A stretch of 64,000 nucleotides of DNA from Opitutia bacterium (GTDB lineage: Bacteria; Verrucomicrobiota; Verrucomicrobiia; Opitutales; Opitutaceae), in contig JACPIT010000006.1 of the NCBI GenBank assembly GCA_016187945.1, positions 62,001-126,000 on the forward strand, read 5' to 3'. Position numbers and translations under genes: made by a program. Shown in pieces: positions 1 through 64,000 of this stretch (position 1 is the stretch's first letter; each line of letters opens with the position of its first letter). The notes under the pieces are model-generated. The model was not told the origin of the DNA. It saw nothing but the letters and a program-made list of their open reading frames with translations, and searched no databases.

Positions 1-372
1 GCCGGCGACACCTACGCCTACGACGTCGCCAACATGGCCACGCAACACGAGCGCGAGAGCCGCGCCGCCGACCGCATTTTCGGCCTGCTCCCGCCCGACC
101 AAACCGCGGAGTTCCGCGCCCTCTGGGACGAATTCGAGGCCAAGGAGACGCCCGAGGCGAAATTCGCCGCGACGTGCGACCGCTTCCACCCGATGCTCCT
201 GAACTGCCTCACCGGCGGCGAGCGCTGGAAACACCACGGCGTCACTTACGACAAAGTCATCGCCCGCAACCAACACGCCCGCGAAGGCTCGACGGCCCTG
301 TGGGCCTATGCGCTGAAGATGCTCGACGACGCCGTGGCGAACGGCGCGCTGGGCAAGGGCGACTGCGACTGA
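1..372 (+). CDS. HD-domain hydrolase, C-terminal part (5' end outside window)
   Basis: The frame is open from the first base, so the gene begins upstream of the window. The visible 123 residues look like the C-terminal half of the YfbR/HDDC2-type HD hydrolases, metal-dependent phosphohydrolases that act on nucleoside monophosphates. The GDTYAYD stretch near residue 2 is the part that normally follows the catalytic HD pair, and a DEFEAKETPEAKFA helix follows it, as in this family. The HD motif itself lies upstream and cannot be checked. A second HD protein of the same broad type, with a closely similar EYNAAATPEAKF helix, lies at 51090-51674, so the genome has at least two paralogues. Confidence 0.75.
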   Translation, partial: AGDTYAYDVANMATQHERESRAADRIFGLLPPDQTAEFRALWDEFEAKETPEAKFAATCDRFHPMLLNCLTGGERWKHHGVTYDKVIARNQHAREGSTALWAYALKMLDDAVANGALGKGDCD

Positions 373-459
373 CGCTCACGCTTGCCCGATGCTCGCGCCC
401 TGCTGTGGCGCCACCGCTGTCATACCAATCGCCCCGAGCGATTGCACGACGGCACCACG

Positions 460-528
460 CAGGTAGGGCGGGACCGCTGGGCCCGCCGCGCACGCATTTC
501 GGCGCGCCCAGCGGTCGCGCCCTACCTG
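460..528. repeat. Intergenic palindrome, family R3
   Basis: Long imperfect inverted repeat whose left arm begins GTAGGGCGGGACCGCTGGGC and whose right arm ends in GCGCCCTACCTG. Related copies lie near 51678 and 53271. It fills most of the 293-base gap between the HD gene and the next CDS; I see nothing else in that gap. It could fold as an RNA hairpin downstream of the HD gene. Confidence 0.8.
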
Positions 529-665
529 CCGAAAAGCGCGCTCGTCTGGCGACTGCATTCCTTCGTCAGGAAATCGTAGCGCTCCGCTTCGAGTTCGCGC
601 CACCGCGCGACGGAGCGCGACCGCTCCCGCTCGCCATCGGAAATTCTCCACTCGTCAGGTTCGGG

Positions 666-1220
666 ATGCTTCCACCGGCAGGCAGGTTGCTTCGGCCCTG
701 GCGATCGGTTTCGCTCGTCGCCGTGACTACCGCGCAGCTAGCTCCCGCCATACTCATCCCGCTCGTCGCCTGGCGCGTCTACGTCCGCGCGCGGCGCAAC
801 ATCGGTCGCCAGCCGTTCCGCCGCGGCCGTCTCCTCGCACGCGTCGTCGTCTACTCGGTGCTCGCCACGCTAATCGCCGTGTTCGCCGCGCGACATCTGC
901 CGTCGCTCGAAGCCGAACTCAGCGGCCTCGCCGGCGGCGCGCTGCTCGCCGTGGCCGGGCTCAGACTCACGCGCTGGGAGATGACGCCCGAGGGAAATTT
1001 CTACACGCCCAACGCGTTTCTCGGCATCGGCCTGACGCTGCTGTTCGTCGGGCGCATCGTGTATCGCTTCACGGCGTTGTTCGCGGTCCCGTCCGCCGCT
1101 GGTCCGGGCGCGCCGCAGCTTTTCCAAAATCCGCTCACGCTCGCGATCTTCGGCGTCACCGTCGGCTACTACATCGCCTACACCGCCGGCGTGCTCGCGC
1201 GCGGCCGCCGCGTGGCCTGA
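666..1220 (+). CDS. Small multi-spanning membrane protein, DUF1453-like
   Basis: A 184-residue protein from the ATG at 666; an in-frame GTG at 723 would give a start just before the first hydrophobic segment and is equally plausible. About four to five membrane segments are visible. The first ends in an Arg-rich patch (RVYVRARRNIGRQPF) followed by an R-x-x-R-L block, and the centre has GNFYTPNAFLGIGLTLLF with a conserved-looking GRIVYRF. This layout resembles DUF1453/CcdC-like membrane proteins of unknown function, but the family assignment is from memory of its pattern. The frame stays open far upstream to 174, but that part overlaps the HD gene and palindrome R3 and reads as noise. Confidence 0.55.
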   Translation: MLPPAGRLLRPWRSVSLVAVTTAQLAPAILIPLVAWRVYVRARRNIGRQPFRRGRLLARVVVYSVLATLIAVFAARHLPSLEAELSGLAGGALLAVAGLRLTRWEMTPEGNFYTPNAFLGIGLTLLFVGRIVYRFTALFAVPSAAGPGAPQLFQNPLTLAIFGVTVGYYIAYTAGVLARGRRVA

Positions 1221-1224
1221 TGCC

Positions 1225-2499
1225 TCACCACGTGCCGCTCAGGCCGACCGAGCAGAGCGTGCGCGTGTAGGCGCGACCGGGCGTGATGGGCAGCAGTCCT
1301 TCGCCGGTCTCGCGCACGAGCGACGCGTCGAGCGTCACCCTCTTGTTCCAGCGAAACTCCGCCGCGCACGTCGTCGTGCGGATTTGGTCGTGCCATGGCT
1401 TCGTGCCCGGATAGGCATCGCGGTGATTGTCGGCGTCGGCGAATTTCTCCGCCACCCGCGCAGACCAGCGCTCGCCGAGCTTCCGCTTCCAGCCGAGCTC
1501 CCACGTCGAGTCCTCGTAAACGCCGCGCCCGCTCGATGCCGGCCAGAGCCGGTGCAAACCGGTCAGCGATACCGCGTCCGCGGCATCCGGCGTCCACCCG
1601 AGCGTCGCCTCGACGTATGGCGCGGAGCGATGCCGCCCGAGCGCAGCCGGTTCGGCGGCGGTGAAGCTCCGGAAATCCGGCCCTCCGCGCAGATCGATTT
1701 TCCAATGCGGGGTCAGCTTGCCCTCGATGCCGGCCAGCACGCGCACGAGATCGCTCGTCGAGTTCAGCGCGAGACTCGGCGGCCGATCCGCTTGCCGCTG
1801 CCGCCCAGCGCGCGCACCGAGAACCCACGCAACACCCGGTCTGATCTCCCGCGCGAATTCCGCGCCGGCCGTGTATTCGCCGCGATCGACGTAGGACGCG
1901 CAACCGCTCGCGAACCCGGTGTGGAAATCCTGATCGATTCCCGCCGCGAGCAAGCGCCACCAGCCGCCTGGCCGGGCCACCGTCACTCGCGCCGCGCCGC
2001 GAACGATCGTTTGCGCGCGGCGCGCGCGCACCGGCTCGCCGCCGATGGCCGGACCGCCGCCCACGACATTGTAGAGCGGCGCGAGATGTTCGCCGTTCGT
2101 CCAGAGCGCGTTCACCGACGCGTCCCACGCCGCCGCGCCCTGTGCGCCCGCGAGCGAGGCGCGCACGCGATGGTCGTCGTGGTTTTCCGTGGCATGCCCG
2201 GCGAAACGAAAAATCTCCGCCCGGTAGCCGAGCTCGAATTTTCCGGCTCCCGCCGCGACGCCGCCGCACGCAGCGCCCGCCGCGACACTCTGCACCCACG
2301 ACTCCTCCCGCGCGGGAGCGGTCGTCACGGCGCCCGCGACGAGCGGGCCGCCGTCCTGCAGAAAGATGTTCGAGTCGAACGTCACGCGCGCGGCCGCGTC
2401 GACGTGCACGGTCGTTTTCGGCGCACCGGACGTCGCGAGCGCGACGGGCGCCAGCAGCGCGGCGAGCGGACAAAATAAAATGGGCGAGCGAATTGCCAT
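1225..2499 (-). CDS. Outer-membrane beta-barrel protein
   Basis: A 424-residue secreted protein. The N-terminus is a signal peptide (MAIRSPILFCPLAALLAPVALA). The mature part opens with VDAAARVTFDSNIFLQDGG, the strand-turn pattern with a Phe-Asp-Ser-Asn-Ile core typical of BBP2-type beta-barrels found next to capsule or exopolysaccharide genes. The rest alternates polar and hydrophobic residues in short strands, and the chain ends in Trp, as outer-membrane barrels usually end in an aromatic residue. It is convergent with the preceding membrane-protein gene (4 bases between stops) and divergent from the AspT-like exchanger. No polysaccharide genes sit beside it, so its substrate cannot be inferred. 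Confidence 0.7.
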   Translation of the reverse strand: MAIRSPILFCPLAALLAPVALATSGAPKTTVHVDAAARVTFDSNIFLQDGGPLVAGAVTTAPAREESWVQSVAAGAACGGVAAGAGKFELGYRAEIFRFAGHATENHDDHRVRASLAGAQGAAAWDASVNALWTNGEHLAPLYNVVGGGPAIGGEPVRARRAQTIVRGAARVTVARPGGWWRLLAAGIDQDFHTGFASGCASYVDRGEYTAGAEFAREIRPGVAWVLGARAGRQRQADRPPSLALNSTSDLVRVLAGIEGKLTPHWKIDLRGGPDFRSFTAAEPAALGRHRSAPYVEATLGWTPDAADAVSLTGLHRLWPASSGRGVYEDSTWELGWKRKLGERWSARVAEKFADADNHRDAYPGTKPWHDQIRTTTCAAEFRWNKRVTLDASLVRETGEGLLPITPGRAYTRTLCSVGLSGTW

Positions 2500-2565
2500 G
2501 CCCGCACGTTAGCGCGCCGGCGGCGGGCGCGCGGCGCAGCGATTGGCGAGCGCCGCGCAATTCTT

Positions 2566-2603
2566 TGCGATGACACTATTCCGTTCGTGTCCTGCGATGA
2601 CAC
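2566..2603. promoter_or_regulatory. Direct repeat TGCGATGACAC in a divergent intergenic region
   Basis: The 11-mer TGCGATGACAC occurs at 2566-2576 and again at 2593-2603, start-to-start spacing 27 bases, between the start codons of the barrel gene and the exchanger gene. The position suits an operator or activator site for one or both genes. No protein that binds it can be named. Confidence 0.3.
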
Positions 2604-2679
2604 AGTTGCGCGCGCCAACGATTGGGTTTGGCCAAAAACTGCACAGGCCGATGTCGCCGCGCTCGCTAGCCTCCGCAAT

Positions 2680-4362
2680 GTGGAAACACTGACCTCACTT
2701 CTCACTCAAGAATCGGTGGCGCGGACCGTGATCTTGCTCGCCGCGGCGGGCGCATCCGGCACGGCGCTTGGAAAACTGAAAGTGCGCGGCGTCGGCCTCG
2801 GGGTGGCCGGCGTGCTCTTCGCGGGACTGGTGCTCGGGCACCTCAAGCTCGCGCCCAATCACGAGGTGTTGGACTTCGTGCGCGAGTTCGGCCTGATCCT
2901 TTTCGTCTACACGCTCGGCCTGCAAATCGGCCCCGGCTTCTACTCGTCGCTCAAGGAGCGCGGGCTGGCGCTGAACGCGTTCGCGGCGAGCATCGTCCTC
3001 GGCGGCGCGGCGATCGCTGCGACGTTGATCTTCCTGCGTATCGTGCCGCTCCCCGCGGGCGTCGGCCTGCTTTCCGGCGCGACGACCAACACGCCTTCGC
3101 TCGCCGCGGCGGGCGAGGCGTTCAAGCAAATGGGCGCCGCGCCGGACGCGACGGCCATCCAGGGCCTCGCTTACGCGGTCGCATATCCGTTCGGCATCCT
3201 CGGCATCATCATCGCGATGGTGCTCGTGCGAAAAATTTTCCGCGTCGACGTCGCCCGCGAGGTGCGTGCGGCCGAGGAATCGCTGCGCCCGTCCGCACCG
3301 CCGCCGACGGGACGCAGCCTCGAGGTGCGCAACGCCAATCTCGTCGGCCGGCGCATCGACGCGATCCCGAGCCTGCGCGGATCGCGCGTCGTCGTTTCGC
3401 GTTTTTCACGCAGCGGCGTCGTCGATGTCGCGCGCCCGGAAACCGAGCTCGCGCTCGGTGACGTGCTGCACGTCGTCGGCCCCGAGGAGGAAGTCGATGC
3501 CTTGCGCGTGGTCGTCGGCGCCGAGGCCGGTGTCGATCTGAAATCTCTGCCCGGCCGCGTCACGAATCGCCGCTTGCTCGTCACGAAGGTCGCCGTGCTC
3601 GGCAAACCGATCGGCGATCTCGACGTGCTCGCGCAACACAGCGTCGTCATCACGCGCGTCACGCGCAACGGCCTGGAGTTTTCGCCGGCCGCGGGCTTCA
3701 AGGTGCAGTTCGGCGACATCCTCATGGCCGTCGGCGAGGAGCCGGGCATCGACGCGGTCGCGGCAGTCGTCGGCAACTCGACCAAGGCGCTCGATCACCC
3801 GCACCCGATCCCGTTCTTTCTCGGTATCGTGCTCGGCGTCGTGGTGGGCTCGATCCCGCTCGCGATCCCCGGCCTGCCCGCCGCCGTGAAGCTCGGCCTC
3901 GCCGGCGGTCCGCTCGTCGTGGCGATCGCGCTCTCGCGCATCGCGAACACCGGCTCGCTCGTCTGGCACCTGCCGCCGAGCGCGAACTTCATGCTGCGCG
4001 AGATGGGCATCACGCTCTTCCTCGCCGCCGTCGGCATGAAATCCGGCGAACGCTTCGTGAGCGTCCTGCTCGGCGGCGACGGACTCGCCTGGCTCGGCCT
4101 CGGCGCCGCGATCACGATCGTGCCGCTGCTGATCGTCGGCTTCGTCGCGCGCGCGTGGAAGAAAATCAATTACGCCGAACTCTGCGGCCTGCTCGCCGGC
4201 TCGATGACCGATCCGCCCGCGCTGGCGTTCTCGCAGCAATCCACCGGCAGCGACGCGCCAGCCGTGGCCTACGCCGCGGTCTATCCGCTGGTGATGTTGT
4301 TGCGCGTGTTCACGGCGCAGTTGCTGGTCTTCCTGCTCTGGCGCGTGGCGAGCGGAGCGTAG
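2680..4362 (+). CDS. AspT/YidE-type exchanger with two RCK_C domains
   Basis: A 560-residue inner-membrane protein of the aspartate:alanine antiporter (AspT/YidE/YbjL) family. It has two hydrophobic halves of about five to six helices each, roughly residues 10-190 and 395-560, flanking two regulatory RCK_C (TrkA-C) domains at about 210-280 and 290-370. Family members exchange small carboxylates or amino acids; the substrate here is unknown. The half-repeats carry the expected motifs FVYTLGLQIGPGF and FLAAVGMKSGERF, and GATTNTPSLAAA is matched by GSMTDPPALAF in the second half. I chose the GTG at 2680 because family members begin close to the LTSLLTQESVAR segment; a GTG at 2587 would add 31 residues without obvious function. 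Confidence 0.85.
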   Translation: METLTSLLTQESVARTVILLAAAGASGTALGKLKVRGVGLGVAGVLFAGLVLGHLKLAPNHEVLDFVREFGLILFVYTLGLQIGPGFYSSLKERGLALNAFAASIVLGGAAIAATLIFLRIVPLPAGVGLLSGATTNTPSLAAAGEAFKQMGAAPDATAIQGLAYAVAYPFGILGIIIAMVLVRKIFRVDVAREVRAAEESLRPSAPPPTGRSLEVRNANLVGRRIDAIPSLRGSRVVVSRFSRSGVVDVARPETELALGDVLHVVGPEEEVDALRVVVGAEAGVDLKSLPGRVTNRRLLVTKVAVLGKPIGDLDVLAQHSVVITRVTRNGLEFSPAAGFKVQFGDILMAVGEEPGIDAVAAVVGNSTKALDHPHPIPFFLGIVLGVVVGSIPLAIPGLPAAVKLGLAGGPLVVAIALSRIANTGSLVWHLPPSANFMLREMGITLFLAAVGMKSGERFVSVLLGGDGLAWLGLGAAITIVPLLIVGFVARAWKKINYAELCGLLAGSMTDPPALAFSQQSTGSDAPAVAYAAVYPLVMLLRVFTAQLLVFLLWRVASGA

Positions 4363-4381
4363 GTTGCGAGCGGGGGCCGGT

Positions 4382-4458
4382 TGCAGGAGCGGCTTTACGC
4401 CGCGATTGGTCCGCCGCGCATGCCGCGTTCGGATCGCGGCGTAAAGCCGCTCCTACAG
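4382..4458. repeat. Intergenic palindrome, family R1
   Basis: Inverted repeat with left arm AGGAGCGGCTTTACGCCGCG and a nearly perfect complementary right arm, separated by a variable loop of about 25 bases. Other copies are at 17994-18072, 29210-29289 and 42255-42333. It lies between the 3' ends of two convergent genes and may serve as a bidirectional transcript end, but it has no T-run. Confidence 0.85.
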
Positions 4459-4520
4459 TTCACGCGAGCGATGGTTCGAGGTAGCGCGGCACGGCCGTCG
4501 AGCCATCTCGCGGCAAAGCC

Positions 4521-5792
4521 TCAGCTCAAATCCCGGAACGACCCGAACTCCGGGTCGAACAGCCGGCGATACGTGCGCACGATCATGCCGTCGGTGAGTC
4601 CGGCGAGGTAGTCGCAGATGCGGCGCGCTTTCGCGTCGAGCGTCTTCTCGGCATTGATCAGGCGGCTGACGTTCGGCGGCAGGATGTGGATCACGCGCTC
4701 GCTGCGCTCGGCGTAGTTTTCCCAGATCGCCTTGAACAGGGCGTTGAGAATCACGCGGGCCTTGTGCTCGAGCTGCTCGAGCTGCGGACTCTCGAAGATG
4801 ATGTCGTTCGCCATCTTTTTGAAGAACGCGGCTTCGTTCAACGCAGCCTGGTCGACGACGAGCTCGAACGCGTAGCGGTTCGTCTTCGCCGACATGAAAT
4901 TCTCGCGCTCCTTCAAGCGGCAGGCCTGGATGAACGCGCCGATCTTTTTCGAGAACGTATTTTCGAGTTTGTCGCCGCGGATCGCGTCGAAAAGGGAGTC
5001 CATGTTCCGCTGCTCGTCGACGCCGATCTTCTCGCCGGCGCCCCAGCGTTCCACGCGCTCGATCGTGAGGAAGCCCGCGCGCACGCCGTCGACGATGTCG
5101 TTGAGCGAGTAGGCCGCGTCGTCCGCCCAGTCCATGATCTGGCATTCGACGCTCTTGAAATCGTTCAGCGCATTGCCGCGCAGCAGCGGCCCGGGAATGC
5201 GGGCGTCGCCGAACACCCAGTCGCGGATCGGCGCCTGCGAATCGTAGATGAAGTGGTTGATCGGCGGAGTCGCGAACTCCGTGTAGAGTTTCTTGTATTT
5301 CAGGATGCCGTCGAGGATCGCGCGTGTCGGCTGCATGCCGCGCACGCCGCTCTCGTTCTGGTAGATCGTCTCGCAGAGGAGGTGGAGCGTCTGCGCGTTG
5401 CCTTCGAAGCCGCCGCGGCGCTTCATCAACTCCTGCAACGTCCGCTCGCCGCTGTGGCCGAACGGCGGGTGCCCCATGTCGTGCGCGAGGCAGCTCGCCT
5501 CGACGAGATCCGAGTCGATGTAGAAATCGTCCTTCAACGGCGCGCCGCGACTGCGCAGGTAGTGGCAGATCGAGCGGCCGATCTGCGCGACCTCCATCGA
5601 GTGCGTGAGGCGCGTGCGGTAGAAATCGTATTCGCCGCTCAGGAAAACCTGCGTCTTCGACTGCAGTTTCCGGAACGCGTGCGCGTGGATGATGCGGTCG
5701 CGATCGATCTGGAACGGGCTGCGGTAATCGGGCTTCCGGCCCCCGCTCCACTCCTGCACGTCGAAGGCGTTGTAGAATCGATTTTGCGGCAC
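4521..5792 (-). CDS. dgt: Deoxyguanosinetriphosphate triphosphohydrolase
   Basis: A 423-residue dGTPase-type HD enzyme that cleaves dNTPs to nucleoside and tripolyphosphate, controlling the dNTP pool. The motifs are clear: FRKLQSKTQVF near the N-terminus, RLTHSMEVAQIGRSI with the first metal-binding His, CLAHDMGHPPFGHSGE with the HD pair, and QIMDWADDAAYSLNDI with the later Asp. The C-terminal part with a pocket-forming R-Y-F-E type helix is present. The open frame extends upstream to 5963, but that would overlap the divergent peptidase gene that starts at 5918. The GTG at 5792, giving VPQNRFYNAFD, matches where the family begins. Confidence 0.9.
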   Translation of the reverse strand: MPQNRFYNAFDVQEWSGGRKPDYRSPFQIDRDRIIHAHAFRKLQSKTQVFLSGEYDFYRTRLTHSMEVAQIGRSICHYLRSRGAPLKDDFYIDSDLVEASCLAHDMGHPPFGHSGERTLQELMKRRGGFEGNAQTLHLLCETIYQNESGVRGMQPTRAILDGILKYKKLYTEFATPPINHFIYDSQAPIRDWVFGDARIPGPLLRGNALNDFKSVECQIMDWADDAAYSLNDIVDGVRAGFLTIERVERWGAGEKIGVDEQRNMDSLFDAIRGDKLENTFSKKIGAFIQACRLKERENFMSAKTNRYAFELVVDQAALNEAAFFKKMANDIIFESPQLEQLEHKARVILNALFKAIWENYAERSERVIHILPPNVSRLINAEKTLDAKARRICDYLAGLTDGMIVRTYRRLFDPEFGSFRDLS

Positions 5793-5917
5793 AGCGCTGT
5801 TCGTCCCGGAAACGCCGCAGGCCCGCAACGCCAAAACGACCGCCGCAGGCGGCGAAAGCTCCAGACTCCCGGGCGAAATACCTTCGACTACCGCGGCCGC
5901 CTTCGCACCTTGCTGCC

Positions 5918-8191
5918 ATGCCACGCCTGACCCTGCCCCGACTGCTGCTCGCGGCCGCCGCACTCGCGTTCGTCGCGACCGCGGCCGCGCTTCGCGCCGC
6001 CGACGCGCCCGCCAAGACGCTCATCCAAGCGACCGACCTCCTGAAGCTGAAACAACTCGAGGCCCCCGCCCTCTCGCCCGACGGCAAATGGGTCGTCTAC
6101 GTCGTGCGCTCGATCGAACCGAAACCCGACACGAAGGACGACTGGACTTACCACACGAACCTCTGGCTCGCGCCCACGGACCGCAGCAGCCCGCCGCGTC
6201 AGCTCACGCGCGGCACCAGCGCGACCGCACCCGCGTGGAGCCCGCGCGGCGACCGCATCGCCTTCGTCCGCAGTCCCGGCGAAAAAGAGAAACCGCAGAT
6301 CTACGTAATTCCCTTCGACGGCGGCGAAGCGGCGCCGCTCACCAAAATCGAAACCGGCGCCACCGCGCCGCGCTGGTCGCCGGACGGCACGAAAATTTTG
6401 TTCACCTCCTCGCTGAACTACGCGCAGGCGCGCGCCGTGCTCGAGAAAGCCGGCGCGGACGCGAAGCCCGCCTGGCCGCTCGAACGCCCCGGCCGCACCG
6501 CGAACGACACGAAAAACTACGCCTCCGCCAAGAAAACCCCGCCCGCCGACAAAAGCGCCGCTCCCGAGAAAACGGACGCCGACCTGTCCGTCGTGGCGCT
6601 GGCGAAGGCGGACGGCTCGCTCCAAGATCGCCGCGAGTGGCTCGCGAAAAACGAAGCCGACGGCAACCCGCGCGTGCTCGCGCGCCTGAATTTCCTCTCC
6701 GAATCCGACATCAACGCCGAACAGGCCTTCGTGCACGTCTTCGTGCAGGAAGCGCGCGACGGCGTCGAGGCGAAGGATCTCACGCTCGGCTTCGTCAGCT
6801 ACAGCGGCGCCGAGTGGATGACGGACGGCAAGGCGATCGTCTGCGCCGCCGCGGGCGATCCGGACACGCACCCCGACCGCGTGCTCACCGCGAGCCTCTA
6901 CCTCGTCGACGCCGCGGGCGGCGGCGCGCGCGAGTTCCTGAAAATGCCGGACCACGCCACGCTCGCGCCGCAACCTTCGCCCGACGGCAAGTGGGTCGCC
7001 TTCACCGTCACGCGCGGCCAGTTGTTCGGCTACGAGCAGTCCGCCGTCGGCGTCGTCGCCGCGAGCGGCGGCGAGCCGCGCGTGCTTACGGCGAAACTCG
7101 ACCGCAGCGCCGGCAACCTGAAGTGGTCGCCCGACAGCCAGAGCATCTATTTCGTCGCGCCGACCAACGGCGGATTTCCGCTCTACCGGGTCGCGCTCGA
7201 TGGCGGCGACGCCGAGCAGGTGACACCCTTTCTCGTTTTTGGCGTCCGCGACTACGACGTCGGCGAAACGGGTTTCGTGCAGGTTCTCACGAAACCTGAA
7301 AATCCGTCGGAACTCTACACCAGCGTGAACCGCAAACTCGGCTACAACGCGCTCACCACCCACAACTCCTCCTGGATCGACGCGCGTCAGCTCTCCGCCA
7401 TCGAAGCCCACGCGCTCACGAACGACAAAGGCCAGACCGTCGACTACTGGACGTTGAAGCCGACGACGCTCGCCGCCGGGAAAAAATACCCGCTGCTCCT
7501 CGAAATCCACGGCGGCCCGGCCGCGATGTGGGGCCCCGGCGAAGACAGCATGTGGTTCGAGTTTCAGTTCTTCGCCGCACGCGGCTACGCGGTCGTGTTC
7601 GCCAATCCGCGCGGCTCCGGCGGCTACGGGCGGGAATTCCAGCGCGCGAACTATCGCGACTGGGGCGCCGGCCCCGCGTCCGACGTGCTCGCCGCCGCGA
7701 GCGAGGCGGCAAAGCAGCCGTTCGTCGACGCGTCGCGGCAGGTCGTCACCGGCGGCTCCTACGGCGGCTATCTCACGGCGTGGATCGTCGGGCACGACCA
7801 CCGCTTCAAGGCCGCCGTCGCGCAGCGCGGCGTCTACGATCTGCTCACGTTCTTCGGCGAGGGCAACGCCTGGCGGCTCGTCCCGCTCGCCTGGGGCGGT
7901 TACCCGTGGGAGCCCGGCCTGCGCGAAATCCTCACCGAGCAATCGCCGCTGACCCATGTCGCCGCCATCAAGACGCCGCTCCTGATCCAGCACGGCGACA
8001 ACGATCGCCGCACCGGCTTCGTGCAAAGCGAGATGCTGCTCAAGAGCCTCAAGGTGCTCGGCCGCGACGTCGAAGAGGTGCGCTACCCGCGCGCGACGCA
8101 CGAGATGAGCCGCAGCGGCGAACCGAAACAGCGCCTCGACAGCCTCGTGCGCTACGAGGAATTTTTCCGCCGCTACCTCGGCGAAAACTGA
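5918..8191 (+). CDS. Secreted S9 family prolyl-oligopeptidase-like serine peptidase
   Basis: A 757-residue protein with a signal peptide (residues 1 to about 27, LLLAAAALAFVATAAALRA). An N-terminal beta-propeller carries WD40-like PD40 repeats (LSPDGKWVVYVV, WSPRGDRIAFVR, WSPDGTKILFTS), which gate the active site in this family. The C-terminal alpha/beta-hydrolase domain has the catalytic Ser614 in GGSYGGY, Asp696 in HGDNDRR and His728 in RATHEM. It most resembles acylaminoacyl/dipeptidyl peptidases of subfamily S9C and probably degrades peptides in the periplasm. A Lys/Pro-rich low-complexity insert lies around residues 200-220. It is convergent with the next gene (18 bases between stops). 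Confidence 0.9.
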   Translation: MPRLTLPRLLLAAAALAFVATAAALRAADAPAKTLIQATDLLKLKQLEAPALSPDGKWVVYVVRSIEPKPDTKDDWTYHTNLWLAPTDRSSPPRQLTRGTSATAPAWSPRGDRIAFVRSPGEKEKPQIYVIPFDGGEAAPLTKIETGATAPRWSPDGTKILFTSSLNYAQARAVLEKAGADAKPAWPLERPGRTANDTKNYASAKKTPPADKSAAPEKTDADLSVVALAKADGSLQDRREWLAKNEADGNPRVLARLNFLSESDINAEQAFVHVFVQEARDGVEAKDLTLGFVSYSGAEWMTDGKAIVCAAAGDPDTHPDRVLTASLYLVDAAGGGAREFLKMPDHATLAPQPSPDGKWVAFTVTRGQLFGYEQSAVGVVAASGGEPRVLTAKLDRSAGNLKWSPDSQSIYFVAPTNGGFPLYRVALDGGDAEQVTPFLVFGVRDYDVGETGFVQVLTKPENPSELYTSVNRKLGYNALTTHNSSWIDARQLSAIEAHALTNDKGQTVDYWTLKPTTLAAGKKYPLLLEIHGGPAAMWGPGEDSMWFEFQFFAARGYAVVFANPRGSGGYGREFQRANYRDWGAGPASDVLAAASEAAKQPFVDASRQVVTGGSYGGYLTAWIVGHDHRFKAAVAQRGVYDLLTFFGEGNAWRLVPLAWGGYPWEPGLREILTEQSPLTHVAAIKTPLLIQHGDNDRRTGFVQSEMLLKSLKVLGRDVEEVRYPRATHEMSRSGEPKQRLDSLVRYEEFFRRYLGEN

Positions 8192-8209
8192 GCCGCGCGG
8201 CGCGATCGC

Positions 8210-9265
8210 TCAATCCGTCGCGTCGTCGCTGCCGTCGGACCGCCGGGCGACGGAGGCGACTTTCGCCACGAACTCCGGCTCGCTCACGCGCCCGTCGTGG
8301 TCGAGGTCGAGCGACGCGTAGAGTTCGTCCCACGCGCGGCGCTTGCCGGCAAGGCGCTGGAATTCCGCCTCGAGGTCCGGGTCGATCGCCGCGAGCCAAG
8401 CCAGTTCCTCTTCAGAGATGTTACCGTCGCCGTTCTCGTCGCCCGCCTGAAACGCGAGGTGGAGCAGCGTGTAGAAATCGCCGCGACCGCGCGCGGCCTC
8501 CTGGGCGGGGGCGCGCTCGACGTGTGTCGCCGGCGATTCCGGTGCGACGACGCGCGTCCGCCGCGCCCCCAGCGCGAGCCCCACCGCCACGAGCGCCAGA
8601 GCGACGGCGAAGCGACGCGGCCATTTGCGCAGCCGCCACGCCCAGCGATACGCCCGCGAAGGAGCTCCCGCGTCGCGCGGTTTTTCGCCGGGACGAAACT
8701 GGTGGATGAGCGCCGGATCCGCCACGCGTTTGAACGCCGCCTCGAACTCCGCGAACGTCACTCCGCCGAGCACCACCTGCAACCGCTCGTAACAATACGC
8801 CGCATCGCACGCGAAGCGCGGGAACGCCAGGAACGTGTGCGGGATGTCGTGGCGCACGAGCGTCTCCACCAGATGATGAAAACGCTCCGCCAGCACGGCG
8901 CGCTGCCGCGTGGCGTCTTGCGTCCCGACGAGTCCGCCGGGGACGTTCGCGCCGACGCGAACGCGGCTCGCCGCCGCCGCCTCGAGTTCGCGCACCGGCA
9001 CCAGCGCGTGCTCCACGACGATGCGTCCCGCCGCGAGGATCGCCGGCAGGCGCTCGCACAGCTCGGGATCCTTCACGATTCGCGGCGTGTCGGGCGCGGC
9101 GAGGTCGATTTCCAAGCCGGCCGCGCAGTGCGCGTGGAAATGCTCGCGCCAATTCTCGCGCGTGAAACCCGTGTCGAGCCCGAGTTCGGTCAGCAACCGC
9201 ACCAGGAACGTGGTGCCGGCGCGACCGGTCCCCGTGATGATGATTTTGCGCGGCACGTCCGTCAT
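8210..9265 (-). CDS. P-loop sulfotransferase-like domain fused to membrane helix and EF-hand pair
   Basis: A 351-residue protein with an unusual architecture. Residues 8-25 hold IIITGTGRAGTTFLVRLL, a P-loop like the PAPS-binding loop of sulfotransferases. The cytoplasmic-type domain continues to about residue 185. A single membrane helix follows (about 218-234, FAVALALVAVGLALGA). After a linker come two EF-hands: DENGDGNISEEE at 276-287 with Asp/Asn ligands at 1, 3, 5 and Glu at 12, and DLDHDGRVSEPE at 320-331. The EF-hands should bind calcium, presumably outside the cytoplasm if the helix spans the membrane with the P-loop inside. I chose the ATG at 9265 because the frame upstream is Arg-rich noise. 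The substrate is unknown, and a nucleotide-kinase role is also possible. Confidence 0.65.
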   Translation of the reverse strand: MTDVPRKIIITGTGRAGTTFLVRLLTELGLDTGFTRENWREHFHAHCAAGLEIDLAAPDTPRIVKDPELCERLPAILAAGRIVVEHALVPVRELEAAAASRVRVGANVPGGLVGTQDATRQRAVLAERFHHLVETLVRHDIPHTFLAFPRFACDAAYCYERLQVVLGGVTFAEFEAAFKRVADPALIHQFRPGEKPRDAGAPSRAYRWAWRLRKWPRRFAVALALVAVGLALGARRTRVVAPESPATHVERAPAQEAARGRGDFYTLLHLAFQAGDENGDGNISEEELAWLAAIDPDLEAEFQRLAGKRRAWDELYASLDLDHDGRVSEPEFVAKVASVARRSDGSDDATD

Positions 9266-9450
9266 GTGGCGGAAGAGACGCGGCCGTCGCGCGCGAGTTA
9301 CAGCGCGCCGCATCGGGAAATTTCCGGTTCGTCCCGCGTGGCGCACGCGCGATCCCTGGCGCCGACGGCGGCCGCGGGGGCGGCAGAATTTGCTTGGGCC
9401 GCGACGCGCCAAACCCCACCGTGCCGAGCGGGCCAGCCTCAACAAATTCC

Positions 9451-10332
9451 ATGAAACGAATCCTGCTCTCCCTGCTGGCCGGCTGTTCCGCCGTCAGCGC
9501 GCTCCCCGCCCAGACCTCCGTCTGGAAAGTCACCAAGGGTGACTCGACGCTCTACCTCGGCGGCACCTGCCACGTGCTGCGCGCGAGCGATCTGCCGCTC
9601 CCCGCGGAATTCGACGTCGCCTACGGCGCCGCGTCCGCCGTCTATTTCGAAACCGATCTCGCCCGGGCCCAATCGCCCGAAATGCAGCAGATCGTGATGA
9701 CGCGCGGCGTTTTCACCGACGGCAAGACGATCGACCAGGTCATCTCGCCCGAGACCTGGAAGGAATTGGGCGCGTATTGCCAGAAGCGCCAGTTTCCCCT
9801 CGAGCAAATGCGCACGATGAAGCCGTGGCTCCTCGCCGTGATGATCGCCGCGATCGAGCTGCAGAAGCTCGGCGTCTCGCAGGAAGGCGCGGACGCGATC
9901 TACTTCGGCCGCGCACGCGCCGACGGCAAGAAACTCGGCCAGCTCGAGTCGTTCGAGCGTCAGGTCGACTACATCACCGGCATGGCCGGGGACAAACCCG
10001 ACGAATTTCTTCACAACGCCGTCGCCGATCTCGACAAGCTCGACACGGAATTCGCAAAACTGCTGACCGCCTGGCGCAAGGGCGACCTTGCCCAGATCGA
10101 CGATTTCATGAACCGCGAGCTGCGCGAAAAATACCCGGAGCTGCACCGGCGCCTGATCGTCGAACGCAACAACGCCTGGCTGCCCGTCGTCGAGCGACTC
10201 CTCGCGACGCCCGAGACGGAATTCGTGCTCGCCGGCGTCGGCCACATGTCCGGCCCCGAAGGCATCGTCGCGCGGCTGCGCGAGCGCGGCTGCAAGGTCG
10301 AGCAGCTCGCGGCCCCCGTAGCCGCGCATTGA
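9451..10332 (+). CDS. TraB/GumN family protein
   Basis: A 293-residue secreted protein with a short signal peptide (MKRILLSLLAGCSAVSALPA). The mature chain starts with VWKVTKGDSTLYLGGTCHVL, the GxxH motif of the TraB/PrgY/GumN family, and ends with VLAGVGHMSGPEGI, the second conserved GxGH motif. The family is related to TIKI proteases and the two His motifs are thought to bind a metal; bacterial members have no settled substrate. The ATG at 9451 is chosen over an upstream in-frame ATG at 9394 because it gives the signal peptide directly. Confidence 0.85.
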   Translation: MKRILLSLLAGCSAVSALPAQTSVWKVTKGDSTLYLGGTCHVLRASDLPLPAEFDVAYGAASAVYFETDLARAQSPEMQQIVMTRGVFTDGKTIDQVISPETWKELGAYCQKRQFPLEQMRTMKPWLLAVMIAAIELQKLGVSQEGADAIYFGRARADGKKLGQLESFERQVDYITGMAGDKPDEFLHNAVADLDKLDTEFAKLLTAWRKGDLAQIDDFMNRELREKYPELHRRLIVERNNAWLPVVERLLATPETEFVLAGVGHMSGPEGIVARLRERGCKVEQLAAPVAAH

Positions 10333-10346
10333 AGGTGGACGCCATC

Positions 10347-10436
10347 CGAGGTGGAACGCGTTGACCCCAACGCGTTCGAAGACTCACGCCGCGAATCGCA
10401 CAGCCGAGCGCATTGGGGTCAATGCGCTCCACCTCG
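10347..10436. repeat. Intergenic palindrome, family R5
   Basis: Inverted repeat opening with CGAGGTGGAACGCGTTGACC and closing with its near complement. Each arm contains a smaller palindrome around TTGACCCCAA. A second copy lies at 57841-57904, ahead of hemY. Confidence 0.8.
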
Positions 10437-10542
10437 TTTTCCCGTAACCGCGTGCGAATCCCTCGCCCGGTTTTCGTCATCGCCGAGTAAAAGCGCGGCG
10501 CCTGACTTGCGCGCGATGCTCGCCACGCTTATCTGTTCCTCC

Positions 10543-11067
10543 ATGCCTCACACGCTTTTCCCCACGGCCTTCGGCACCTGCGGCGTAGCGTGGAACGAGC
10601 ACGGCCTGACCGGTTTTCAATTGCCCGAGCCGGACGTCGAGGACACCGAGCGCCACCTCGCGAAAAAGGCCCAGAGCAAATCCGCCGCCGAACCGCGGCC
10701 CGAGTGGCTGCGCCGCCTGATCGAGCGCGTGCAGGCACACCTCGAGGGCAAGATGCAGGATTTCGCCAACGCCCCGATCGACTGGTCGCGCGTCAGCGAT
10801 TTCCAACAAGCCGTCTATCTCCACGCGCTCGCGATCAAGCCCGGCTACAAGAAAAGCTACGGCGAAATCGCGAAGGCGATGGGCCTCGGCAACGAAGCCG
10901 CGCGCGCCGTCGGCGTCGCTCTCGCGACGAATCCCTGGCCGCTCATCGTGCCGTGCCACCGCGTCGTCTCCGCGAGCGACAAGATGACGGGCTTCTCCGC
11001 CCCCGGCGGCGTGCGCACGAAGACGCGCCTGCTCGCGCTCGAAGGCGCGGAGCTGATTTCGGAATGA
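10543..11067 (+). CDS. ogt: Methylated-DNA--protein-cysteine methyltransferase
   Basis: A 174-residue suicide repair protein that takes the methyl group from O6-methylguanine in DNA. The active-site block IVPCHRVVSASDKMTGFSAP contains the acceptor Cys in PCHRV. The helix-turn-helix and Asn-hinge region precede it (AMGLGNEAARAVGVALATNP). The N-terminal domain is short, as in Ogt rather than Ada. The ATG at 10543 places a normal N-terminus directly before the family fold; the frame upstream overlaps the R5 palindrome. The stop codon overlaps the start of the glycosylase gene as ATGA, so the two alkylation-repair enzymes are probably translated together. Confidence 0.93.
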   Translation: MPHTLFPTAFGTCGVAWNEHGLTGFQLPEPDVEDTERHLAKKAQSKSAAEPRPEWLRRLIERVQAHLEGKMQDFANAPIDWSRVSDFQQAVYLHALAIKPGYKKSYGEIAKAMGLGNEAARAVGVALATNPWPLIVPCHRVVSASDKMTGFSAPGGVRTKTRLLALEGAELISE

Positions 11068-11726
11068 GCCGGCACGGCCGCCTGCAATTCGACCCGGCGA
11101 AAGCCGTCGCGCATCTGCGCGCCGCCGACACCGCGCTCGCTGAGATCATCGCGCGCGTCGGCCCGTGCGCGCTGAAACCACTGCCGGCCGCGAGCCTGTT
11201 CGAGGCGCTGCTCCGCTCGATCGTTTATCAACAATTGCACGGCAAAGCCGCCGCGACGATCCACGCCCGCGCGCTCGCCCTCCTCGGAAAACACGGCGGC
11301 CCCACCGCCGCCGCGCTCACCCATACGTCGGACGACGAGCTGCGCGCCGCCGGCCTCTCGCGCGCCAAGCTCGCCGCGTCGCGCGACCTCGCCGCCAAAT
11401 GCCTCGACGGCACCGTGCCCGCATGGACCGAGATTCCGCGGCTCTCGGACGACGAGTTGATCGAGCGCCTCACCGCCGTGCGCGGCATCGGGCCGTGGAC
11501 GGTCCACATGCTGCTGATTTTCCACCTCGGCCGCCCCGACGTGATGCCGACGGGCGACTTCGCGATCCGCCTCGCGTTTCAGAAACTCTACCGAAAACGC
11601 CGCGCCCCGAAGCCCGATGCGATCCTCAAGCACGCGCGCCGCTGGTCGCCCTACCGCAGCGTCGCGAGCTGGTATCTCTGGCGGTCGCTGGAACTGCCAG
11701 CGAGTGCGCCGCCCGCCGACGTTTAA
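11064..11726 (+). CDS. alkA: DNA-3-methyladenine glycosylase II (AlkA-type)
   Basis: A 220-residue helix-hairpin-helix glycosylase that removes alkylated purines. The HhH motif [18 protein letters not shown] is followed by [11 protein letters not shown], whose Asp is the catalytic residue of the family. It lacks the extra N-terminal domain of E. coli AlkA, matching the shorter forms in many bacteria. Its ATG overlaps the ogt stop by four bases. Together the pair covers base-methyl damage by two routes, direct reversal and base excision. Confidence 0.9.
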
Positions 11727-11833
11727 GGGCGACGGAACGCGCAATTAGCGGTCGTGGAAACCCGTGCGCGCGCCGCTTCGCGGTTGTTTCGTCGCACCTC
11801 CGACATAGCGTGCAGGGCAAACAAACCTCTGCC

Positions 11834-12886
11834 ATGCCCGCCCCTCTCCCTGCGAAAATGCGCGCCATCGTGAAGCCCACCGCCGGCCCCGGTCTGATCA
11901 TGACCGAGGCGCCGGTGCCGAAGCCGGGCGTCAACGACGTCCTCATCAAGATCAAGAAAACCTCCATCTGCGGCACCGACGTCCACATCAACAAGTGGGA
12001 CAAGTGGGCCTCGCAGACGATCAAGCCGCCGCTGATCATCGGTCACGAATACGTCGGCGAAGTCGTGGATGTCGGCGCGGGCGTCGAGGGTTTTTCGCTC
12101 GGCCAGATCGTCACCGGCGAAGGCCACATCGTGTGCGGCCATTGCCGCAACTGCCTCGCCGGCCGCCGCCACCTTTGCCCGAACACGAAGGGCGTCGGCG
12201 TGAATCGCGACGGCGCGTTCGCCGACTACGTCGCCATCCCGCAGTCGAACGTCTGGAAGGTTCCCGCAGGTATGAACCTCGACGTCGTCTCGTGCTTCGA
12301 TCCGCTCGGCAACGCCGTGCACACCGCGCTGTCGTTCGATCTCGTCGGCGAAGACGTGCTCATCACCGGCGCCGGCCCGATCGGTTGCATGGCCATCGCC
12401 GTCGCCCGCGCGGCTGGCGCGCGCAAGATCGTCATCACCGACATCAACGACGGCCGCCTCGAGTTGGCGAAGAAACTCAACCCGACGCGCGTCGTGAACG
12501 TCGCAAAAGAAAATCTCACCGACGTCTGGCACAAGGAACTCGGCATGACCGAAGGCTTCGACGTCGCGCTCGAAATGTCCGGCAGCCCGCAGGCGCTCCG
12601 CCAGATCATCGACAACATGGTCAACGGCGGCCGTATCGCGCTCCTCGGCATCATGTCGAGCGAAGTCGCGATCGATTGGAACAAGGTTGTCTTCAAGATG
12701 CTTCACCTGAAGGGCGTCTACGGCCGCGAGATGTTCGAGACGTGGTATAAGATGACCGCGCTCGTGCAGGGCGGCATGGACATCACTCCGGTCATCACGC
12801 ACCGCTTCCCCGTCGAGCAATTCCAGGAAGGCTTCGAACTGATGGGCGCCGGCAAATCCGGCAAGATCGTGCTGAACTGGGAGTGA
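11834..12886 (+). CDS. tdh: L-threonine 3-dehydrogenase
   Basis: A 350-residue zinc-dependent medium-chain dehydrogenase that oxidises L-threonine to 2-amino-3-ketobutyrate with NAD. Catalytic-zinc residues are visible in SICGTDVHI and GHEYVGEVV. The structural zinc loop has four Cys ([15 protein letters not shown]), and the Rossmann loop is [20 protein letters not shown]. The ATG at 11834 gives the usual start. The product is labile and is normally handed to 2-amino-3-ketobutyrate CoA ligase, encoded at 14479-15669. The two genes are not adjacent here: an inverted two-gene unit lies between them. Confidence 0.95.
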
Positions 12887-12892
12887 GCGAAA

Positions 12893-12962
12893 GTAGGGCC
12901 AGTTTCCGACTGGCCGCTATCGCGGGTGCGCACCGAATAGGCCGGTCAGAGACCGGCCCTAC
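12893..12962. repeat. Intergenic palindrome, family R2
   Basis: Left arm GTAGGGCCAGTTTCCGACTG and right arm GGTCAGAGACCGGCCCTAC, loop about 24 bases, between convergent genes. The CTA at 12959-12961 inside the right arm is the stop codon of the minus-strand membrane-protein gene. Confidence 0.85.
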
Positions 12963-13714
12963 CTCAACAACCACGTCACCGCGGTCCCGACCGCGAGCGC
13001 GAGACAAGCCGAGAGCAACGTGCCGATCAGCACGTATTCCGCGAACGGCCGGTCATCGAGCGCCTTGAACCGCGTGAACGCCTTCGCCGCGAGCACGAAG
13101 CCGATCGCTCCATACTGGCCTTGCAGCACGAAGAAATAGAGCAGCGCCCGCTCGAGCAGTCCGATCACGCGCCCGCGGTTGTATTCGCCGACGTCGAACT
13201 CGGTCGCGCCCGCCACGCCAGTGCGCACCTGCGGCTTGAGGCGGAGCCAATCGAACATCGCGCGGATGATCAGATTCGCCTCGTTCGCCGCAAAGAGCAG
13301 GCCGAGCAACACGAGTTGCACGCGCACACTCGCCAGCGCCTCGGCGATCGCCGCCAGCGCCGACCAGCGCTCCAGTCCGCCGCGCAGCAAACTCCAGAAC
13401 GGCCGAAATTCCAACCCCGTCGCCGGCGACGCGATCACGCTCGCGACCGCCAGCGTCACGAGCCCGAGCACCATGCGCGACGAGTTCTTGTGCCGCCGCC
13501 AGCCTTCGAGCCAGGCGCCAGCGACGTTCAATCCCACGACGACGGCGAGCAGGACGATCCACGCCGCCGAAAACCGAAATAACAGCAGCATCGCCGCCGC
13601 CTCGATCGCCAGCTTGTTCGCCCAATCCGTGCCGCTCGGCGCGTCGTCGCGCAGCAACGTCACGAGCCGCGTGAGAAGCAGGACATTGGCGACCGCCAGA
13701 AACTCGAGATTCAT
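12959..13714 (-). CDS. Membrane protein coupled to SatD; C-terminus like DUF3307 proteins
   Basis: A 251-residue protein with about six membrane segments. Its C-terminal third (GRVIGLLERALLYFFVLQGQ, then AAKAFTRFKALDDRPFAEY and a final LIGTLLSACLAL helix) is the conserved tail seen in DUF3307-type proteins often encoded next to satD; the usual N-terminal DUF3307 motif is not evident. The ATG at 13714 overlaps the satD stop as ATGA, so the two proteins are almost certainly made together. A GTG at 13744 would add 10 residues. The stop codon lies inside an R2 palindrome. Function is unknown; the C-terminal helices look like a conserved functional module rather than a transporter core. Confidence 0.65.
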   Translation of the reverse strand: MNLEFLAVANVLLLTRLVTLLRDDAPSGTDWANKLAIEAAAMLLLFRFSAAWIVLLAVVVGLNVAGAWLEGWRRHKNSSRMVLGLVTLAVASVIASPATGLEFRPFWSLLRGGLERWSALAAIAEALASVRVQLVLLGLLFAANEANLIIRAMFDWLRLKPQVRTGVAGATEFDVGEYNRGRVIGLLERALLYFFVLQGQYGAIGFVLAAKAFTRFKALDDRPFAEYVLIGTLLSACLALAVGTAVTWLLR

Positions 13715-14343
13715 CGCGCTTTGATTTCCTCGTTCAACTGCCACGCGATTTCATCGAGGATGCGCTTCCATTCGTCAAGGTCGGCCGCCCGGATGTTTTT
13801 GTTCACAGCGCGGGTCGTGATGTCGGTCTTCTTCGCGAGTTCCGGCCCACTCGCGCCGCTCAGCAGCCCCGCGAACACCTCGAAGCGCTTCGGCAGCCAG
13901 CTCTCCGTAATGCCCGACAACACGGCCAGCGCGCCGCTCGGCAGCGTCCACTCGCCCGCATCGGTCGTCTGCACGCCGAAGAGCCGGCGCTCGTCCTTCA
14001 ACCGTCCCAGCAGCGCACGCGCGCGGTGAAACGCCGGCCCGTCCATCCCGATCGCCTGCGCGGCATTGACGCTCGTGGCCAGCGGCCCGGTCGCCACCGC
14101 GAAGCGCGCCCGCACCGGCGCGATCTGCGCCTGGATGCTCAGGATGTCCGCGAAGACCAGCGTCGCATCGCGATACACCGCCTGAAACTCGTCGCCGAGC
14201 GTCAGCGTGTAGGGTGAAGCCAGCGCCCGCCCGGCGCGCGTCGTGGTGGCCTGCAGCACGCCTTTCAAACGACGCTGAAACTGCGCCCGCGCCGGCAACC
14301 GGCGCGACGCCACCAAATCTGCAATCAGCACGGCGTATCCCAT
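13711..14343 (-). CDS. SatD family protein with C-terminal helix-turn-helix-like segment
   Basis: A 210-residue soluble protein. The opening GYAVLIADLVASRRLPAR and the central YTLTLGDEFQAVYRD are the signature of the SatD family, named from a streptococcal acid-adaptation locus and of unknown biochemistry. The LGDEFQ block resembles the metal-binding loop of nucleotidyl cyclase-like folds. The C-terminal segment (GPELAKKTDITTRAVNKNIR) has the spacing of a helix-turn-helix, so DNA binding is possible. It starts 12 bases from an array of three palindromes and is coupled to the membrane-protein gene at 12959-13714. Autoregulation through that array is an attractive inference but unproven. Confidence 0.75.
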   Translation of the reverse strand: MGYAVLIADLVASRRLPARAQFQRRLKGVLQATTTRAGRALASPYTLTLGDEFQAVYRDATLVFADILSIQAQIAPVRARFAVATGPLATSVNAAQAIGMDGPAFHRARALLGRLKDERRLFGVQTTDAGEWTLPSGALAVLSGITESWLPKRFEVFAGLLSGASGPELAKKTDITTRAVNKNIRAADLDEWKRILDEIAWQLNEEIKAR

Positions 14344-14354
14344 GGCCTGCTTAG

Positions 14355-14429
14355 GGAACCGTTTCGGTTCCTTTTGTCAATTGGGAACCATTTTGGTTCC
14401 CGCTAGGCATTTGGAACTAGATCGGTTCC
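14355..14429. promoter_or_regulatory. Array of three palindromes GGAAC(C/T)-N5-GGTTCC, exact 29-bp period
   Basis: Three 17-base palindromes lie at 14355-14371, 14384-14400 and 14413-14429. The first two are GGAACC-N5-GGTTCC; the third has GGAACT in its left half. Start-to-start spacing is exactly 29 bases both times, and the spacers are more AT-rich than the surroundings. The array covers the gap between the divergent satD (start 14343) and kbl (start 14479). Regular palindromes of this kind are typical of operator sites for a dimeric repressor or activator binding in a phased way. This would control satD and its partner, kbl, or both. Confidence 0.7.
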
Positions 14430-14478
14430 CACACCCTCGCCTTGCCTCCCCGACCGCGGCCGACCACCTTCCTCGCAA

Positions 14479-15669
14479 ATGAATTCCGGTTACTACGACC
14501 ACCTCACGAAAACCCTCGCCGAGATCGACGCCGCGGGTCTCTACAAACGCGAGCGCGTCATCACCACGCACCAGACCGCCCACATCGCCGTCGCCGGCGG
14601 CCAGCGCGTGCTGAACATGTGCGCGAACAACTATCTCGGCCTCGCCGACAATCCCGAGCTAATCGCCGCCGCGCGCGAGTCGCTCGACCGCTGGGGCTAC
14701 GGACTCGCCTCCGTGCGTTTCATCTGCGGCACGCAGCAGCTCCACAAGGAGCTCGAAGCCGCCATCTCGCGCTTCCTCGGCACCGAGGACACCATCCTCT
14801 ACTCGTCCTGCTTCGACGCCAACGGCGGCTTGTTCGAGACGCTGCTCGGCGCCGAAGACGCGATCATCTCCGACGAGCTGAACCACGCTTCGATCATCGA
14901 CGGCGTCCGCCTCTGCAAGGCGCAACGCTATCGCTACAAGAACAACAACCTCGAGGACCTCGAAGCGAAGCTGAAGGAAGCCGACGCCGCCGGCGCGCAC
15001 TTCAAGATGATCGCGACCGACGGTGTGTTCTCGATGGACGGCTTCATCGCGAATCTCCAAGGCATCTGCGACCTCGCCGACAAATACGGCGCCCTCGTGA
15101 TGGTCGACGACTCGCACGCCGTGGGCTTCATGGGCAAGACCGGTCGCGGCACGCACGAGCATTGCGGCGTGATGGGCCGCGTCGACGTCTTCACCGGCAC
15201 GCTCGGCAAAGCCCTCGGCGGCGCCAGCGGTGGCTACACCTCCGGGAAAAAAGAAATCATCGACCTGCTCCGCCAGCGTTCGCGCCCGTATCTGTTCTCC
15301 AACACGATCGCGCCGACGATCGCCGCCGCATCGATCAAGTGCCTTGAAATGCTCAGCCGCTCGACCGCGCTGCGCGACAAGCTGGAGGACAACACGCGTT
15401 TCTTCCGCGAAGGCCTGAGCAAAGCCGGCCTCACGATCAAACCCGGCACACACCCGATCGTGCCGGTGATGCTCGGCGACGCGGCGCTCTCGCAAAAATT
15501 CGCCGCGAAGATGCTCGAGAAAGGCGTCTACGTGATCGGCTTCTTCTACCCCGTCGTCCCGCAAGGCACCGCGCGCATCCGCACGCAAGTCTCCGCCGCG
15601 CACAGCAAGGACGACCTCGCCTTCGCCATCGAGAAATTCGCCGAGACCAAGCGCGAACTCGGCCTGTAG
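14479..15669 (+). CDS. kbl: Glycine C-acetyltransferase (2-amino-3-ketobutyrate CoA ligase)
   Basis: A 396-residue PLP enzyme of the alpha-oxoamine synthase family. It splits 2-amino-3-ketobutyrate with CoA into glycine and acetyl-CoA, completing threonine catabolism begun by Tdh (11834-12886). Family blocks are intact: [54 protein letters not shown] and the PLP-lysine in [13 protein letters not shown]. Its stop TAG at 15667-15669 runs straight into an R2 palindrome. The promoter must lie in or beside the palindrome array upstream, so it may be co-regulated with satD. Confidence 0.95.
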
Positions 15670-15780
15670 TAGGACCGGCTTCAGCCGGTCCATTGAACCG
15701 TTCGTCCAAACCCCATCGCGTCCAGACCGCGAACCATCCACGTTCCACGACCAATCCGGACCGGCTGAAGCCGGCCCTAC
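15669..15780. repeat. Intergenic palindrome, family R2, long loop
   Basis: Arms GTAGGACCGGCTTCAGCCGG and CCGGCTGAAGCCGGCCCTAC are separated by a 66-base loop. It fills the whole gap between kbl and the M13 peptidase gene. The start codon of the latter follows only five bases later, so the right arm sits in its leader. Confidence 0.85.
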
Positions 15781-15784
15781 TTTT

Positions 15785-17797
15785 ATGAAATTGCTCCTCA
15801 CCGTCGCCGCGCTCAGCGCTGCCGCTTTCGCCTCCGCACAATCCCCCGCCCCGGCCAAACCCATCACCGCCGTCGACCGCGGCTACATGGACCTCGCGGT
15901 CGATCCCGCGAAGGACTTCTACGACTACGCCAACGGCGCGTTCAACCAAGTGCCGATCCCCGGCGAATACTCCGGCTACGGCGTGAACCAGGAGATCGAC
16001 GAGCGAAACTTCGCGATCCTGAAGGCAATCCTCGAAACCTCCGCCAAGACCAGCGGCCCGAGCGGCACGATCGCGCAACGCGTCGGCGATTTCTACGCCG
16101 CCGGCATGGACGAGGCCGCCATCGAGGCCGCCGGCCTGAAACCGCTCGCGCCCGTCTTCGCGCAGATCGACGCGCTCGCCGCTCCCGCGGACATCATTCC
16201 GCTCCTCGGCAAGTTCTACGTGCAAGGCACCGACTGTGCCTTCCGCTTCGGCGCGACGGTGGACGACAAGGACAGCACCGCGATGATCCCCGGCTTCGCG
16301 CAAGGCGGCCTCGGCCTGCCCGAGCGCGAGTTCTATTTCCGCGCCGATCCGAAGTCCGTCGACATCCGCCAAGCCTACCAGGACCACATCGCACGCATGT
16401 TCGCGCTCGCAGGCGACCAACCGGAGAAGGCCAAAGCCAATGCGGCCGCCGTCCTCGCATTCGAGACGAAGCTCGCCGGCGCTTCGCGCAAACTCGTCGA
16501 CCTCCGCGATCCCGAGAAGAACTACAACAAGTTCAAACTCGCCGAACTCGACGGCGCCGTCCCCGGCTTCGACTGGAAAGGCTTTTTCGCCGCCGCGCAG
16601 CTCCCCGCGAGCGAGCAAGCCGTGCTCGTCGGTCAACCCGAGTTCTTCAAAGCCTTCGCCGAGCTGACGAAGAGCGAGCCGCTCGACACCTGGAAAATTT
16701 ACCTCCGCTGGTCGCTCCTGCACGACTCCGCAAACTACCTCGGCCACGCGTTCGTCGACGAGAACTTCGCGTTCTACGGCAAGAAGCTCACCGGCCGCAC
16801 GGAGCTGCGCCCGCGCTGGAAGCGCGTGCTCGCCGCCGCGGACGGCGCGCTCGGCTTCGACCTCGGCCAACTCTACGTGAAGCGCGCGTTCAGCCCCGAG
16901 GCGAAAGCCCGCGCGCTCGAGATGGTGAAATTCCACCTTCAAGCCATGCGCAACCGCCTCGTCGCCTCGGCCTGGATGAGCGAGCCGACGAAGCAAGCCG
17001 CCTACAAAAAGATCGAGACGATGCGCGCGAAGATCGGCTACCCCGACGTGTGGCGCGACTACAGTTCGCTCACGATCACGCGCGACTCCTACCTCGCGAA
17101 CATGATCGCCGCCTCGGCCTTCAACTACCGCCGCAACATGGACAAGCTCGGCAAACCGGTCGACCGCGACGAGTGGTTCATGACGCCGCAGACGAACAAC
17201 GCCTACTATTCGCCGCAGTTGAACGAAATGTGTTTTCCCGCCGGCATCCTCCAGCCGCCGTTCTTCGACGAGAAGGCCGACGACGCGGCCAACTACGGCG
17301 CGCTCGCCTCGACCATCGGCCACGAACTCACGCACGGCTTCGACGACGAGGGCCGGCAATACGACCAGGACGGCAATCTCCACGGTTGGTGGAACGACGA
17401 CGACGTGAAGCGTTTCGAGAAACTCGCCGACAACATCGTCGCGCAATACAACGCCTTCGAGCCGCTGCCGGGCCTGCACATCGAGGGCAAGCAGACGCTC
17501 GGCGAAAACATCGCCGACGTCGGCGGCCTGCGCATCTCCTACGAAGCGTTCAAGCTCGCCACGGCGAACAAGCGTCTGGCGCCACTCGACGGTTTCACCC
17601 CGGACCAGCGCTTCTTCATCGCGTTCGCGCAAGGCTGGCGCACGAACCAGCGTCCCGAGGACGTCCGCACGCGCATCCAGTCCGACGTGCACAGCCCGAT
17701 CAAGTGGCGCGTGCTCGGCCCGGTCGCGAATTTTCCGGAGTTCTACGATGCCTTCGGCAAACCGCGCCCGGCGAATTTGCTGCCGGAGATTTGGTGA
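15785..17797 (+). CDS. M13 family zinc metallopeptidase (neprilysin-like), secreted
   Basis: A 670-residue protein with a signal peptide (MKLLLTVAALSAAAFASA). The large N-terminal M13_N domain runs to about residue 450. The peptidase domain has the zinc motif HELTH at residues 513-517 in GHELTHGFDDEG, the third ligand Glu574 with Asp578 in ENIADVGG, and NAYYSPQLNEMCFPAGIL, the substrate-binding Asn-Ala-Tyr block. The C-terminal VHSPIKWRVLGPVANFPEF matches the family end. Bacterial M13 enzymes cleave oligopeptides outside the cytoplasm. The leader contains the right arm of an R2 palindrome and no Shine-Dalgarno sequence. Confidence 0.93.
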   Translation: MKLLLTVAALSAAAFASAQSPAPAKPITAVDRGYMDLAVDPAKDFYDYANGAFNQVPIPGEYSGYGVNQEIDERNFAILKAILETSAKTSGPSGTIAQRVGDFYAAGMDEAAIEAAGLKPLAPVFAQIDALAAPADIIPLLGKFYVQGTDCAFRFGATVDDKDSTAMIPGFAQGGLGLPEREFYFRADPKSVDIRQAYQDHIARMFALAGDQPEKAKANAAAVLAFETKLAGASRKLVDLRDPEKNYNKFKLAELDGAVPGFDWKGFFAAAQLPASEQAVLVGQPEFFKAFAELTKSEPLDTWKIYLRWSLLHDSANYLGHAFVDENFAFYGKKLTGRTELRPRWKRVLAAADGALGFDLGQLYVKRAFSPEAKARALEMVKFHLQAMRNRLVASAWMSEPTKQAAYKKIETMRAKIGYPDVWRDYSSLTITRDSYLANMIAASAFNYRRNMDKLGKPVDRDEWFMTPQTNNAYYSPQLNEMCFPAGILQPPFFDEKADDAANYGALASTIGHELTHGFDDEGRQYDQDGNLHGWWNDDDVKRFEKLADNIVAQYNAFEPLPGLHIEGKQTLGENIADVGGLRISYEAFKLATANKRLAPLDGFTPDQRFFIAFAQGWRTNQRPEDVRTRIQSDVHSPIKWRVLGPVANFPEFYDAFGKPRPANLLPEIW

Positions 17798-17810
17798 GCG
17801 GTCGGTCGGG

Positions 17811-17871
17811 GTAGTGCGGTGCTTCAGCCCGCACTGAAAATGCTCCCGCGCGGACTGAAGCACTGCGCTAC
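17811..17871. repeat. Intergenic palindrome, family R4
   Basis: Left arm GTAGTGCGGTGCTTCAGCCC, right arm complementary and ending GCACTGCGCTAC. A second copy lies at 42172-42231 and a half copy near 29172. It is the first of three hairpins in the 300-base gap between the M13 peptidase and hydrolase genes. Confidence 0.8.
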
Positions 17872-17960
17872 CGCAATCCCTCGTTCGCAATCGCCGTGCG
17901 CCGTTCCTCAGCACAAACTCCGTAATACGGAGTTTGCACCGCATTCCCGGAGTCTCGTGG

Positions 17961-17980
17961 CAGCCGACGTCGCTCGGCTG
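17961..17980. repeat. Short hairpin related to family R6
   Basis: CAGCCGACGTCGCTCGGCTG forms a 7-base-pair stem. The same core recurs in the left arm of the element at 50918-51008. Confidence 0.5.
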
Positions 17981-17993
17981 TCGCTTCAGAAAA

Positions 17994-18072
17994 TTGTAGG
18001 AGCGGCTTTACGCCGCGATTCGAGCACGGCACCACTCTCGCAAGCAATCGCGGCGTAAAGCCGCTCCTACAA
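17994..18072. repeat. Intergenic palindrome, family R1, perfect arms
   Basis: The best copy of R1: 27-base arms starting TTGTAGGAGCGGCTTTACGC are perfectly complementary, with a 25-base loop. Apart from the three hairpins I see nothing else in the 17798-18097 gap. Confidence 0.9.
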
Positions 18073-18097
18073 AAGGCCGTGCGAACACGCCGACTCC

Positions 18098-18880
18098 CTA
18101 TGGCAGCGACGCCTCGAACTCCCGCAGTGCCGTCCAGTAGCGCTCGCCCGCGATCTCCGTGAAGTCGTTGTGCTGCGCGCCTTCGATCCAGAGGTGCGAT
18201 TTCTTGCCGGACGCGGCAGCGAAGAGTTTTTCGCCGTGCTTGAACGGGATAACCTCGTCCGCCGTGCCGTGCATCACGAGCACCGGACATTTCACGCGCG
18301 GGAGTTTGCGGAGGTTCTCGAATTGATCGAACGGCAACAGTCGCACCCGCGTCATCACGCGATACACGCTCATGAAGGTCGACTGGAGCACGAGCCCCGC
18401 GATCGGTTCGCGCGTGGCGAGATCGGTCGCCGGTCCGCCACCGAGCGAGCGTCCGTAGAGGATCGCGCGCGAGAGCGGCACGTGCAACGTGTCCTGCAGG
18501 TAGCGCGCGGCGGCGGCGTTGGCGGCGTAGATTGCCTTCTCGTTTGGCCGGCCGGTGCTGACGCCGTAGCCGGGATAGTCGTAGGCGAACACCGCGAAGC
18601 CGCGTGCGTGCAGCGCGCGCAGGAACGGCTCGAGCGAGCCGAGATCCTCGGCGTTGCCGTGAAAGAACCATAGCGTGTGCTTCGCGGTCGGATTCGGCAG
18701 ATAAACCGCCGCGAGCGAGCCGCCGTCCGGTAGCGGGATACGGATCAGGTTTTCCGGCGCTTTGCGCGAGGCGTAGTCCGGGAAGTAGAGCATGCGGTCA
18801 ACCACCGCCGCCGCGAGTGCGGTGAGGGCCACGTAGGCGACCACGAGGACGACGGCGGCGATGAGGATCAAGCGGATCAC
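18098..18880 (-). CDS. Membrane-anchored alpha/beta hydrolase
   Basis: A 260-residue hydrolase with an N-terminal membrane helix (residues 2-25, IRLILIAAVVLVVAYVALTA). The triad is visible as Ser in YGRSLGGGPA, Asp in HGTADEVIP and His in GAQHNDF, and the oxyanion segment is WFFHGNAEDL. This pattern matches the bacterial relatives of ABHD13/ABHD17 (YqkD/Bem46-like), usually esterases or thioesterases of unknown substrate. The GTG start at 18880 is preceded by AGGGAG at a good distance, one of few clear ribosome-binding sites in the window. Confidence 0.82.
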   Translation of the reverse strand: MIRLILIAAVVLVVAYVALTALAAAVVDRMLYFPDYASRKAPENLIRIPLPDGGSLAAVYLPNPTAKHTLWFFHGNAEDLGSLEPFLRALHARGFAVFAYDYPGYGVSTGRPNEKAIYAANAAAARYLQDTLHVPLSRAILYGRSLGGGPATDLATREPIAGLVLQSTFMSVYRVMTRVRLLPFDQFENLRKLPRVKCPVLVMHGTADEVIPFKHGEKLFAAASGKKSHLWIEGAQHNDFTEIAGERYWTALREFEASLP

Positions 18881-18897
18881 GGGAAACTCCCTCTGCG

Positions 18898-19004
18898 TGT
18901 CATTGCGAGGAGTGGAGCGACGAAGCTACCGAGGCCGAAGGCCGACAGCTTGACATCCAGCACACTGGATCGCCACGCCCGACTATGTCGGGCTCGCGAT
19001 GACA
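18898..19004. repeat. Intergenic inverted repeat TGTCATTGCGAGGAG-type (R8)
   Basis: Begins TGTCATTGCGAGGAGTGGAG and ends CTCGCGATGACA, with inner hairpins. The CATTGCGAGGAG...GCGACGAAG wording matches a widely scattered bacterial intergenic repeat. Single copy here. Confidence 0.65.
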
Positions 19005-19035
19005 AACCGGAGGGGAAAACCGCACCGGATTTTCC

Positions 19036-20349
19036 TCAATGCCCGCCCAGCGCGTCGCGCACGGCTTCGGCCACCCGATCGCGCGGGATCTCGCGTTCGG
19101 AGCGGTCGGTGAGGTCGCGGATTTTCACCACGCCCTTGGCGAGTTCGTAGCCGCCGTAGATCAACGCGAGCTTCGCGCCGGATTCGGCAGCCGTCTTGAA
19201 CTGTTTGCCGAACGCGACGTCCTTGAGCGGATACTCGACGCGCCAGCCGGCCGCGCGGAGCGCGCGGATGTCGGCGAAGGCCGCGAACCGTTCCTTTTCG
19301 CCGCCGAGGACGGCATAGATGTCAGGCGCATTGACGAACGTCGGCGCGAGGCCGCGCTGCTCGAGGAGAAGGCCGGTCGTGACGTCGCCGATCGCGAAGC
19401 CGACGGCGGGCAGGTCCGCGTAGCCGAGTTTTTTGACCAGGTCGTTGTAGCGGCCGCCACCGGCGAGCGCGCGAAGATCGCCCTTGCGGTCGAAGGCCTC
19501 GAAAACGAAGCCGGTGTAGTAGGCGAGGCCGCGCACGACGGCGAGATCGACGCTGACGAAGTCGCTCAAGCCCATCGCACCGAGGCCGCCGAGGACTTTG
19601 CGCCAATCGCCGAGGCGCGTGTTGAGCTTTTCCGAGGCGAACGGCGCGAGCGCGGCTTCGAGGTCGGCGAGGCTCTTGATCTGCAGAAACGCGAGCACGC
19701 GCGCCTTCTTCTCGTCGTCAAGTGCGCCGTGCGCCTCGACGTAGCCCTTGAAGGCATCGTCGCCCATCTTCTCGTAGCGGTCGATAGCGCCGAGGATGCC
19801 GCGCGATTGGACGTCGTTGAAGCCGAGCGCTTCGAGGAAGAAAAACCACAGGTCGCGATCGCTGAGGCGGACGTAGAAATCGTCTTTCGTGAGACCGAAG
19901 CCCGCGAGGCACTGGATGAGCAGCGCGATGAGTTCGATCTCCGCCTCGGGGCCGGCTTCGCCGAAGATGTCGGCGTTGAATTGGTTGAAGGCGCGGAGGC
20001 GGCCCTTTTGTGCGCGTTCGTAGCGATAAAATTCCGCGATGCTGAACCACTTGATCGGGCGTTTCAGCGCGCCGGCCTTGGCACCGACCAAGCGGCACAC
20101 CGTAGGCGTCATCTCGGGGCGGAGCGAAACGTCGCGACCGCCTTTGTCAGTGAAGGAGAAGAGCTGCGTCTCGATCTCGTCGCCCGACTTCGTCGTGTAG
20201 AGTTCGAGCGGCTCGAGGACGGGCGCGTCGTATTCTTGAAAACCGTAGCTGGTCGCGGCTTGGCGCCAGATGCGGAAGATGTGCTGACGACGGGAGAAGT
20301 CTTCCGGGTAGAATTCCCGGAAGCCTGGGAGGGACTGAAAACCGGCCAT
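19036..20349 (-). CDS. hisS: Histidine--tRNA ligase
   Basis: A 437-residue class II synthetase that charges tRNA-His. Motif 1 lies in the N-terminal third, and motif 2 is FYRYERAQKGRLRAFNQF. The histidine-binding signatures are GLAYYTGFVFEA and LAGGGRYNDLV, and motif 3 is GFAIGDVTTGLLL. The anticodon-binding domain closes the protein. RYERAQ replaces the more usual RxERPQ, a mild variation. Clustered with an HU-type gene on the same strand but probably transcribed separately. Confidence 0.95.
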   Translation of the reverse strand: MAGFQSLPGFREFYPEDFSRRQHIFRIWRQAATSYGFQEYDAPVLEPLELYTTKSGDEIETQLFSFTDKGGRDVSLRPEMTPTVCRLVGAKAGALKRPIKWFSIAEFYRYERAQKGRLRAFNQFNADIFGEAGPEAEIELIALLIQCLAGFGLTKDDFYVRLSDRDLWFFFLEALGFNDVQSRGILGAIDRYEKMGDDAFKGYVEAHGALDDEKKARVLAFLQIKSLADLEAALAPFASEKLNTRLGDWRKVLGGLGAMGLSDFVSVDLAVVRGLAYYTGFVFEAFDRKGDLRALAGGGRYNDLVKKLGYADLPAVGFAIGDVTTGLLLEQRGLAPTFVNAPDIYAVLGGEKERFAAFADIRALRAAGWRVEYPLKDVAFGKQFKTAAESGAKLALIYGGYELAKGVVKIRDLTDRSEREIPRDRVAEAVRDALGGH

Positions 20350-20384
20350 GAAGCAGTTAAGAGCGACGACGCAACGTCACGACG

Positions 20385-20753
20385 TCAAGACGTCGGCTCG
20401 TCATCGTCGCCATCGTCGGCCGAAGCCGGCGCGGGCGGGTTGGCTTTGAGCTGCTCGAGGTTGAGCGCCTTGATCTTTTGCTTCAAAATCTTGCCGCTCT
20501 TGAATTTCACGACTGCGCGCTCGGGGATGACGACTTCCGTCTCCGGTTTGTTCGGATTGCGGCCGACGCGGGCCTTGCGCACTTGGACTTCGAGGACGCC
20601 GAAGTTGCGGAGCTCGACATTTCGGCCGGCAGCAAGGGCTTCCATGACGATGTCGAGGGTCATCTGGACGGTGTCTTGTATCTGCTTCTGCGGAAACCCA
20701 GTCTTCTCGTAGATTTCGAGGACGATCTCGCGTTTGGTCAGGTTGGTCGACAT
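20385..20753 (-). CDS. HU/IHF family DNA-binding protein with acidic tail
   Basis: A 122-residue nucleoid protein. The HU fold covers residues 1-95: KREIVLEIYEKTGFPQKQI, VELRNFGVLEV, and the DNA-embracing arm RVGRNPNKPETEVVIPERA. The Asn-Pro at the arm tip is the residue pair that kinks DNA in HU and IHF. After the fold comes a 25-residue tail ending in DDGDDDEPTS, acidic and not normal for HU; such tails can modulate DNA binding. It lies just upstream of hisS on the same strand, with a 35-base gap. Confidence 0.88.
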   Translation of the reverse strand: MSTNLTKREIVLEIYEKTGFPQKQIQDTVQMTLDIVMEALAAGRNVELRNFGVLEVQVRKARVGRNPNKPETEVVIPERAVVKFKSGKILKQKIKALNLEQLKANPPAPASADDGDDDEPTS

Positions 20754-20847
20754 GGCGTGGCGGGGTTGAGGTTTGACGGCACAAATAATTCATCAACGCG
20801 TGCTTGCGTCAACCGCAAAGCCGCGCAATCCCTAGCCACTCAAACTG

Positions 20848-21543
20848 ATGCCCGATCCGATCGCAGTTCGCTCGATGTTCTCCCGCATTGCGGGACGCTA
20901 CGACATCGCGAATCACCTGCTGAGCGGCGGCGTGGATTTTTGGTGGCGCCGCGTGCTCGTGCGCCGAGTGCACGACGCGGGCCCGCGCGACGTGCTCGAT
21001 CTCGCAACCGGCAGTGGTGACGTGGCTTTCGCGCTGGCCGATGGACTCTCGCCGGCCGTGCGGATTCTCGGGATGGATTTTTGCCAGCCGATGCTCGACG
21101 AGGCCGTGAAGAAACGCGCCGCGAGCGCGCGCTGGGCGCCGATCGAGTTTCACCAAGGCGACGGCATGTCGCTGCCGCAGCCTGACGCGCAGTTCGACGC
21201 CGTCACGATTTCCTTCGGTCTGCGCAACATGGCCGACCGCCACAAGTCGCTGAGCGAGATGCGCCGCGTGCTGCGTCCAGGCGGGCGGCTCTTCGTGCTG
21301 GAGTTCTCGCAGCCGTTCGCGTGGTTCCGACCGATCTACTACACGTATCTGCAACACGTGCTGCCCGCGATCGCTGCGATCGTGACCGGCGACCGCGGCG
21401 CTTACGAATACCTCTGCGGCTCGATCGAGCAATTCCCCGGGCGCGACGCGATGAGCGCGGAGATCCTGCGCGCGGGTTTCAAGACCGTGCGCGCGACGCC
21501 GCTGACATTCGGCATCGTGGCGCTGCACGAGGCGCAGGCGTAA
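20848..21543 (+). CDS. menG: Demethylmenaquinone methyltransferase (UbiE/MenG)
   Basis: A 231-residue class I SAM methyltransferase that methylates the quinone ring in the last or near-last step of menaquinone (or ubiquinone) synthesis. Signatures are MFSRIAGRYDIANHLLSGG at the N-terminus, the SAM loop VLDLATGSGDVA and the UbiE blocks ISFGLRNMADRHKSLSEM and LEFSQPF. No other quinone genes are nearby, so whether the quinone is menaquinone cannot be read from the window. Confidence 0.92.
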   Translation: MPDPIAVRSMFSRIAGRYDIANHLLSGGVDFWWRRVLVRRVHDAGPRDVLDLATGSGDVAFALADGLSPAVRILGMDFCQPMLDEAVKKRAASARWAPIEFHQGDGMSLPQPDAQFDAVTISFGLRNMADRHKSLSEMRRVLRPGGRLFVLEFSQPFAWFRPIYYTYLQHVLPAIAAIVTGDRGAYEYLCGSIEQFPGRDAMSAEILRAGFKTVRATPLTFGIVALHEAQA

Positions 21544-21563
21544 CGTCCATCCGCGCACGCGAA

Positions 21564-21640
21564 TCGCGGTCGACGTGAGGAGGCTGGCGGACGCGAAGTC
21601 CTCACCTCTCGATCCAGCCTCCTGACGCCGGCTGCTACGC
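21564..21640. repeat. Intergenic palindrome, family R6
   Basis: Right arm CAGCCTCCTGACGCCGGCTG then CTACG; left arm partly complementary. The right arm is nearly identical to 50984-51008. It lies between convergent menG and erpA. Confidence 0.65.
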
Positions 21641-21674
21641 GGCAACGAAGGTCGTTCGCGCGTGCTGGCCTCGC

Positions 21675-21992
21675 TCAGTTAAACGACTTCCCGCAACCGC
21701 ACGTGCTCTGCGCGTTCGGGTTTTTGATCTCGAATCCCTTGCCGTGCAGGCCGTCGTCGAAGTCCACACTCGAGCCGCTCAGGTAGACAAGGCTTGTCGC
21801 GTCCATGAGCACAGGCACGCCCTCGCTCAGAAATTCCTGATCGCCGTCCTTCGCCACGTCGAACGACATCCCGTATTGGAAGCCCGAGCAGCCGCCGTTC
21901 TCCACGAAGACGCGGAGTTTTTTCTGCGGATCGCCGAGATCGGCGTGCATTTTGCGCACTTGTTGCGCGGCGCGGGGCGTGAGCGTGATCAT
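21675..21992 (-). CDS. erpA: Iron-sulfur cluster insertion protein (ErpA/IscA family)
   Basis: A 105-residue A-type carrier that passes Fe-S clusters to apoproteins. The three family cysteines are present: one in VENGGCSGFQYGM and two in the C-terminal STCGCGKSFN. The opening ITLTPRAAQQVRKM is typical. ErpA, IscA and SufA cannot be separated confidently by eye; no isc or suf genes lie next to it, which favours a stand-alone ErpA-like role. Confidence 0.9.
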   Translation of the reverse strand: MITLTPRAAQQVRKMHADLGDPQKKLRVFVENGGCSGFQYGMSFDVAKDGDQEFLSEGVPVLMDATSLVYLSGSSVDFDDGLHGKGFEIKNPNAQSTCGCGKSFN

Positions 21993-22170
21993 GACCGCAA
22001 CGTAGGAGCGACGCGCGCTCTGTCAACCGGCGCGCTCGCGCGAACCAGCGTCCGTCGGCTCGCGTTCGACCACGCCGATTTTCGCGCGTCGTCAACCGCT
22101 GAGCAGGAATCATGCAAATTTCGCAGCAGAGTTCTTGCCACGTCGCCGAGCGCCTCGTTTCCTCAGCCTT

Positions 22171-23172
22171 GTGCCTTCCCTGAAGCACATCTTCAACGAG
22201 CTCCACTACGAACTAACCCGCAAGATTTCAGAGGGCGGCATGGGCGTGGTCTACGAAGCCGTCCAGCGCGGCGCCGGCCAGTTTCGCAAGGTCGTCGCGG
22301 TGAAACTCATTCGCGAGGAATACTCCGCGATCGAGGAATTTCAGAAAAACTTCATCGGCGAGGCGCGGCTCGTGGCCGATCTCATCCACACCAACATCGT
22401 CCAGACCTACCACCTCGGCCAGATCGGCGGGCAGTATTTCATGACGATGGAATACGTCGACGGTGTGAACCTCGAGCAGTTCCTCGAGCGCCACGCCGAG
22501 CTGCACCGCCCGGTGCCGGTCGATCTCGCGGCCTTCATCGTCTCGCGCGTCTGCCGCGGCCTGAACTACGCGCACGCCAAGCGCGGCGCCGACGGGCGCT
22601 TGCTCGGCATCGTCCACCGCGACGTGAATCCGAAGAACGTCATGGTCGCGCACGAGGGCGACGTGAAGCTCACGGACTTCGGCATAGCGAAGGCCCTCGA
22701 CCTCATGTATAACGAGGAAGGCAAGGTCATCCCGGGCAAGGACGAGTATCTCTCCCCCGAAGGCGCCAGCTACGCCGTGACCGACGCCCGCTCAGACCTC
22801 TTTTCGCTCGGCATCGTTCTCTCGGAGCTGTTGCTGGGCAAAAATCTTTTCCGCGCCGTCAACCGCATCGAATCGCGCCGCAACATTCTCCAAATGCCGA
22901 TCCCGCGCTTCGGACCGCTGCGCCCCGACATCGACGCGAAGCTCGAAACCATCCTCCAGCGCGCCCTCCACCGCGAGCGCAACCAGCGCTACCAGACCGC
23001 CGCCGAGATGATGACCGATCTCGAACTCTACCTCTACAGCGACCGCTACGGCCCGACCAACGAGAAGCTGTCGGTTTACGTCCGCGAACTTTACTCCCCC
23101 ACCGCCACCGCCCGCGCACCCCAGCTCTCCTCGCCGCCCCTCACTCCGCCACCCCTTGAGCGCCTTCGGTAA
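22171..23172 (+). CDS. Hanks-type serine/threonine protein kinase
   Basis: A 333-residue soluble kinase. The glycine loop [13 protein letters not shown], the ATP lysine K45 in VAVKL, the catalytic H149-R150-D151 in [13 protein letters not shown], and D169 of the metal loop in LTDFGIAKA are all intact. The activation segment ends YLSPEG, so the usual APE is SPE. No membrane helix or sensor domain follows; the C-terminus is a Pro/Ser-rich tail. The start is uncertain: GTG at 22171 or TTG at 22135. rpoN begins only 12 bases after the stop, so the two are probably co-transcribed. Confidence 0.88.
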
Positions 23173-23184
23173 TTTTTTGCGCCT

Positions 23185-24648
23185 ATGAGTGGTCCGGGGT
23201 TCTCACAAAGCTTCCAGCAGCGGCAGACGCAGCAGCTCGTGCTCGCGCCGCAGATGCGGCAATCGCTGAAAATTCTCCAAGTCGCCGCGCTCGACCTCCG
23301 CGCCACGATTCAGGAAGAACTCCAGGGCAACCCCACGCTCGAAGAATTGCCCACCGAGGGCGTCAGTCTCGAACGCGATACGCGCAACTCCGACTCCGAC
23401 AACTCGGCCGAGGGCGGCGCGACCGAGGAGATGAATTTCTCGAAGGACAAAGACCTCGAAATCCTCGGCAAGCTCAACGACGACTGGCGCGATCACCTCA
23501 GCGACACCGGCGGCGTCCGCCAGATGTCGCAGGAGGAGGACGAGCGCCGTCAGCACTTCCTCGAATCGCTCACCTCCGAGACCTCGCTCGCCGAACACCT
23601 CATCCAGCAAGCCGAACTCTCCGAGGCTCCGTTCGAGGTGAAAACCGCGATGAAATTCCTCGTCGGCTCACTCGACGATCGCGGCTTCCTCACCTCCTCG
23701 CTCTCCGACATCGCGATGATGTCCGGCCTGCCGCTCGACACCGTGCAGCAAGCCTCGAAGCTCCTCCGCTCGTTCGACCCGCCCGGCATCGGCGCCACCG
23801 ATCTCGGCGACAGCCTGCAAATCCAGCTCGCGCACAAAGGCCGCGAAAAATCCGTCGCCGCGCGCCTCATCCGCGATCACTTCGAGTTGCTCGTCCGCCG
23901 CCGCATCCCCGACCTCGCTCGCAAAATGGGCCTGCCGCCCGAGACGATCCAGGAAGCCATCGAGGAGATCGGCACGCTCGACCCGTCGCCCGGCCGCCGC
24001 TTCGCCGACGACTCGAATCGCGTCGTCGTTCCCGACGTCACCGTCGAGAAGGAAGGCACCGAGTGGAAAATCCAGCTCAACGCCGACTACATCCCGCGCC
24101 TCCGCCTCTCGAACACCTACAAGGATCTCATCGCGAAAGGCACGCTCAACAAACAGGAGCGCGACTACCTCCGCGAGAAGCTCCGCTCGGGCAAATTCAT
24201 CATCAACGCCATCGAGCAGCGCCAGCGCACGATCGAGCGCATCACGAAGGAAATCATTCGCCACCAGACGGAGTTTTTCGAGGAAGGCGTCTCGAAACTG
24301 AAGCCGCTCACGATGACGCAGATCGCCGACATCATCGGCGTGCACGAGACGACGGTCAGCCGCGCCGTCGCGAACAAATACATGAAGACCCCGCACGGCG
24401 TCTTCGACATGAAGTTTTTCTTCACCTCCGGCTACCAATCCGACGCCGGCCAGGCGGTCGCCAACACGAGCGTGAAGGAAATGATCGCCGACATCGTCGC
24501 CGGCGAAGATCCCGGCGCCCCGCTCAGCGACCAGGACATCGTCGCCGTGCTCGTCGGCAAAGGCCTGAAAATCGCCCGCCGCACCGTCGCGAAATACCGC
24601 GAAGAACTCGGCCTGCTCCCGAGCAATCTGCGGCGGAGATACGATTAG
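23185..24648 (+). CDS. rpoN: RNA polymerase sigma-54 factor
   Basis: A 487-residue sigma-54. Region I is Gln/Leu-rich (QRQTQQLVLAPQMRQSLKIL), region II is acidic (about 60-120), region III holds the core-binding domain, and a helix-turn-helix lies in MTQIADIIGVHETTVSRAVA. The RpoN box ARRTVAKYREEL sits at residues 464-475 and reads the -24 promoter element. Everything is present at normal length. The gene directly follows a protein kinase gene in the same orientation. Activator ATPases of the NtrC type are not in this window. Confidence 0.95.
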   Translation: MSGPGFSQSFQQRQTQQLVLAPQMRQSLKILQVAALDLRATIQEELQGNPTLEELPTEGVSLERDTRNSDSDNSAEGGATEEMNFSKDKDLEILGKLNDDWRDHLSDTGGVRQMSQEEDERRQHFLESLTSETSLAEHLIQQAELSEAPFEVKTAMKFLVGSLDDRGFLTSSLSDIAMMSGLPLDTVQQASKLLRSFDPPGIGATDLGDSLQIQLAHKGREKSVAARLIRDHFELLVRRRIPDLARKMGLPPETIQEAIEEIGTLDPSPGRRFADDSNRVVVPDVTVEKEGTEWKIQLNADYIPRLRLSNTYKDLIAKGTLNKQERDYLREKLRSGKFIINAIEQRQRTIERITKEIIRHQTEFFEEGVSKLKPLTMTQIADIIGVHETTVSRAVANKYMKTPHGVFDMKFFFTSGYQSDAGQAVANTSVKEMIADIVAGEDPGAPLSDQDIVAVLVGKGLKIARRTVAKYREELGLLPSNLRRRYD

Positions 24649-24689
24649 CGCCCGGTCCCGCGCATGTGCGAATTGAGGGAGAGCACGCG

Positions 24690-25085
24690 CTATTTCTTTC
24701 TGGTGTAGAAGCAGGCCTGCGAATCTTTGGGCTCAAACGTCCACCCGTCACCAGCGACAGGTAGATGTGACGAATGGGGAAGCACGACATAGAGGCCGTG
24801 CTCTCCGTCCGTATCCTCCCTTATGACGATCACCAAGTTCACTCGGTCGCAATACGCGCGCCGCGGCCTGAGCTGATCCAGCGGCGCAACCCACACGATC
24901 TTCCCTCCGTCAGCAATACTGCGTGTCACTTGTTCCGCCGCCGAAACGATTTTTCTGACGCCTTCACGACGAATGAACGCCTGCACGCTTTGCTGAATGT
25001 CGACGTCCGACGCCGCGGCACCAAACACGACGGCGAACAGCATGGCTGTCGTGATGCAGGCTGAGCTCACCCAGCCCCTGCTCAC
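24690..25085 (-). CDS. Secreted or lipoprotein-like hypothetical protein in response-regulator operon
   Basis: A 131-residue protein that I do not recognise. From the GTG at 25085 it has a hydrophobic N-terminus (SSACITTAMLFAVVFGAAAS) suited to a signal peptide. The mature part starts DVDIQQSVQAFIRREGVRKI and ends in a small basic tail. The GTG overlaps the TGA of the upstream response-regulator gene as GTGA, which fixes the start and argues for coupled translation. It is the last gene of a three-gene unit and convergent with rpoN. GC content looks lower than its neighbours. Confidence 0.6.
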   Translation of the reverse strand: MSRGWVSSACITTAMLFAVVFGAAASDVDIQQSVQAFIRREGVRKIVSAAEQVTRSIADGGKIVWVAPLDQLRPRRAYCDRVNLVIVIREDTDGEHGLYVVLPHSSHLPVAGDGWTFEPKDSQACFYTRKK

Positions 25086-25471
25086 GCGCTCAACCCCAGC
25101 GCATCGTGCAGCGCCTTGCGGATGTGTTGCGCGGAGCACGGCTTCAACAGCACGCCGCTGAGTTGCGCGAGCGTCACGCCGCGCGCCAGCAGTTCCGGGT
25201 TCATGTAGCCGGTCATCAATATCCGCTTCGCGTTCGGCTGCACAGTCATCGCCTCGACCAGAAAATCCAGCCCTTGCACCGGCCCGGGCATCATGTGGTC
25301 GCACACCAGCGCGTCGAATTGCCGCGTGCCGAGCAACAGCCGCGCCTCGGCCACGTTCGCCGCCACCTCGACCTCGAATTGCTCCCCCAGCATCCGCGTC
25401 ATGACGAGCGTCAACTCGGTCTCGTCGTCGAGCAATAACACCACCGGACGTCTGGTGGCGGACTCGTTCAT
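25082..25471 (-). CDS. Single-domain response regulator
   Basis: A 129-residue receiver domain without an output domain. The acidic pocket is LLLDDETEL, the phospho-acceptor Asp is in DALVCDHMMPG, the conserved Thr is in ILMTGYM and the Lys in LLKPCSA. Stand-alone receivers act by protein contact, as CheY does, or as phosphate relays. Its ATG overlaps the stop of the preceding receiver gene by one base (TGATG), and its own stop overlaps the next start, so three proteins are made from one unit. No histidine kinase is encoded nearby. Confidence 0.88.
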   Translation of the reverse strand: MNESATRRPVVLLLDDETELTLVMTRMLGEQFEVEVAANVAEARLLLGTRQFDALVCDHMMPGPVQGLDFLVEAMTVQPNAKRILMTGYMNPELLARGVTLAQLSGVLLKPCSAQHIRKALHDALGLSA

Positions 25472-25893
25472 CAGGAAGTGGCGATCGCCTGGTCGTGCAG
25501 CTTGGCGGCCTCTTGCACGGTCTTGACCAGTTCCGGCAGCGACACCGGCTTCAGCAAATAGCGATACAGCGCCGCCTCGTTCACGCTGCGCAGCAGCATC
25601 TCGGGCTTCATGTAGCCGGTGACGAGCACGCGCTGCGTGTTCGGATACTCCTCGCGCACGTGCACGAGGAAACTCAGGCCGTTGCCGCCGGGCATCAGGT
25701 GGTCGCACACGATCACCTTGTATTCCTTCTTGTGCAGCATGAACCCCGCCTCGCGCGACGAGCCGGCGAGATCGATCTCGAAAAACGGCGACAGCGCCTC
25801 CGCGTAGAGCGCGATCAGCGGCCGCTCGTCGTCCACGAGCAGGACCGCACCTTTCTTTGCCGCGGGGAACGGGGCGTTGGTCGGGGCTGTCAT
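25471..25893 (-). CDS. Single-domain response regulator
   Basis: A 140-residue receiver domain, first gene of the three-gene unit. The acidic pair is VLLVDDERPL, phospho-acceptor Asp in VIVCDHLMPGG, Thr in VLVTGYMKPE, Lys in YLLKPVSLPEL. It is clearly a paralogue of the downstream receiver: both share CDHxMPG and TGYMxPE. The ATG at 25893 is preferred over upstream starts because it precedes the receiver fold by a short linker only. The divergent ankyrin-repeat gene starts 112 bases away, so promoters for both lie in that gap. Confidence 0.88.
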   Translation of the reverse strand: MTAPTNAPFPAAKKGAVLLVDDERPLIALYAEALSPFFEIDLAGSSREAGFMLHKKEYKVIVCDHLMPGGNGLSFLVHVREEYPNTQRVLVTGYMKPEMLLRSVNEAALYRYLLKPVSLPELVKTVQEAAKLHDQAIATS

Positions 25894-26005
25894 CGCCCGC
25901 GAGAGTTGTTGCGGCAGTTTTTCTTGGCAAACCCAAACACCGCGCGTCCGCTCGGGATTTGGTTTGCGTGGCCCTCCGACTGCGTGATTCGCTAGCGGCT
26001 GTCGC

Positions 26006-28425
<2,420 letters not shown>

Positions 28426-28439
28426 TTCCGCCTCGCTCC

Positions 28440-28468
28440 GGGTTCCTCGCGCACTTTCGGAGGAACCC
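28440..28468 (+). terminator. Stem-loop after eno
   Basis: GGGTTCCTC pairs with GAGGAACCC across an 11-base loop, 15 bases after the enolase stop. No T-run follows, so it may be a processing or stabilising hairpin instead of an intrinsic terminator. Confidence 0.4.
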
Positions 28469-28511
28469 GCCGGGCGACGCAGCACTCTAGTTGATAAACC
28501 CAACTCCACGC

Positions 28512-29066
28512 ATGTTGCCTCTCGCCCGCTTTTCCGCTCTCAGCGCTGTCGTGCTCGCCACGGCAGCGTTTTCTTTTGCCGCCGACGCCAAGAAAGACGC
28601 CACCACCAAAGCCGAGGAGAAGCCGGCCGAGAAATCCGCACCCGCTACCAACACGCAGAAACCGACCGCTCCCGCCACCGACGCCAAAAACGCCGGCCTG
28701 AAGACCGAAGGCGAGACCGTGAAGATGCCCGTCTTCACCGTCACCGGCCAGCGCCTCCGCGAGATCGACGTCACGATCAAGAAGCTCGAGAAGCAAATCT
28801 CCCGCGAGAAAAAGCAGCTCGAGAAGAGCAACCTCGACGAGACGCTGAACTCCGAAAAAGTCTCCAAGGCTGCGTCCATCTTCGGCGGCAAGTCCACCGT
28901 CCAGCGCGCCTCCGTAGCCGCCGTCCGCATCGAATCGATGGAGAAGGAACTCCAGCTCCTCGAAACGCTCCGCACGCCGCTCACCAAGGACGACCGCGCC
29001 ATGATCGAGAAGCTCGTCGAAGACCAGCGCACCTACCGCCGCAGCCTCGACGAAGCGCTCCGCTGA
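28512..29066 (+). CDS. Secreted Lys/Ala-rich coiled-coil hypothetical protein
   Basis: A 184-residue protein that I do not recognise. It has a signal peptide (MLPLARFSALSAVVLATAAF, cleavage near FAADA), then a low-complexity Lys/Ala/Pro/Thr region to about residue 70. A short beta segment (VKMPVFTVTGQRLREIDVTI) follows, then a highly charged coiled coil to the end. KMPVFTVTG resembles the start of TonB-box-like or plug segments in Verrucomicrobia secreted proteins, but this is only a resemblance. It is followed by a good intrinsic terminator. Confidence 0.65.
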   Translation: MLPLARFSALSAVVLATAAFSFAADAKKDATTKAEEKPAEKSAPATNTQKPTAPATDAKNAGLKTEGETVKMPVFTVTGQRLREIDVTIKKLEKQISREKKQLEKSNLDETLNSEKVSKAASIFGGKSTVQRASVAAVRIESMEKELQLLETLRTPLTKDDRAMIEKLVEDQRTYRRSLDEALR

Positions 29067-29131
29067 AAAAATTTCCGCCGCGGTTCCCCTAGCCGCGGTC
29101 GAAGCACACACACTGATAACGACACCAAGGG

Positions 29132-29168
29132 AAGGCCGGACTTCGCAAGAAGCCCGGCCTTTTCTTTT
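29132..29168 (+). terminator. Intrinsic terminator
   Basis: AAGGCCGG pairs with CCGGCCTT across a 14-base loop, followed by TTCTTTT. This is the clearest rho-independent terminator in the window and ends the secreted coiled-coil gene. Confidence 0.85.
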
Positions 29169-29209
29169 GCCGAAGCACCGCGCTACCTCAAGCCCACGCG
29201 CGCGTGAAC

Positions 29210-29289
29210 TGTAGGAGCGGCTTTACGCCGCGATTGCCGCGCAGCGCACGCCACATCCGAACCAATCGCAGCGTAAAGCCGCTCCTACA
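29210..29289. repeat. Intergenic palindrome, family R1
   Basis: Arms TGTAGGAGCGGCTTTACGCC and its near complement, one mismatch in the right arm, 26-base loop. A half copy of R4 (GAAGCACCGCGCTACC) lies just before, near 29172. The gap to the exosortase stop holds nothing else. Confidence 0.85.
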
Positions 29290-29318
29290 TTTCCGGCCTC
29301 GCACCCGCCGCCCTCGCC

Positions 29319-30869
29319 TCACCGCACCCGCAACAACCGCTCCGCCGCCTCCCGCGCCCACGCCGCCGCCGCGGCGTCGCTCACGTCGTTTTCCGTCTGC
29401 CAGACGAACACCACATGCGCCGCGTCCGCTCGCCGCCGCCCCTCGCGCACGCGCTGCCAGCGCGCCGCCCACGAAATATCCAGCTCCGCCTCGCCCACCG
29501 CGCGTCCGCCGAACGCATCCCACACGCCGTAGAAAACATGCTGCGTCCGTCCCGCCGTCTCGAAGCGATACCGCGCGAACTCCAGCTCCCGCCCCGCCAC
29601 CGCGACGCGCGCCACCGCCGGTCTCTCCACCAGCCGCGCCCCGATCGCCGGCATGCACACCGTCGGCTCGTGACCGACGCCCGCCGTGCCCAGCGAACCG
29701 GCATTTTCCCAGCGAAACACATATGCCCGCGCCTGTCGCCGCGCGCCGCCGCCCTCGCTCCACTGCAAGCTGTCCGCACTCGAAAAACGCAGCAACACGC
29801 CCACCGACTTCGCCAGCGCCAGCGGCGTCCAGCCGCTCGCCGCTCGTAACTCCCACTGCGCCCCTGCCGCCGCGCGCTCGTGCCAGCCGAACCATGCGCG
29901 CGTGCCGATCTCCGCCGCGAGCACCGCGCCGCACGTCGCGCCGATCAGCCACGGCGACGCGCTCGCACCGCGCACCGCGACCCGCGCCGCGCCGTCGGTC
30001 GGTCGCACGCGCGCGAGGCACCACGCCACCGCGAACACCGCCGCGAACGTCGCGCCCATCGCCACGTTGCCCGCCAGATCGTGCCAGCGCTCGTTCCCGC
30101 CCGCGCCCTCCGCCGCCACGCGCAGCGTCAGAAACGTCGCCCGCGCCGCGTTGCCGACGAACGCCAGCAGCAAACTCGCCGCGACCAGCCCGACCCTCCG
30201 CGCCGCGCTCAACCGCGCCAGCTCCCCGAGAAACCACGCGAGCATCCACACCGCCTGCAGCGATCGCAGCCCCGCGCACGCCTCGTCGACGTCCACGAAC
30301 CCCGCGCCGACCTCGATCACGTTGCCGCGCGCCACCGCCGGGTGCCCCGCCAGCGACGCCGCCTCCGCCGCGATCTGCGCGTTGGCGCTCGCCAGCCCGG
30401 CCAGCAATCGCGTCTGCACGAACGCCGGCCACGCCAGCGCCGTCGTCGCGAAAAAAATCGGAAACACGAAATGCCGCGCCCACGCCACGCCGCCCGCGAG
30501 CGCGAGCAGCCCGAGCGTCGCCAGTGCCGCGCCGCCGGCCGCGCCCCACTGCGCCGTCGGCCAAAGCCGATTCGCCTCGAGCACCGGCAACGTCGCGAGC
30601 AACACCGCCACGCCCGCGCCCCAGGCTCCGAGCGCGAGTCTCCGCGCGCCTCCCGCGAGCGCAACGCGCGCCGGCGCCCGCTCGCGCCGCGTCCAAACCA
30701 CGAGCGCGCACAACACCGGCACCGCCCACCCGTGCGCCAGTTCCACGCTCGCCGACCACGCCGTCGACAACCGCACCAGCACCGCACCCCACATCGCCGC
30801 GATCGCCACCGCAATCCATCGCTCGCTCGTTTCGGGAGCGGAGGCAGCAGACGAAACCGATGGGATCAT
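29319..30869 (-). CDS. Exosortase with fused EpsI-like C-terminal domain
   Basis: A 516-residue membrane protein. Residues 1-290 form eight or so membrane helices of the exosortase/archaeosortase fold. The catalytic residues can be placed at Cys198 in DEACAGLRSLQ, Arg243 in GNAARATFL and His263 in ERWHDLAGN. The enzyme cleaves and re-attaches PEP-CTERM proteins at the cell envelope. After a further helix, residues of about 310-516 resemble the EpsI/DUF3485 domain normally made as a separate protein. The ATG at 30869 is chosen because the frame beyond it reads as antisense to the divergent gene. A PEP-CTERM protein lies at 32748-33884. Confidence 0.88.
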   Translation of the reverse strand: MIPSVSSAASAPETSERWIAVAIAAMWGAVLVRLSTAWSASVELAHGWAVPVLCALVVWTRRERAPARVALAGGARRLALGAWGAGVAVLLATLPVLEANRLWPTAQWGAAGGAALATLGLLALAGGVAWARHFVFPIFFATTALAWPAFVQTRLLAGLASANAQIAAEAASLAGHPAVARGNVIEVGAGFVDVDEACAGLRSLQAVWMLAWFLGELARLSAARRVGLVAASLLLAFVGNAARATFLTLRVAAEGAGGNERWHDLAGNVAMGATFAAVFAVAWCLARVRPTDGAARVAVRGASASPWLIGATCGAVLAAEIGTRAWFGWHERAAAGAQWELRAASGWTPLALAKSVGVLLRFSSADSLQWSEGGGARRQARAYVFRWENAGSLGTAGVGHEPTVCMPAIGARLVERPAVARVAVAGRELEFARYRFETAGRTQHVFYGVWDAFGGRAVGEAELDISWAARWQRVREGRRRADAAHVVFVWQTENDVSDAAAAAWAREAAERLLRVR

Positions 30870-30950
30870 GACGCGGAAAAAGTTTCGGTTCTTGCGGGTG
30901 CGCGCCGATGCTCCACCAAATCCTGTTTCCGGCAAGCCGCCGTTGTCCTG

Positions 30951-32666
30951 ATGCCGCTCCCTTGGAACGAAACTCTCCGCCGCTGGCGGCACCGCTGGGG
31001 CGAACTGTCCTACGGCCAGCAGCGCATGTTCCAGACGCTCGCGGCGCTCGGCGTCCTCGCGCTCGCGGCGCCGCTCGTGTTCCTCGCCGCTCGTCCGGCG
31101 CTCAATCACTGGCGCCACCGCCAAGCGCTCGCGCAGGCGGCGCGCTTCGAGCAGCAACAGGATTACCGCAATCTCGTCCTCGCGCTCCACCGCGCCGTGC
31201 AAATCGCCCCGGACGACGTCGCGACCTGGCGCTGGGTCGCGCGCACGCTCGATACGCTCGGCGCCGCCGACGCGCTCGTTGCTCACGAAAACATCGTCGC
31301 CCTCGCGCCGGGCGACGCCCACGCCCGCGCCGCTCTCGCTGCCGCCGCGTTGCGCTTCGGCGCGCCCGATACCGCTCGCGCCGCGTTGCACGCGCTCGAG
31401 CGCGACCCGGCGCAGCGCGAAGCTTACCTCCGCCTCGCCGCCGAGCTCGCGCGCAGCGAAGACGATTTGCCGCGCTACGCGGAATGCCTCGCCGCCCTCG
31501 CGCAGCTCCGTCCCGACGACGCCGAAATCCGCTTCAACCTCGCCACGCTCGACCTCGCCCAAGTCTCCGCCGCGCGCCGCACGTCCGGCCGGGCCGCGCT
31601 CGAAGCGCTCCTCGCCGATCCGCGCGTGCGTGTGCGCGCCGCCCTCGGCTTGCTGCGCCAGGCCGCACGCCAGCGCGACGCGGCGCTCGCCGGCTCCGTC
31701 GTCCGCGCGATCCTCGAGCGCGCCGGAGGCACCGCGGCCCCGGCCGGCGATCCGTGGCCCGCGCTGCTCGGCACGCTCGAACGCGCCGCCGCCGCGAGCG
31801 GCGAAGCCGACATCGCCCGCGTCGCCCAGTGGCTCGGCACGATTCGCCGCTCGCGCGAAGCGCTGGCCTGGCTCGACGGATTGCCCGCCGCCGCACGCGC
31901 CGCCCCCGCCGTGCGCGACATCGCCGCCGAACTCGCCGCGCGCGCCGACGATTTGCCGCGACTCGACGCGCTGCTCGCCGCCGGCGCGTGGGGCGACGTG
32001 CAATCGGAAAGCCTCCGCGCCGCCCTCGCGGCCCGGGCGGACCGTCTCGCGCAACGCAGCGGCGCCGCGCTCACCCGCTGGCTGGAAGCCATGCGCTTTG
32101 CCGAGCAATCGCCCGGCTCGCTCCGCGCCCTCGCGCGACTCGCGCGACTCTGGCAGGACGACAGCGGGCGCGAAACCGCCGCGAAGGCCGCGCTCCGCCT
32201 CCGCCCCAACTCCCCGTGGGCCAACCGCGAGTTGAGCGATCTCTATTTCTCGCGCGGCGACACCGCCCGGCTCCTCGCGCACTACGGCGCGTGGATGGAA
32301 ATCGAGCCAGGTCGGCCGGCGCTCGTGTTCACCTGGGTCCGCGCCGCTGCGGCGCTCGGCCGCGTGACCGACGACATGGACCGGCGCACCGCCTCCCTCG
32401 TCGCCGCGCCGGAGCCGTCGCCGCATGCCCGCCTCGCGCGCGCACTCGTTCTCGCGCAACTAAAACGCCCGCACGAAGCCGCCGCCGAACTCGCAAAATT
32501 GCCGCCGGCCGCCACCGCGTTGCCCGAAAGCCGGCTCGTGCGCGCGCTCATCAGCCGCGATCCGGCCGCCAGCGCCGACGCAGCGCAGCTCCCCGCTCAG
32601 GATTTTCTCCCGGAAGAGAGGAATTCCCTGAAGTTGTCCGCCCGCGGGGACGATGAGAGGCCTTGA
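30951..32666 (+). CDS. Membrane-anchored TPR-like protein of exosortase locus
   Basis: A 571-residue protein. One membrane helix lies near the N-terminus (about residues 30-50, ALGVLALAAPLVFLAARP); the rest is almost entirely helical and Ala/Leu/Arg-rich with tetratricopeptide-type pairs (YRNLVLALHRAVQIAPDDV, ANRELSDLYFSRGDTARLL). TPR proteins are common partners in exosortase and exopolysaccharide clusters. The start is 81 bases from the divergent exosortase start, so the two share a control region. The extremely high GC of this gene makes the other frames open as well, but only this frame has protein-like sequence. Confidence 0.75.
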   Translation: MPLPWNETLRRWRHRWGELSYGQQRMFQTLAALGVLALAAPLVFLAARPALNHWRHRQALAQAARFEQQQDYRNLVLALHRAVQIAPDDVATWRWVARTLDTLGAADALVAHENIVALAPGDAHARAALAAAALRFGAPDTARAALHALERDPAQREAYLRLAAELARSEDDLPRYAECLAALAQLRPDDAEIRFNLATLDLAQVSAARRTSGRAALEALLADPRVRVRAALGLLRQAARQRDAALAGSVVRAILERAGGTAAPAGDPWPALLGTLERAAAASGEADIARVAQWLGTIRRSREALAWLDGLPAAARAAPAVRDIAAELAARADDLPRLDALLAAGAWGDVQSESLRAALAARADRLAQRSGAALTRWLEAMRFAEQSPGSLRALARLARLWQDDSGRETAAKAALRLRPNSPWANRELSDLYFSRGDTARLLAHYGAWMEIEPGRPALVFTWVRAAAALGRVTDDMDRRTASLVAAPEPSPHARLARALVLAQLKRPHEAAAELAKLPPAATALPESRLVRALISRDPAASADAAQLPAQDFLPEERNSLKLSARGDDERP

Positions 32667-32710
32667 GCCTAATCGGCTCCATTCTGGCGGGTGCTAATGC
32701 ACTCCCAGCA

Positions 32711-32737
32711 TTGACAGAGGTAATCACCCCATATTTA
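32711..32737 (+). promoter_or_regulatory. Possible sigma-70-type promoter of PEP-CTERM gene
   Basis: TTGACA at 32711-32716 and TATTTA at 32732-32737 with a 15-base spacer, in the AT-richest part of the short gap. The spacer is short of the ideal 17. Transcription from it would start only a few bases before the ATG at 32748, giving a nearly leaderless message. Confidence 0.3.
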
Positions 32738-32747
32738 CCGGGGCCAC

Positions 32748-33884
32748 ATGCATCGCCTGCCGCGCCTGTTCTTCCCCGGCGCCGCGGTCCTCTTGGGACT
32801 CGCGGCCGTCGCGGTGCGCGCCCAAACGGTCACCGATCAGGCGTTGGCGGCCTACGATTACTACGCGCGCGACTACAACGTCGTCACCTTCGGCAACCTC
32901 ACGCTCAACAGCACGCACACCGATGCCGGGATCGCAGTGGGCGGCAATCTCACCGTCGGCGGCTCCGTGATTTCGATGCAGTCGACCGCCAGCACCGATC
33001 CCGCGCTCTACGTGAACGGCCAGATCGCGCTGACCGGCAGCAGCCAGTTCAACAACGGCTACGCGTCCACGCCCAATCTCTCGAACGCGCTCACCTGGAC
33101 CTACAACCCGGGCAACAATCAATTCCAGCGCGCGCTGACCGACGGCGTGAATTCGCTCAGCTACAACACCACCGACGCGCAGGCCTACGCCGACCCGCGC
33201 ACCGTCGCCGCGCCCAACGGCTGGAGTTGGTCCACCACCCAAAACTCCCTGATCTCCGCCTCGTCCACGCTCGCCAGTGCCAGCGCCACCGGCGCGATCG
33301 GCGTTTCGGGCCAGAACCTCACCTTCACGAGCAGCGCAAGCGGCGTCACCGTCTTCAACCTCGACGCGAGCAAGATCGTCAACGGCATCTACGACGCCAA
33401 CAGCGACGGCATCTTCGACCAAAACACCGAGCGCGTGAGCAATCTCTCGCTCAACCTCGCCGCCGACCAATACTTCGTCGTCAACCTGACCAACGCCACG
33501 TCGGCCTCCGGCAGCAGCGCGCTGTTCAGCGGCGTCAACGTGAACGCCGGCACGAACAACACGCAGTTGCTCTGGAACATCATTCCCGACGCGAACACCG
33601 GCACGTCCGACATCCTCACCCTCGGCAGCAATTTCTACGGCAGCATCCTCGCCCCGCTCGTCGACATCCAGAGCAACGGCTACTACACCAACGGCCAGCT
33701 CGTCGCCAACAGCCTGACACAGACCGGTGCCGAGATTCACTACGCCAGCGGCTACACCGCACCGATCAGCTTCTCGCCCGTCCCTGAGCCGAGCACCTAC
33801 GCGATCATCGCGAGCGCGCTCTGCGCCGTCGGCTTCGTCTGGCAGCGCCGCCGCGCGCGCGTTGCCGCGCTCATCGCCAGGTAG
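32748..33884 (+). CDS. PEP-CTERM protein with choice-of-anchor A domain
   Basis: A 378-residue exported protein. It has a signal peptide to about residue 25 (ending AVRAQ). The domain that follows, with LAAYDYYARDYNVVTFGNLT and GIAVGGNLTVGGSVI, is of the choice-of-anchor A type, an Asn/Thr/Ser-rich surface fold. The C-terminus is a full PEP-CTERM signal: VPEPSTYAIIASALC, a membrane helix, then WQRRRARV. It is therefore a substrate for an exosortase, most likely the one encoded at 29319-30869. Its lower GC and Asn richness contrast with the TPR gene before it. No glycan genes are nearby. Confidence 0.9.
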   Translation: MHRLPRLFFPGAAVLLGLAAVAVRAQTVTDQALAAYDYYARDYNVVTFGNLTLNSTHTDAGIAVGGNLTVGGSVISMQSTASTDPALYVNGQIALTGSSQFNNGYASTPNLSNALTWTYNPGNNQFQRALTDGVNSLSYNTTDAQAYADPRTVAAPNGWSWSTTQNSLISASSTLASASATGAIGVSGQNLTFTSSASGVTVFNLDASKIVNGIYDANSDGIFDQNTERVSNLSLNLAADQYFVVNLTNATSASGSSALFSGVNVNAGTNNTQLLWNIIPDANTGTSDILTLGSNFYGSILAPLVDIQSNGYYTNGQLVANSLTQTGAEIHYASGYTAPISFSPVPEPSTYAIIASALCAVGFVWQRRRARVAALIAR

Positions 33885-33955
33885 CAGCCGCCCGCGTGCC
33901 GAGAATGCCGCCGCGACCGCCAGCGCCGCAGCGCCGCAAACCCACGTTCGCGTAA

Positions 33956-33982
33956 GGAGCGGCGATATAATATCGCCGTTCC
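33956..33982. terminator. 27-bp near-perfect palindrome between convergent genes
   Basis: GGAGCGGCGATAT and ATATCGCCGTTCC flank a single A, with one mismatch. It lies between the 3' ends of the PEP-CTERM gene and the esterase gene. Its AT-rich centre and near-perfect symmetry would suit a protein-binding site as well as a hairpin. No T-run is present. Confidence 0.45.
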
Positions 33983-34082
33983 GGGAAGAAAACGGCGCGA
34001 CGACCACTCGCGCAAACGTCAGGTTCGGCGCCACGCCCCGACCGACTCGTCGCGCGCGCAAACGCAGACGATCTTACGACAC

Positions 34083-34883
34083 TTAACGCCCCACTGGCGC
34101 CTTCTCGATTCCGAGCTGCTTGCAGTGCCACTTCAGCGCGTCCTGCACATGACGATCCCAATAATCCCAGTCGTGCGCGCCCTTGTGCTCGCGATACTCG
34201 TGGGGGACTTTCGCTGCCGTGAGCTGCCGGTGGAAATCGCGATTGTCCTCGAGCAGGTAGTCTTCCGTGCCGCAATCGAGCAATAAATGCGGAAGCATCC
34301 CCGTGGCGTGCGCGCGCTCGGCGAGCCGCAGGATGTCGTGCCCGGTGTCGTTCGGTCGCTCGCCGAAAATCCGCCGCAGCTCCGCCAGGAACTCCTTGCT
34401 CTTCGTCGGGTGTTTGCCCGCCGCTTCCGCCGCGGGGCTGAAGTCCGCATTCGCGCGCCCGATGGCGCCGGAGTGGCTGTTCACCGAGCAGAATTTTTCC
34501 GCGAATCCCAGCCCGAGCCGCAACGCGCCGTAGCCGCCCATCGACAGCCCGCCGATCGCCCGCGCCGCCCGCTCGGGCCGCGTTTGGAAGTTGCGATCGA
34601 TGAAATCGACCAGCTCGACACCCACGTGCCGCGCGTAGGCGGGCCCTTCGTTGTTGTCGGTGTAGAAACCGCGATAGCCGTCCGGCATCACGACGATCAG
34701 CGGCAGGTCGCGCACATACCACTCGATGCGCGAGCGCCGCAGCCACACCGTCGAGTCGTCCGACAATCCGTGCAGCAGATAAAAAACGGGAAACGGTCCG
34801 CGGCCGACGCTCGGCAGCAGAACCTGCATCGTGGTTTGCTTGTCGAGCACTTCGCTGCGCCAGTGAACTTGAGCCCAAGCCAT
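34083..34883 (-). CDS. Esterase of the FrmB/antigen-85 type
   Basis: A 266-residue alpha/beta hydrolase of the esterase D family (S-formylglutathione hydrolase-like). The nucleophile is in AIGGLSMGGYGALRLGL, the Asp in LLDCGTEDYLLEDN, and the His in KGAHDWDYW. The oxyanion segment is VFYLLHGLSDDSTVWLR. There is no signal peptide from the ATG at 34883, so it is probably cytoplasmic. An upstream frame to 34973 adds non-conserved sequence. Substrate not evident; formaldehyde genes are not nearby. Confidence 0.85.
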   Translation of the reverse strand: MAWAQVHWRSEVLDKQTTMQVLLPSVGRGPFPVFYLLHGLSDDSTVWLRRSRIEWYVRDLPLIVVMPDGYRGFYTDNNEGPAYARHVGVELVDFIDRNFQTRPERAARAIGGLSMGGYGALRLGLGFAEKFCSVNSHSGAIGRANADFSPAAEAAGKHPTKSKEFLAELRRIFGERPNDTGHDILRLAERAHATGMLPHLLLDCGTEDYLLEDNRDFHRQLTAAKVPHEYREHKGAHDWDYWDRHVQDALKWHCKQLGIEKAPVGR

Positions 34884-34980
34884 AGGCGGCGAACTCAATC
34901 GACCTCGCGCCCGCACGCAAGCGCCCGCTGCGACACCGCGCGGTTGTTTGGGGAAAAGCCGGTCGCATTGCACCGCGCCA

Positions 34981-35056
34981 TGGAGGCGGGGCCATCAGCC
35001 CCGCGTGCTTTCGGCATCGCTGCGCGTGCGCCGCGGGGCTGATGGCCCCGCCTCCA
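34981..35056. repeat. Intergenic palindrome, family R7
   Basis: Arms of 25 bases, TGGAGGCGGGGCCATCAGCC onward and its exact complement, with a loop of about 26 bases. Single copy in the window. It lies just 3' of rlmI, whose stop is 11 bases away. Confidence 0.85.
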
Positions 35057-35066
35057 CTGCGCAACG

Positions 35067-36302
35067 TCACTCCACCCGCAAAATATACCCGCGCAGGTAT
35101 TCGCTCTCGGGCATCGTCGCCAACACCGGGTGGTCCGGCGGCTGGTGACACCACTCAAGCACGTGCACGCGCCGCTTCGCGTCGTTGGCCGCCTCCGCGA
35201 GCACCTGGCGCAGCTCGGTATCGTGCATGTGATGCGAGCACGTGTAGGTTGCGAGCACGCCGCCGGGCGTCAGCGCCTTCATGGCGCGCAGATTGAGTTC
35301 CTTGTAACCGCGCAGCGCGTTTTCGAGGGCGCTCTTCGACTTCGCGAACGGCGGCGGGTCGAGCACGATCACGTCCCACGCCGGCGCCGCGTCGCGCTGC
35401 GCCGTGAACCAGTCGAACACGTTCGCGCCGACAAACTCCGCCGTCACGCCGTTGCGCTCCGCGTTCTTCTTCGCCTGGCTGATCGCGTCGAACGCGCTGT
35501 CGAGTCCGAGCACGCGAGTGGCCCCGGCGCGCGCCGCGTGCAACGCGAACGAGCCTTGGTTGCAAAACGCGTCGAGCACGCGCTTGCCGGCGGCGTATTT
35601 CGCCACCGTCGGGTGCTGGAGCCGCTGGTCGAGGTAGAATCCCGTTTTCTGGCCGTTCTGGAGATCGAGCCAGTAATCGAAACCGTCGATCGTCGCCCAG
35701 CGAGGCTCCCACGCCGCGCCGCTACGCGTGTGCGTTTCCATCGCGAGGCCTTCGAGGCGGCGCAGGTTCGAGTCGTTGCGGAAAACGATCTCCTTCGCGC
35801 CCGTCAGTTCCGCGAGCAGGTCGCCGATCGGCGCCGCGCGCTTGTCCATCGCGAGCGTCTGAATTTGGAGCACGATAGCGTCGCCGAACTGATCCGCCAC
35901 GACGCCCGGCAAGCCGTCGGACTCGGACCAGACGAGACGAGTGTAGGCGGAGCGCGCTGCCGAGGTAGGGCCGGCTTCAACCGGCCCCGGTGAACCCGCG
36001 CGTCCCTCTGGGCCGGCTGAGGCCGGCCCTACCCCGCGTCGCGCGATCGCCGCCGTCAGCGCCGCGCGCAGATACGCCTCATCGAGCGTCACGCGCTCGC
36101 GGCTCAGCCGCCGCCAGACGATCTGCGACTTCGAGTTGTAGATGCCGGTGCCGAGCAAGCGACCGCTGCGATCGCGACATTCGACGACTTCGCCGTCGTG
36201 TTCCGCCGGCAGCAACGCCTCGACTTCATTCGCGAACACCCAGGGGTGTCCGTCGAGCACGCGCCCCTTGGCGTTCGGTTTTAGTTTAAGTGAAAGTAGC
36301 AC
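35067..36302 (-). CDS. rlmI: 23S rRNA (cytosine-C5) methyltransferase RlmI-like
   Basis: A 411-residue class I SAM methyltransferase with an N-terminal PUA domain (residues 1-70, VLDGHPWVFANEVEALLP). The central RlmI fold has SDGLPGVVADQFGD, the QKTGFYLDQR motif, the SAM loop VLDAFCNQGSFALHAARAGA and the catalytic LDPPPFAKSKS. It makes m5C in 23S rRNA. Residues of about 91-113 are a Gly/Pro/Ala-rich insert encoded by an R2 palindrome that stays in frame (see the repeat at 35965-36032). The start is GTG at 36302, which overlaps a small upstream ORF. Confidence 0.88.
   Translation of the reverse strand: MLLSLKLKPNAKGRVLDGHPWVFANEVEALLPAEHDGEVVECRDRSGRLLGTGIYNSKSQIVWRRLSRERVTLDEAYLRAALTAAIARRGVGPASAGPEGRAGSPGPVEAGPTSAARSAYTRLVWSESDGLPGVVADQFGDAIVLQIQTLAMDKRAAPIGDLLAELTGAKEIVFRNDSNLRRLEGLAMETHTRSGAAWEPRWATIDGFDYWLDLQNGQKTGFYLDQRLQHPTVAKYAAGKRVLDAFCNQGSFALHAARAGATRVLGLDSAFDAISQAKKNAERNGVTAEFVGANVFDWFTAQRDAAPAWDVIVLDPPPFAKSKSALENALRGYKELNLRAMKALTPGGVLATYTCSHHMHDTELRQVLAEAANDAKRRVHVLEWCHQPPDHPVLATMPESEYLRGYILRVE
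35965..36032. repeat. R2 palindrome inside the rlmI coding sequence
   Basis: GTAGGGCCGGCTTCAACCGG and GGCTGAGGCCGGCCCTAC, the same arms as the intergenic R2 copies, lie wholly inside rlmI. On the coding strand the arm is read as GTA-GGG-CCG, so its TAG is out of frame and no stop results. It adds a segment reading [13 protein letters not shown] and onward between the PUA and methyltransferase regions. Confidence 0.85.
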
Positions 36303-36445
36303 AACCCGGCATCATTGCCGGATCGGTCGTCCGCAGAAGCACAAAATGCCTGCGGGGGCCGGCGCCGCATCAGGTGCAGCGTCCGCGCCAACTCCGCGAG
36401 CACCTCGCGCAGGTCGGACCACAGCTTTTTCTTCACGGGATCCAT
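36281..36445 (-). CDS. Possible 54-residue protein overlapping rlmI start
   Basis: An ORF from ATG 36445, MDPVKKKLWSDLREVLAELA then RTLHLMRRRPPQAF, ending 22 bases inside rlmI. The first 25 residues would form an amphipathic charged helix. It could be a real leader protein coupled to rlmI or chance. No homologue is recognised and there is no Shine-Dalgarno sequence. Confidence 0.35.
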   Translation of the reverse strand: MDPVKKKLWSDLREVLAELARTLHLMRRRPPQAFCASADDRSGNDAGLCYFHLN

Positions 36446-36579
36446 ACCGCTCTTATCGGCACAAATCGCACCCGAGTTGAGCGCGGCGACTCTCTCTCCG
36501 TAATTTCCTCGTCGCGGAAACCGTGAGGCCTTCGCCGCGCGAGGCGCGAAATTTTCCCGAACTCCGCTCCCCGCCCGCG

Positions 36580-36690
36580 CTACTCGTGTCCGCCGCCGCG
36601 CGTGCTCTCGAGCAGCTTGATCGCGACGCACATCACGACGACGGCGGCGATGCAGAAGGCGATGGTGAGCATGGGCATGACGCCGCCCAT
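36580..36690 (-). CDS. 36-residue single-span membrane protein
   Basis: A very short ORF, ATG at 36690 to TAG at 36580. The sequence is MGGVMPMLTIAFCIAAVVVM followed by CVAIKLLESTRGGGHE. It is a single membrane helix with a charged C-terminal tail, typical of small membrane proteins that modulate larger complexes. A second ATG at residue 5 is preceded by GGGCGG and may be the true start. It is upstream of, and co-directional with, the 54-residue ORF and rlmI. Confidence 0.5.
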   Translation of the reverse strand: MGGVMPMLTIAFCIAAVVVMCVAIKLLESTRGGGHE

Positions 36691-36859
36691 AGTAGCATCC
36701 GCGCGCCCGCCCGCCTATCCGTCGACCTCCGCGCCGCACGCTCAGGTTTTTTCAGATCGCCGCGCCCCAAAAAAGACTTCCCTCGCCCTCCGCCGCCCCG
36801 TTTGCTGACCGGCTCCACTCTCCGCTCCGTCTCTTTCCCTTTCACCTTCCCTCTCACTC

Positions 36860-38542
36860 GTGAGTCCCGCTCAAGAAATCGCCCGCCGTCGCACCTTCGC
36901 GATCATCTCGCACCCCGACGCGGGCAAGACGACGCTGACCGAGAAATTCCTCCTCTACGGCAACGCCATCCACCTCGCCGGCGCCGTGAAGGACCGCAAG
37001 AACCAGCGCGCCACTGCCTCCGACTGGATGGAGCTCGAGAAACAGCGCGGCATCTCGATCAGCTCGACCGTTCTCCAGTTCGATTTCGCCGGCTGCGCCG
37101 TCAACCTCCTCGACACCCCCGGCCACAAGGACTTCTCCGAAGACACCTACCGCGTCCTCACCGCCGTCGACGCCGCGCTGATGGTGATCGACGCCGCCAA
37201 GGGCGTCGAAACGCAGACGCGCAAACTCTTCGAAGTCTGCCGCCGCCGCGGCGTGCCGATCTTCACGTTCATGAACAAGTGCGACCGGCCGACGCGCAAC
37301 CCGCTCGAGCTGCTCGACGAACTCGAGAGCGTGCTCGGCCTGCAATCGTCGCCCGTCATCTGGCCGCTCGGCAACGGCCCGTCGTTCAAAGGCGTGTTCG
37401 ACCGCCGCACGCGGCAGGTTCACCTCTTCGAGCGCGTGCCCGGCGGCGCGTTCCAGGCGCCCGTCAACGTCACCTCGCTCAACGACCCCGCCGTCCGCGC
37501 GAAGCTCGACGACGACACTTACGCCGCCGTGACCGAGCAGCTCGAGATGCTCGACGGAGCTGGCCACCCGTTCGACCTCGCCGCCGTGCAGCAAGGCCAA
37601 CAGACGCCCGTCTACTTCGGCAGCGCCGTGAACAATTTCGGCATCGAGCTTTTGCTGAACGGATTTCTCAAAGACTCCGTCCCGCCCGCGCCGCGTCGCG
37701 CGATGACCGTCACCGGCATCGGCCTCGAGGAAATCGCGAAAGCCGCCTCCGAGTCTGCCAACGAAACCAACTCGCGCGTCATCCCCGTCGATTTTCCGAA
37801 GTTCTCCGGCTTCATTTTCAAGATTCAGGCGAACATGGACCCGAAGCACCGCGACCGCATCGCGTTCCTCCGCGTCTGCACCGGCAAATTCGAGCGCGAC
37901 ATGGTCGTCACGCACCAGCGCACCGGCAAACAGGTGCGCCTCTCGTCCTCGCACAAACTTTTCGGCCAGGAACGCGAAACTGTCGACGAAGCCTGGCCGG
38001 GCGACGTCATCGGCATCGTCGGCCACGACGCCTTCGGCATCGGCGACACGCTCACCGAAGACCGCACGATTCTCTACAACGAGATCCCGCGCTTCCCGCC
38101 CGAAGTCTTCACCTACATCTCGAACCCGACCGCCGGCGACGCGAAGAAATACCGCGCCGGCCTCGAGCAGCTCTTGCAGGAAGGCGTCGTCCAATCCTTC
38201 ACCGCGAAAAACGCGCCTCCGGGCGCGACGCTGCTCGCCGCCGTCGGCCCGCTGCAATTCGAAGTCGTGCAATGGCGCCTCCAGAGCGAATACAACGCCG
38301 AGTCGCGCCTCGCACCGACGCCGTGGACGGTGCTGAAGTGGGTCGTGATCCCCGACGCGATGAAAGGCCCGAAAGGTTTCGACACCTCGCGCGTCGTCGT
38401 CGCCACCGGCGTCAGCTTCGGCGCGGACAAGTTCGAGAATCCCGTCGTCCTCTTCCCGAACGACTGGACGATGCGCTACTTCGTCGAAAAAAACCCCGAG
38501 CTGAAGCTCCTCGATCTCCCACCCGAGCAGCACGTCGAGTAG
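36860..38542 (+). CDS. prfC: Peptide chain release factor 3
   Basis: A 560-residue translational GTPase that recycles release factors 1 and 2 from the ribosome. G motifs: SHPDAGKTTLTEKFL (G1), RGISISST (G2), LLDTPGHKDFSEDTYR (G3), FMNKCDRP (G4). The RF3-specific C-terminal domain ends PNDWTMRYFVEKNPELKL. The start is GTG at 36860 after a pyrimidine-rich tract of about 50 bases with no Shine-Dalgarno sequence. The stop TAG at 38540-38542 is formed by the first bases of an R2 half-palindrome. Confidence 0.95.
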   Translation: MSPAQEIARRRTFAIISHPDAGKTTLTEKFLLYGNAIHLAGAVKDRKNQRATASDWMELEKQRGISISSTVLQFDFAGCAVNLLDTPGHKDFSEDTYRVLTAVDAALMVIDAAKGVETQTRKLFEVCRRRGVPIFTFMNKCDRPTRNPLELLDELESVLGLQSSPVIWPLGNGPSFKGVFDRRTRQVHLFERVPGGAFQAPVNVTSLNDPAVRAKLDDDTYAAVTEQLEMLDGAGHPFDLAAVQQGQQTPVYFGSAVNNFGIELLLNGFLKDSVPPAPRRAMTVTGIGLEEIAKAASESANETNSRVIPVDFPKFSGFIFKIQANMDPKHRDRIAFLRVCTGKFERDMVVTHQRTGKQVRLSSSHKLFGQERETVDEAWPGDVIGIVGHDAFGIGDTLTEDRTILYNEIPRFPPEVFTYISNPTAGDAKKYRAGLEQLLQEGVVQSFTAKNAPPGATLLAAVGPLQFEVVQWRLQSEYNAESRLAPTPWTVLKWVVIPDAMKGPKGFDTSRVVVATGVSFGADKFENPVVLFPNDWTMRYFVEKNPELKLLDLPPEQHVE

Positions 38543-38577
38543 GGCCGGCTTCCGAGTAGCGCCGGTCTCCGACCGGC
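38541..38577. repeat. R2 half-element after prfC
   Basis: AGGGCCGGCTTCCGAGTAGC continues into the small hairpin GCCGGTC-TCC-GACCGGC (38561-38577), followed by GAAAAAA. It supplies the prfC stop codon. The rest of the 294-base gap before the flagellin gene holds GC-rich short repeats and the promoter candidates below. Confidence 0.55.
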
Positions 38578-38706
38578 GAAAAAAGGATCTGCGTTCGCCG
38601 CTGTCGTCCGCTACTTCCCCACGAACTGGCCCGTCACAAACTGGCCCCACTGACCGGCCCGCGCGCGCGCCGCCATCGGCCGCGCGCCGCGCGGCTTGAG
38701 CCAAAT

Positions 38707-38754
38707 TCCGATAAATTCTCCGCGCGCTAAATTCCCACGCCGCACGGACGATTT
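38707..38754 (+). promoter_or_regulatory. Possible sigma-28 (FliA-type) promoter of the flagellin gene
   Basis: TAAATTCC at 38728-38735 and GACGATTT at 38747-38754 are separated by exactly 11 bases, the spacing of sigma-28 promoters (TAAAGTTT-N11-GCCGATAA), but match it only partly. A second -10-like word TCCGATAA at 38707-38714 matches 7 of 8 bases but has no -35 partner. Either could drive flagellin. Confidence 0.28.
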
Positions 38755-38836
38755 TCCCCCAGTCGCTAAGTTGCACGAGTGACACCCCACGCGGCACGGA
38801 TGCCGTATCTCCCGAACCCTGGCTCAAGGACGAACC

Positions 38837-39958
38837 ATGTCAGTCGTCATCAACACCAATTACGCTGCGACACTAGCCGCGAGCAATCTCGCGTCCTCCT
38901 CCACGTCACTGCAACGCAGCCTCAACCGCCTCGCCAGCGGCTCGAAGATCATCAATCCGCAGGACGACGCCGCCGGCCTCGCCGTCTCGATGAAGCTCGC
39001 CGCGACCGCCCGTCGCCAGAACGCCATCTCCGCCAACCTCGGCAACGCCGTCTCCTTTCTGCAAACGCAGGACGGCGCACTGCAAGTCGCGGGCAAGGTT
39101 CTCAGCCGCATCAGCGAGCTGAAAACGCTCTACGCCGATCCGACAAAAAACTCGGACGACCTCGCGAACTACCAAGCAGAGTTCGCCCAGTTGCAAACTC
39201 AGATGACTTCGCTTGGGAATGAGAAATTCAACGGCAAGTCCCTCTTCTCGTCCACCAGCCAGGCCATCCAGACCACGGCGGAAGGCGGCACCGTCTCGAT
39301 CGACGGCGTCGAACTGCTGAGTTCTGGGTCCGGTGCCACCACCAACTTCAGCTTCAATGGCGCGTCGGACAACACGACGTTCACGCCGAGTTCGGCCGGA
39401 ACCATCACGGTGGGCTCGGGCGGGCTTTTTCTTCAGGACAGCAACAATGCCGGGAACCACATCTGGCTCGACAACGTCGGCGACACCGCGACCTACGACG
39501 GCGCGGGCGGCTGGACGTTTTCCGGTGGTGGCGTCAACGGCCTCCAAGGATCTTTCGCGTCGGGTGTCACCGCGCTCTACATGGAGGGTTCGATCAACCA
39601 CGCTTTCGTCGGCACCGGCAGCTTCGCCGCCGGAGGAGCCAGCAACACTAGCGTCGGCGACGTGGCCGCTGCGACCGATCTCGGCTCGCTTACGCTCGGC
39701 GCCGTGACGGATGCCATCGCCGAAATCGCCACGCATCGCGCTACCAACGGCGCCCAACAGTCGCGCCTGCAATTTGCCGACGAAGTCGTGCGCGTGAACA
39801 AGGCCAACATTGAAGCCGCCAACAGCCGCATCACCGACGTCGACGTCGCCGAAGAGTCCACGACGCTCGCGCGCTACAACATCCTCGTCCAATCCGGCAC
39901 GGCCATGCTCACCCAAGCCAACCAGTCCGCCCAAATGGCGCTGCGACTGCTCGGGTAG
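38837..39958 (+). CDS. fliC: Flagellin
   Basis: A 373-residue flagellin. The D0/D1 helices are standard: VINTNYAATLAASNLASSST, SLNRLASGSKIINPQDDAAG at the N-terminus and ITDVDVAEESTTLARYNIL with QANQSAQMALRLLG at the C-terminus. The middle, about residues 165-280, is a Gly/Ser/Thr-rich beta segment (TTNFSFNGASDNTTFTPSSA and onward) unlike common flagellin D2/D3 domains, and its base composition is less GC-rich. AAGGAC lies 7 bases before the ATG, one of few good ribosome-binding sites here. No other flagellar gene is in the window, so it is an orphan copy or a lone structural gene. Confidence 0.93.
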   Translation: MSVVINTNYAATLAASNLASSSTSLQRSLNRLASGSKIINPQDDAAGLAVSMKLAATARRQNAISANLGNAVSFLQTQDGALQVAGKVLSRISELKTLYADPTKNSDDLANYQAEFAQLQTQMTSLGNEKFNGKSLFSSTSQAIQTTAEGGTVSIDGVELLSSGSGATTNFSFNGASDNTTFTPSSAGTITVGSGGLFLQDSNNAGNHIWLDNVGDTATYDGAGGWTFSGGGVNGLQGSFASGVTALYMEGSINHAFVGTGSFAAGGASNTSVGDVAAATDLGSLTLGAVTDAIAEIATHRATNGAQQSRLQFADEVVRVNKANIEAANSRITDVDVAEESTTLARYNILVQSGTAMLTQANQSAQMALRLLG

Positions 39959-40009
39959 CGCGAGGCGGCCGCGGTTGACCGCGCCGACTCGGCAGCGCAT
40001 TTTGCGCGC

Positions 40010-40792
40010 GTGAAAACCCGCGCGCTGCTTCTCCTCGTCTCCCTGTTTCAGTTCACCACGACCGGCGTCGGCGCCGATGCGCCTTCCCCGACGCCACTCG
40101 CGGCGCCCGCCGCCAAGCCCGTCATGCTCATCGTCCACGGCGCGTGGGGTGGCGCGTGGCAATTTTCCAAAGTCGACCCGCTCCTCCGCGAGCGCGGCTT
40201 CGATGTCCGCCGCGTCACGCTCACCGGCCTCGGCGAACGCGCGCATCTCGGCTCGAAAGACATCGGCCTCGAGACGCACATCCAGGACGTCGTGAACGTC
40301 ATCCTCTTCGAGCGCCTCGAAAACATCATTCTCGTCGGCCATAGCTACGGCGGGATGGTCATCACCGGCGTCGCCGACCGCCTGCCCGAGCGCATCAAGA
40401 AACTCGTCTACCTCGACGCCATGCTGCCGAACGACGGCGAGAGCGCCTTCGACGTCATGGGCGGCCGCTCCGAGTGGATCGAGAGGATGACGAAGGACGG
40501 CATGATCGTCCCCTCTTGGGTCCAGCCCGGCAAACCCCACCCGTTCGACGTCCCGCACCCGCTGAAAACCTTCACCGATCCGCTCGCGCTGAAGAATCCC
40601 GCCCGCGAAAAAATTTCCGCCGTCTACCTCCTCACCGTCGATCCCGGCAAGAAGCCCGAGCAGGACGATTTCTGGAAATCCGCCGAACGCGCCCGCGCCC
40701 GCGGCTGGCCCGTCACGATCATGGAAGCCGACCACAACCCGCAATGGCGCAAGCCCGCCGAGACGGCGGAGCTGCTCGGGACGCTCAACTGA
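40010..40792 (+). CDS. Secreted alpha/beta hydrolase (EstC/MES-like)
   Basis: A 260-residue hydrolase. The GTG start is followed by a signal peptide (ALLLLVSLFQFTTTGVGA). Motifs: oxyanion VHGAWGGAWQF, nucleophile Ser in ILVGHSYGGMVI, and the terminal His in MEADHNPQWRKP. The G-L-G-E-R segment after the second strand (LTGLGERAHL) is characteristic of the salicylate/methyl-ester esterase group. Likely acts on small esters in the periplasm. Confidence 0.85.
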   Translation: MKTRALLLLVSLFQFTTTGVGADAPSPTPLAAPAAKPVMLIVHGAWGGAWQFSKVDPLLRERGFDVRRVTLTGLGERAHLGSKDIGLETHIQDVVNVILFERLENIILVGHSYGGMVITGVADRLPERIKKLVYLDAMLPNDGESAFDVMGGRSEWIERMTKDGMIVPSWVQPGKPHPFDVPHPLKTFTDPLALKNPAREKISAVYLLTVDPGKKPEQDDFWKSAERARARGWPVTIMEADHNPQWRKPAETAELLGTLN

Positions 40793-40846
40793 TGCGATGC
40801 CGCGAGCGGCGCCGGCTTCCCGTCCGCTCCGCCACTCGCCCAAAAC

Positions 40847-40874
40847 GAAGGCCGCCTACCCCTAGGCGGCCTTC
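40847..40874 (+). terminator. Strong hairpin after hydrolase gene
   Basis: GAAGGCCGCCTA and TAGGCGGCCTTC pair perfectly over 12 bases around a CCCC loop. No T-run follows, but the stem is stable enough to stop or protect a transcript. Confidence 0.6.
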
Positions 40875-40896
40875 ACCCTAACACCAAGCAAACACT

Positions 40897-41013
40897 ATGA
40901 ACGGGATGAAAGACGCACGAACCCGCTTCCGCGTTCAAGCATCGCGCAACTTTCTGCGCGAGAGTTCACCGGCCCGCCACGTGCGCGTCACGCGTTCGTC
41001 ACGGAGCAACTGA
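40897..41013 (+). CDS. Possible 38-residue basic peptide
   Basis: ATG at 40897 to TGA at 41011, reading MNGMKDARTRFRVQASRNFL and then Ser/Arg-rich sequence. It sits directly after a hairpin with no Shine-Dalgarno sequence. The composition is very basic. Coding is doubtful; the stretch might instead be a small RNA or an untranslated region. Confidence 0.22.
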   Translation: MNGMKDARTRFRVQASRNFLRESSPARHVRVTRSSRSN

Positions 41014-41049
41014 ATCCGCCGCCCTTTGCCCTCCAGTGTCCTCTCCACT

Positions 41050-41083
41050 GTAGGGCCGGCGCTTGCCGCCGGGCCGCGACTAC
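41050..41083. repeat. Short R2-like hairpin
   Basis: GTAGGGCCGGCGCTTGCCGC continues to a CTAC end. It is a contracted relative of the R2 palindromes, upstream of the TfoX-like gene. Confidence 0.5.
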
Positions 41084-41148
41084 TGTCAGAGTCCGCTCCG
41101 CATCGATCCGTGCCATCCGCCGGACTTCGTTTCGCTCACCATTCGCCT

Positions 41149-41592
41149 ATGAAACGCCTCGACCGCGCCCTCCCCTCCGCCCGCGTCGTCCACCGCCACG
41201 CGTGGATTTGGGAGCCGCTCGAAAGCGAGCCGGGCTTTGTCCTCCGCGCGATGTTCGGCGCGAAGGCTGTCTACCTCGACGGCAAGATCGTCCTCTGCTG
41301 CTCCACCGGCGAAGAACCCTGGTGCGGCGTGCTCGTGCCGACCGACCGCGCGCATCACGACGCGCTCCGCGCCGAGTTTCCCGCGCTCGTCGTCCACTCC
41401 GTCCTCGGAAAATGGCTTTATCTGCCCGAGTCCGCCGACGCCTTCGAGCGCACCGCCACGGCCCTCGTGGGCCTCATCCGCCGCCGCGACCCGCGCATCG
41501 GCGTGGTTCCAAAATCGAAAAAGCGCCGCGCCACCGCCTCCGTCCGTGGCACACGCTCCGTTCGCACTCGCTCGCGTCGCCACTCGTCGTGA
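41149..41592 (+). CDS. TfoX N-terminal-like small protein
   Basis: A 147-residue protein. The central RAMFGAKAVYLDGKIVLCCS resembles the MFGGxGxYxxGxxF core of the TfoX N-terminal / YjbR-like fold, which binds DNA or acts in competence control in other proteins. The C-terminal 25 residues are a Lys/Arg/Ser tail. The ATG at 41149 has no Shine-Dalgarno sequence. The stop overlaps the next gene's GTG as GTGA, so both should be translated together. Confidence 0.6.
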   Translation: MKRLDRALPSARVVHRHAWIWEPLESEPGFVLRAMFGAKAVYLDGKIVLCCSTGEEPWCGVLVPTDRAHHDALRAEFPALVVHSVLGKWLYLPESADAFERTATALVGLIRRRDPRIGVVPKSKKRRATASVRGTRSVRTRSRRHSS

Positions 41593-42149
41593 CCCCGCGC
41601 TTCTTCAAATCCGCCGCCGATTTCCGCGCGTGGCTGGAGAAAAATCACGCCACCGCCACCGAACTCTGGGTCGGCCTCTACAAGAAGCACGTCCCGAACC
41701 CCGGCCTCACCTATCCGGACGCCGTTATCGAAGCGCTCTGCTTCGGCTGGATCGACAGCGTGATGCGCCGCATCGACGACGATCGCCACATGCAGCGTTT
41801 CACGCCGCGCAAGCCCGGCAGCGTTTGGAGCAACATCAACGTCGCCCACGTCGAGCGCCTCACCCGCGAGGGCCGCATGGCGCCCGCCGGCCTCGCCGCC
41901 TTCGCCGTCCGCTCCGCCGCGAAGACCGGCATCTACTCCTTCGAGCGCGAAAAGCCCGCCGAACTGCCGCCCGCCTACCTCCGCGAGTTCAAGGCTCATG
42001 CCGTTGCGTGGAAATTTTTCCAAGCCCAGCCGCCGGGTTATCGTCGTCTCGCGCTCCATCACGTCGTGAATCCGAAGCAGGAAGCCACGCGCCGCCGCTG
42101 GCTCGAAAAACTCATCGCCGCCTCCGCCGCCGGCCGGCGAATCGACTGA
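41589..42149 (+). CDS. YdeI/OmdA-family protein
   Basis: A 186-residue protein of the YdeI (bacteriocin-protection, OmdA) family. Typical blocks: FKSAADFRAWLEKNHATATE, LWVGLYKKH, TYPDAVIEALCFGWIDS and RFTPRKPGSVWSNINV. C-terminal helices are also as expected (FFQAQPPGYRRLALHHV). The family is linked to stress and antimicrobial tolerance, but its biochemistry is unclear. The GTG at 41589 overlaps the upstream stop by four bases, which fixes the start. Confidence 0.88.
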   Translation: MTPRFFKSAADFRAWLEKNHATATELWVGLYKKHVPNPGLTYPDAVIEALCFGWIDSVMRRIDDDRHMQRFTPRKPGSVWSNINVAHVERLTREGRMAPAGLAAFAVRSAAKTGIYSFEREKPAELPPAYLREFKAHAVAWKFFQAQPPGYRRLALHHVVNPKQEATRRRWLEKLIAASAAGRRID

Positions 42150-42171
42150 GCACGCCCCGCCGGCCCGAAAA

Positions 42172-42231
42172 GTAGCGCGGTGCTTCCGCCAGCGCGGAGG
42201 ACGTCCAGTGCGGGCTAAAGCACCGCACTAC
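42172..42231. repeat. Intergenic palindrome, family R4
   Basis: GTAGCGCGGTGCTTCCGCCA on the left, complementary GCGGGCTAAAGCACCGCACT on the right. Same family as 17811-17871. Confidence 0.75.
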
Positions 42232-42254
42232 TCCCAAAACCCGCGCACGGAAAC

Positions 42255-42333
42255 TGTAGGAGCGGCTTTATGCCGCGATAGCAGCGATGCGGGCGCCGCG
42301 TCCAAGCGAATCGCGGCGTAAAGCCGCTTCTAC
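42255..42333. repeat. Intergenic palindrome, family R1
   Basis: TGTAGGAGCGGCTTTATGCC on the left and the near complement on the right, two mismatches. It and the R4 copy fill the 249-base gap between convergent genes, the same R4-R1 order as at 17811-18072. Confidence 0.85.
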
Positions 42334-42398
42334 AATTTTCGCTCGCCGCGCCGCGCCTCGTAGCGTCGCGTCGCATCGCGCCCCTTCGACTTGCCCGT

Positions 42399-45038
42399 TC
42401 ATTTCTCCAGGAAAAACACCCGCTGCTCGCCGACCTGCATCCACATCTTCGGAAACGGCACGAAGTTCACGCGCACGCCGTTCCGTCCGAGCAGCGTGCC
42501 ACGTCGTCCGTCGAAGAAAAGCAGCGCGCCGTTTCCGTCGTCCGTGTCCAGCGGCACGTAGATCGCGAGCAGCGCGTCGATCGTCTCCGGCTTATACGGC
42601 GCCACCAGCGCCCGCCCGCGCGCCAGCGCCGCCGCCATCTGCGGCCCCGTCGGCGAATACGCGCCGCGCACCGACACGTCGATCGGCGCGTCGATCGGTT
42701 TCTTGAACGGCCAGGCCAGCTTCATGTCTTCCTCGCGCACGGTTTTTTCGACGTGCGTCGCTTTCCGCCACGCTGCCGCATGCGCCTCGAGCGAAGGCGG
42801 ACGCCGCCACGCCTGATAGCCGCTCGCCGCCGCGAGCAACGCCACCAGCGCCCAACTCGTCAGCGCCGCGCCCCACGTCAGCCAATGCCGCGACGCCCGC
42901 CGCACCGCCGCGCACTTCCCGGGCTTCGCCAACTCGGCTCGCTCCCGGTTGGCACGGATGAATCGCTCGCGCACCGCGGAAGCCACGCGCGGCAATCCCG
43001 CCGCGTCGGCCTCGCCGGCCGCCTCGCGCTCGCAGCGCGCCGCGCCGTCGCGCCAGCGCCACGCGGCCGCGTGCGGACACCGGCGCGCGACCGCGCGGGT
43101 CTGCACCTGCCAGGCGACGACGCGCAATGCCGCGAACAAAATCACCGGCGCCAATCCCGCGACCACGCCGAGCGGCCCCGGCAAGTGCACCGCCACCAGC
43201 GCCGTCAGCCCCAGCGCGCCCGCCGCGAGCGTCCACACGCGCCCGAACAACAGCGGCCCCGCCTCGAGCGCGTTGCGCAGGTGCGCCCAAAAAAGCAGTC
43301 GCGCCGCCGCCTCGGCCTCGCGCGTCCACGCGTCGAACTGCCGCCGCTTGAGCTCGGCGGGCGTCACGTAGCGGAAGCGCGCCGGCGCGCGCGCCGTCCA
43401 CGCCAGCAGCACCAGCACCTTGTTCGGCGGGTGCGGCGTCGCGAAAATTTTCTGCAGGTTCTCGTCGTCGCTCTGCGCGTAGCGCTCGCGCAGCGCGCGG
43501 TGTGTCGCCTCGACTTGGGAAAGCGGCGGGATGGCCGCGAGCCAGATCTCGGATACCGGCAAGTCGCCGGCGAGCCGCTCGAGCTTGAACTGGCAGGCCA
43601 TCTGTTCCGCCTCGATCGCCGCCTTCACGGTCGCTTCGAGAAACACCGACGCGCTGTGATCGTGCCGTTTCAGCAGGTGGACGACCGGCGGCGCGGCGAG
43701 CGCCTTCAACTCCGCGATCGCCACCGCGCGCCGCGCCGGGTCTTCGAGCATGGCCGCCGCGGCCGCAGCGATCGGCCGGCCGCGCCAGCGAAACTCGCCG
43801 GCGGCCAGCGTATGCAGCACGGTCGCAGCGACGATTTCGCGCCGCAGCGCTTCACCCACGCCGCGCATCGCGGGCGACTCCTCGAGTCCGAACGCCGGTC
43901 GCAACTGTTCGAGCGCGTTTTTCTGAGTCGGATCGCTGCGCAGAAACGCCATCAAGGTGTCCCGCTCGTCCGCGGCGAACACGTGCCGCACCGCCTCCGC
44001 GCAATGCCCGGGCTCCTGCAACACGTGCGCCGCCTCCGGCACCGTGTAGCAGCGCCGCCCGATCCGGAAAAACCGCGCGTGCCGCGGCGCCTGGTAGCGC
44101 TCCTTCGGCGTCTGCCCGGCGAGCCACTCGCGGACCTCCGCCTCGCCCCAGCGTCCCTCGGGCGCGCTCGCCAGCAGGCCGCGGAGCAGCACTTCGAGCC
44201 GCGGCCCGAGTTCCTCCATCAATTCCACGCCGCCCGCGCGCAGCATGCCCACGTTGCGCTCGAAGAGCATCGCCTCCGCGTGCGAACTCAGCTCGGTCGG
44301 CAGACCCATCCGCACCGTGTCGGGCAGCAGTTGCGCGACGGGAAAACCGAGCACCGCCTCCTGCGCGAGCCGCCCGAGCGACCACCAATCCCATGCCGCG
44401 AGCTGCGGGCCCGGGCTGTGCTTGAACAGCCCCGCGGCTTCCGGCGGCGCCGAAAACGCATCGACCGCGATCGGCACCAGCTCCGCCTGCTCGATTTCCT
44501 CGAGCGCATCGAAACCCGCGAGCGTGAACCGCGGCGCCTCGCGCGGCCCCGTCACGTGCACCGCGTCGGGCGTCAGCGAAAAATGGCCGAGCCCCTGCGC
44601 GTGCAACGCCGCGATCGTCTCGGTCAACGCGCGCACCGCCGCGGTGACTTCGCCGAGCGACAGCGTCCGCTCCGCGATCCGCGTGCGCAGGCTCGGTCCG
44701 TCCGGTTGCGTCCAAATTTCCACGCGCTCCGCGCCGTCGCGCGCCTCGAGCAACACTTGCCGGTCCGCCGCCGGCACTCCCGCCAGCCGCGCGAGCACGT
44801 GCGTGCGGCGGGTTTCGTCAGCCGCTGCGCTCGCGCGCAACCAGCACCCGGCGCCGTCGCTGAGCCGCGTCGCAGCGAACCACCGCCCCGAACGCAAACC
44901 GAGGCGCGCGCCGACTTGGTAGGCCCCCGCGTAAACCTCGCCGCTGACGACGCGCCCGTCCGCGCACGAGGCAGCCGGGTGCACGGCTGAGTTGGCACCG
45001 TCGGGACACGGCGCCGCCAGCCCGGGGGTAGGTGACAT
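42399..45038 (-). CDS. Membrane protein with pseudokinase domain
   Basis: An 879-residue protein. Residues of about 35-330 have the outline of a protein kinase, but the catalytic loop is H152-F-S-L-T-P-D-A where kinases have HRDLKPEN, and the metal loop is LAGFD instead of DFG. The glycine loop and ATP lysine are also not recognisable. It should therefore not phosphorylate anything. The middle (330-610) is helical and unrecognised. Two hydrophobic blocks follow (about 612-655, and 745-768 in LTWGAALTSWALVALLAAAS), then a compact C-terminal domain (SVRGAYSPTGPQMAAAL). Divergent from the zinc-ribbon and PDZ-like genes, 168 bases apart. Role unknown; a scaffold or sensor is possible. Confidence 0.6.
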   Translation of the reverse strand: MSPTPGLAAPCPDGANSAVHPAASCADGRVVSGEVYAGAYQVGARLGLRSGRWFAATRLSDGAGCWLRASAAADETRRTHVLARLAGVPAADRQVLLEARDGAERVEIWTQPDGPSLRTRIAERTLSLGEVTAAVRALTETIAALHAQGLGHFSLTPDAVHVTGPREAPRFTLAGFDALEEIEQAELVPIAVDAFSAPPEAAGLFKHSPGPQLAAWDWWSLGRLAQEAVLGFPVAQLLPDTVRMGLPTELSSHAEAMLFERNVGMLRAGGVELMEELGPRLEVLLRGLLASAPEGRWGEAEVREWLAGQTPKERYQAPRHARFFRIGRRCYTVPEAAHVLQEPGHCAEAVRHVFAADERDTLMAFLRSDPTQKNALEQLRPAFGLEESPAMRGVGEALRREIVAATVLHTLAAGEFRWRGRPIAAAAAAMLEDPARRAVAIAELKALAAPPVVHLLKRHDHSASVFLEATVKAAIEAEQMACQFKLERLAGDLPVSEIWLAAIPPLSQVEATHRALRERYAQSDDENLQKIFATPHPPNKVLVLLAWTARAPARFRYVTPAELKRRQFDAWTREAEAAARLLFWAHLRNALEAGPLLFGRVWTLAAGALGLTALVAVHLPGPLGVVAGLAPVILFAALRVVAWQVQTRAVARRCPHAAAWRWRDGAARCEREAAGEADAAGLPRVASAVRERFIRANRERAELAKPGKCAAVRRASRHWLTWGAALTSWALVALLAAASGYQAWRRPPSLEAHAAAWRKATHVEKTVREEDMKLAWPFKKPIDAPIDVSVRGAYSPTGPQMAAALARGRALVAPYKPETIDALLAIYVPLDTDDGNGALLFFDGRRGTLLGRNGVRVNFVPFPKMWMQVGEQRVFFLEK

Positions 45039-45206
45039 GGCGAAAGGCTCATCGGCACGCCAGGCGCGATCTGAAGCACCGATCGGTGAGCCAACGTCAC
45101 GCCAATCGGTAAGCCCCCATTATACCCGCCATCAACCGCGCTGCCTTCTGCGGCAATGGCACGATATGCGGAGCCGCCCTCGTGCGTTCCGCGGTATGCT
45201 CCGGCG

Positions 45207-46007
45207 ATGAAATGGCACGGGACGCCCGCGACGGGCGACGTTGTTCGGGTCTCTCGCCGATCGCCGCAGTCGTGGGCGGTGGATCGCTCCCTCAAAATCG
45301 CGCGCAGCCTGCTCTTCTCCGCCAGCCTGACCGTCACCGCACTCGCCAGCGAGCGCGCGATCGTGAGCGTCAAATGTCCGCTCGACGGCACCGAATTCGA
45401 GGCCGTCCAGGATTTCTCCGGCTACGCCGAGGGTCAGCGGCTCGACCTGAAAAAACTCGGGCCGATCAGCCAGCCGCCTGCGCTGGCGCGCTGCCCGCAG
45501 TGCAGTTTCCCGATTTTTTCCAAATACCTCGACGCTCCACTCGCCACCCGCATCCGCGCCATCCTCGCCGGCGAGCGTTTCCGCACCGAGGCCGTGCCCG
45601 CGAAACCTTGGTTCGCGCTGGGCATCCTGCGCGAGGAGCTCGGCGCCGATCCGTTCGAGATCGGCTGGACCTATCTGAACGCCACTTGGGAAGCCGAGGA
45701 CGAAGGCGGTCGCTACGCCCCCGCCGCGGAGCGTGCGCTCGCGTGGTTCGAACGCGCCGCCGAGGCGCGGCGCGACGATCCGGAGCGCCGTCGCGATTGC
45801 CACGTCGCGCTCTACCTCGCCGTCGAGCTGTCGCGCCGCCTCGGGCGCTTCGACGAGGCTCGCCAGAAACTCACGCGTCTCGACGGCGTCGTCGACGAAG
45901 AGCTGCGCTGGCTCGCCTCGGCCAAAGCCGCGCAAGCGCGCCTGATCGCCGCGCGCAAATCCGCGCCCGACGATGGCCGCGAAGACCTCCCGCCGCCGCC
46001 CCGTTGA
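45207..46007 (+). CDS. Secreted zinc-ribbon protein (DUF2225-like)
   Basis: A 266-residue protein. After a probable signal peptide (IARSLLFSASLTVTALASE) it has VKCPLDGTEFEAV and, about 40 residues later, LARCPQCSFPIFS; the CP-x-D-G plus CPQC pattern is a zinc ribbon like that of DUF2225 proteins. A helical TPR-like C-terminal part follows (WFERAAEARRDDPERRRDC). The ATG at 45207 is given; a GTG at 45279 would place the signal peptide at the very N-terminus and may be the real start. It ends 13 bases before the next gene and is probably in one operon with it. Confidence 0.65.
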   Translation: MKWHGTPATGDVVRVSRRSPQSWAVDRSLKIARSLLFSASLTVTALASERAIVSVKCPLDGTEFEAVQDFSGYAEGQRLDLKKLGPISQPPALARCPQCSFPIFSKYLDAPLATRIRAILAGERFRTEAVPAKPWFALGILREELGADPFEIGWTYLNATWEAEDEGGRYAPAAERALAWFERAAEARRDDPERRRDCHVALYLAVELSRRLGRFDEARQKLTRLDGVVDEELRWLASAKAAQARLIAARKSAPDDGREDLPPPPR

Positions 46008-46020
46008 TCGCCTTTCTCCG

Positions 46021-49000
46021 ATGAAAAAAATTCCCTGTTCGCGCTCGGCGGCGGCGGTTCGCGGCCTGTTCGTTTGCGTCCTGCTCGCCGCGCTCGGTCT
46101 CGCGGCGCCCGACGCGCTCGCCCAGCGCGGCGGACGCCCGGCTCCCGCCGCGCCCGCGGCCGGCCTCACGGAAGCCGACACGAGCATCGGCCTGCGATTG
46201 AAAGCCACTCGCACGCGGGCGGGCGCGTCCGTGACGGTCGATGCGATCGTGCCCGGCAGCCGCATCGAGCACATGAACGTCCAGACCGGCTCCGCCCTGC
46301 TCTTCGTGCTCGATCAACCCGTGACGTCGCTCGATCAAGCCTGCGCCTTGATCGAAAACTGGGCGGCCGCGCCGGACGGACCGCTTTCACTCGTGCTCGA
46401 GCACGGGCGCGCCAAGTCCAAGGTCATGCTTTTCCCCATCGGCGCCGAAGCGCGTCCGAGTGCGCCCACCGGTCGCGGCGCTGGGCGCGGCGCATCGGCC
46501 GCGGCCGTGACGACCTCGACCGAACAGGCGCTCGCGGCGAAACGTCTGGCGATCCGCGAGCGCCGCTCGCCGGTCCCGCGCGGTCCGGTCGTGCCGGTCC
46601 GCGGCGAAGCGCTCGATCCGTGGGTGATCCCCGGTCTCGCGGAGCGGCCGGCGGCAGCGAGCCGCATCAACGTTCTGCATCGCGTCTTCATCGATCCGCA
46701 GACGGGCGAACTCGCGTTCGTCGGTCGCTACGATCCCGCGTTCGCGACTGGCACGATCGACTACTCGACGCTGTTGCACGACGCGCTGCTCAGTCCCGCG
46801 CCGTCGTTCAGCCTCGAGCCGACCGCCGCGACGAAGACCGCCGTCGCGAGTTTCGCGCGCCAGTTCGACCAGCAGATGGCGGCGAACCTCAGCAACGTCG
46901 CCGCCGGCAAGGCGTGGCTCACGGGGATTTTCGATCAGCTCCTGACCAACCCTGCGCTCGAGACCGATCGACAGCGCTTCCTCGCGCGCGGCGCCGAGCT
47001 GCTCCACGTGCCCGCGTCCGACGTCCCGACCCACGTTCAGGCCATGCTTGGCCGCACGCCGATGGGCTCGCCGCCGTGGGTGAATTTTTGGGCGCAGGCC
47101 TACCAAACCATGGGCGCGCCGGAAGCCGCGGCCTACATCCGCGCCGCCGCGAACAAGGAGAACGATCCCGCCGCTTTCCAAGGTGCGCTCGATCTGCTCG
47201 GACTCCGCCCGACCATCAACGACCTCACCGCCCGGCTCCAATCCCGCGCCCTCACCGAATCCGTCGCCTACGCCCGCCTCGAAGTCGCGATCTGGGCCGC
47301 GATCTACTCGCGTTGCGGCGTGCCCGCCCGCCGCTGGCAGGCCGCCGGCGACAGCGCCGGCCGCACCGGCGACACCCGCGGTTTCCGCACCGTCATCGAC
47401 GAGCTCAACGCCGACCTCGTGCGCGAGCGCATCATCGAGCCGTGGCTCAACGACCTGGTTTTCACCGAGCAATTCCTCCAGCAACTGCACTCCATGCCCG
47501 CCCTCGTGACGCAGCCCGTCTGCCGCGACGGCCTCGCTCCCGACTCCGAACTCGCCCGCACGTTCCTCGCCGCCGATTGGACGCTCAAGAATCTCACCGT
47601 CACCCCCGAGCTCGCCGCACGCGTGCCCGGCCATCTCACGCCCACGCAATTTCTGTTCCGCGAGGAAGCCGCCCGCGGAAACTTCGACCATGGCGGCGTC
47701 CAGTTCCGCCTCTGGCTGACGCCCGAGACCGTCACGCTGCGACACGATGCCGCGGGCAGCGTCGTGGAGTTCCGCGGCGGCAATCCCGGCCTCCGCGCCG
47801 AGGTGCTCGAGCACACCGCCGTCGCTTCCGCGGGCAGCCGCCTCACGCGCGAAATGCTGCCGGCCTATGCTCTGGAAATTTCCCGCCGCTACGACGATTA
47901 CGCCCGCGCGCTGCCCGAGCTGCATCGCCTGCGCGAGGCCGCGAAGCTGCTCGCGCTCGTGCGCTGGGCGCACGAGCGCGGCCTCCACCTCGTGCCGCCC
48001 GAATCGCCCGCTCCCCCGCGCTCACTCCCGGCATCGTTCCAACGCGGTTTCTGGTCCGCGTTCTTCCTCGCGCAAAACGGCCACACTTTCCTCGGCCTGT
48101 CGGCCAGCGGCGGCGTGGACTTCAGCGCCGGCGGCGACTGGGTGCGGTCCAGCGTCGCCCCCGAAGTCAAGGAGTCCGCCCTCGGCCAACTGCTCGGCAG
48201 CGCCGCGCTCGGCCGCGCCGCGGTGGACGCCGCCGCGAGCGGCGATCTCGAATCCGCCCGCGCCCTCGCCGACCAGAGCGCCCGCGCCATGACGGGCGAT
48301 TTCGATATCAGCGGCCAGCCCGCGCTCCCGCAGGTTCCGGAAGCTTCGCCGCCGTCGCCAGTCGATGCCGCGCTGATCCAAACCGAAGTGCTCGCGCAAA
48401 CCCGCCAGGACATCGACACGATGGAGCGCGCGCAAAAGACCCTGCGGCAAACCGGCGCCGGCGACCTCGCGCGCGCGGAAGCGCACGATCAGTGGTCGCG
48501 CGCCGAGGAACACCTCGCGCATCTGCATTCGCTGCTCGCGGCCGGCGCCTCGCCGCTGCCCGCCAAGCAAGTCGTCCAGCTCCTCCGCGCGGGCGATTGG
48601 GAGTCGTTGCCCAAACCCCAACCGCCCGCCGTCGCCACCGCCGCCCCGACGCCCCCTGCACCCACTCCCGCGCCGCCATCGCCGCCCGTCGTCGATCCCG
48701 AAGAGCGCGCCCGCCTCCGCGGCGAGATCACGCAGCTCCGCACCGAACTCTGTCGCATCCAGACGCAGCTCCGGCGCTTCAACGCCACCATCCAGTCCGA
48801 TCAAGACCAGCGCGCCGATTGGGAAAAGGTCACGAACGACGCCTACGAAAGCGCGTTGAAGCGCGCGCAGGAGAAGTTCGAGGACTTCAGCGTCGATTTC
48901 CCCGGCGACATCCTGAAGGAGAAACTCGAAAAAGCCACCGACCCCGCCGAGCGCGCCAAGATCGAGCGCGCGCTGCGGTTGGTCGACCGCTTCAAGGACG

Positions 49001-49383
49001 CCTACACGACGCGTGACTTCTCCGACTGGGCCGCGAAGGAGGAATTCACGCGCGAGGAAATCGTCGAAGGCATCAAGCAGATCATGGAAATCTGCGAGGT
49101 GGAGCAGCGCATCAAAGACTACCTCAGCAAAAAGTGGGGCCTGAAACGCGCCATCGCCTACTACGAGGCCGGCGACGACATCCTCACGTCCGCCTACGAC
49201 GTCACCGCCGAAGTCGTGGCATGGCGCCGGTTGAAGCAGCTCAACCAGAACAGCGACAGCTTCCTGAAAGCCACCGAGGCGTCCGGCCGCCGTCTGCGCA
49301 AAGTCGTCGCGGAAATTCACGCGCGCGAGGTGCAGCTCGGCCTCGATCCCGGCAGCACCAAGGAGCCCTGCGCCGCGCCCTGA
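46021..49383 (+). CDS. Large secreted protein with PDZ-like domain, unknown function
   Basis: An 1120-residue exported protein that I do not recognise as a whole. The signal peptide spans about residues 10-35 (RGLFVCVLLAALGLAAPDAL, then AQRGG). Residues 45-140 look like a PDZ domain (VDAIVPGSRIEHMNVQTGSA). Residues 210-290 contain INVLHRVFIDPQTGELAFVG, which recalls a segment of planctomycete/verrucomicrobial DUF1598-type proteins, a weak resemblance only. A long helical centre, a Pro-rich linker near residues 870-900 and a charged coiled-coil C-terminus (about 905-1110) follow. It lies in one unit with the zinc-ribbon gene and faces the pseudokinase. Its size and layout suggest a scaffold in the periplasm. 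Confidence 0.6.
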   Translation: MKKIPCSRSAAAVRGLFVCVLLAALGLAAPDALAQRGGRPAPAAPAAGLTEADTSIGLRLKATRTRAGASVTVDAIVPGSRIEHMNVQTGSALLFVLDQPVTSLDQACALIENWAAAPDGPLSLVLEHGRAKSKVMLFPIGAEARPSAPTGRGAGRGASAAAVTTSTEQALAAKRLAIRERRSPVPRGPVVPVRGEALDPWVIPGLAERPAAASRINVLHRVFIDPQTGELAFVGRYDPAFATGTIDYSTLLHDALLSPAPSFSLEPTAATKTAVASFARQFDQQMAANLSNVAAGKAWLTGIFDQLLTNPALETDRQRFLARGAELLHVPASDVPTHVQAMLGRTPMGSPPWVNFWAQAYQTMGAPEAAAYIRAAANKENDPAAFQGALDLLGLRPTINDLTARLQSRALTESVAYARLEVAIWAAIYSRCGVPARRWQAAGDSAGRTGDTRGFRTVIDELNADLVRERIIEPWLNDLVFTEQFLQQLHSMPALVTQPVCRDGLAPDSELARTFLAADWTLKNLTVTPELAARVPGHLTPTQFLFREEAARGNFDHGGVQFRLWLTPETVTLRHDAAGSVVEFRGGNPGLRAEVLEHTAVASAGSRLTREMLPAYALEISRRYDDYARALPELHRLREAAKLLALVRWAHERGLHLVPPESPAPPRSLPASFQRGFWSAFFLAQNGHTFLGLSASGGVDFSAGGDWVRSSVAPEVKESALGQLLGSAALGRAAVDAAASGDLESARALADQSARAMTGDFDISGQPALPQVPEASPPSPVDAALIQTEVLAQTRQDIDTMERAQKTLRQTGAGDLARAEAHDQWSRAEEHLAHLHSLLAAGASPLPAKQVVQLLRAGDWESLPKPQPPAVATAAPTPPAPTPAPPSPPVVDPEERARLRGEITQLRTELCRIQTQLRRFNATIQSDQDQRADWEKVTNDAYESALKRAQEKFEDFSVDFPGDILKEKLEKATDPAERAKIERALRLVDRFKDAYTTRDFSDWAAKEEFTREEIVEGIKQIMEICEVEQRIKDYLSKKWGLKRAIAYYEAGDDILTSAYDVTAEVVAWRRLKQLNQNSDSFLKATEASGRRLRKVVAEIHAREVQLGLDPGSTKEPCAAP

Positions 49384-49537
49384 ACGTCGGTTGTCCGCTG
49401 GGTTCTCCGTGTCACTCGAAGTCCAGGTGGGCGTCGGTGTCCCTACCGACGCCGGGCCGGCGGCGACCCCGCAAAATTTCGCGCGGACTCGACAAGGCGC
49501 GCGGAGCCGCCGCGCGCCGCGCCTGCTTGAATGTCGC

Positions 49538-49792
49538 ATGCACCCGCAACTGACTCCGAGCATCCACGGACACGAAGTGATGGACGCCATACTGGCTTCC
49601 GGTCGTCTTTTCACCCGGGAGAGCCTCGCCGCGTTCGTCGTCGAGCGCTTCGGTCTCGGCACGCGCTTTCACACCTGCTCCGCCGCCGGCATGACCGCCG
49701 CGGAACTCGTCGATTTTCTCGCCGCGCGCGGCAAATTCGTCGGCACCGAAGAGGGTTTCACCGTCAACGCCGAGCAAGTCTGCGAACACTGA
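49538..49792 (+). CDS. yecH: YecH family metal-binding protein
   Basis: An 84-residue protein matching the YecH family: IHGHEVMDAILASG at the N-terminus, then RFHTCSAAGMTAAELVDFLA and RGKFVGTEEGF. The His/Cys pattern (HGH, HTC, final C) suggests metal binding. The ATG at 49538 begins exactly where the family does; upstream frame sequence is not conserved. Confidence 0.88.
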   Translation: MHPQLTPSIHGHEVMDAILASGRLFTRESLAAFVVERFGLGTRFHTCSAAGMTAAELVDFLAARGKFVGTEEGFTVNAEQVCEH

Positions 49793-49846
49793 TACATGCA
49801 GCGCGGGATTGCGCGCCCCGCCCGGCTGCGCTCCACTCCTTGCCCG

Positions 49847-50887
49847 ATGAGCCTCCCCCAAGTTTTCCTCGGCACCGATAGCGGCGCGACGACGTCCAAG
49901 ACCGGCGGCGTGTTCGCCGACGGCACGATCATCTCGCATCACCTCCGCCAGAGTTCGACCAACTCGCAGGCCGGCACCGCCGCCGTCGTGCGCGGCTGGA
50001 TCGATGGCGTGAATGGCTTCCTCGCCGAAAACAATCTCACCTGGGCGCAAGTCCGCGGCGTCGGTCTCGCGATCCCCGGTCCCTACAACAGCTACGGCGT
50101 CATGGGCCGCGCGGCGAATTTGCCCGCGTCGTTCGAGGGTTGGGATTTTCACGCCGACTACGGCCGCGCGCTCGCGGAATCGGCCGGCCGCGCCATCCCG
50201 CTCGTCGTCGGCAACGACGGCAACTACGGCGGCGTCGGCGAAGCGCACCGCGTTTGCGCAGGCCGCAAGGCCGGCGTGCTCATGCTCGCGCCCGGCTCCG
50301 GTCTCGGCGCCGCCTACGTCGATCCGAGCGGCGCACCGCTCGACGGCGACACGCTCTGCGGCATGGAGGCCGGCCACATGCCCGCGGCGCTGCACCTGCT
50401 CGGCGGCGTCCGCCCGTTCCGCTGCGGCTGCGGCCGCGACTGGGGCTGCATCGAAGCCTACACGACCATCTCCGGTCTGCCGCAACTGCTCGCCGAGTTT
50501 CTTAAAAAACATCACGAGCACCCGCTCGCGCAATCGACCGCGCCCGACAAGGACAAGGCGCTCTCGCTCCGCGGCCTCGCGCAAAAAGGCGACGCGCTCG
50601 CGCTCGAGATCTTCGATTTCCAGGCGCGCGCGCTCGGCCTGCACATCGCCTCGCTCTGCGCCGCGGTCGACCCGGAATTCGTCGTCATCGGCGGCGGCCT
50701 CATCGATCCGCACGCGACGACCGAGGAATTCCGCGAACGTTATCTGAAGGGCATCCGCGACGCCGCCTGGCCGTATCTTTTCCCGCAGCAGCGCGCGAAA
50801 CTGAAGATCGTCCCCGCCACGCTCGGCGAACTCTCCCAAGCCATCGGCGCCGCCCTCGTCGCACGGCATTCGTTCGGGGAGAAGTAA
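49847..50887 (+). CDS. ROK family sugar kinase
   Basis: A 346-residue ROK protein, probably a glucokinase-type hexose kinase. It has the phosphate loop GTDSGATTSKTGGVFADG, the catalytic Asp in VVGNDGNYGGVGEA, the phosphate-2 loop LMLAPGSGLGAAYVD and the ROK zinc site CGCGRDWGCIEAYTT. It lacks an N-terminal DNA-binding domain, so it is an enzyme and not an NagC-type repressor. The ATG at 49847 follows a pyrimidine-rich leader. Confidence 0.9.
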   Translation: MSLPQVFLGTDSGATTSKTGGVFADGTIISHHLRQSSTNSQAGTAAVVRGWIDGVNGFLAENNLTWAQVRGVGLAIPGPYNSYGVMGRAANLPASFEGWDFHADYGRALAESAGRAIPLVVGNDGNYGGVGEAHRVCAGRKAGVLMLAPGSGLGAAYVDPSGAPLDGDTLCGMEAGHMPAALHLLGGVRPFRCGCGRDWGCIEAYTTISGLPQLLAEFLKKHHEHPLAQSTAPDKDKALSLRGLAQKGDALALEIFDFQARALGLHIASLCAAVDPEFVVIGGGLIDPHATTEEFRERYLKGIRDAAWPYLFPQQRAKLKIVPATLGELSQAIGAALVARHSFGEK

Positions 50888-50917
50888 CGCCCGCTGTCAG
50901 CCGGCGCCCGCCGCATT

Positions 50918-51008
50918 CGCAGCAGCCGACGTCAGTCGGCTGTCGAGCCACGCCGCGGTCGCGCCGTCCAGCACGTTTGCCGCCAGCCTCCTCACGTCGG
51001 CTGCTACG
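50918..51008. repeat. Intergenic palindrome, family R6
   Basis: Left arm GCAGCAGCCGACGTCAGTCG and right arm CAGCCTCCTCACGTCGGCTG then CTACG. The right arm is 25 bases almost identical to 21615-21639. Confidence 0.75.
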
Positions 51009-51089
51009 TCGCCGCTCCACCGCTCTCAGCACCCGCATCGCGACTCCGTCATTGCGCCATCGCGCGGGCGACACATTTTTCCCCGCACC

Positions 51090-51674
51090 ATGACTCCCGA
51101 CGAAATCCACGGCCTGCTGACTTTCCTTCGTCGCGCCGAGCGGTTGAAAACCGTCACGCGCACCTCCTGGACTTCCGAAGGCAAACAAGAGAGCACCGCC
51201 GAGCACACGTGGCGGCTGGGTCTCTTCGCGCTGAGCGTGAAGCCGTGGTTCCCGGAGCTGAACTTCGAGCGCGTGCTCGCCATCGCGCTCGTGCACGACC
51301 TCGGCGAAGCGGTCAGCGGCGACATCTCGGCCGTCCTCCAGGTCGGCGCGCCGCCCAAGGCCGAGCAGGAGCGCCGCGATCTCCTGCAACTGCTCGAAGG
51401 CGCGCCCGCCGCCGTGCGCGCGAACCTCGTCGCGCTTTTCGACGAATACAACGCCGCTGCCACGCCCGAAGCAAAGTTCGTGAAGGCGTTCGATAAACTC
51501 GAGACGATCCTCCAGCACAACCAGGGCCGCAATCCGGCGACGTTCGACTACGCCTTCAATCTCCCTTACGGCCAGGCCTACACCGCCGGCCATCCGGTGA
51601 TCGTGAAGCTCCGCGAAATCCTCGACGCCGAGACGCGCGCCCGCGCCGCCGGCGAGCGGCCGTCGGCGCTCTGA
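51090..51674 (+). CDS. HD-domain hydrolase (YfbR/HDDC2-like)
   Basis: A 194-residue metal-dependent phosphohydrolase. The motif set is complete: EHTWRLG with the first His, ALVHDLGEAVSGDISA with the HD pair and following Asp, and EYNAAATPEAKFVKAFDKLE with the late Asp. YfbR-type enzymes remove phosphate from deoxynucleoside monophosphates. It is similar in overall layout to the truncated gene at 1-372. The leader is pyrimidine-rich (TTTTTCCCC) without a Shine-Dalgarno sequence. Confidence 0.9.
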   Translation: MTPDEIHGLLTFLRRAERLKTVTRTSWTSEGKQESTAEHTWRLGLFALSVKPWFPELNFERVLAIALVHDLGEAVSGDISAVLQVGAPPKAEQERRDLLQLLEGAPAAVRANLVALFDEYNAAATPEAKFVKAFDKLETILQHNQGRNPATFDYAFNLPYGQAYTAGHPVIVKLREILDAETRARAAGERPSAL

Positions 51675-51677
51675 GGC

Positions 51678-51738
51678 AGAGCGGGACCGCTGGGCCCGAC
51701 GGGAGCGTGCTGCCACGCTCATTTCGGTGCGCCCTACC
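51678..51738. repeat. Degenerate R3 palindrome
   Basis: Starts with AGAGCGGGACCGCTGGGCCC and ends GCGCCCTACC, with a perfect internal hairpin GAGCGTG-CTGC-CACGCTC at 51703-51720. It directly follows the HD gene stop. Confidence 0.6.
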
Positions 51739-51775
51739 CGCTTGCCTCGCGCGCGAATCCCGTTTCGCTCCGCGC

Positions 51776-53107
51776 ATGCTTCGTCGTTTCCTTACCCTGT
51801 TCGCGGCGACGTGCGCCACGGCCGCCGTCGCCGCCGAAAACGCCGCGCCCGCCGCTCCCACCGTCCTCTACCTCAAAGCCGCGCGCATCATCGAACCAAG
51901 GTCCGGCACCGTGTTGCAGGACCAGGTCATCACGATCGAAGGCCACAAGATCAAAACCGTCACCGCGCTCGCCGCGACGACGCTCCCGGCCGGCGCACGC
52001 GTGATCGATCTGGGCCACGCCACGGTGCTGCCCGGCTTGATCGACTGCCACACGCACGTCACCGGCCAACCGGCGAATTTCTACGAGGACATCTTCCGCA
52101 AGAGTCCGATCGACGAGGCGATGACCGCGCACCTCTACGCCCGGCGCACGCTGCTCGCGGGCTTCACGACCATCCGCAACGTCGGTGCCGGCAACTACGT
52201 CGACTTCGCGCTGCGTCGCGCGATCGAGAAGGGCGAAGTCGCCGGCCCGCGCATGCAGGCGAGCGGCCCGTCGCTGAGCGCCACCGGCGGCCACGGCGAC
52301 CTCAACGGCATGTCGCCTTACGTGCGCTTCGAGGGCGACATCAACGGAGTCGCCGATGGCGTCGATGCGGTGCGAAAAAAAGTCCGCGAGAACGTCAAAT
52401 ACGGCGCCGACGTCATCAAGATGCTCGCGACCGCCGGCGTGTTGTCCGAGGAGGAATCCGTCGGCGCGCCGCAATACCAGCTCGACGAGATGAAGGCCAT
52501 CGTCGAGGAAGCCGCGCTCTGGGGCCGCAAAGTCGCCGCGCACGCGCACGGCACCGAAGGCATCAAGATGGCCATCCGCGCCGGCGTCGCCTCGGTCGAG
52601 CATGCCAGCTTCATCGACGACGAGGGCATCGCGCTCGCGAAGGAGCACGGCACTTATCTCGTGCCCGACATCTACAACGACGACTACATCCTCGCCGAGT
52701 ATGCGCGCCTGGGTTACCCGGAAAAAATCATCGAGAAGGAGCGCAAAGTCGGCCGCATCCAGCGCGAGAACTTCGCCAAAGCCGTGAAGGCCGGCTGCAA
52801 GATCGCCTACGGCACGGACTCCGGCGTCTATCCGCACGGGTGGAACGGAAAGCAGTTCGCCCACATGGTGAAATGGGGCATGACGCCGATGCAGGCGATC
52901 CAGAGCGCCACCGTGACCGCCGCCGATCTGCTCGGCTGGCAAACCAAGGTCGGCGAACTCGCACCCGGCTTCTGCGCCGACCTCGTCGCGGTGAAAGGCG
53001 ATCCGCTCGCGGACGTCGGCGTGCTTGAGCACATCGATTTCGTGATGAAGGACGGCGAAATCTACAAAGACGCCATCGCCGGCCAGCCGGTGAAGCAGTT
53101 CGAGTAA
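51776..53107 (+). CDS. Secreted amidohydrolase (imidazolonepropionase/Xaa-Pro dipeptidase-like)
   Basis: A 443-residue exported enzyme of the amidohydrolase superfamily. The signal peptide ends at about residue 20 (RFLTLFAATCATAAVAAE). Metal ligands: H-x-H in LIDCHTHVTG, the bridging Lys in GADVIKMLATAGV, His in VAAHAHGTEG and VEHASFIDDEG, and the last Asp in AYGTDSGVYPHGW. Members with a signal peptide are usually dipeptidases. The substrate cannot be read from the sequence. Confidence 0.9.
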   Translation: MLRRFLTLFAATCATAAVAAENAAPAAPTVLYLKAARIIEPRSGTVLQDQVITIEGHKIKTVTALAATTLPAGARVIDLGHATVLPGLIDCHTHVTGQPANFYEDIFRKSPIDEAMTAHLYARRTLLAGFTTIRNVGAGNYVDFALRRAIEKGEVAGPRMQASGPSLSATGGHGDLNGMSPYVRFEGDINGVADGVDAVRKKVRENVKYGADVIKMLATAGVLSEEESVGAPQYQLDEMKAIVEEAALWGRKVAAHAHGTEGIKMAIRAGVASVEHASFIDDEGIALAKEHGTYLVPDIYNDDYILAEYARLGYPEKIIEKERKVGRIQRENFAKAVKAGCKIAYGTDSGVYPHGWNGKQFAHMVKWGMTPMQAIQSATVTAADLLGWQTKVGELAPGFCADLVAVKGDPLADVGVLEHIDFVMKDGEIYKDAIAGQPVKQFE

Positions 53108-53270
53108 GCCGCGAATTCCCTGAAGAAGTGTCGTCTTCGGCCCGCGGGTCGGGCGGATATTTCACAGCGAAGCGGAAACCGTAAGGTTTTCGCACCTCAG
53201 CAGCGGCGAAATTCTCACGAATTCCGCTACCACGCTGCGTCGCGTGCTTCGCTCTGCGGGTGAAACCTCC

Positions 53271-53331
53271 GGGGCGGCGCGATCGCTGGGCGCGCCGCGA
53301 GCGAGTTTCGGCGGGCCCAGCGGCCCGCCCT
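53271..53331. repeat. Intergenic palindrome, family R3
   Basis: GGGCGGCGCGATCGCTGGGC pairs imperfectly with GGCGGGCCCAGCGGCCCGCC. Apart from this repeat I see no gene or signal in the 264-base gap between the convergent amidohydrolase and propeller genes. Confidence 0.65.
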
Positions 53332-53371
53332 GCCTCACGGGACGTCACTTCTTGGGGATCCTCAGGCGCGT

Positions 53372-54724
53372 TCAGCGCTGCGTGTCGTCGGCGCGGCCGA
53401 GCGCATAGAGTTTGCCGTCGACCGAGCCGACGTAGAGCACGCCATCGCGAATCGCCGGCGTCGAGAGAATCGAGCCGAGCGAAAACAGCCGCGTGCGGAT
53501 GGCCACGATCGTATCGTCGAGCGTCTCGCCGATCCACACTGCGTCGTTGCGGAGTTTGCCGTTCGCGTCGAGGTAGCGCGCAGCGTTGGCGGCGAAGCCC
53601 GGCGCCGCGAACTCCGCGCCGTAGCGCCGCGCCGCGAGGTCGACCTCGCGCACCTTGCCGTCGCAACTGCCGAAATACGCCCGCCCCTCGGCGACCGCCG
53701 GCGACGAAAACGAGTAGAGCTGCGTCGGCAGCGAGAACACCGGCGCGCCGGTGCGCGCGTCGAGCACTTCGAACTTCAAGCTGTCGGAGGTCGGAAAACA
53801 CACGCGGCCTTCCACGACGACCGGCGTGGCGATGACCCACGACGAGTGGTTGGAGTATTTCCAGCGCAGCTCGCCGGTCGCCGCATCGAGGGCGTAGAGA
53901 TTCGCGTCGCGGCAACCGAAGTAGACCGCGCCATCCGCGACCGTCGCCGATCCGGGAATGCCGATCATCAGGTGCATGGCGTCGGAGGTGTCGGCCTGGA
54001 ATTTCCAGCGGAGCGCGCCGGTCTTGGTGTCGAGCGCGTAGAATCCGCCGTCGAAACTCCCGATGTAGACGCGTCCGTCCGCCACCGCGGGCGACGCGTG
54101 CACGACGCCGCCGGTCTCGAATTTCCAGCGCAGGGCTCCGGTCGCGGCATCGAGCGCGTAGACGTGGCGATCTCCGCTGCCGAAGTAGACCACGCCGTCC
54201 GCCACCGCAGGCGACGAGAGAAAGAAATCCCACGGATCGGGCATCGTCTCCGTGCGCGGCGCCGTGCCGTTGACGCCGGGCCAGGTGTTGCGGCGCTCGC
54301 CTTGCGTGGCGAACGACCACTTCAGCGCACCGTTCGTCGCGTCGACCGCGTAGAAATTTCCATCGGCGCTGTTCACGAAAACCAGCCCGCCGCTCACCGC
54401 GGGCGACGAGCCGACGTTGCCGTGCGCGTCGAATTTCCATTTCAATGCGCCCGTCGCCGCGTCCAGCGCGTAGAGGAAATTATCCGAACTGCCGACGTAG
54501 ACGACGCCCTGCGCGACCGCCGGCGACGAGACGATCGCCTCGCTGGTCGCGAACGTCCATTTCACGTCCAGATTCCGCGGCGCCGCGGTGCGCTGAATGC
54601 CGGAGTGTCGCGCATCGCCGCCGAACATGGCGACGTCCTGCGCGTGCGCGCCGGAGAGCGTGAGACCGACCGTCAGCGCAGCGCCGGCGGCACGAAAAAA
54701 CGAGGAGAAGCGGGGCATGATCAT
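53372..54724 (-). CDS. PQQ-type beta-propeller repeat protein, secreted
   Basis: A 450-residue exported protein. A signal peptide (FFRAAGAALTVGLTLSGAHA) precedes about eight propeller blades, each with the pattern (V/A)YFGSxDxxxYALDAATGxLxWKF. This is the PQQ-like/BamB-like repeat; there are no quinoprotein dehydrogenase residues, so it is more likely a binding or scaffold propeller than an enzyme. The last blade is unusually diverged (RNDAVWIGETLDDTIVA). The start is ATG 54724 or, two codons on, 54718. Confidence 0.85.
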   Translation of the reverse strand: MIMPRFSSFFRAAGAALTVGLTLSGAHAQDVAMFGGDARHSGIQRTAAPRNLDVKWTFATSEAIVSSPAVAQGVVYVGSSDNFLYALDAATGALKWKFDAHGNVGSSPAVSGGLVFVNSADGNFYAVDATNGALKWSFATQGERRNTWPGVNGTAPRTETMPDPWDFFLSSPAVADGVVYFGSGDRHVYALDAATGALRWKFETGGVVHASPAVADGRVYIGSFDGGFYALDTKTGALRWKFQADTSDAMHLMIGIPGSATVADGAVYFGCRDANLYALDAATGELRWKYSNHSSWVIATPVVVEGRVCFPTSDSLKFEVLDARTGAPVFSLPTQLYSFSSPAVAEGRAYFGSCDGKVREVDLAARRYGAEFAAPGFAANAARYLDANGKLRNDAVWIGETLDDTIVAIRTRLFSLGSILSTPAIRDGVLYVGSVDGKLYALGRADDTQR

Positions 54725-54805
54725 CGGGAAACGAAAGGGAAACCCGGCCGCGGAAACGCCGAACCCGGCTCCGCGCCGCGATGCGTCCACGTTGCCCGCG
54801 GGAGC

Positions 54806-55507
54806 TCAATGCTCAAACCATAACATCATTATGCCGAGCACCGCGAAAATCGTGCCGAGCAGCGCCGCCTCGTAGCGCTCGAGTTTTTGCAGCGGCAATT
54901 TCGAGAAACCGACCAGCGTCAGCCAGGTGAACAGCAGCATGCCGCCCAGCGTGCCCACCGCCAGGATCGCGCTCAGCACCGCAAAGCCGCGCCAGCCGTA
55001 GTGCACGCCCTCGAGATAGACCGGCAGGAAGCCCTCGCAGGGCGACAGCGTCAGCATCATGAACAGTCCGCCGATCGCCGCCCAATCGCCCGCCTGTCGC
55101 GACACGAGTTTCGTGTCGGCGATCTCCTCTTCCATGTGCGTGTGGTCATCGGCGTGCCCGCAATGCTCCGAAACCTGGTGATGCCCGCCTGCGTGATGAT
55201 GCAGCACCCCGCCGCGCACTTGTCGCAGGAAAAACCACGCCGCGATCGCCAGCAGCGCGCCACCCGCGATCCGGTTGAAAAGCTCGCCGTAGTGCTCGAC
55301 GAGTTGCTGCCCCACCCAGGCGATGCCGAGGCCGAGCAGGCTCGTCAGCAAGACGTGGCCGAGCCCCGCCGCCATCGACACCGCGAAGGTTTTCCCGCGC
55401 GCCCAGCCCCGCGCCCGCGCGACCAGCACGAACGGCAGCCAGTGGGTCGGGATCGCGGCGTGGAAAAAGGCGACCGTGAAGCCGGTCACAGCGAGAGTGG
55501 CGAGCAT
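54806..55507 (-). CDS. Membrane protein with His-rich loop, possible metal transporter
   Basis: A 233-residue protein with six membrane helices. The first helix pair has FTVAFFHAAIPTHWLPFVLV and GLGHVLLTSLLGLGIAW, and the loop between helices three and four is HHHAGGHHQVSEHCGHADDH, very His-rich. This pattern is typical of nickel/cobalt exporters and DsbD/UreH-like membrane proteins, with the His loop binding metal ions. It is divergent from the heme genes, with a 265-base gap. A role in metal supply or detoxification is likely, but the metal is unknown. Confidence 0.65.
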   Translation of the reverse strand: MLATLAVTGFTVAFFHAAIPTHWLPFVLVARARGWARGKTFAVSMAAGLGHVLLTSLLGLGIAWVGQQLVEHYGELFNRIAGGALLAIAAWFFLRQVRGGVLHHHAGGHHQVSEHCGHADDHTHMEEEIADTKLVSRQAGDWAAIGGLFMMLTLSPCEGFLPVYLEGVHYGWRGFAVLSAILAVGTLGGMLLFTWLTLVGFSKLPLQKLERYEAALLGTIFAVLGIMMLWFEH

Positions 55508-57814
<2,307 letters not shown>

Positions 57815-57840
57815 ATGCCGCCCGACACCACGCATCATTC

Positions 57841-57904
57841 AGGTGGAGCGCGTTGACCCCAACGCGCTCGGGCGCGAACGCGTTGAGGTCAACGCGTTCC
57901 ACCT
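57841..57904. repeat. Intergenic palindrome, family R5
   Basis: AGGTGGAGCGCGTTGACCCC on the left, complementary AACGCGTTGAGGTCAACGCG on the right, short loop. Same family as 10347-10436. It lies in the hemE-hemY gap, so it may separate their messages. Confidence 0.8.
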
Positions 57905-57938
57905 ATTCCTCCTGACTCGCGAGTCCACCTCTTTCCCC

Positions 57939-59339
57939 ATGAGCACCTCTCCGCAAAAATCGGTCGCGATCATCGGCGCCGGCATTGCCGGCCTCACTGC
58001 CGCCTACCGGCTGCACGAGCGCGGTTTTCGGGTGAAGGTGTTCGAGCGAAACGCGCACGCCGGCGGCGCCATCCGCACCCACCGCGAAGACGGCTGGCTC
58101 GCCGAGTGCGGCCCCAACTCCGTCCAATACGGCGCGCCGGAATTAAAAAAACTCGTCGCGGACATCGGCCTCGAGCCCGATCTCCAGATCGCAAACACCG
58201 CCGCGAAGAAGCGCTTCATCGTCCGCAACGGCTGGTTCATGCCCGTGCCGATGGGCCCCGGCCAGTTCCTGAGCACGCCGCTGTTCGGCTTCCGCACGAA
58301 GCTCTCGCTCTTCACCGAACTTTTTTCCCGTCCGCGCATCCGCAACACCGACGTCAGCCTCGCCGAACTCGTCCGCTCGCACTACACACAGGAGTTCGTC
58401 GACTACGCCGTGAACCCGCTCATCGCCGGCATCTACGCCGGCGATCCGGAAAAGTTGTCCGTGAAAAACGCCTTCCCGAGCCTCTGGGAAGCCGAGCGGC
58501 TGAAAGGCTCGCTGCCCCGCGGCTTCATCGCCGCCGCGAAAGCCAAACGCGCCGCCGGTGCGCCGAAGAAAAAAGGCCCCACGCCCATCGTCTCGTTCCG
58601 CCTCGGCCTGCAGCAGCTTATCGAGACGCTCGTCGCCAAACTCCCCGCCGGCGCCGTCGAGCTGAACACGACGGTCGAAACGATCATCCCCGGCCAGCCG
58701 CACCGCCTCGTGTGCTCGCGCGGCGCGGAGAAATGCGGAGGCGAGTTCGATTACGTCGTCCTCGCCGTGCCCGCGCCGGCGCTCGCGCAGATCACGTTCG
58801 GCACACTCGCCGAGCGTCCGCTCGCGCCGCTCGACACCATCACGCACCCGCCGGTGTCGTCGCTGTTCCTCGGCTTCCGGCGCGAGGACGTCACGCACCC
58901 ACTCGATGGCTTCGGCGGGCTTACGCCGGAGAAGGAGCGCCGCGACACGCTTGGCATTTTGTTTTCATCGACGCTCTTCCCCGGCCGCGCACCGGAGGGC
59001 CACGTTGCGCTCACGGTGTTCGCGGGCGGCATGCGCCAGCCCGAGCACGCGCGCCTCAACACCGAGCAGTTGCTCCAACGCGTCGACGGCGATCTCCGCG
59101 AACTCGTCGGCGTGAAAGCCAAACCAGTCTACGTGCGCCACACCTTTTGGCCGCGCGCGATCCCGCAATACCAGATCGGCTACGAACGCCACCTCGAGAC
59201 GATGTCCGCCCTCGAGAACCGCACACCCGGCCTCTTCATCGGCGGCCAGTGCCGCGACGGCACCTCGCTGCCCGACTGCTGCAAGAGCGGCGAAAAACTT
59301 GCCGCGCGTGTGGCGGCGGCGGGCGCGAGAGCGTCATAG
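57939..59339 (+). CDS. hemY: Protoporphyrinogen oxidase (HemY-type)
   Basis: A 466-residue FAD enzyme that oxidises protoporphyrinogen IX, the step after HemF. The N-terminal FAD motif is VAIIGAGIAGLTAAYRL, with VFERNAHAGGAIRTH following, and ECGPNSVQ. The C-terminal FAD block is PGLFIGGQCRDGTSLPDCC. It is the HemY/HemG2 monotopic type, not the flavodoxin-like HemG. The ATG at 57939 follows a pyrimidine-rich leader. hemF, hemE and hemY together give uroporphyrinogen to protoporphyrin in one cluster. Confidence 0.93.
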   Translation: MSTSPQKSVAIIGAGIAGLTAAYRLHERGFRVKVFERNAHAGGAIRTHREDGWLAECGPNSVQYGAPELKKLVADIGLEPDLQIANTAAKKRFIVRNGWFMPVPMGPGQFLSTPLFGFRTKLSLFTELFSRPRIRNTDVSLAELVRSHYTQEFVDYAVNPLIAGIYAGDPEKLSVKNAFPSLWEAERLKGSLPRGFIAAAKAKRAAGAPKKKGPTPIVSFRLGLQQLIETLVAKLPAGAVELNTTVETIIPGQPHRLVCSRGAEKCGGEFDYVVLAVPAPALAQITFGTLAERPLAPLDTITHPPVSSLFLGFRREDVTHPLDGFGGLTPEKERRDTLGILFSSTLFPGRAPEGHVALTVFAGGMRQPEHARLNTEQLLQRVDGDLRELVGVKAKPVYVRHTFWPRAIPQYQIGYERHLETMSALENRTPGLFIGGQCRDGTSLPDCCKSGEKLAARVAAAGARAS

Positions 59340-59369
59340 CGGGGACGGCGGCGCACCGGCGCGCCCGCC

Positions 59370-59541
59370 GAAGCTCCAAACTCCAAACCCCAAGCGCCAG
59401 AGAAGCACCAAACGCCGACCCAAGACGGAACGGGCGGCCCCAACGCGCTATCCAGATTCACGTTCCTCTGCGTTTCCGGCATTCATCCTTTGAAGTTTTG
59501 GGCACTCTTTGGTGCTTGGAGCTTGGATCTTGGTGCTTCCG
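59370..59541. repeat. CTTGG-rich imperfect inverted repeat, family R9
   Basis: Left arm GAAGCTCCAAACTCCAAACC with AGAAGCACCAAAC after it. The right arm (59499-59541) has GGTGCTTGGAGCTTGGATCT then TGGTGCTTCC, roughly its complement. The arms are made of short CCAA/TTGG words unlike the other palindromes. It occupies most of the gap between hemY and ileS, ending 65 bases before the ileS start. Confidence 0.6.
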
Positions 59542-59606
59542 CAGCGCAGCCGCGCGGGGCCTTGACTCCCCTCTTCGGTGGAGTAGCGTCCGGCGCTTTT
59601 CCCAGA

Positions 59607-62459
59607 ATGGCTCAAGAACTCAAAGACACGCTGCTGCTTCCGAAGACGGATTTTCCCATGCGGGCAAATCTCGTGCAACGCGAGCCGCAGCGAATTAGCC
59701 ACTGGGACAAACTCGGCCTCTACGCCCGCATCCAGGCCCAGTGCGCCGGCTCCGGCAAAAAATACGTGCTGCACGACGGCCCGCCGTTCACCAACGGCGA
59801 CGTCCACATCGGCACCGCGCTGAACAAGTCGCTCAAGGATTTCGTCAATCGCTACAAGTCCATGCGCGGCTACGCGACGCCCTACGTGCCGGGCTGGGAC
59901 TGCCACGGCCTGCCGATCGAGCAGAAGGTCAGCCGCGAAATCCAGGAGCAGAAACTCAACCTCACGACCGCCGAGCTGCGCGCGAAGTGCGATGCGTTCT
60001 CCGAAAACTGGATCGCGAAGCAGACCGCGCAATTCAAACGCGTCGGCGTGCTCGCCGACTGGGCCAACGAATACAAGACGAAGGCGCCCGCATTCGAGGC
60101 CGACATCCTGCGCACCTTCGCCGCGTTCGTGGAGCAAGGCCTCGTCTATCGCTCGAAGAAACCCGTTTACTGGTCGATCCCGTTCGAGACCGCGCTCGCC
60201 GAAGCCGAGATCGAATACAAGGACCACGTCTCGCCCTCAATCTGGGTGAAGTTCGCCGTGCCGGCGGACCAAGCCGCGAAGTTCGGCCTGCCGACCGACA
60301 AGCCGCTCTTCGTCGTCATCTGGACGACCACGCCGTGGACGATTCCCGCGAACCTCGCGATCGCGGTGCACCCGGAGGTCGACTACGTCGTCGCTGACAT
60401 CGGTGCCGAAAGTCTGCTCGTCGCGGAAGCCTTGCTCGGCTCCGTCGCAACCGCCGCGAAACTCGAAGCGCAGCCGACCATCGTGAAGACGGTCAAAGGC
60501 GCCACGCTTGAGCACCTCGCGCCGCGCCATCCGTTCATCGACCGCCCCTCGCCGGTCGTGCTCGCCGACTACGTCACGACCGACAGCGGCACCGGCTGCG
60601 TGCACACCGCGCCCGGCCACGGCGCGGAGGACTACCAGACCGGCGTCAAATACGGCCTCGAAATCTATTGCCCCGTCGGCGACGACGGCCGCTACGTCGA
60701 CGACGGCAAAGTGCCCGCCGACATGGTCGGCCTCACGACGCTCGAGAGCGTCGAGGATCTCGCCGCCAAGAAAACTTCCCCGGCCAACATCGCCGTCCTG
60801 AAGAAGCTCGATGCCGCTGGCGCCCTGCTCGCGAAGCAGCGTTACGAGCACCAATACCCGCATTGCTGGCGCTCGAAGACGCCGATCGTGTTCCGCGCCG
60901 TCGACCAGTGGTTCGTTTCCCTCGACAAGGCCGGCCACCGCACGATCGCGCTGACCGAGATCGCGAAGATCGCCGAAAACCACGGCTGGATTCCCGCGTG
61001 GGGCGAAGCGCGCATCCGTGGCGCCGTTGAGTCGCGTCCGGATTGGTGCATTAGCCGCCAGCGCTCGTGGGGCGTGCCGATCCCGGCATTCTACGACGCG
61101 AAGAAAAACGCCTACCTCGACGCCGGCGTCGCGCGAGCCGTGGCCGACAAGATCGCGACCCGAGGCACGAATTTCTGGTATGACGCCGCGCCCGCCGAGA
61201 TCCTCGCCGGCGTGACGCTCCCGGCCGGTTGGCCCGCTCCGAGCGAGCTGACTTGCGGCCGCGACACGCTCGACGTCTGGATCGACTCCGGCTCCACCCA
61301 GGCCGCCGTGCTCAAGCGCGGCCAGGGCGGCACGCACTGGCCCGCCGATCTCTACCTCGAAGGCAGCGACCAGCACCGCGGCTGGTTCCAGTCGTCGCTC
61401 TGGAACAGCGTCATCGCGTTCGGCGCCGCGCCCTACAAGGCCGTCCTGACCCACGGCTTCATCGTCGACAAGAACCGCCAGAAAATTTCCAAGAGCTCGA
61501 CCTACCAGAAGCCGCAGACCGCCGAAGCCTACATCAAGGACCACGGCGCGGACGTCATCCGCCTCTGGATCGCGTCGCAGGACTTCCGCGATGACATCCC
61601 GGTCGATGAAGAGATTCTCAAGCACGTCGGCGAGGCGTATCGTCTTTTCCGCAACACGTTCCGCTTCCAACTCTCGACGCTGTTCGATTTCGACGTCGCG
61701 AAGCACGCCGTGCCGCACGCCGAGCTCGACGCGCTCGACCGCTGGGCGCTGCACCAGACCGCGAAGCTGCTCGCCGAGTGCACGCAGGCCTACGACGCGT
61801 TCGAGTTCCACCGCGTCTACCAGCTCTGCAACCAGTTCTGCTCGGTCACGCTGTCGGCGACATATCACGACATCCTGAAAGACCGCCTCTACACGCTCGG
61901 CGCCGCGCACCCGCTCCGCCGCTCGTCGCAGACCGCGATCCACGCGATTTTCACGACACTCGTGAAAATCCTCGCGCCCGTCCTGACGTTCACCACCGAC
62001 GAGGCCTGGAGCTACGCGACGACCGGCAAGGAATACAGCGACGGCTCGATCCACCTGCAGGACTGGCCGACCGCCCCCGCGGAGTGGACCGATGCGACGC
62101 TCGACACCGAATTCGCCGCGCTGCTCAAACTCCGCGCCAAGGTCACCGAGACCCTCGAGCCGCTCCGCCAGGCCGGCAACATCGGTAAATCGCTGGATGC
62201 GACGCTCGGTTTCTCCGGTGCACCCGACAGCGCGGAGATGGTTGCACTCGCGAAACACCGCGATTTCCTGCCCGAGTTCTTCATCGTTTCCGCCGTCGCT
62301 CTGGAACCAAAATCCGGCGCGGCCCTCGAAATCAAACCGCTCAACGCCCGCGAGGCCGGCAACACGCGTTGCCCGCGCTGCTGGCGCTGGGTTCCGGCCC
62401 TCGCTCATTCTCCGCACGGAGAGGTTTGCCCTCGCTGCCTCGAAGCCCTTAATTCCTGA
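59607..62459 (+). CDS. ileS: Isoleucine--tRNA ligase
   Basis: A 950-residue class I synthetase. HIGH motif variant HIGTALNKSLKDF after HDGPPFTNGDV, the editing domain around residues 210-420 (WTTTPWTIPANLAI and DYVTTDSGTGCVHTAPGHG), and the KMSKS-loop variant KISKSSTYQKP. A C-terminal zinc-binding region has four Cys: CPRCWRWVPAL and CPRCLEAL. The ATG at 59607 gives the normal N-terminus; the frame upstream overlaps repeat R9. Length is normal. Confidence 0.96.
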   Translation: MAQELKDTLLLPKTDFPMRANLVQREPQRISHWDKLGLYARIQAQCAGSGKKYVLHDGPPFTNGDVHIGTALNKSLKDFVNRYKSMRGYATPYVPGWDCHGLPIEQKVSREIQEQKLNLTTAELRAKCDAFSENWIAKQTAQFKRVGVLADWANEYKTKAPAFEADILRTFAAFVEQGLVYRSKKPVYWSIPFETALAEAEIEYKDHVSPSIWVKFAVPADQAAKFGLPTDKPLFVVIWTTTPWTIPANLAIAVHPEVDYVVADIGAESLLVAEALLGSVATAAKLEAQPTIVKTVKGATLEHLAPRHPFIDRPSPVVLADYVTTDSGTGCVHTAPGHGAEDYQTGVKYGLEIYCPVGDDGRYVDDGKVPADMVGLTTLESVEDLAAKKTSPANIAVLKKLDAAGALLAKQRYEHQYPHCWRSKTPIVFRAVDQWFVSLDKAGHRTIALTEIAKIAENHGWIPAWGEARIRGAVESRPDWCISRQRSWGVPIPAFYDAKKNAYLDAGVARAVADKIATRGTNFWYDAAPAEILAGVTLPAGWPAPSELTCGRDTLDVWIDSGSTQAAVLKRGQGGTHWPADLYLEGSDQHRGWFQSSLWNSVIAFGAAPYKAVLTHGFIVDKNRQKISKSSTYQKPQTAEAYIKDHGADVIRLWIASQDFRDDIPVDEEILKHVGEAYRLFRNTFRFQLSTLFDFDVAKHAVPHAELDALDRWALHQTAKLLAECTQAYDAFEFHRVYQLCNQFCSVTLSATYHDILKDRLYTLGAAHPLRRSSQTAIHAIFTTLVKILAPVLTFTTDEAWSYATTGKEYSDGSIHLQDWPTAPAEWTDATLDTEFAALLKLRAKVTETLEPLRQAGNIGKSLDATLGFSGAPDSAEMVALAKHRDFLPEFFIVSAVALEPKSGAALEIKPLNAREAGNTRCPRCWRWVPALAHSPHGEVCPRCLEALNS

Positions 62460-62471
62460 CCCCACTCTCCT

Positions 62472-63434
62472 ATGGCCAAGTCCACGAAACACCCCGCCAA
62501 AAAGCTTGTGAAGAAAGCCGCTCCCGCCAAATCCGCCAAGCCGGCGAAAACCCTCCCGGCCAAAAAAGAGCCCGCGCCCACGAAGGTCGCCGCCAAGCCC
62601 GTCGCGGCCAAGCCCGCCGCGGCGAAGCACGAGCCCTCGAAATCCGAGGCGCCCAAAGCTAAAGGCGCGATGACCGCGGCCGATTTGAAGCGCATGATTC
62701 TCGAGCGCAAATCCGCGGGCCCGGCGAAATCCATTTCCTTCTCGCTCGATGAAGTCCGCGAGATCGCGAAGAAAAACGAGTCGACCGTCCCCTCCGCCGA
62801 GAAAACCGCCAAGACCGCCAAAGCCGCCAACGGCAAGGCCGCCGACGCGCAGGCGAAGACCGACAAGCCGCACAAACCGAACCACGTGAAGGCGGCCTCG
62901 CTCGCCGACATCCTTGGCTTCGCGCCCGGCAAGAAGACGCACAAAGCGGTCATCGTCCACGAAGACGACGTGCCCGAGAAATTCCGCCGCTACTACAAGA
63001 TGCTCACCGAACTCCGCGCCATCGTGCTGGAGCAACTCGGCGAACACACCGAGGACACGCTGATGAAGTCCTCGAAGGACGACTCCGGCGATCTCTCCGG
63101 CTATGGCCAGCACATGGCCGACGCCGGCACCGACACCTTCGACCGCGACTTCGCGCTCTCGCTCGTCTCGAGCGAGCAGGAGGCTCTTTCCGAGATCGAG
63201 GCCGCCATCAAGCGCATCCACGACGGCACCTACGGCATCTGCGAAGCCACGCAGAAACCGATCGCGAAGGAGCGCCTGCTCGCCGTTCCCTTCACCCGCT
63301 ATTCCGCCGAGGCCCAGAAAGACGTCGAACGCCACTCGCATCGCTCCCAGCAACGCGGCGGCTTGTTCGGCGATGCCGGCGACGAAGAAGGTGGCGGCAA
63401 AATGTCCGACGACGACTCGGGCGGCGACGAGTGA
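62472..63434 (+). CDS. DksA/TraR-like protein with H1-like N-terminus and lost zinc finger
   Basis: A 320-residue protein. Residues 1-150 are Lys/Ala/Pro-rich (PAKKLVKKAAPAKSAKPAKT), like the tails of histone H1-type proteins, and should bind nucleic acid. Residues of about 165-300 follow the DksA fold, with a coiled coil (YYKMLTELRAIVLEQLGEHT, then a DxxD-like DAGTDTFDRD) and the globular end YGICEATQKPIAKERLLAVP. Of the four zinc cysteines only Cys257 remains: CxxC is CEAT, and the second pair is replaced (RYSAEAQ). DksA proteins bind RNA polymerase and tune transcription in starvation; some, like Pseudomonas DksA2, work without zinc. It lies 12 bases after ileS and upstream of lspA. Confidence 0.82.
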   Translation: MAKSTKHPAKKLVKKAAPAKSAKPAKTLPAKKEPAPTKVAAKPVAAKPAAAKHEPSKSEAPKAKGAMTAADLKRMILERKSAGPAKSISFSLDEVREIAKKNESTVPSAEKTAKTAKAANGKAADAQAKTDKPHKPNHVKAASLADILGFAPGKKTHKAVIVHEDDVPEKFRRYYKMLTELRAIVLEQLGEHTEDTLMKSSKDDSGDLSGYGQHMADAGTDTFDRDFALSLVSSEQEALSEIEAAIKRIHDGTYGICEATQKPIAKERLLAVPFTRYSAEAQKDVERHSHRSQQRGGLFGDAGDEEGGGKMSDDDSGGDE

Positions 63435-63438
63435 CGGT

Positions 63439-63574
63439 ATTTTCGATTTTGGATTTCCGATTTTCGAATTGATGCCCGACCCAGCACCAACGGCCGGAAT
63501 GCGTTCGGCAGTCTCGCCTCAATCGAGAATCGAGTCCAGCCCGCAGGGCCTCGGCCATCAAAAATCGAAAATTC
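63439..63574. repeat. ATTTTCGATTTTGG-type inverted repeat (R10) around lspA start
   Basis: Left arm at 63439-63470 (ATTTTCGATTTTGGATTTCC and on), right arm AAAAATCGAAAATTC at 63560-63574. AT-rich, in contrast to everything around. The right arm is inside the predicted lspA N-terminus. Confidence 0.6.
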
Positions 63575-64000
63575 AGCGCGCCCTCGCCTACCGCCGTCTC
63601 TGGCTCGTGGCGCTCGGCGTCTACGTGCTCGACCAGCTCACGAAGCACGCCATCGAGGCGCGCCTGCCTTATCCAACGTTCGGTCCGCCGGGACACATCG
63701 AGATCGTGCCGGGCTTTTTCAACCTCGTGCACGTCGGCAACACTGGCGCGGCATGGAGCATTCTCAGCGGTCGCGGCCATTGGCTCGGCGTGCTGGCGGT
63801 GATCACACTCGTCGCGATCTACTTCTGGCGCCACACCCTCGGCCTGCGCAACGGCGTCGTCCAACTCTGCTTCGGCGGACTCTGCGGCGGCACCATCGGC
63901 AATCTCACCGATCGCCTGCGGGTCGGCCACGTCGTCGACTTCCTCGATTTTCACTTCGGGAGCTACATCTATCCGACGTTCAACGTCGCCGACATCGGCA
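63472..64000 (+). CDS. lspA: Lipoprotein signal peptidase (signal peptidase II), 3' end outside window
   Basis: The frame runs off the window. It codes for the start of an LspA membrane aspartyl protease, which cleaves the signal peptides of lipoproteins: RRLWLVALGVYVLDQLTKHA, FNLVHVGNTGAAWSILSG, GGTIGNLTDRLRVGHVVDFL with the first catalytic Asp region, and FNVADIG with the second. Normal LspA starts about ten residues before the first helix; here ATG 63472 or 63499 adds 30-40 residues (RSAVSPQSRIESSPQGLG and on) encoded partly by repeat R10. No closer ATG, GTG or TTG exists. The gene follows ileS and the DksA-like gene, the ileS-lspA pairing seen in many bacteria. Confidence 0.88.
   Translation, partial: MPDPAPTAGMRSAVSPQSRIESSPQGLGHQKSKIQRALAYRRLWLVALGVYVLDQLTKHAIEARLPYPTFGPPGHIEIVPGFFNLVHVGNTGAAWSILSGRGHWLGVLAVITLVAIYFWRHTLGLRNGVVQLCFGGLCGGTIGNLTDRLRVGHVVDFLDFHFGSYIYPTFNVADIG

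Follow-up and report, generated by a model that had tools for sequence, protein, structure and literature searches.

A tandem palindrome array before satD as a putative operator matched to the predicted recognition helix of SatD

Three phased palindromes lie between satD and kbl

Which protein reads the evenly spaced palindromes that lie between the divergent genes satD and kbl, and which of the two genes do they serve? We addressed this question in the window (the whole 64,000-nucleotide stretch analysed) and in satD loci of other genomes. Three 17-bp palindromes with an exact 29-bp period, as claimed in the original prediction, are confirmed at the following positions:

14355–14371, no strand: putative operator site 1, nearest satD; GGAACC-N5-GGTTCC, GGAACCGTTTCGGTTCC; included in the tandem pattern match
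14384–14400, no strand: putative operator site 2; GGAACCATTTTGGTTCC, 29 bp from site 1; included in the tandem pattern match
14413–14429, no strand: putative operator site 3; GGAACTAGATCGGTTCC, 29 bp from site 2; arms mismatched at one pair (GGAACT)

Sites 1 and 2 are perfect across 7-bp arms, and a single arm pair of site 3 is mismatched; the spacers are 12 bp each, with start-to-start distances of 29 and 29 bp. The start codon of satD (14343, minus strand) is 11 bp from site 1, and that of kbl (14479, plus strand) is 49 bp from site 3. The AT-rich pocket described for this region is real (G+C of 0.52–0.54 in 100-bp windows over 14300–14449, in a neighbourhood mostly at 0.59–0.75) but not unique, since 13700–13799 also has a G+C of 0.52. 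At 10.5 bp per turn, 29 bp corresponds to 2.76 turns, so that successive sites lie on different faces of the helix; cooperative binding at the array is plausible, with the 29-bp period out of helical phase.

The single motif is no commoner in the window than chance would have it (15 matches with up to two mismatches, against 18.7 in shuffles), and the signal is therefore the exact tandem triple. Across the 5.47 Mb of the same genome, GGAACN7GTTCC occurs at eight places, three of which form the window array, and the backward-read pattern at two. One of the other five has full GGAACC/GGTTCC arms and none is tandem; no further tandem copy was found in this genome outside the satD array. The stray full-arm copy, GGAACCCTTTTGGTTCC, lies at 1501–1517 of locus L001 (G000:C8:427335) in what we take to be rplD, and is probably a chance occurrence. 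A lone near-palindrome, GGAACCGAACGCGTTCC, also non-tandem, is present at 26971–26987 of the window.

The array goes with satD rather than with kbl

Searching 286 genomes of the class for the core AACC-N5-GGTT present twice, 14–18 bp apart, returned five places in three genomes (G000, G093 and G117), all directly before satD; the spacers at these five places measure 15–16 bp only, and the reversed control gave one place. The original prediction had set a phased operator against a motif occurring at random throughout the genome, and the class-wide search, in which the tandem stands solely before satD, speaks for the former. The SatD protein itself is matched in 9 of the 286 class genomes and its family in 10 of 387 phylum genomes, the genome of the window being counted in both, and no satD match was found in the 12 other genomes of the genus searched, several of which are incomplete.

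The position of the array might also suit an operator of kbl and threonine catabolism, with satD as an accidental neighbour:

14479–15669, plus strand: kbl (glycine C-acetyltransferase), the divergent neighbour; no motif at kbl in satD-less relatives
11858–12886, plus strand: tdh (threonine 3-dehydrogenase), separated from kbl by the satD module

Only those 49 bp separate site 3 from the kbl start, and the related loci L010, L011, L028, L029 and L032 have satD next to kbl; in the first four of these, as in the window, the satD module lies between tdh and kbl. Eight kbl loci were fetched. The region upstream of kbl was read in seven genomes of the genus, all of which carry kbl and lack satD: AACY-N5-RGTT is absent within 200 bp upstream of kbl in every one. 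Arrays, moreover, are kept where no kbl/tdh signature is seen near satD (for example, L012, L031 and L059). A role for the sites in kbl control is accordingly very improbable; because the tandem motif precedes satD and kbl upstreams that lack satD have none, the sites belong to the satD module.

In six of the seven satD-less genomes, tdh ends 4–133 bp before kbl; the seventh, L125, has no tdh tail within 1.5 kb of kbl. The segment 12959–14433 of the window, with satD and its membrane-protein gene, looks like an insertion: in those six same-genus genomes tdh and kbl, the genes on either side of it, are neighbours.

A 28–29-bp lattice recurs before satD in many phyla

To follow the array beyond the class, we assembled satD loci from contigs of many phyla, taking the best 80 of at least 541 confirmed by similarity to L011 and seeded by the pattern [ILV]TLGDEFQ; because of this choice, in which the motif is obligatory, the set over-represents the subfamily of the window. 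The SatD alignment (A2) holds 77 loci and the window; it leaves out L045, which has no full frame, the truncated L099, and L102 (278 aa).

A de novo palindrome test (17-bp window, six arm pairs, at least five of them paired, arms at least 8/12 alike) was applied to 79 of the 80 loci, L045 being left out. Palindrome pairs 28 or 29 bp apart occur in 40 of the 79 satD upstreams (100 shuffles: mean, 0.09; maximum, 1), and between 17 and 70 bp the only peaks in the distribution of spacings are at 28 bp (26 loci), 29 bp (17 loci) and 56–58 bp. A blind graded score for tandem palindromes at 28/29 bp is reached by 58 of 78 satD upstreams (the best 80 of at least 541, minus exclusions), by 0.34% of 2,340 shuffles and by 1 of 2,453 other windows in the same loci; when any of four other spacing pairs is scored instead, 0–2 of the 78 upstreams pass. 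The AACY/RGTT tandem is found at 62 places, all of them before satD and spread over 39 of 77 loci; these loci together span 584 kb, which contain no further copy.

Among the 58 passing loci, 55 have three copies, and the spacings are 29 bp (58 times) and 28 bp (55 times). They include loci from Pseudomonadota (19/26), Balneolota (8/9), Spirochaetota (6/6), Fermentibacterota (4/4) and Verrucomicrobiota (5/6), with weaker representation in Calditrichota (1/3) and Bacillota (1/2, the pass being L106, with a doubtful half-site). The 20 loci below the score include some with imperfect arrays and others, such as L040 and L107, in which no array was recognized.

We also searched 15 further loci at spacings of 18–70 bp, in this case without a shuffle control, and a 28- or 29-bp pair is among the best four in 12 of them, including alphaproteobacterial and haloarchaeal plasmids; two of the 12, L013 and L113, have a clear repeat and a weak palindrome. 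Eight plasmid records were considered, with Agrobacterium H2–H4 left out as having the same identity as H1. L024 yielded no palindrome pair at spacings of 18–70 bp. The motif that the original prediction expected upstream of satD orthologs is thus present there, by the blind score in 58 of 78 loci and in 12 of the 15 further ones, two of them weakly.

Other layouts were seen. In the haloarchaeal plasmid loci L114 and L116, four GTTCG..CGAAC palindromes form two pairs, 29 bp apart within each pair, before satD–DUF3307; the two SatD proteins are 94.5% identical and are therefore not independent loci. Before a distant SatD in L027, three TCCAA-N5-TTGGA-type palindromes with 22- and 41-bp spacing form a different lattice.

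Palindromes this short and regularly spaced might be a repeat element (REP- or CRISPR-like) or a product of chance. That reading is next to negligible: the genome has no other tandem copy, a search of 14200–14600 gave no Rfam match, and spacing and position are conserved while the letters diverge. Chance and a genome-wide repeat are ruled out by the genome counts, the spacing histogram, the class search and the graded-score controls; an RNA element was rejected on the Rfam result.

SatD is predicted to join a cyclase-like palm to a helix-turn-helix

13711–14343, minus strand: satD (210 aa), proposed autoregulator; PF16264 at 87.7 bits (cut-off, 29)
13906–14343, minus strand: nucleotidyl-cyclase-like palm domain of SatD, N-terminal residues 1–146, by predicted model and fold matches; D9, TLGDEFQ (48–54)
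13717–13893, minus strand: C-terminal helical/helix-turn-helix (HTH) part of SatD, residues 151–209, by predicted model
13786–13815, minus strand: predicted recognition helix, residues 177–186; R178 codon at 13810–13812, N181 and K182 following

PF16264 matches all 78 aligned members at E ≤ 1. The structural model of the window SatD (pLDDT 96.8, pTM 0.93) places HTH helices at residues 166–173 and 177–186. At E ≤ 1, HTH_23 matches 52 of the 78 members and Sigma70_r4_2 matches 34; for the window SatD alone, the HTH match is HTH_11 only, at E = 0.019, short of its cut-off. The N-terminal part of the model matches nucleotidyl cyclases, GGDEF domains, the Cas10/Cmr2 palm and the Panoptes synthase OptS; for the palm, the best Foldseek E value is 8.9e-5 (5mbg), and VIA gives Z = 10.2 with an RMSD of 3.1 over 123 aligned residues (3ur3). 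SatD is thus predicted to be a nucleotidyl-cyclase-like palm fused to an HTH.

D9 and D51 are invariant in 78 of 78 aligned members, as is the whole TLGDEFQ motif, D51 having itself been selected for by the scan pattern TLGDEFQ. D9 and TLGDEFQ presumably fall where the metal-site acids of the cyclase/GGDEF/Cas10 palm superfamily lie, and D9 and D51 would by position be putative metal ligands. The SatD of L014 lacks both D9 and GDEF, has an intact HTH and is preceded by three GAAC-N7-GTTC palindromes at 46- and 64-bp spacing; because HTH and palindromes are kept there without the catalytic motifs, putative DNA binding seems separable from catalysis.

Two other origins were considered and dropped. 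Viral contigs gave 25 pattern matches and no confirmed SatD relative, none was confirmed in phages either, and a phage or viral origin was set aside on these grounds. In PADLOC, SatD has no match at E ≤ 0.1 and the best partner match is at E = 0.029; assignment to a known defence family was rejected for want of a convincing match.

satD is paired with a membrane-protein gene

12959–13714, minus strand: partner, a 251-aa multi-pass membrane protein; start codon overlaps the satD stop codon; remote DUF3307 relative

By BLAST and profile, a membrane-protein gene (~230–270 aa) follows satD in 66 of 78 loci, often overlapping the satD stop codon. A suitable downstream frame exists in 72 of the 78; 62 of these 72 are matched by BLAST at E ≤ 0.01, and an HMM built from those 62 adds four. 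The window partner has no Pfam match, PF11750 (DUF3307) included; PF11750 matches 2 of 52 partners, with a best E value of 3.2e-18, and two haloarchaeal partners are annotated as DUF3307. Judging by our own alignment (A3, 51 of the 66 partners plus the window) and HMM, the partner is probably a remote relative of DUF3307. Its model (pLDDT 94.2) is multi-helical and has no beta barrel, and comparison with the PDB produced no clear match (no Foldseek match at E ≤ 0.001; best VIA Z = 6.9 at an RMSD of 10.1).

Half-site letters covary with the predicted recognition helix

The half-sites vary by locus: GGAACC in the window, and TTAACC, TCAACC, TAAACC, TGAACC and TGAAGC elsewhere. We computed mutual information blindly, in the 58 loci, between all usable SatD columns and the six positions of the half-site. 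R178–position 2 ranks first (z = 12.7), followed by K182–position 5 (z = 8.8), L115–position 5 (z = 8.4) and N181–position 1 (z = 8.1), and a redundancy cut at 60% (41 loci) leaves the same top four (z = 7.5, 7.2, 5.8 and 5.1). Residues 178, 181 and 182 are inside the predicted recognition helix; L115 is outside the HTH, and we infer that its rank is a lineage effect of four TGAAGC loci.

The blind half-site caller misassigns some of the 58 loci (consensus such as TAAAAA, AATCAA, ATAAGT and AATAAT), and these rows are kept in the counts that follow. At position 2, all 14 Arg178 loci have G (82/82 half-sites) and all seven Lys178 loci have C (38/42 half-sites). Gln178 accompanies A (eight loci) or C (five) and Val178 accompanies T (four) or A (three). 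Neither Ser178 (G 4, C 2, A 1) nor Pro178 (T 3, A 2) is specific, and of the 18 G2 loci, four do not have Arg at residue 178. Position 5 is G in five of six Gln182 loci, one of which (L090) has a doubtful half-site, and position 1 is A or G in four of four Asn181 loci and T in 47 of 51 Tyr181 loci. The window is one row of this table, with R178, N181 and K182 beside GGAACC. The code also fits four loci from outside the sample: Val goes with TTAACC in L010 and L011, and Arg with GAAC in L012 and L014.

Kinship was taken from a tree built on SatD residues 1–145 only, on which R178 and G2 change seven times each. Pagel's test of dependent evolution gave a likelihood ratio (LR) of 36.2–36.6 for R178–G2 (p about 2e-7), and 14.5, 16.5 and 14.0 for K178–C2, Q182–G5 and Y181–T1. 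Sixty control traits, sampled from 204 residue traits and run against G2 only, reached at most 12.8, and the LRs of the other three pairs stand little above that. Across supported branches, R178–G2 offers only two independent pairs, concordant in nearly all draws, so this contrast test cannot reach significance.

An operator next to a gene often has its regulator encoded elsewhere, and another DNA-binding protein of the host might bind the array and control satD, with SatD as the regulated product only. We regard this as improbable: the array, where tested, goes with satD and not elsewhere, and its half-site letters follow the recognition helix of SatD above other SatD columns and above phylogeny. 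The suggestion that the C-terminal HTH of SatD could be the binder is supported by this covariation.

The array probably serves SatD as an operator of its own operon

We read the array as the operator of the satD operon, bound by SatD itself and most likely repressing that operon, and assign this reading a probability of about 0.83. The computations show the array with its conservation and specificity, the covariation, and the HTH and palm folds as predictions; from these patterns, control of satD by its own product is very probable, and physical binding, the dimer, cooperativity and repression are what we infer beyond them. The promoter context bears on the direction of control:

14375–14380, minus strand: TTGACA, resembling a −35 hexamer, in the site 1–site 2 spacer; 17 nt upstream of the centre of site 1 (14363)

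This TTGACA is not followed by a good −10 hexamer, and no sigma-70 promoter pair passes the scan in the window. In 13 of the 58 loci, the window included, TTGAC has a palindrome centre 16–19 nt downstream of it (500 spacer shuffles: mean, 0.49; maximum, 4); because this count is far above the shuffles, which covered this one register only, one site appears to sit in the promoter core. The other 45 loci do not have the 16–19-nt register. The best sigma-70-like pairs, available in 37 of the 58 loci, have scattered offsets to the nearest palindrome, and we therefore claim no single promoter register.

SatD might instead activate transcription from the array, or its nucleotide-binding domain might make it switch in both directions. 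The promoter-proximal palindrome centre lies at a variable distance from the start codon (median, 38; range, 10–108; 58 loci), and TTGAC is at the edge of the palindrome in 7 of 22 instances, as such a role would allow. Against it stand the 13 loci with a palindrome centre within the promoter core, together with genetics in Streptococcus pyogenes that suits a brake better: in the available part of one study, 178 of 249 genomes carry satD, and no other accessory gene ranks with it in the top quarter for essentiality (PMC11323703). We consider activation or two-way switching rather unlikely. Essentiality in S. pyogenes fits a brake, repressor or guard, because losing one would harm the cell while the partner is present, and it hints at a guard or antitoxin-like role.

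Under the repressor reading, a SatD dimer would recognize each 17-bp palindrome through the C-terminal HTH, with recognition-helix residues 178, 181 and 182 reading half-site positions 2, 1 and 5. Three dimers 28–29 bp apart would cover the region of the satD promoter, and their most likely effect is repression of both satD and the downstream membrane-protein gene, an instance of negative autoregulation. At a spacing of 2.7–2.8 turns, neighbouring dimers would be rotated about the helix, and a cooperative contact between them would wind round the DNA. The N-terminal cyclase-like domain would probably make or sense a nucleotide that sets whether SatD stays bound.

Discussion

The SatD family, present in many phyla, is named only from a streptococcal acid-tolerance operon. 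Our analysis gives it a concrete proposed role, that of an autoregulating transcription factor with a cyclase-like domain, along with a defined putative DNA target in many phyla and a candidate residue-to-base recognition code. It also offers a testable explanation for a gene that, in the part of the S. pyogenes study available, is essential yet accessory (PMC11323703).

More tentatively, SatD and its membrane partner could form a self-contained guard module, similar to Panoptes or to toxin–antitoxin pairs, in which a cyclase-like sensor and a DNA-binding brake share one polypeptide; when the signal fails, SatD would leave the lattice, the operon would be derepressed and the membrane protein would act on the cell. 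We think this possible but doubtful. If it is true, the recognition code (178/181/182 to bases 2/1/5) would give each copy a private operator, and the module would be widespread in Bacteria and present in Archaea.

Neither an operator nor a DNA target of SatD is reported in the open literature searched, which did not include the S. mutans sat-operon papers. In the portions of the sources at hand, a Streptococcus suis table labels satD a 'DNA-binding protein' (PMC12005413), and satD is named in annotation, proteome, RNA-target or transcript lists (PMC10326533, PMC10210942, PMC12005413 and PMC5786311); the available part of PMC4886424 does not mention SatD. Autoregulated tandem operators and palm-plus-HTH regulators of the PucR type are already known, and the proposed system can be placed beside them.

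The S. mutans protein shares the PF16264 family name with the window SatD. Work on the sat operon of Streptococcus mutans, which concerns secretion and acid tolerance, reportedly named the gene after acid tolerance, and the literature searched yielded no operator or regulator role for the gene.

PucR/CdaR regulators such as MabR (Rv2242) appear close to the predicted layout of SatD, with an alpha/beta domain of GGDEF-like type and, behind it, a helical effector domain with an HTH (PMC11617747). The C-terminal fragment of Rv2242 (9f80) is among the SatD fold matches at E = 4.8e-3; the separate Pfam comparison covers 25 of the 94 matching families. SatD differs in belonging to PF16264, in its length of only ~210 aa, in its invariant D9/D51 (78/78) and in its operon with a membrane protein.

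Panoptes (mCpol/OptS with OptE), a phage-defence system with a decoy cyclic nucleotide, pairs, like the satD module, a palm-fold nucleotide-synthase-like protein with a membrane protein, and the SatD model aligns with OptS (9pd0_C) at Z = 9.4 and an RMSD of 2.4 over 105 residues. There, according to the accessible part of one report, a nucleotide restrains the membrane effector, and OptE is of the S-2TM-beta type (PMC12657218). The SatD module, unlike Panoptes, has an HTH and a putative operator, and the model of its partner, for which fold searches gave no clear match, is multi-helical, unlike OptE; the term SatD is absent from the main text of both Panoptes papers.

A close parallel for the regulatory arrangement is presumably with autoregulated HTH repressors that have tandem operators, antitoxins among them: in both, palindromes precede the regulator's own gene, which comes first in a two-gene operon. 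The proposed satD system is set apart from those repressors by its three-site lattice of 28–29 bp, by half-sites that have been rewritten repeatedly and by the predicted fusion of a cyclase-like domain to the regulator.
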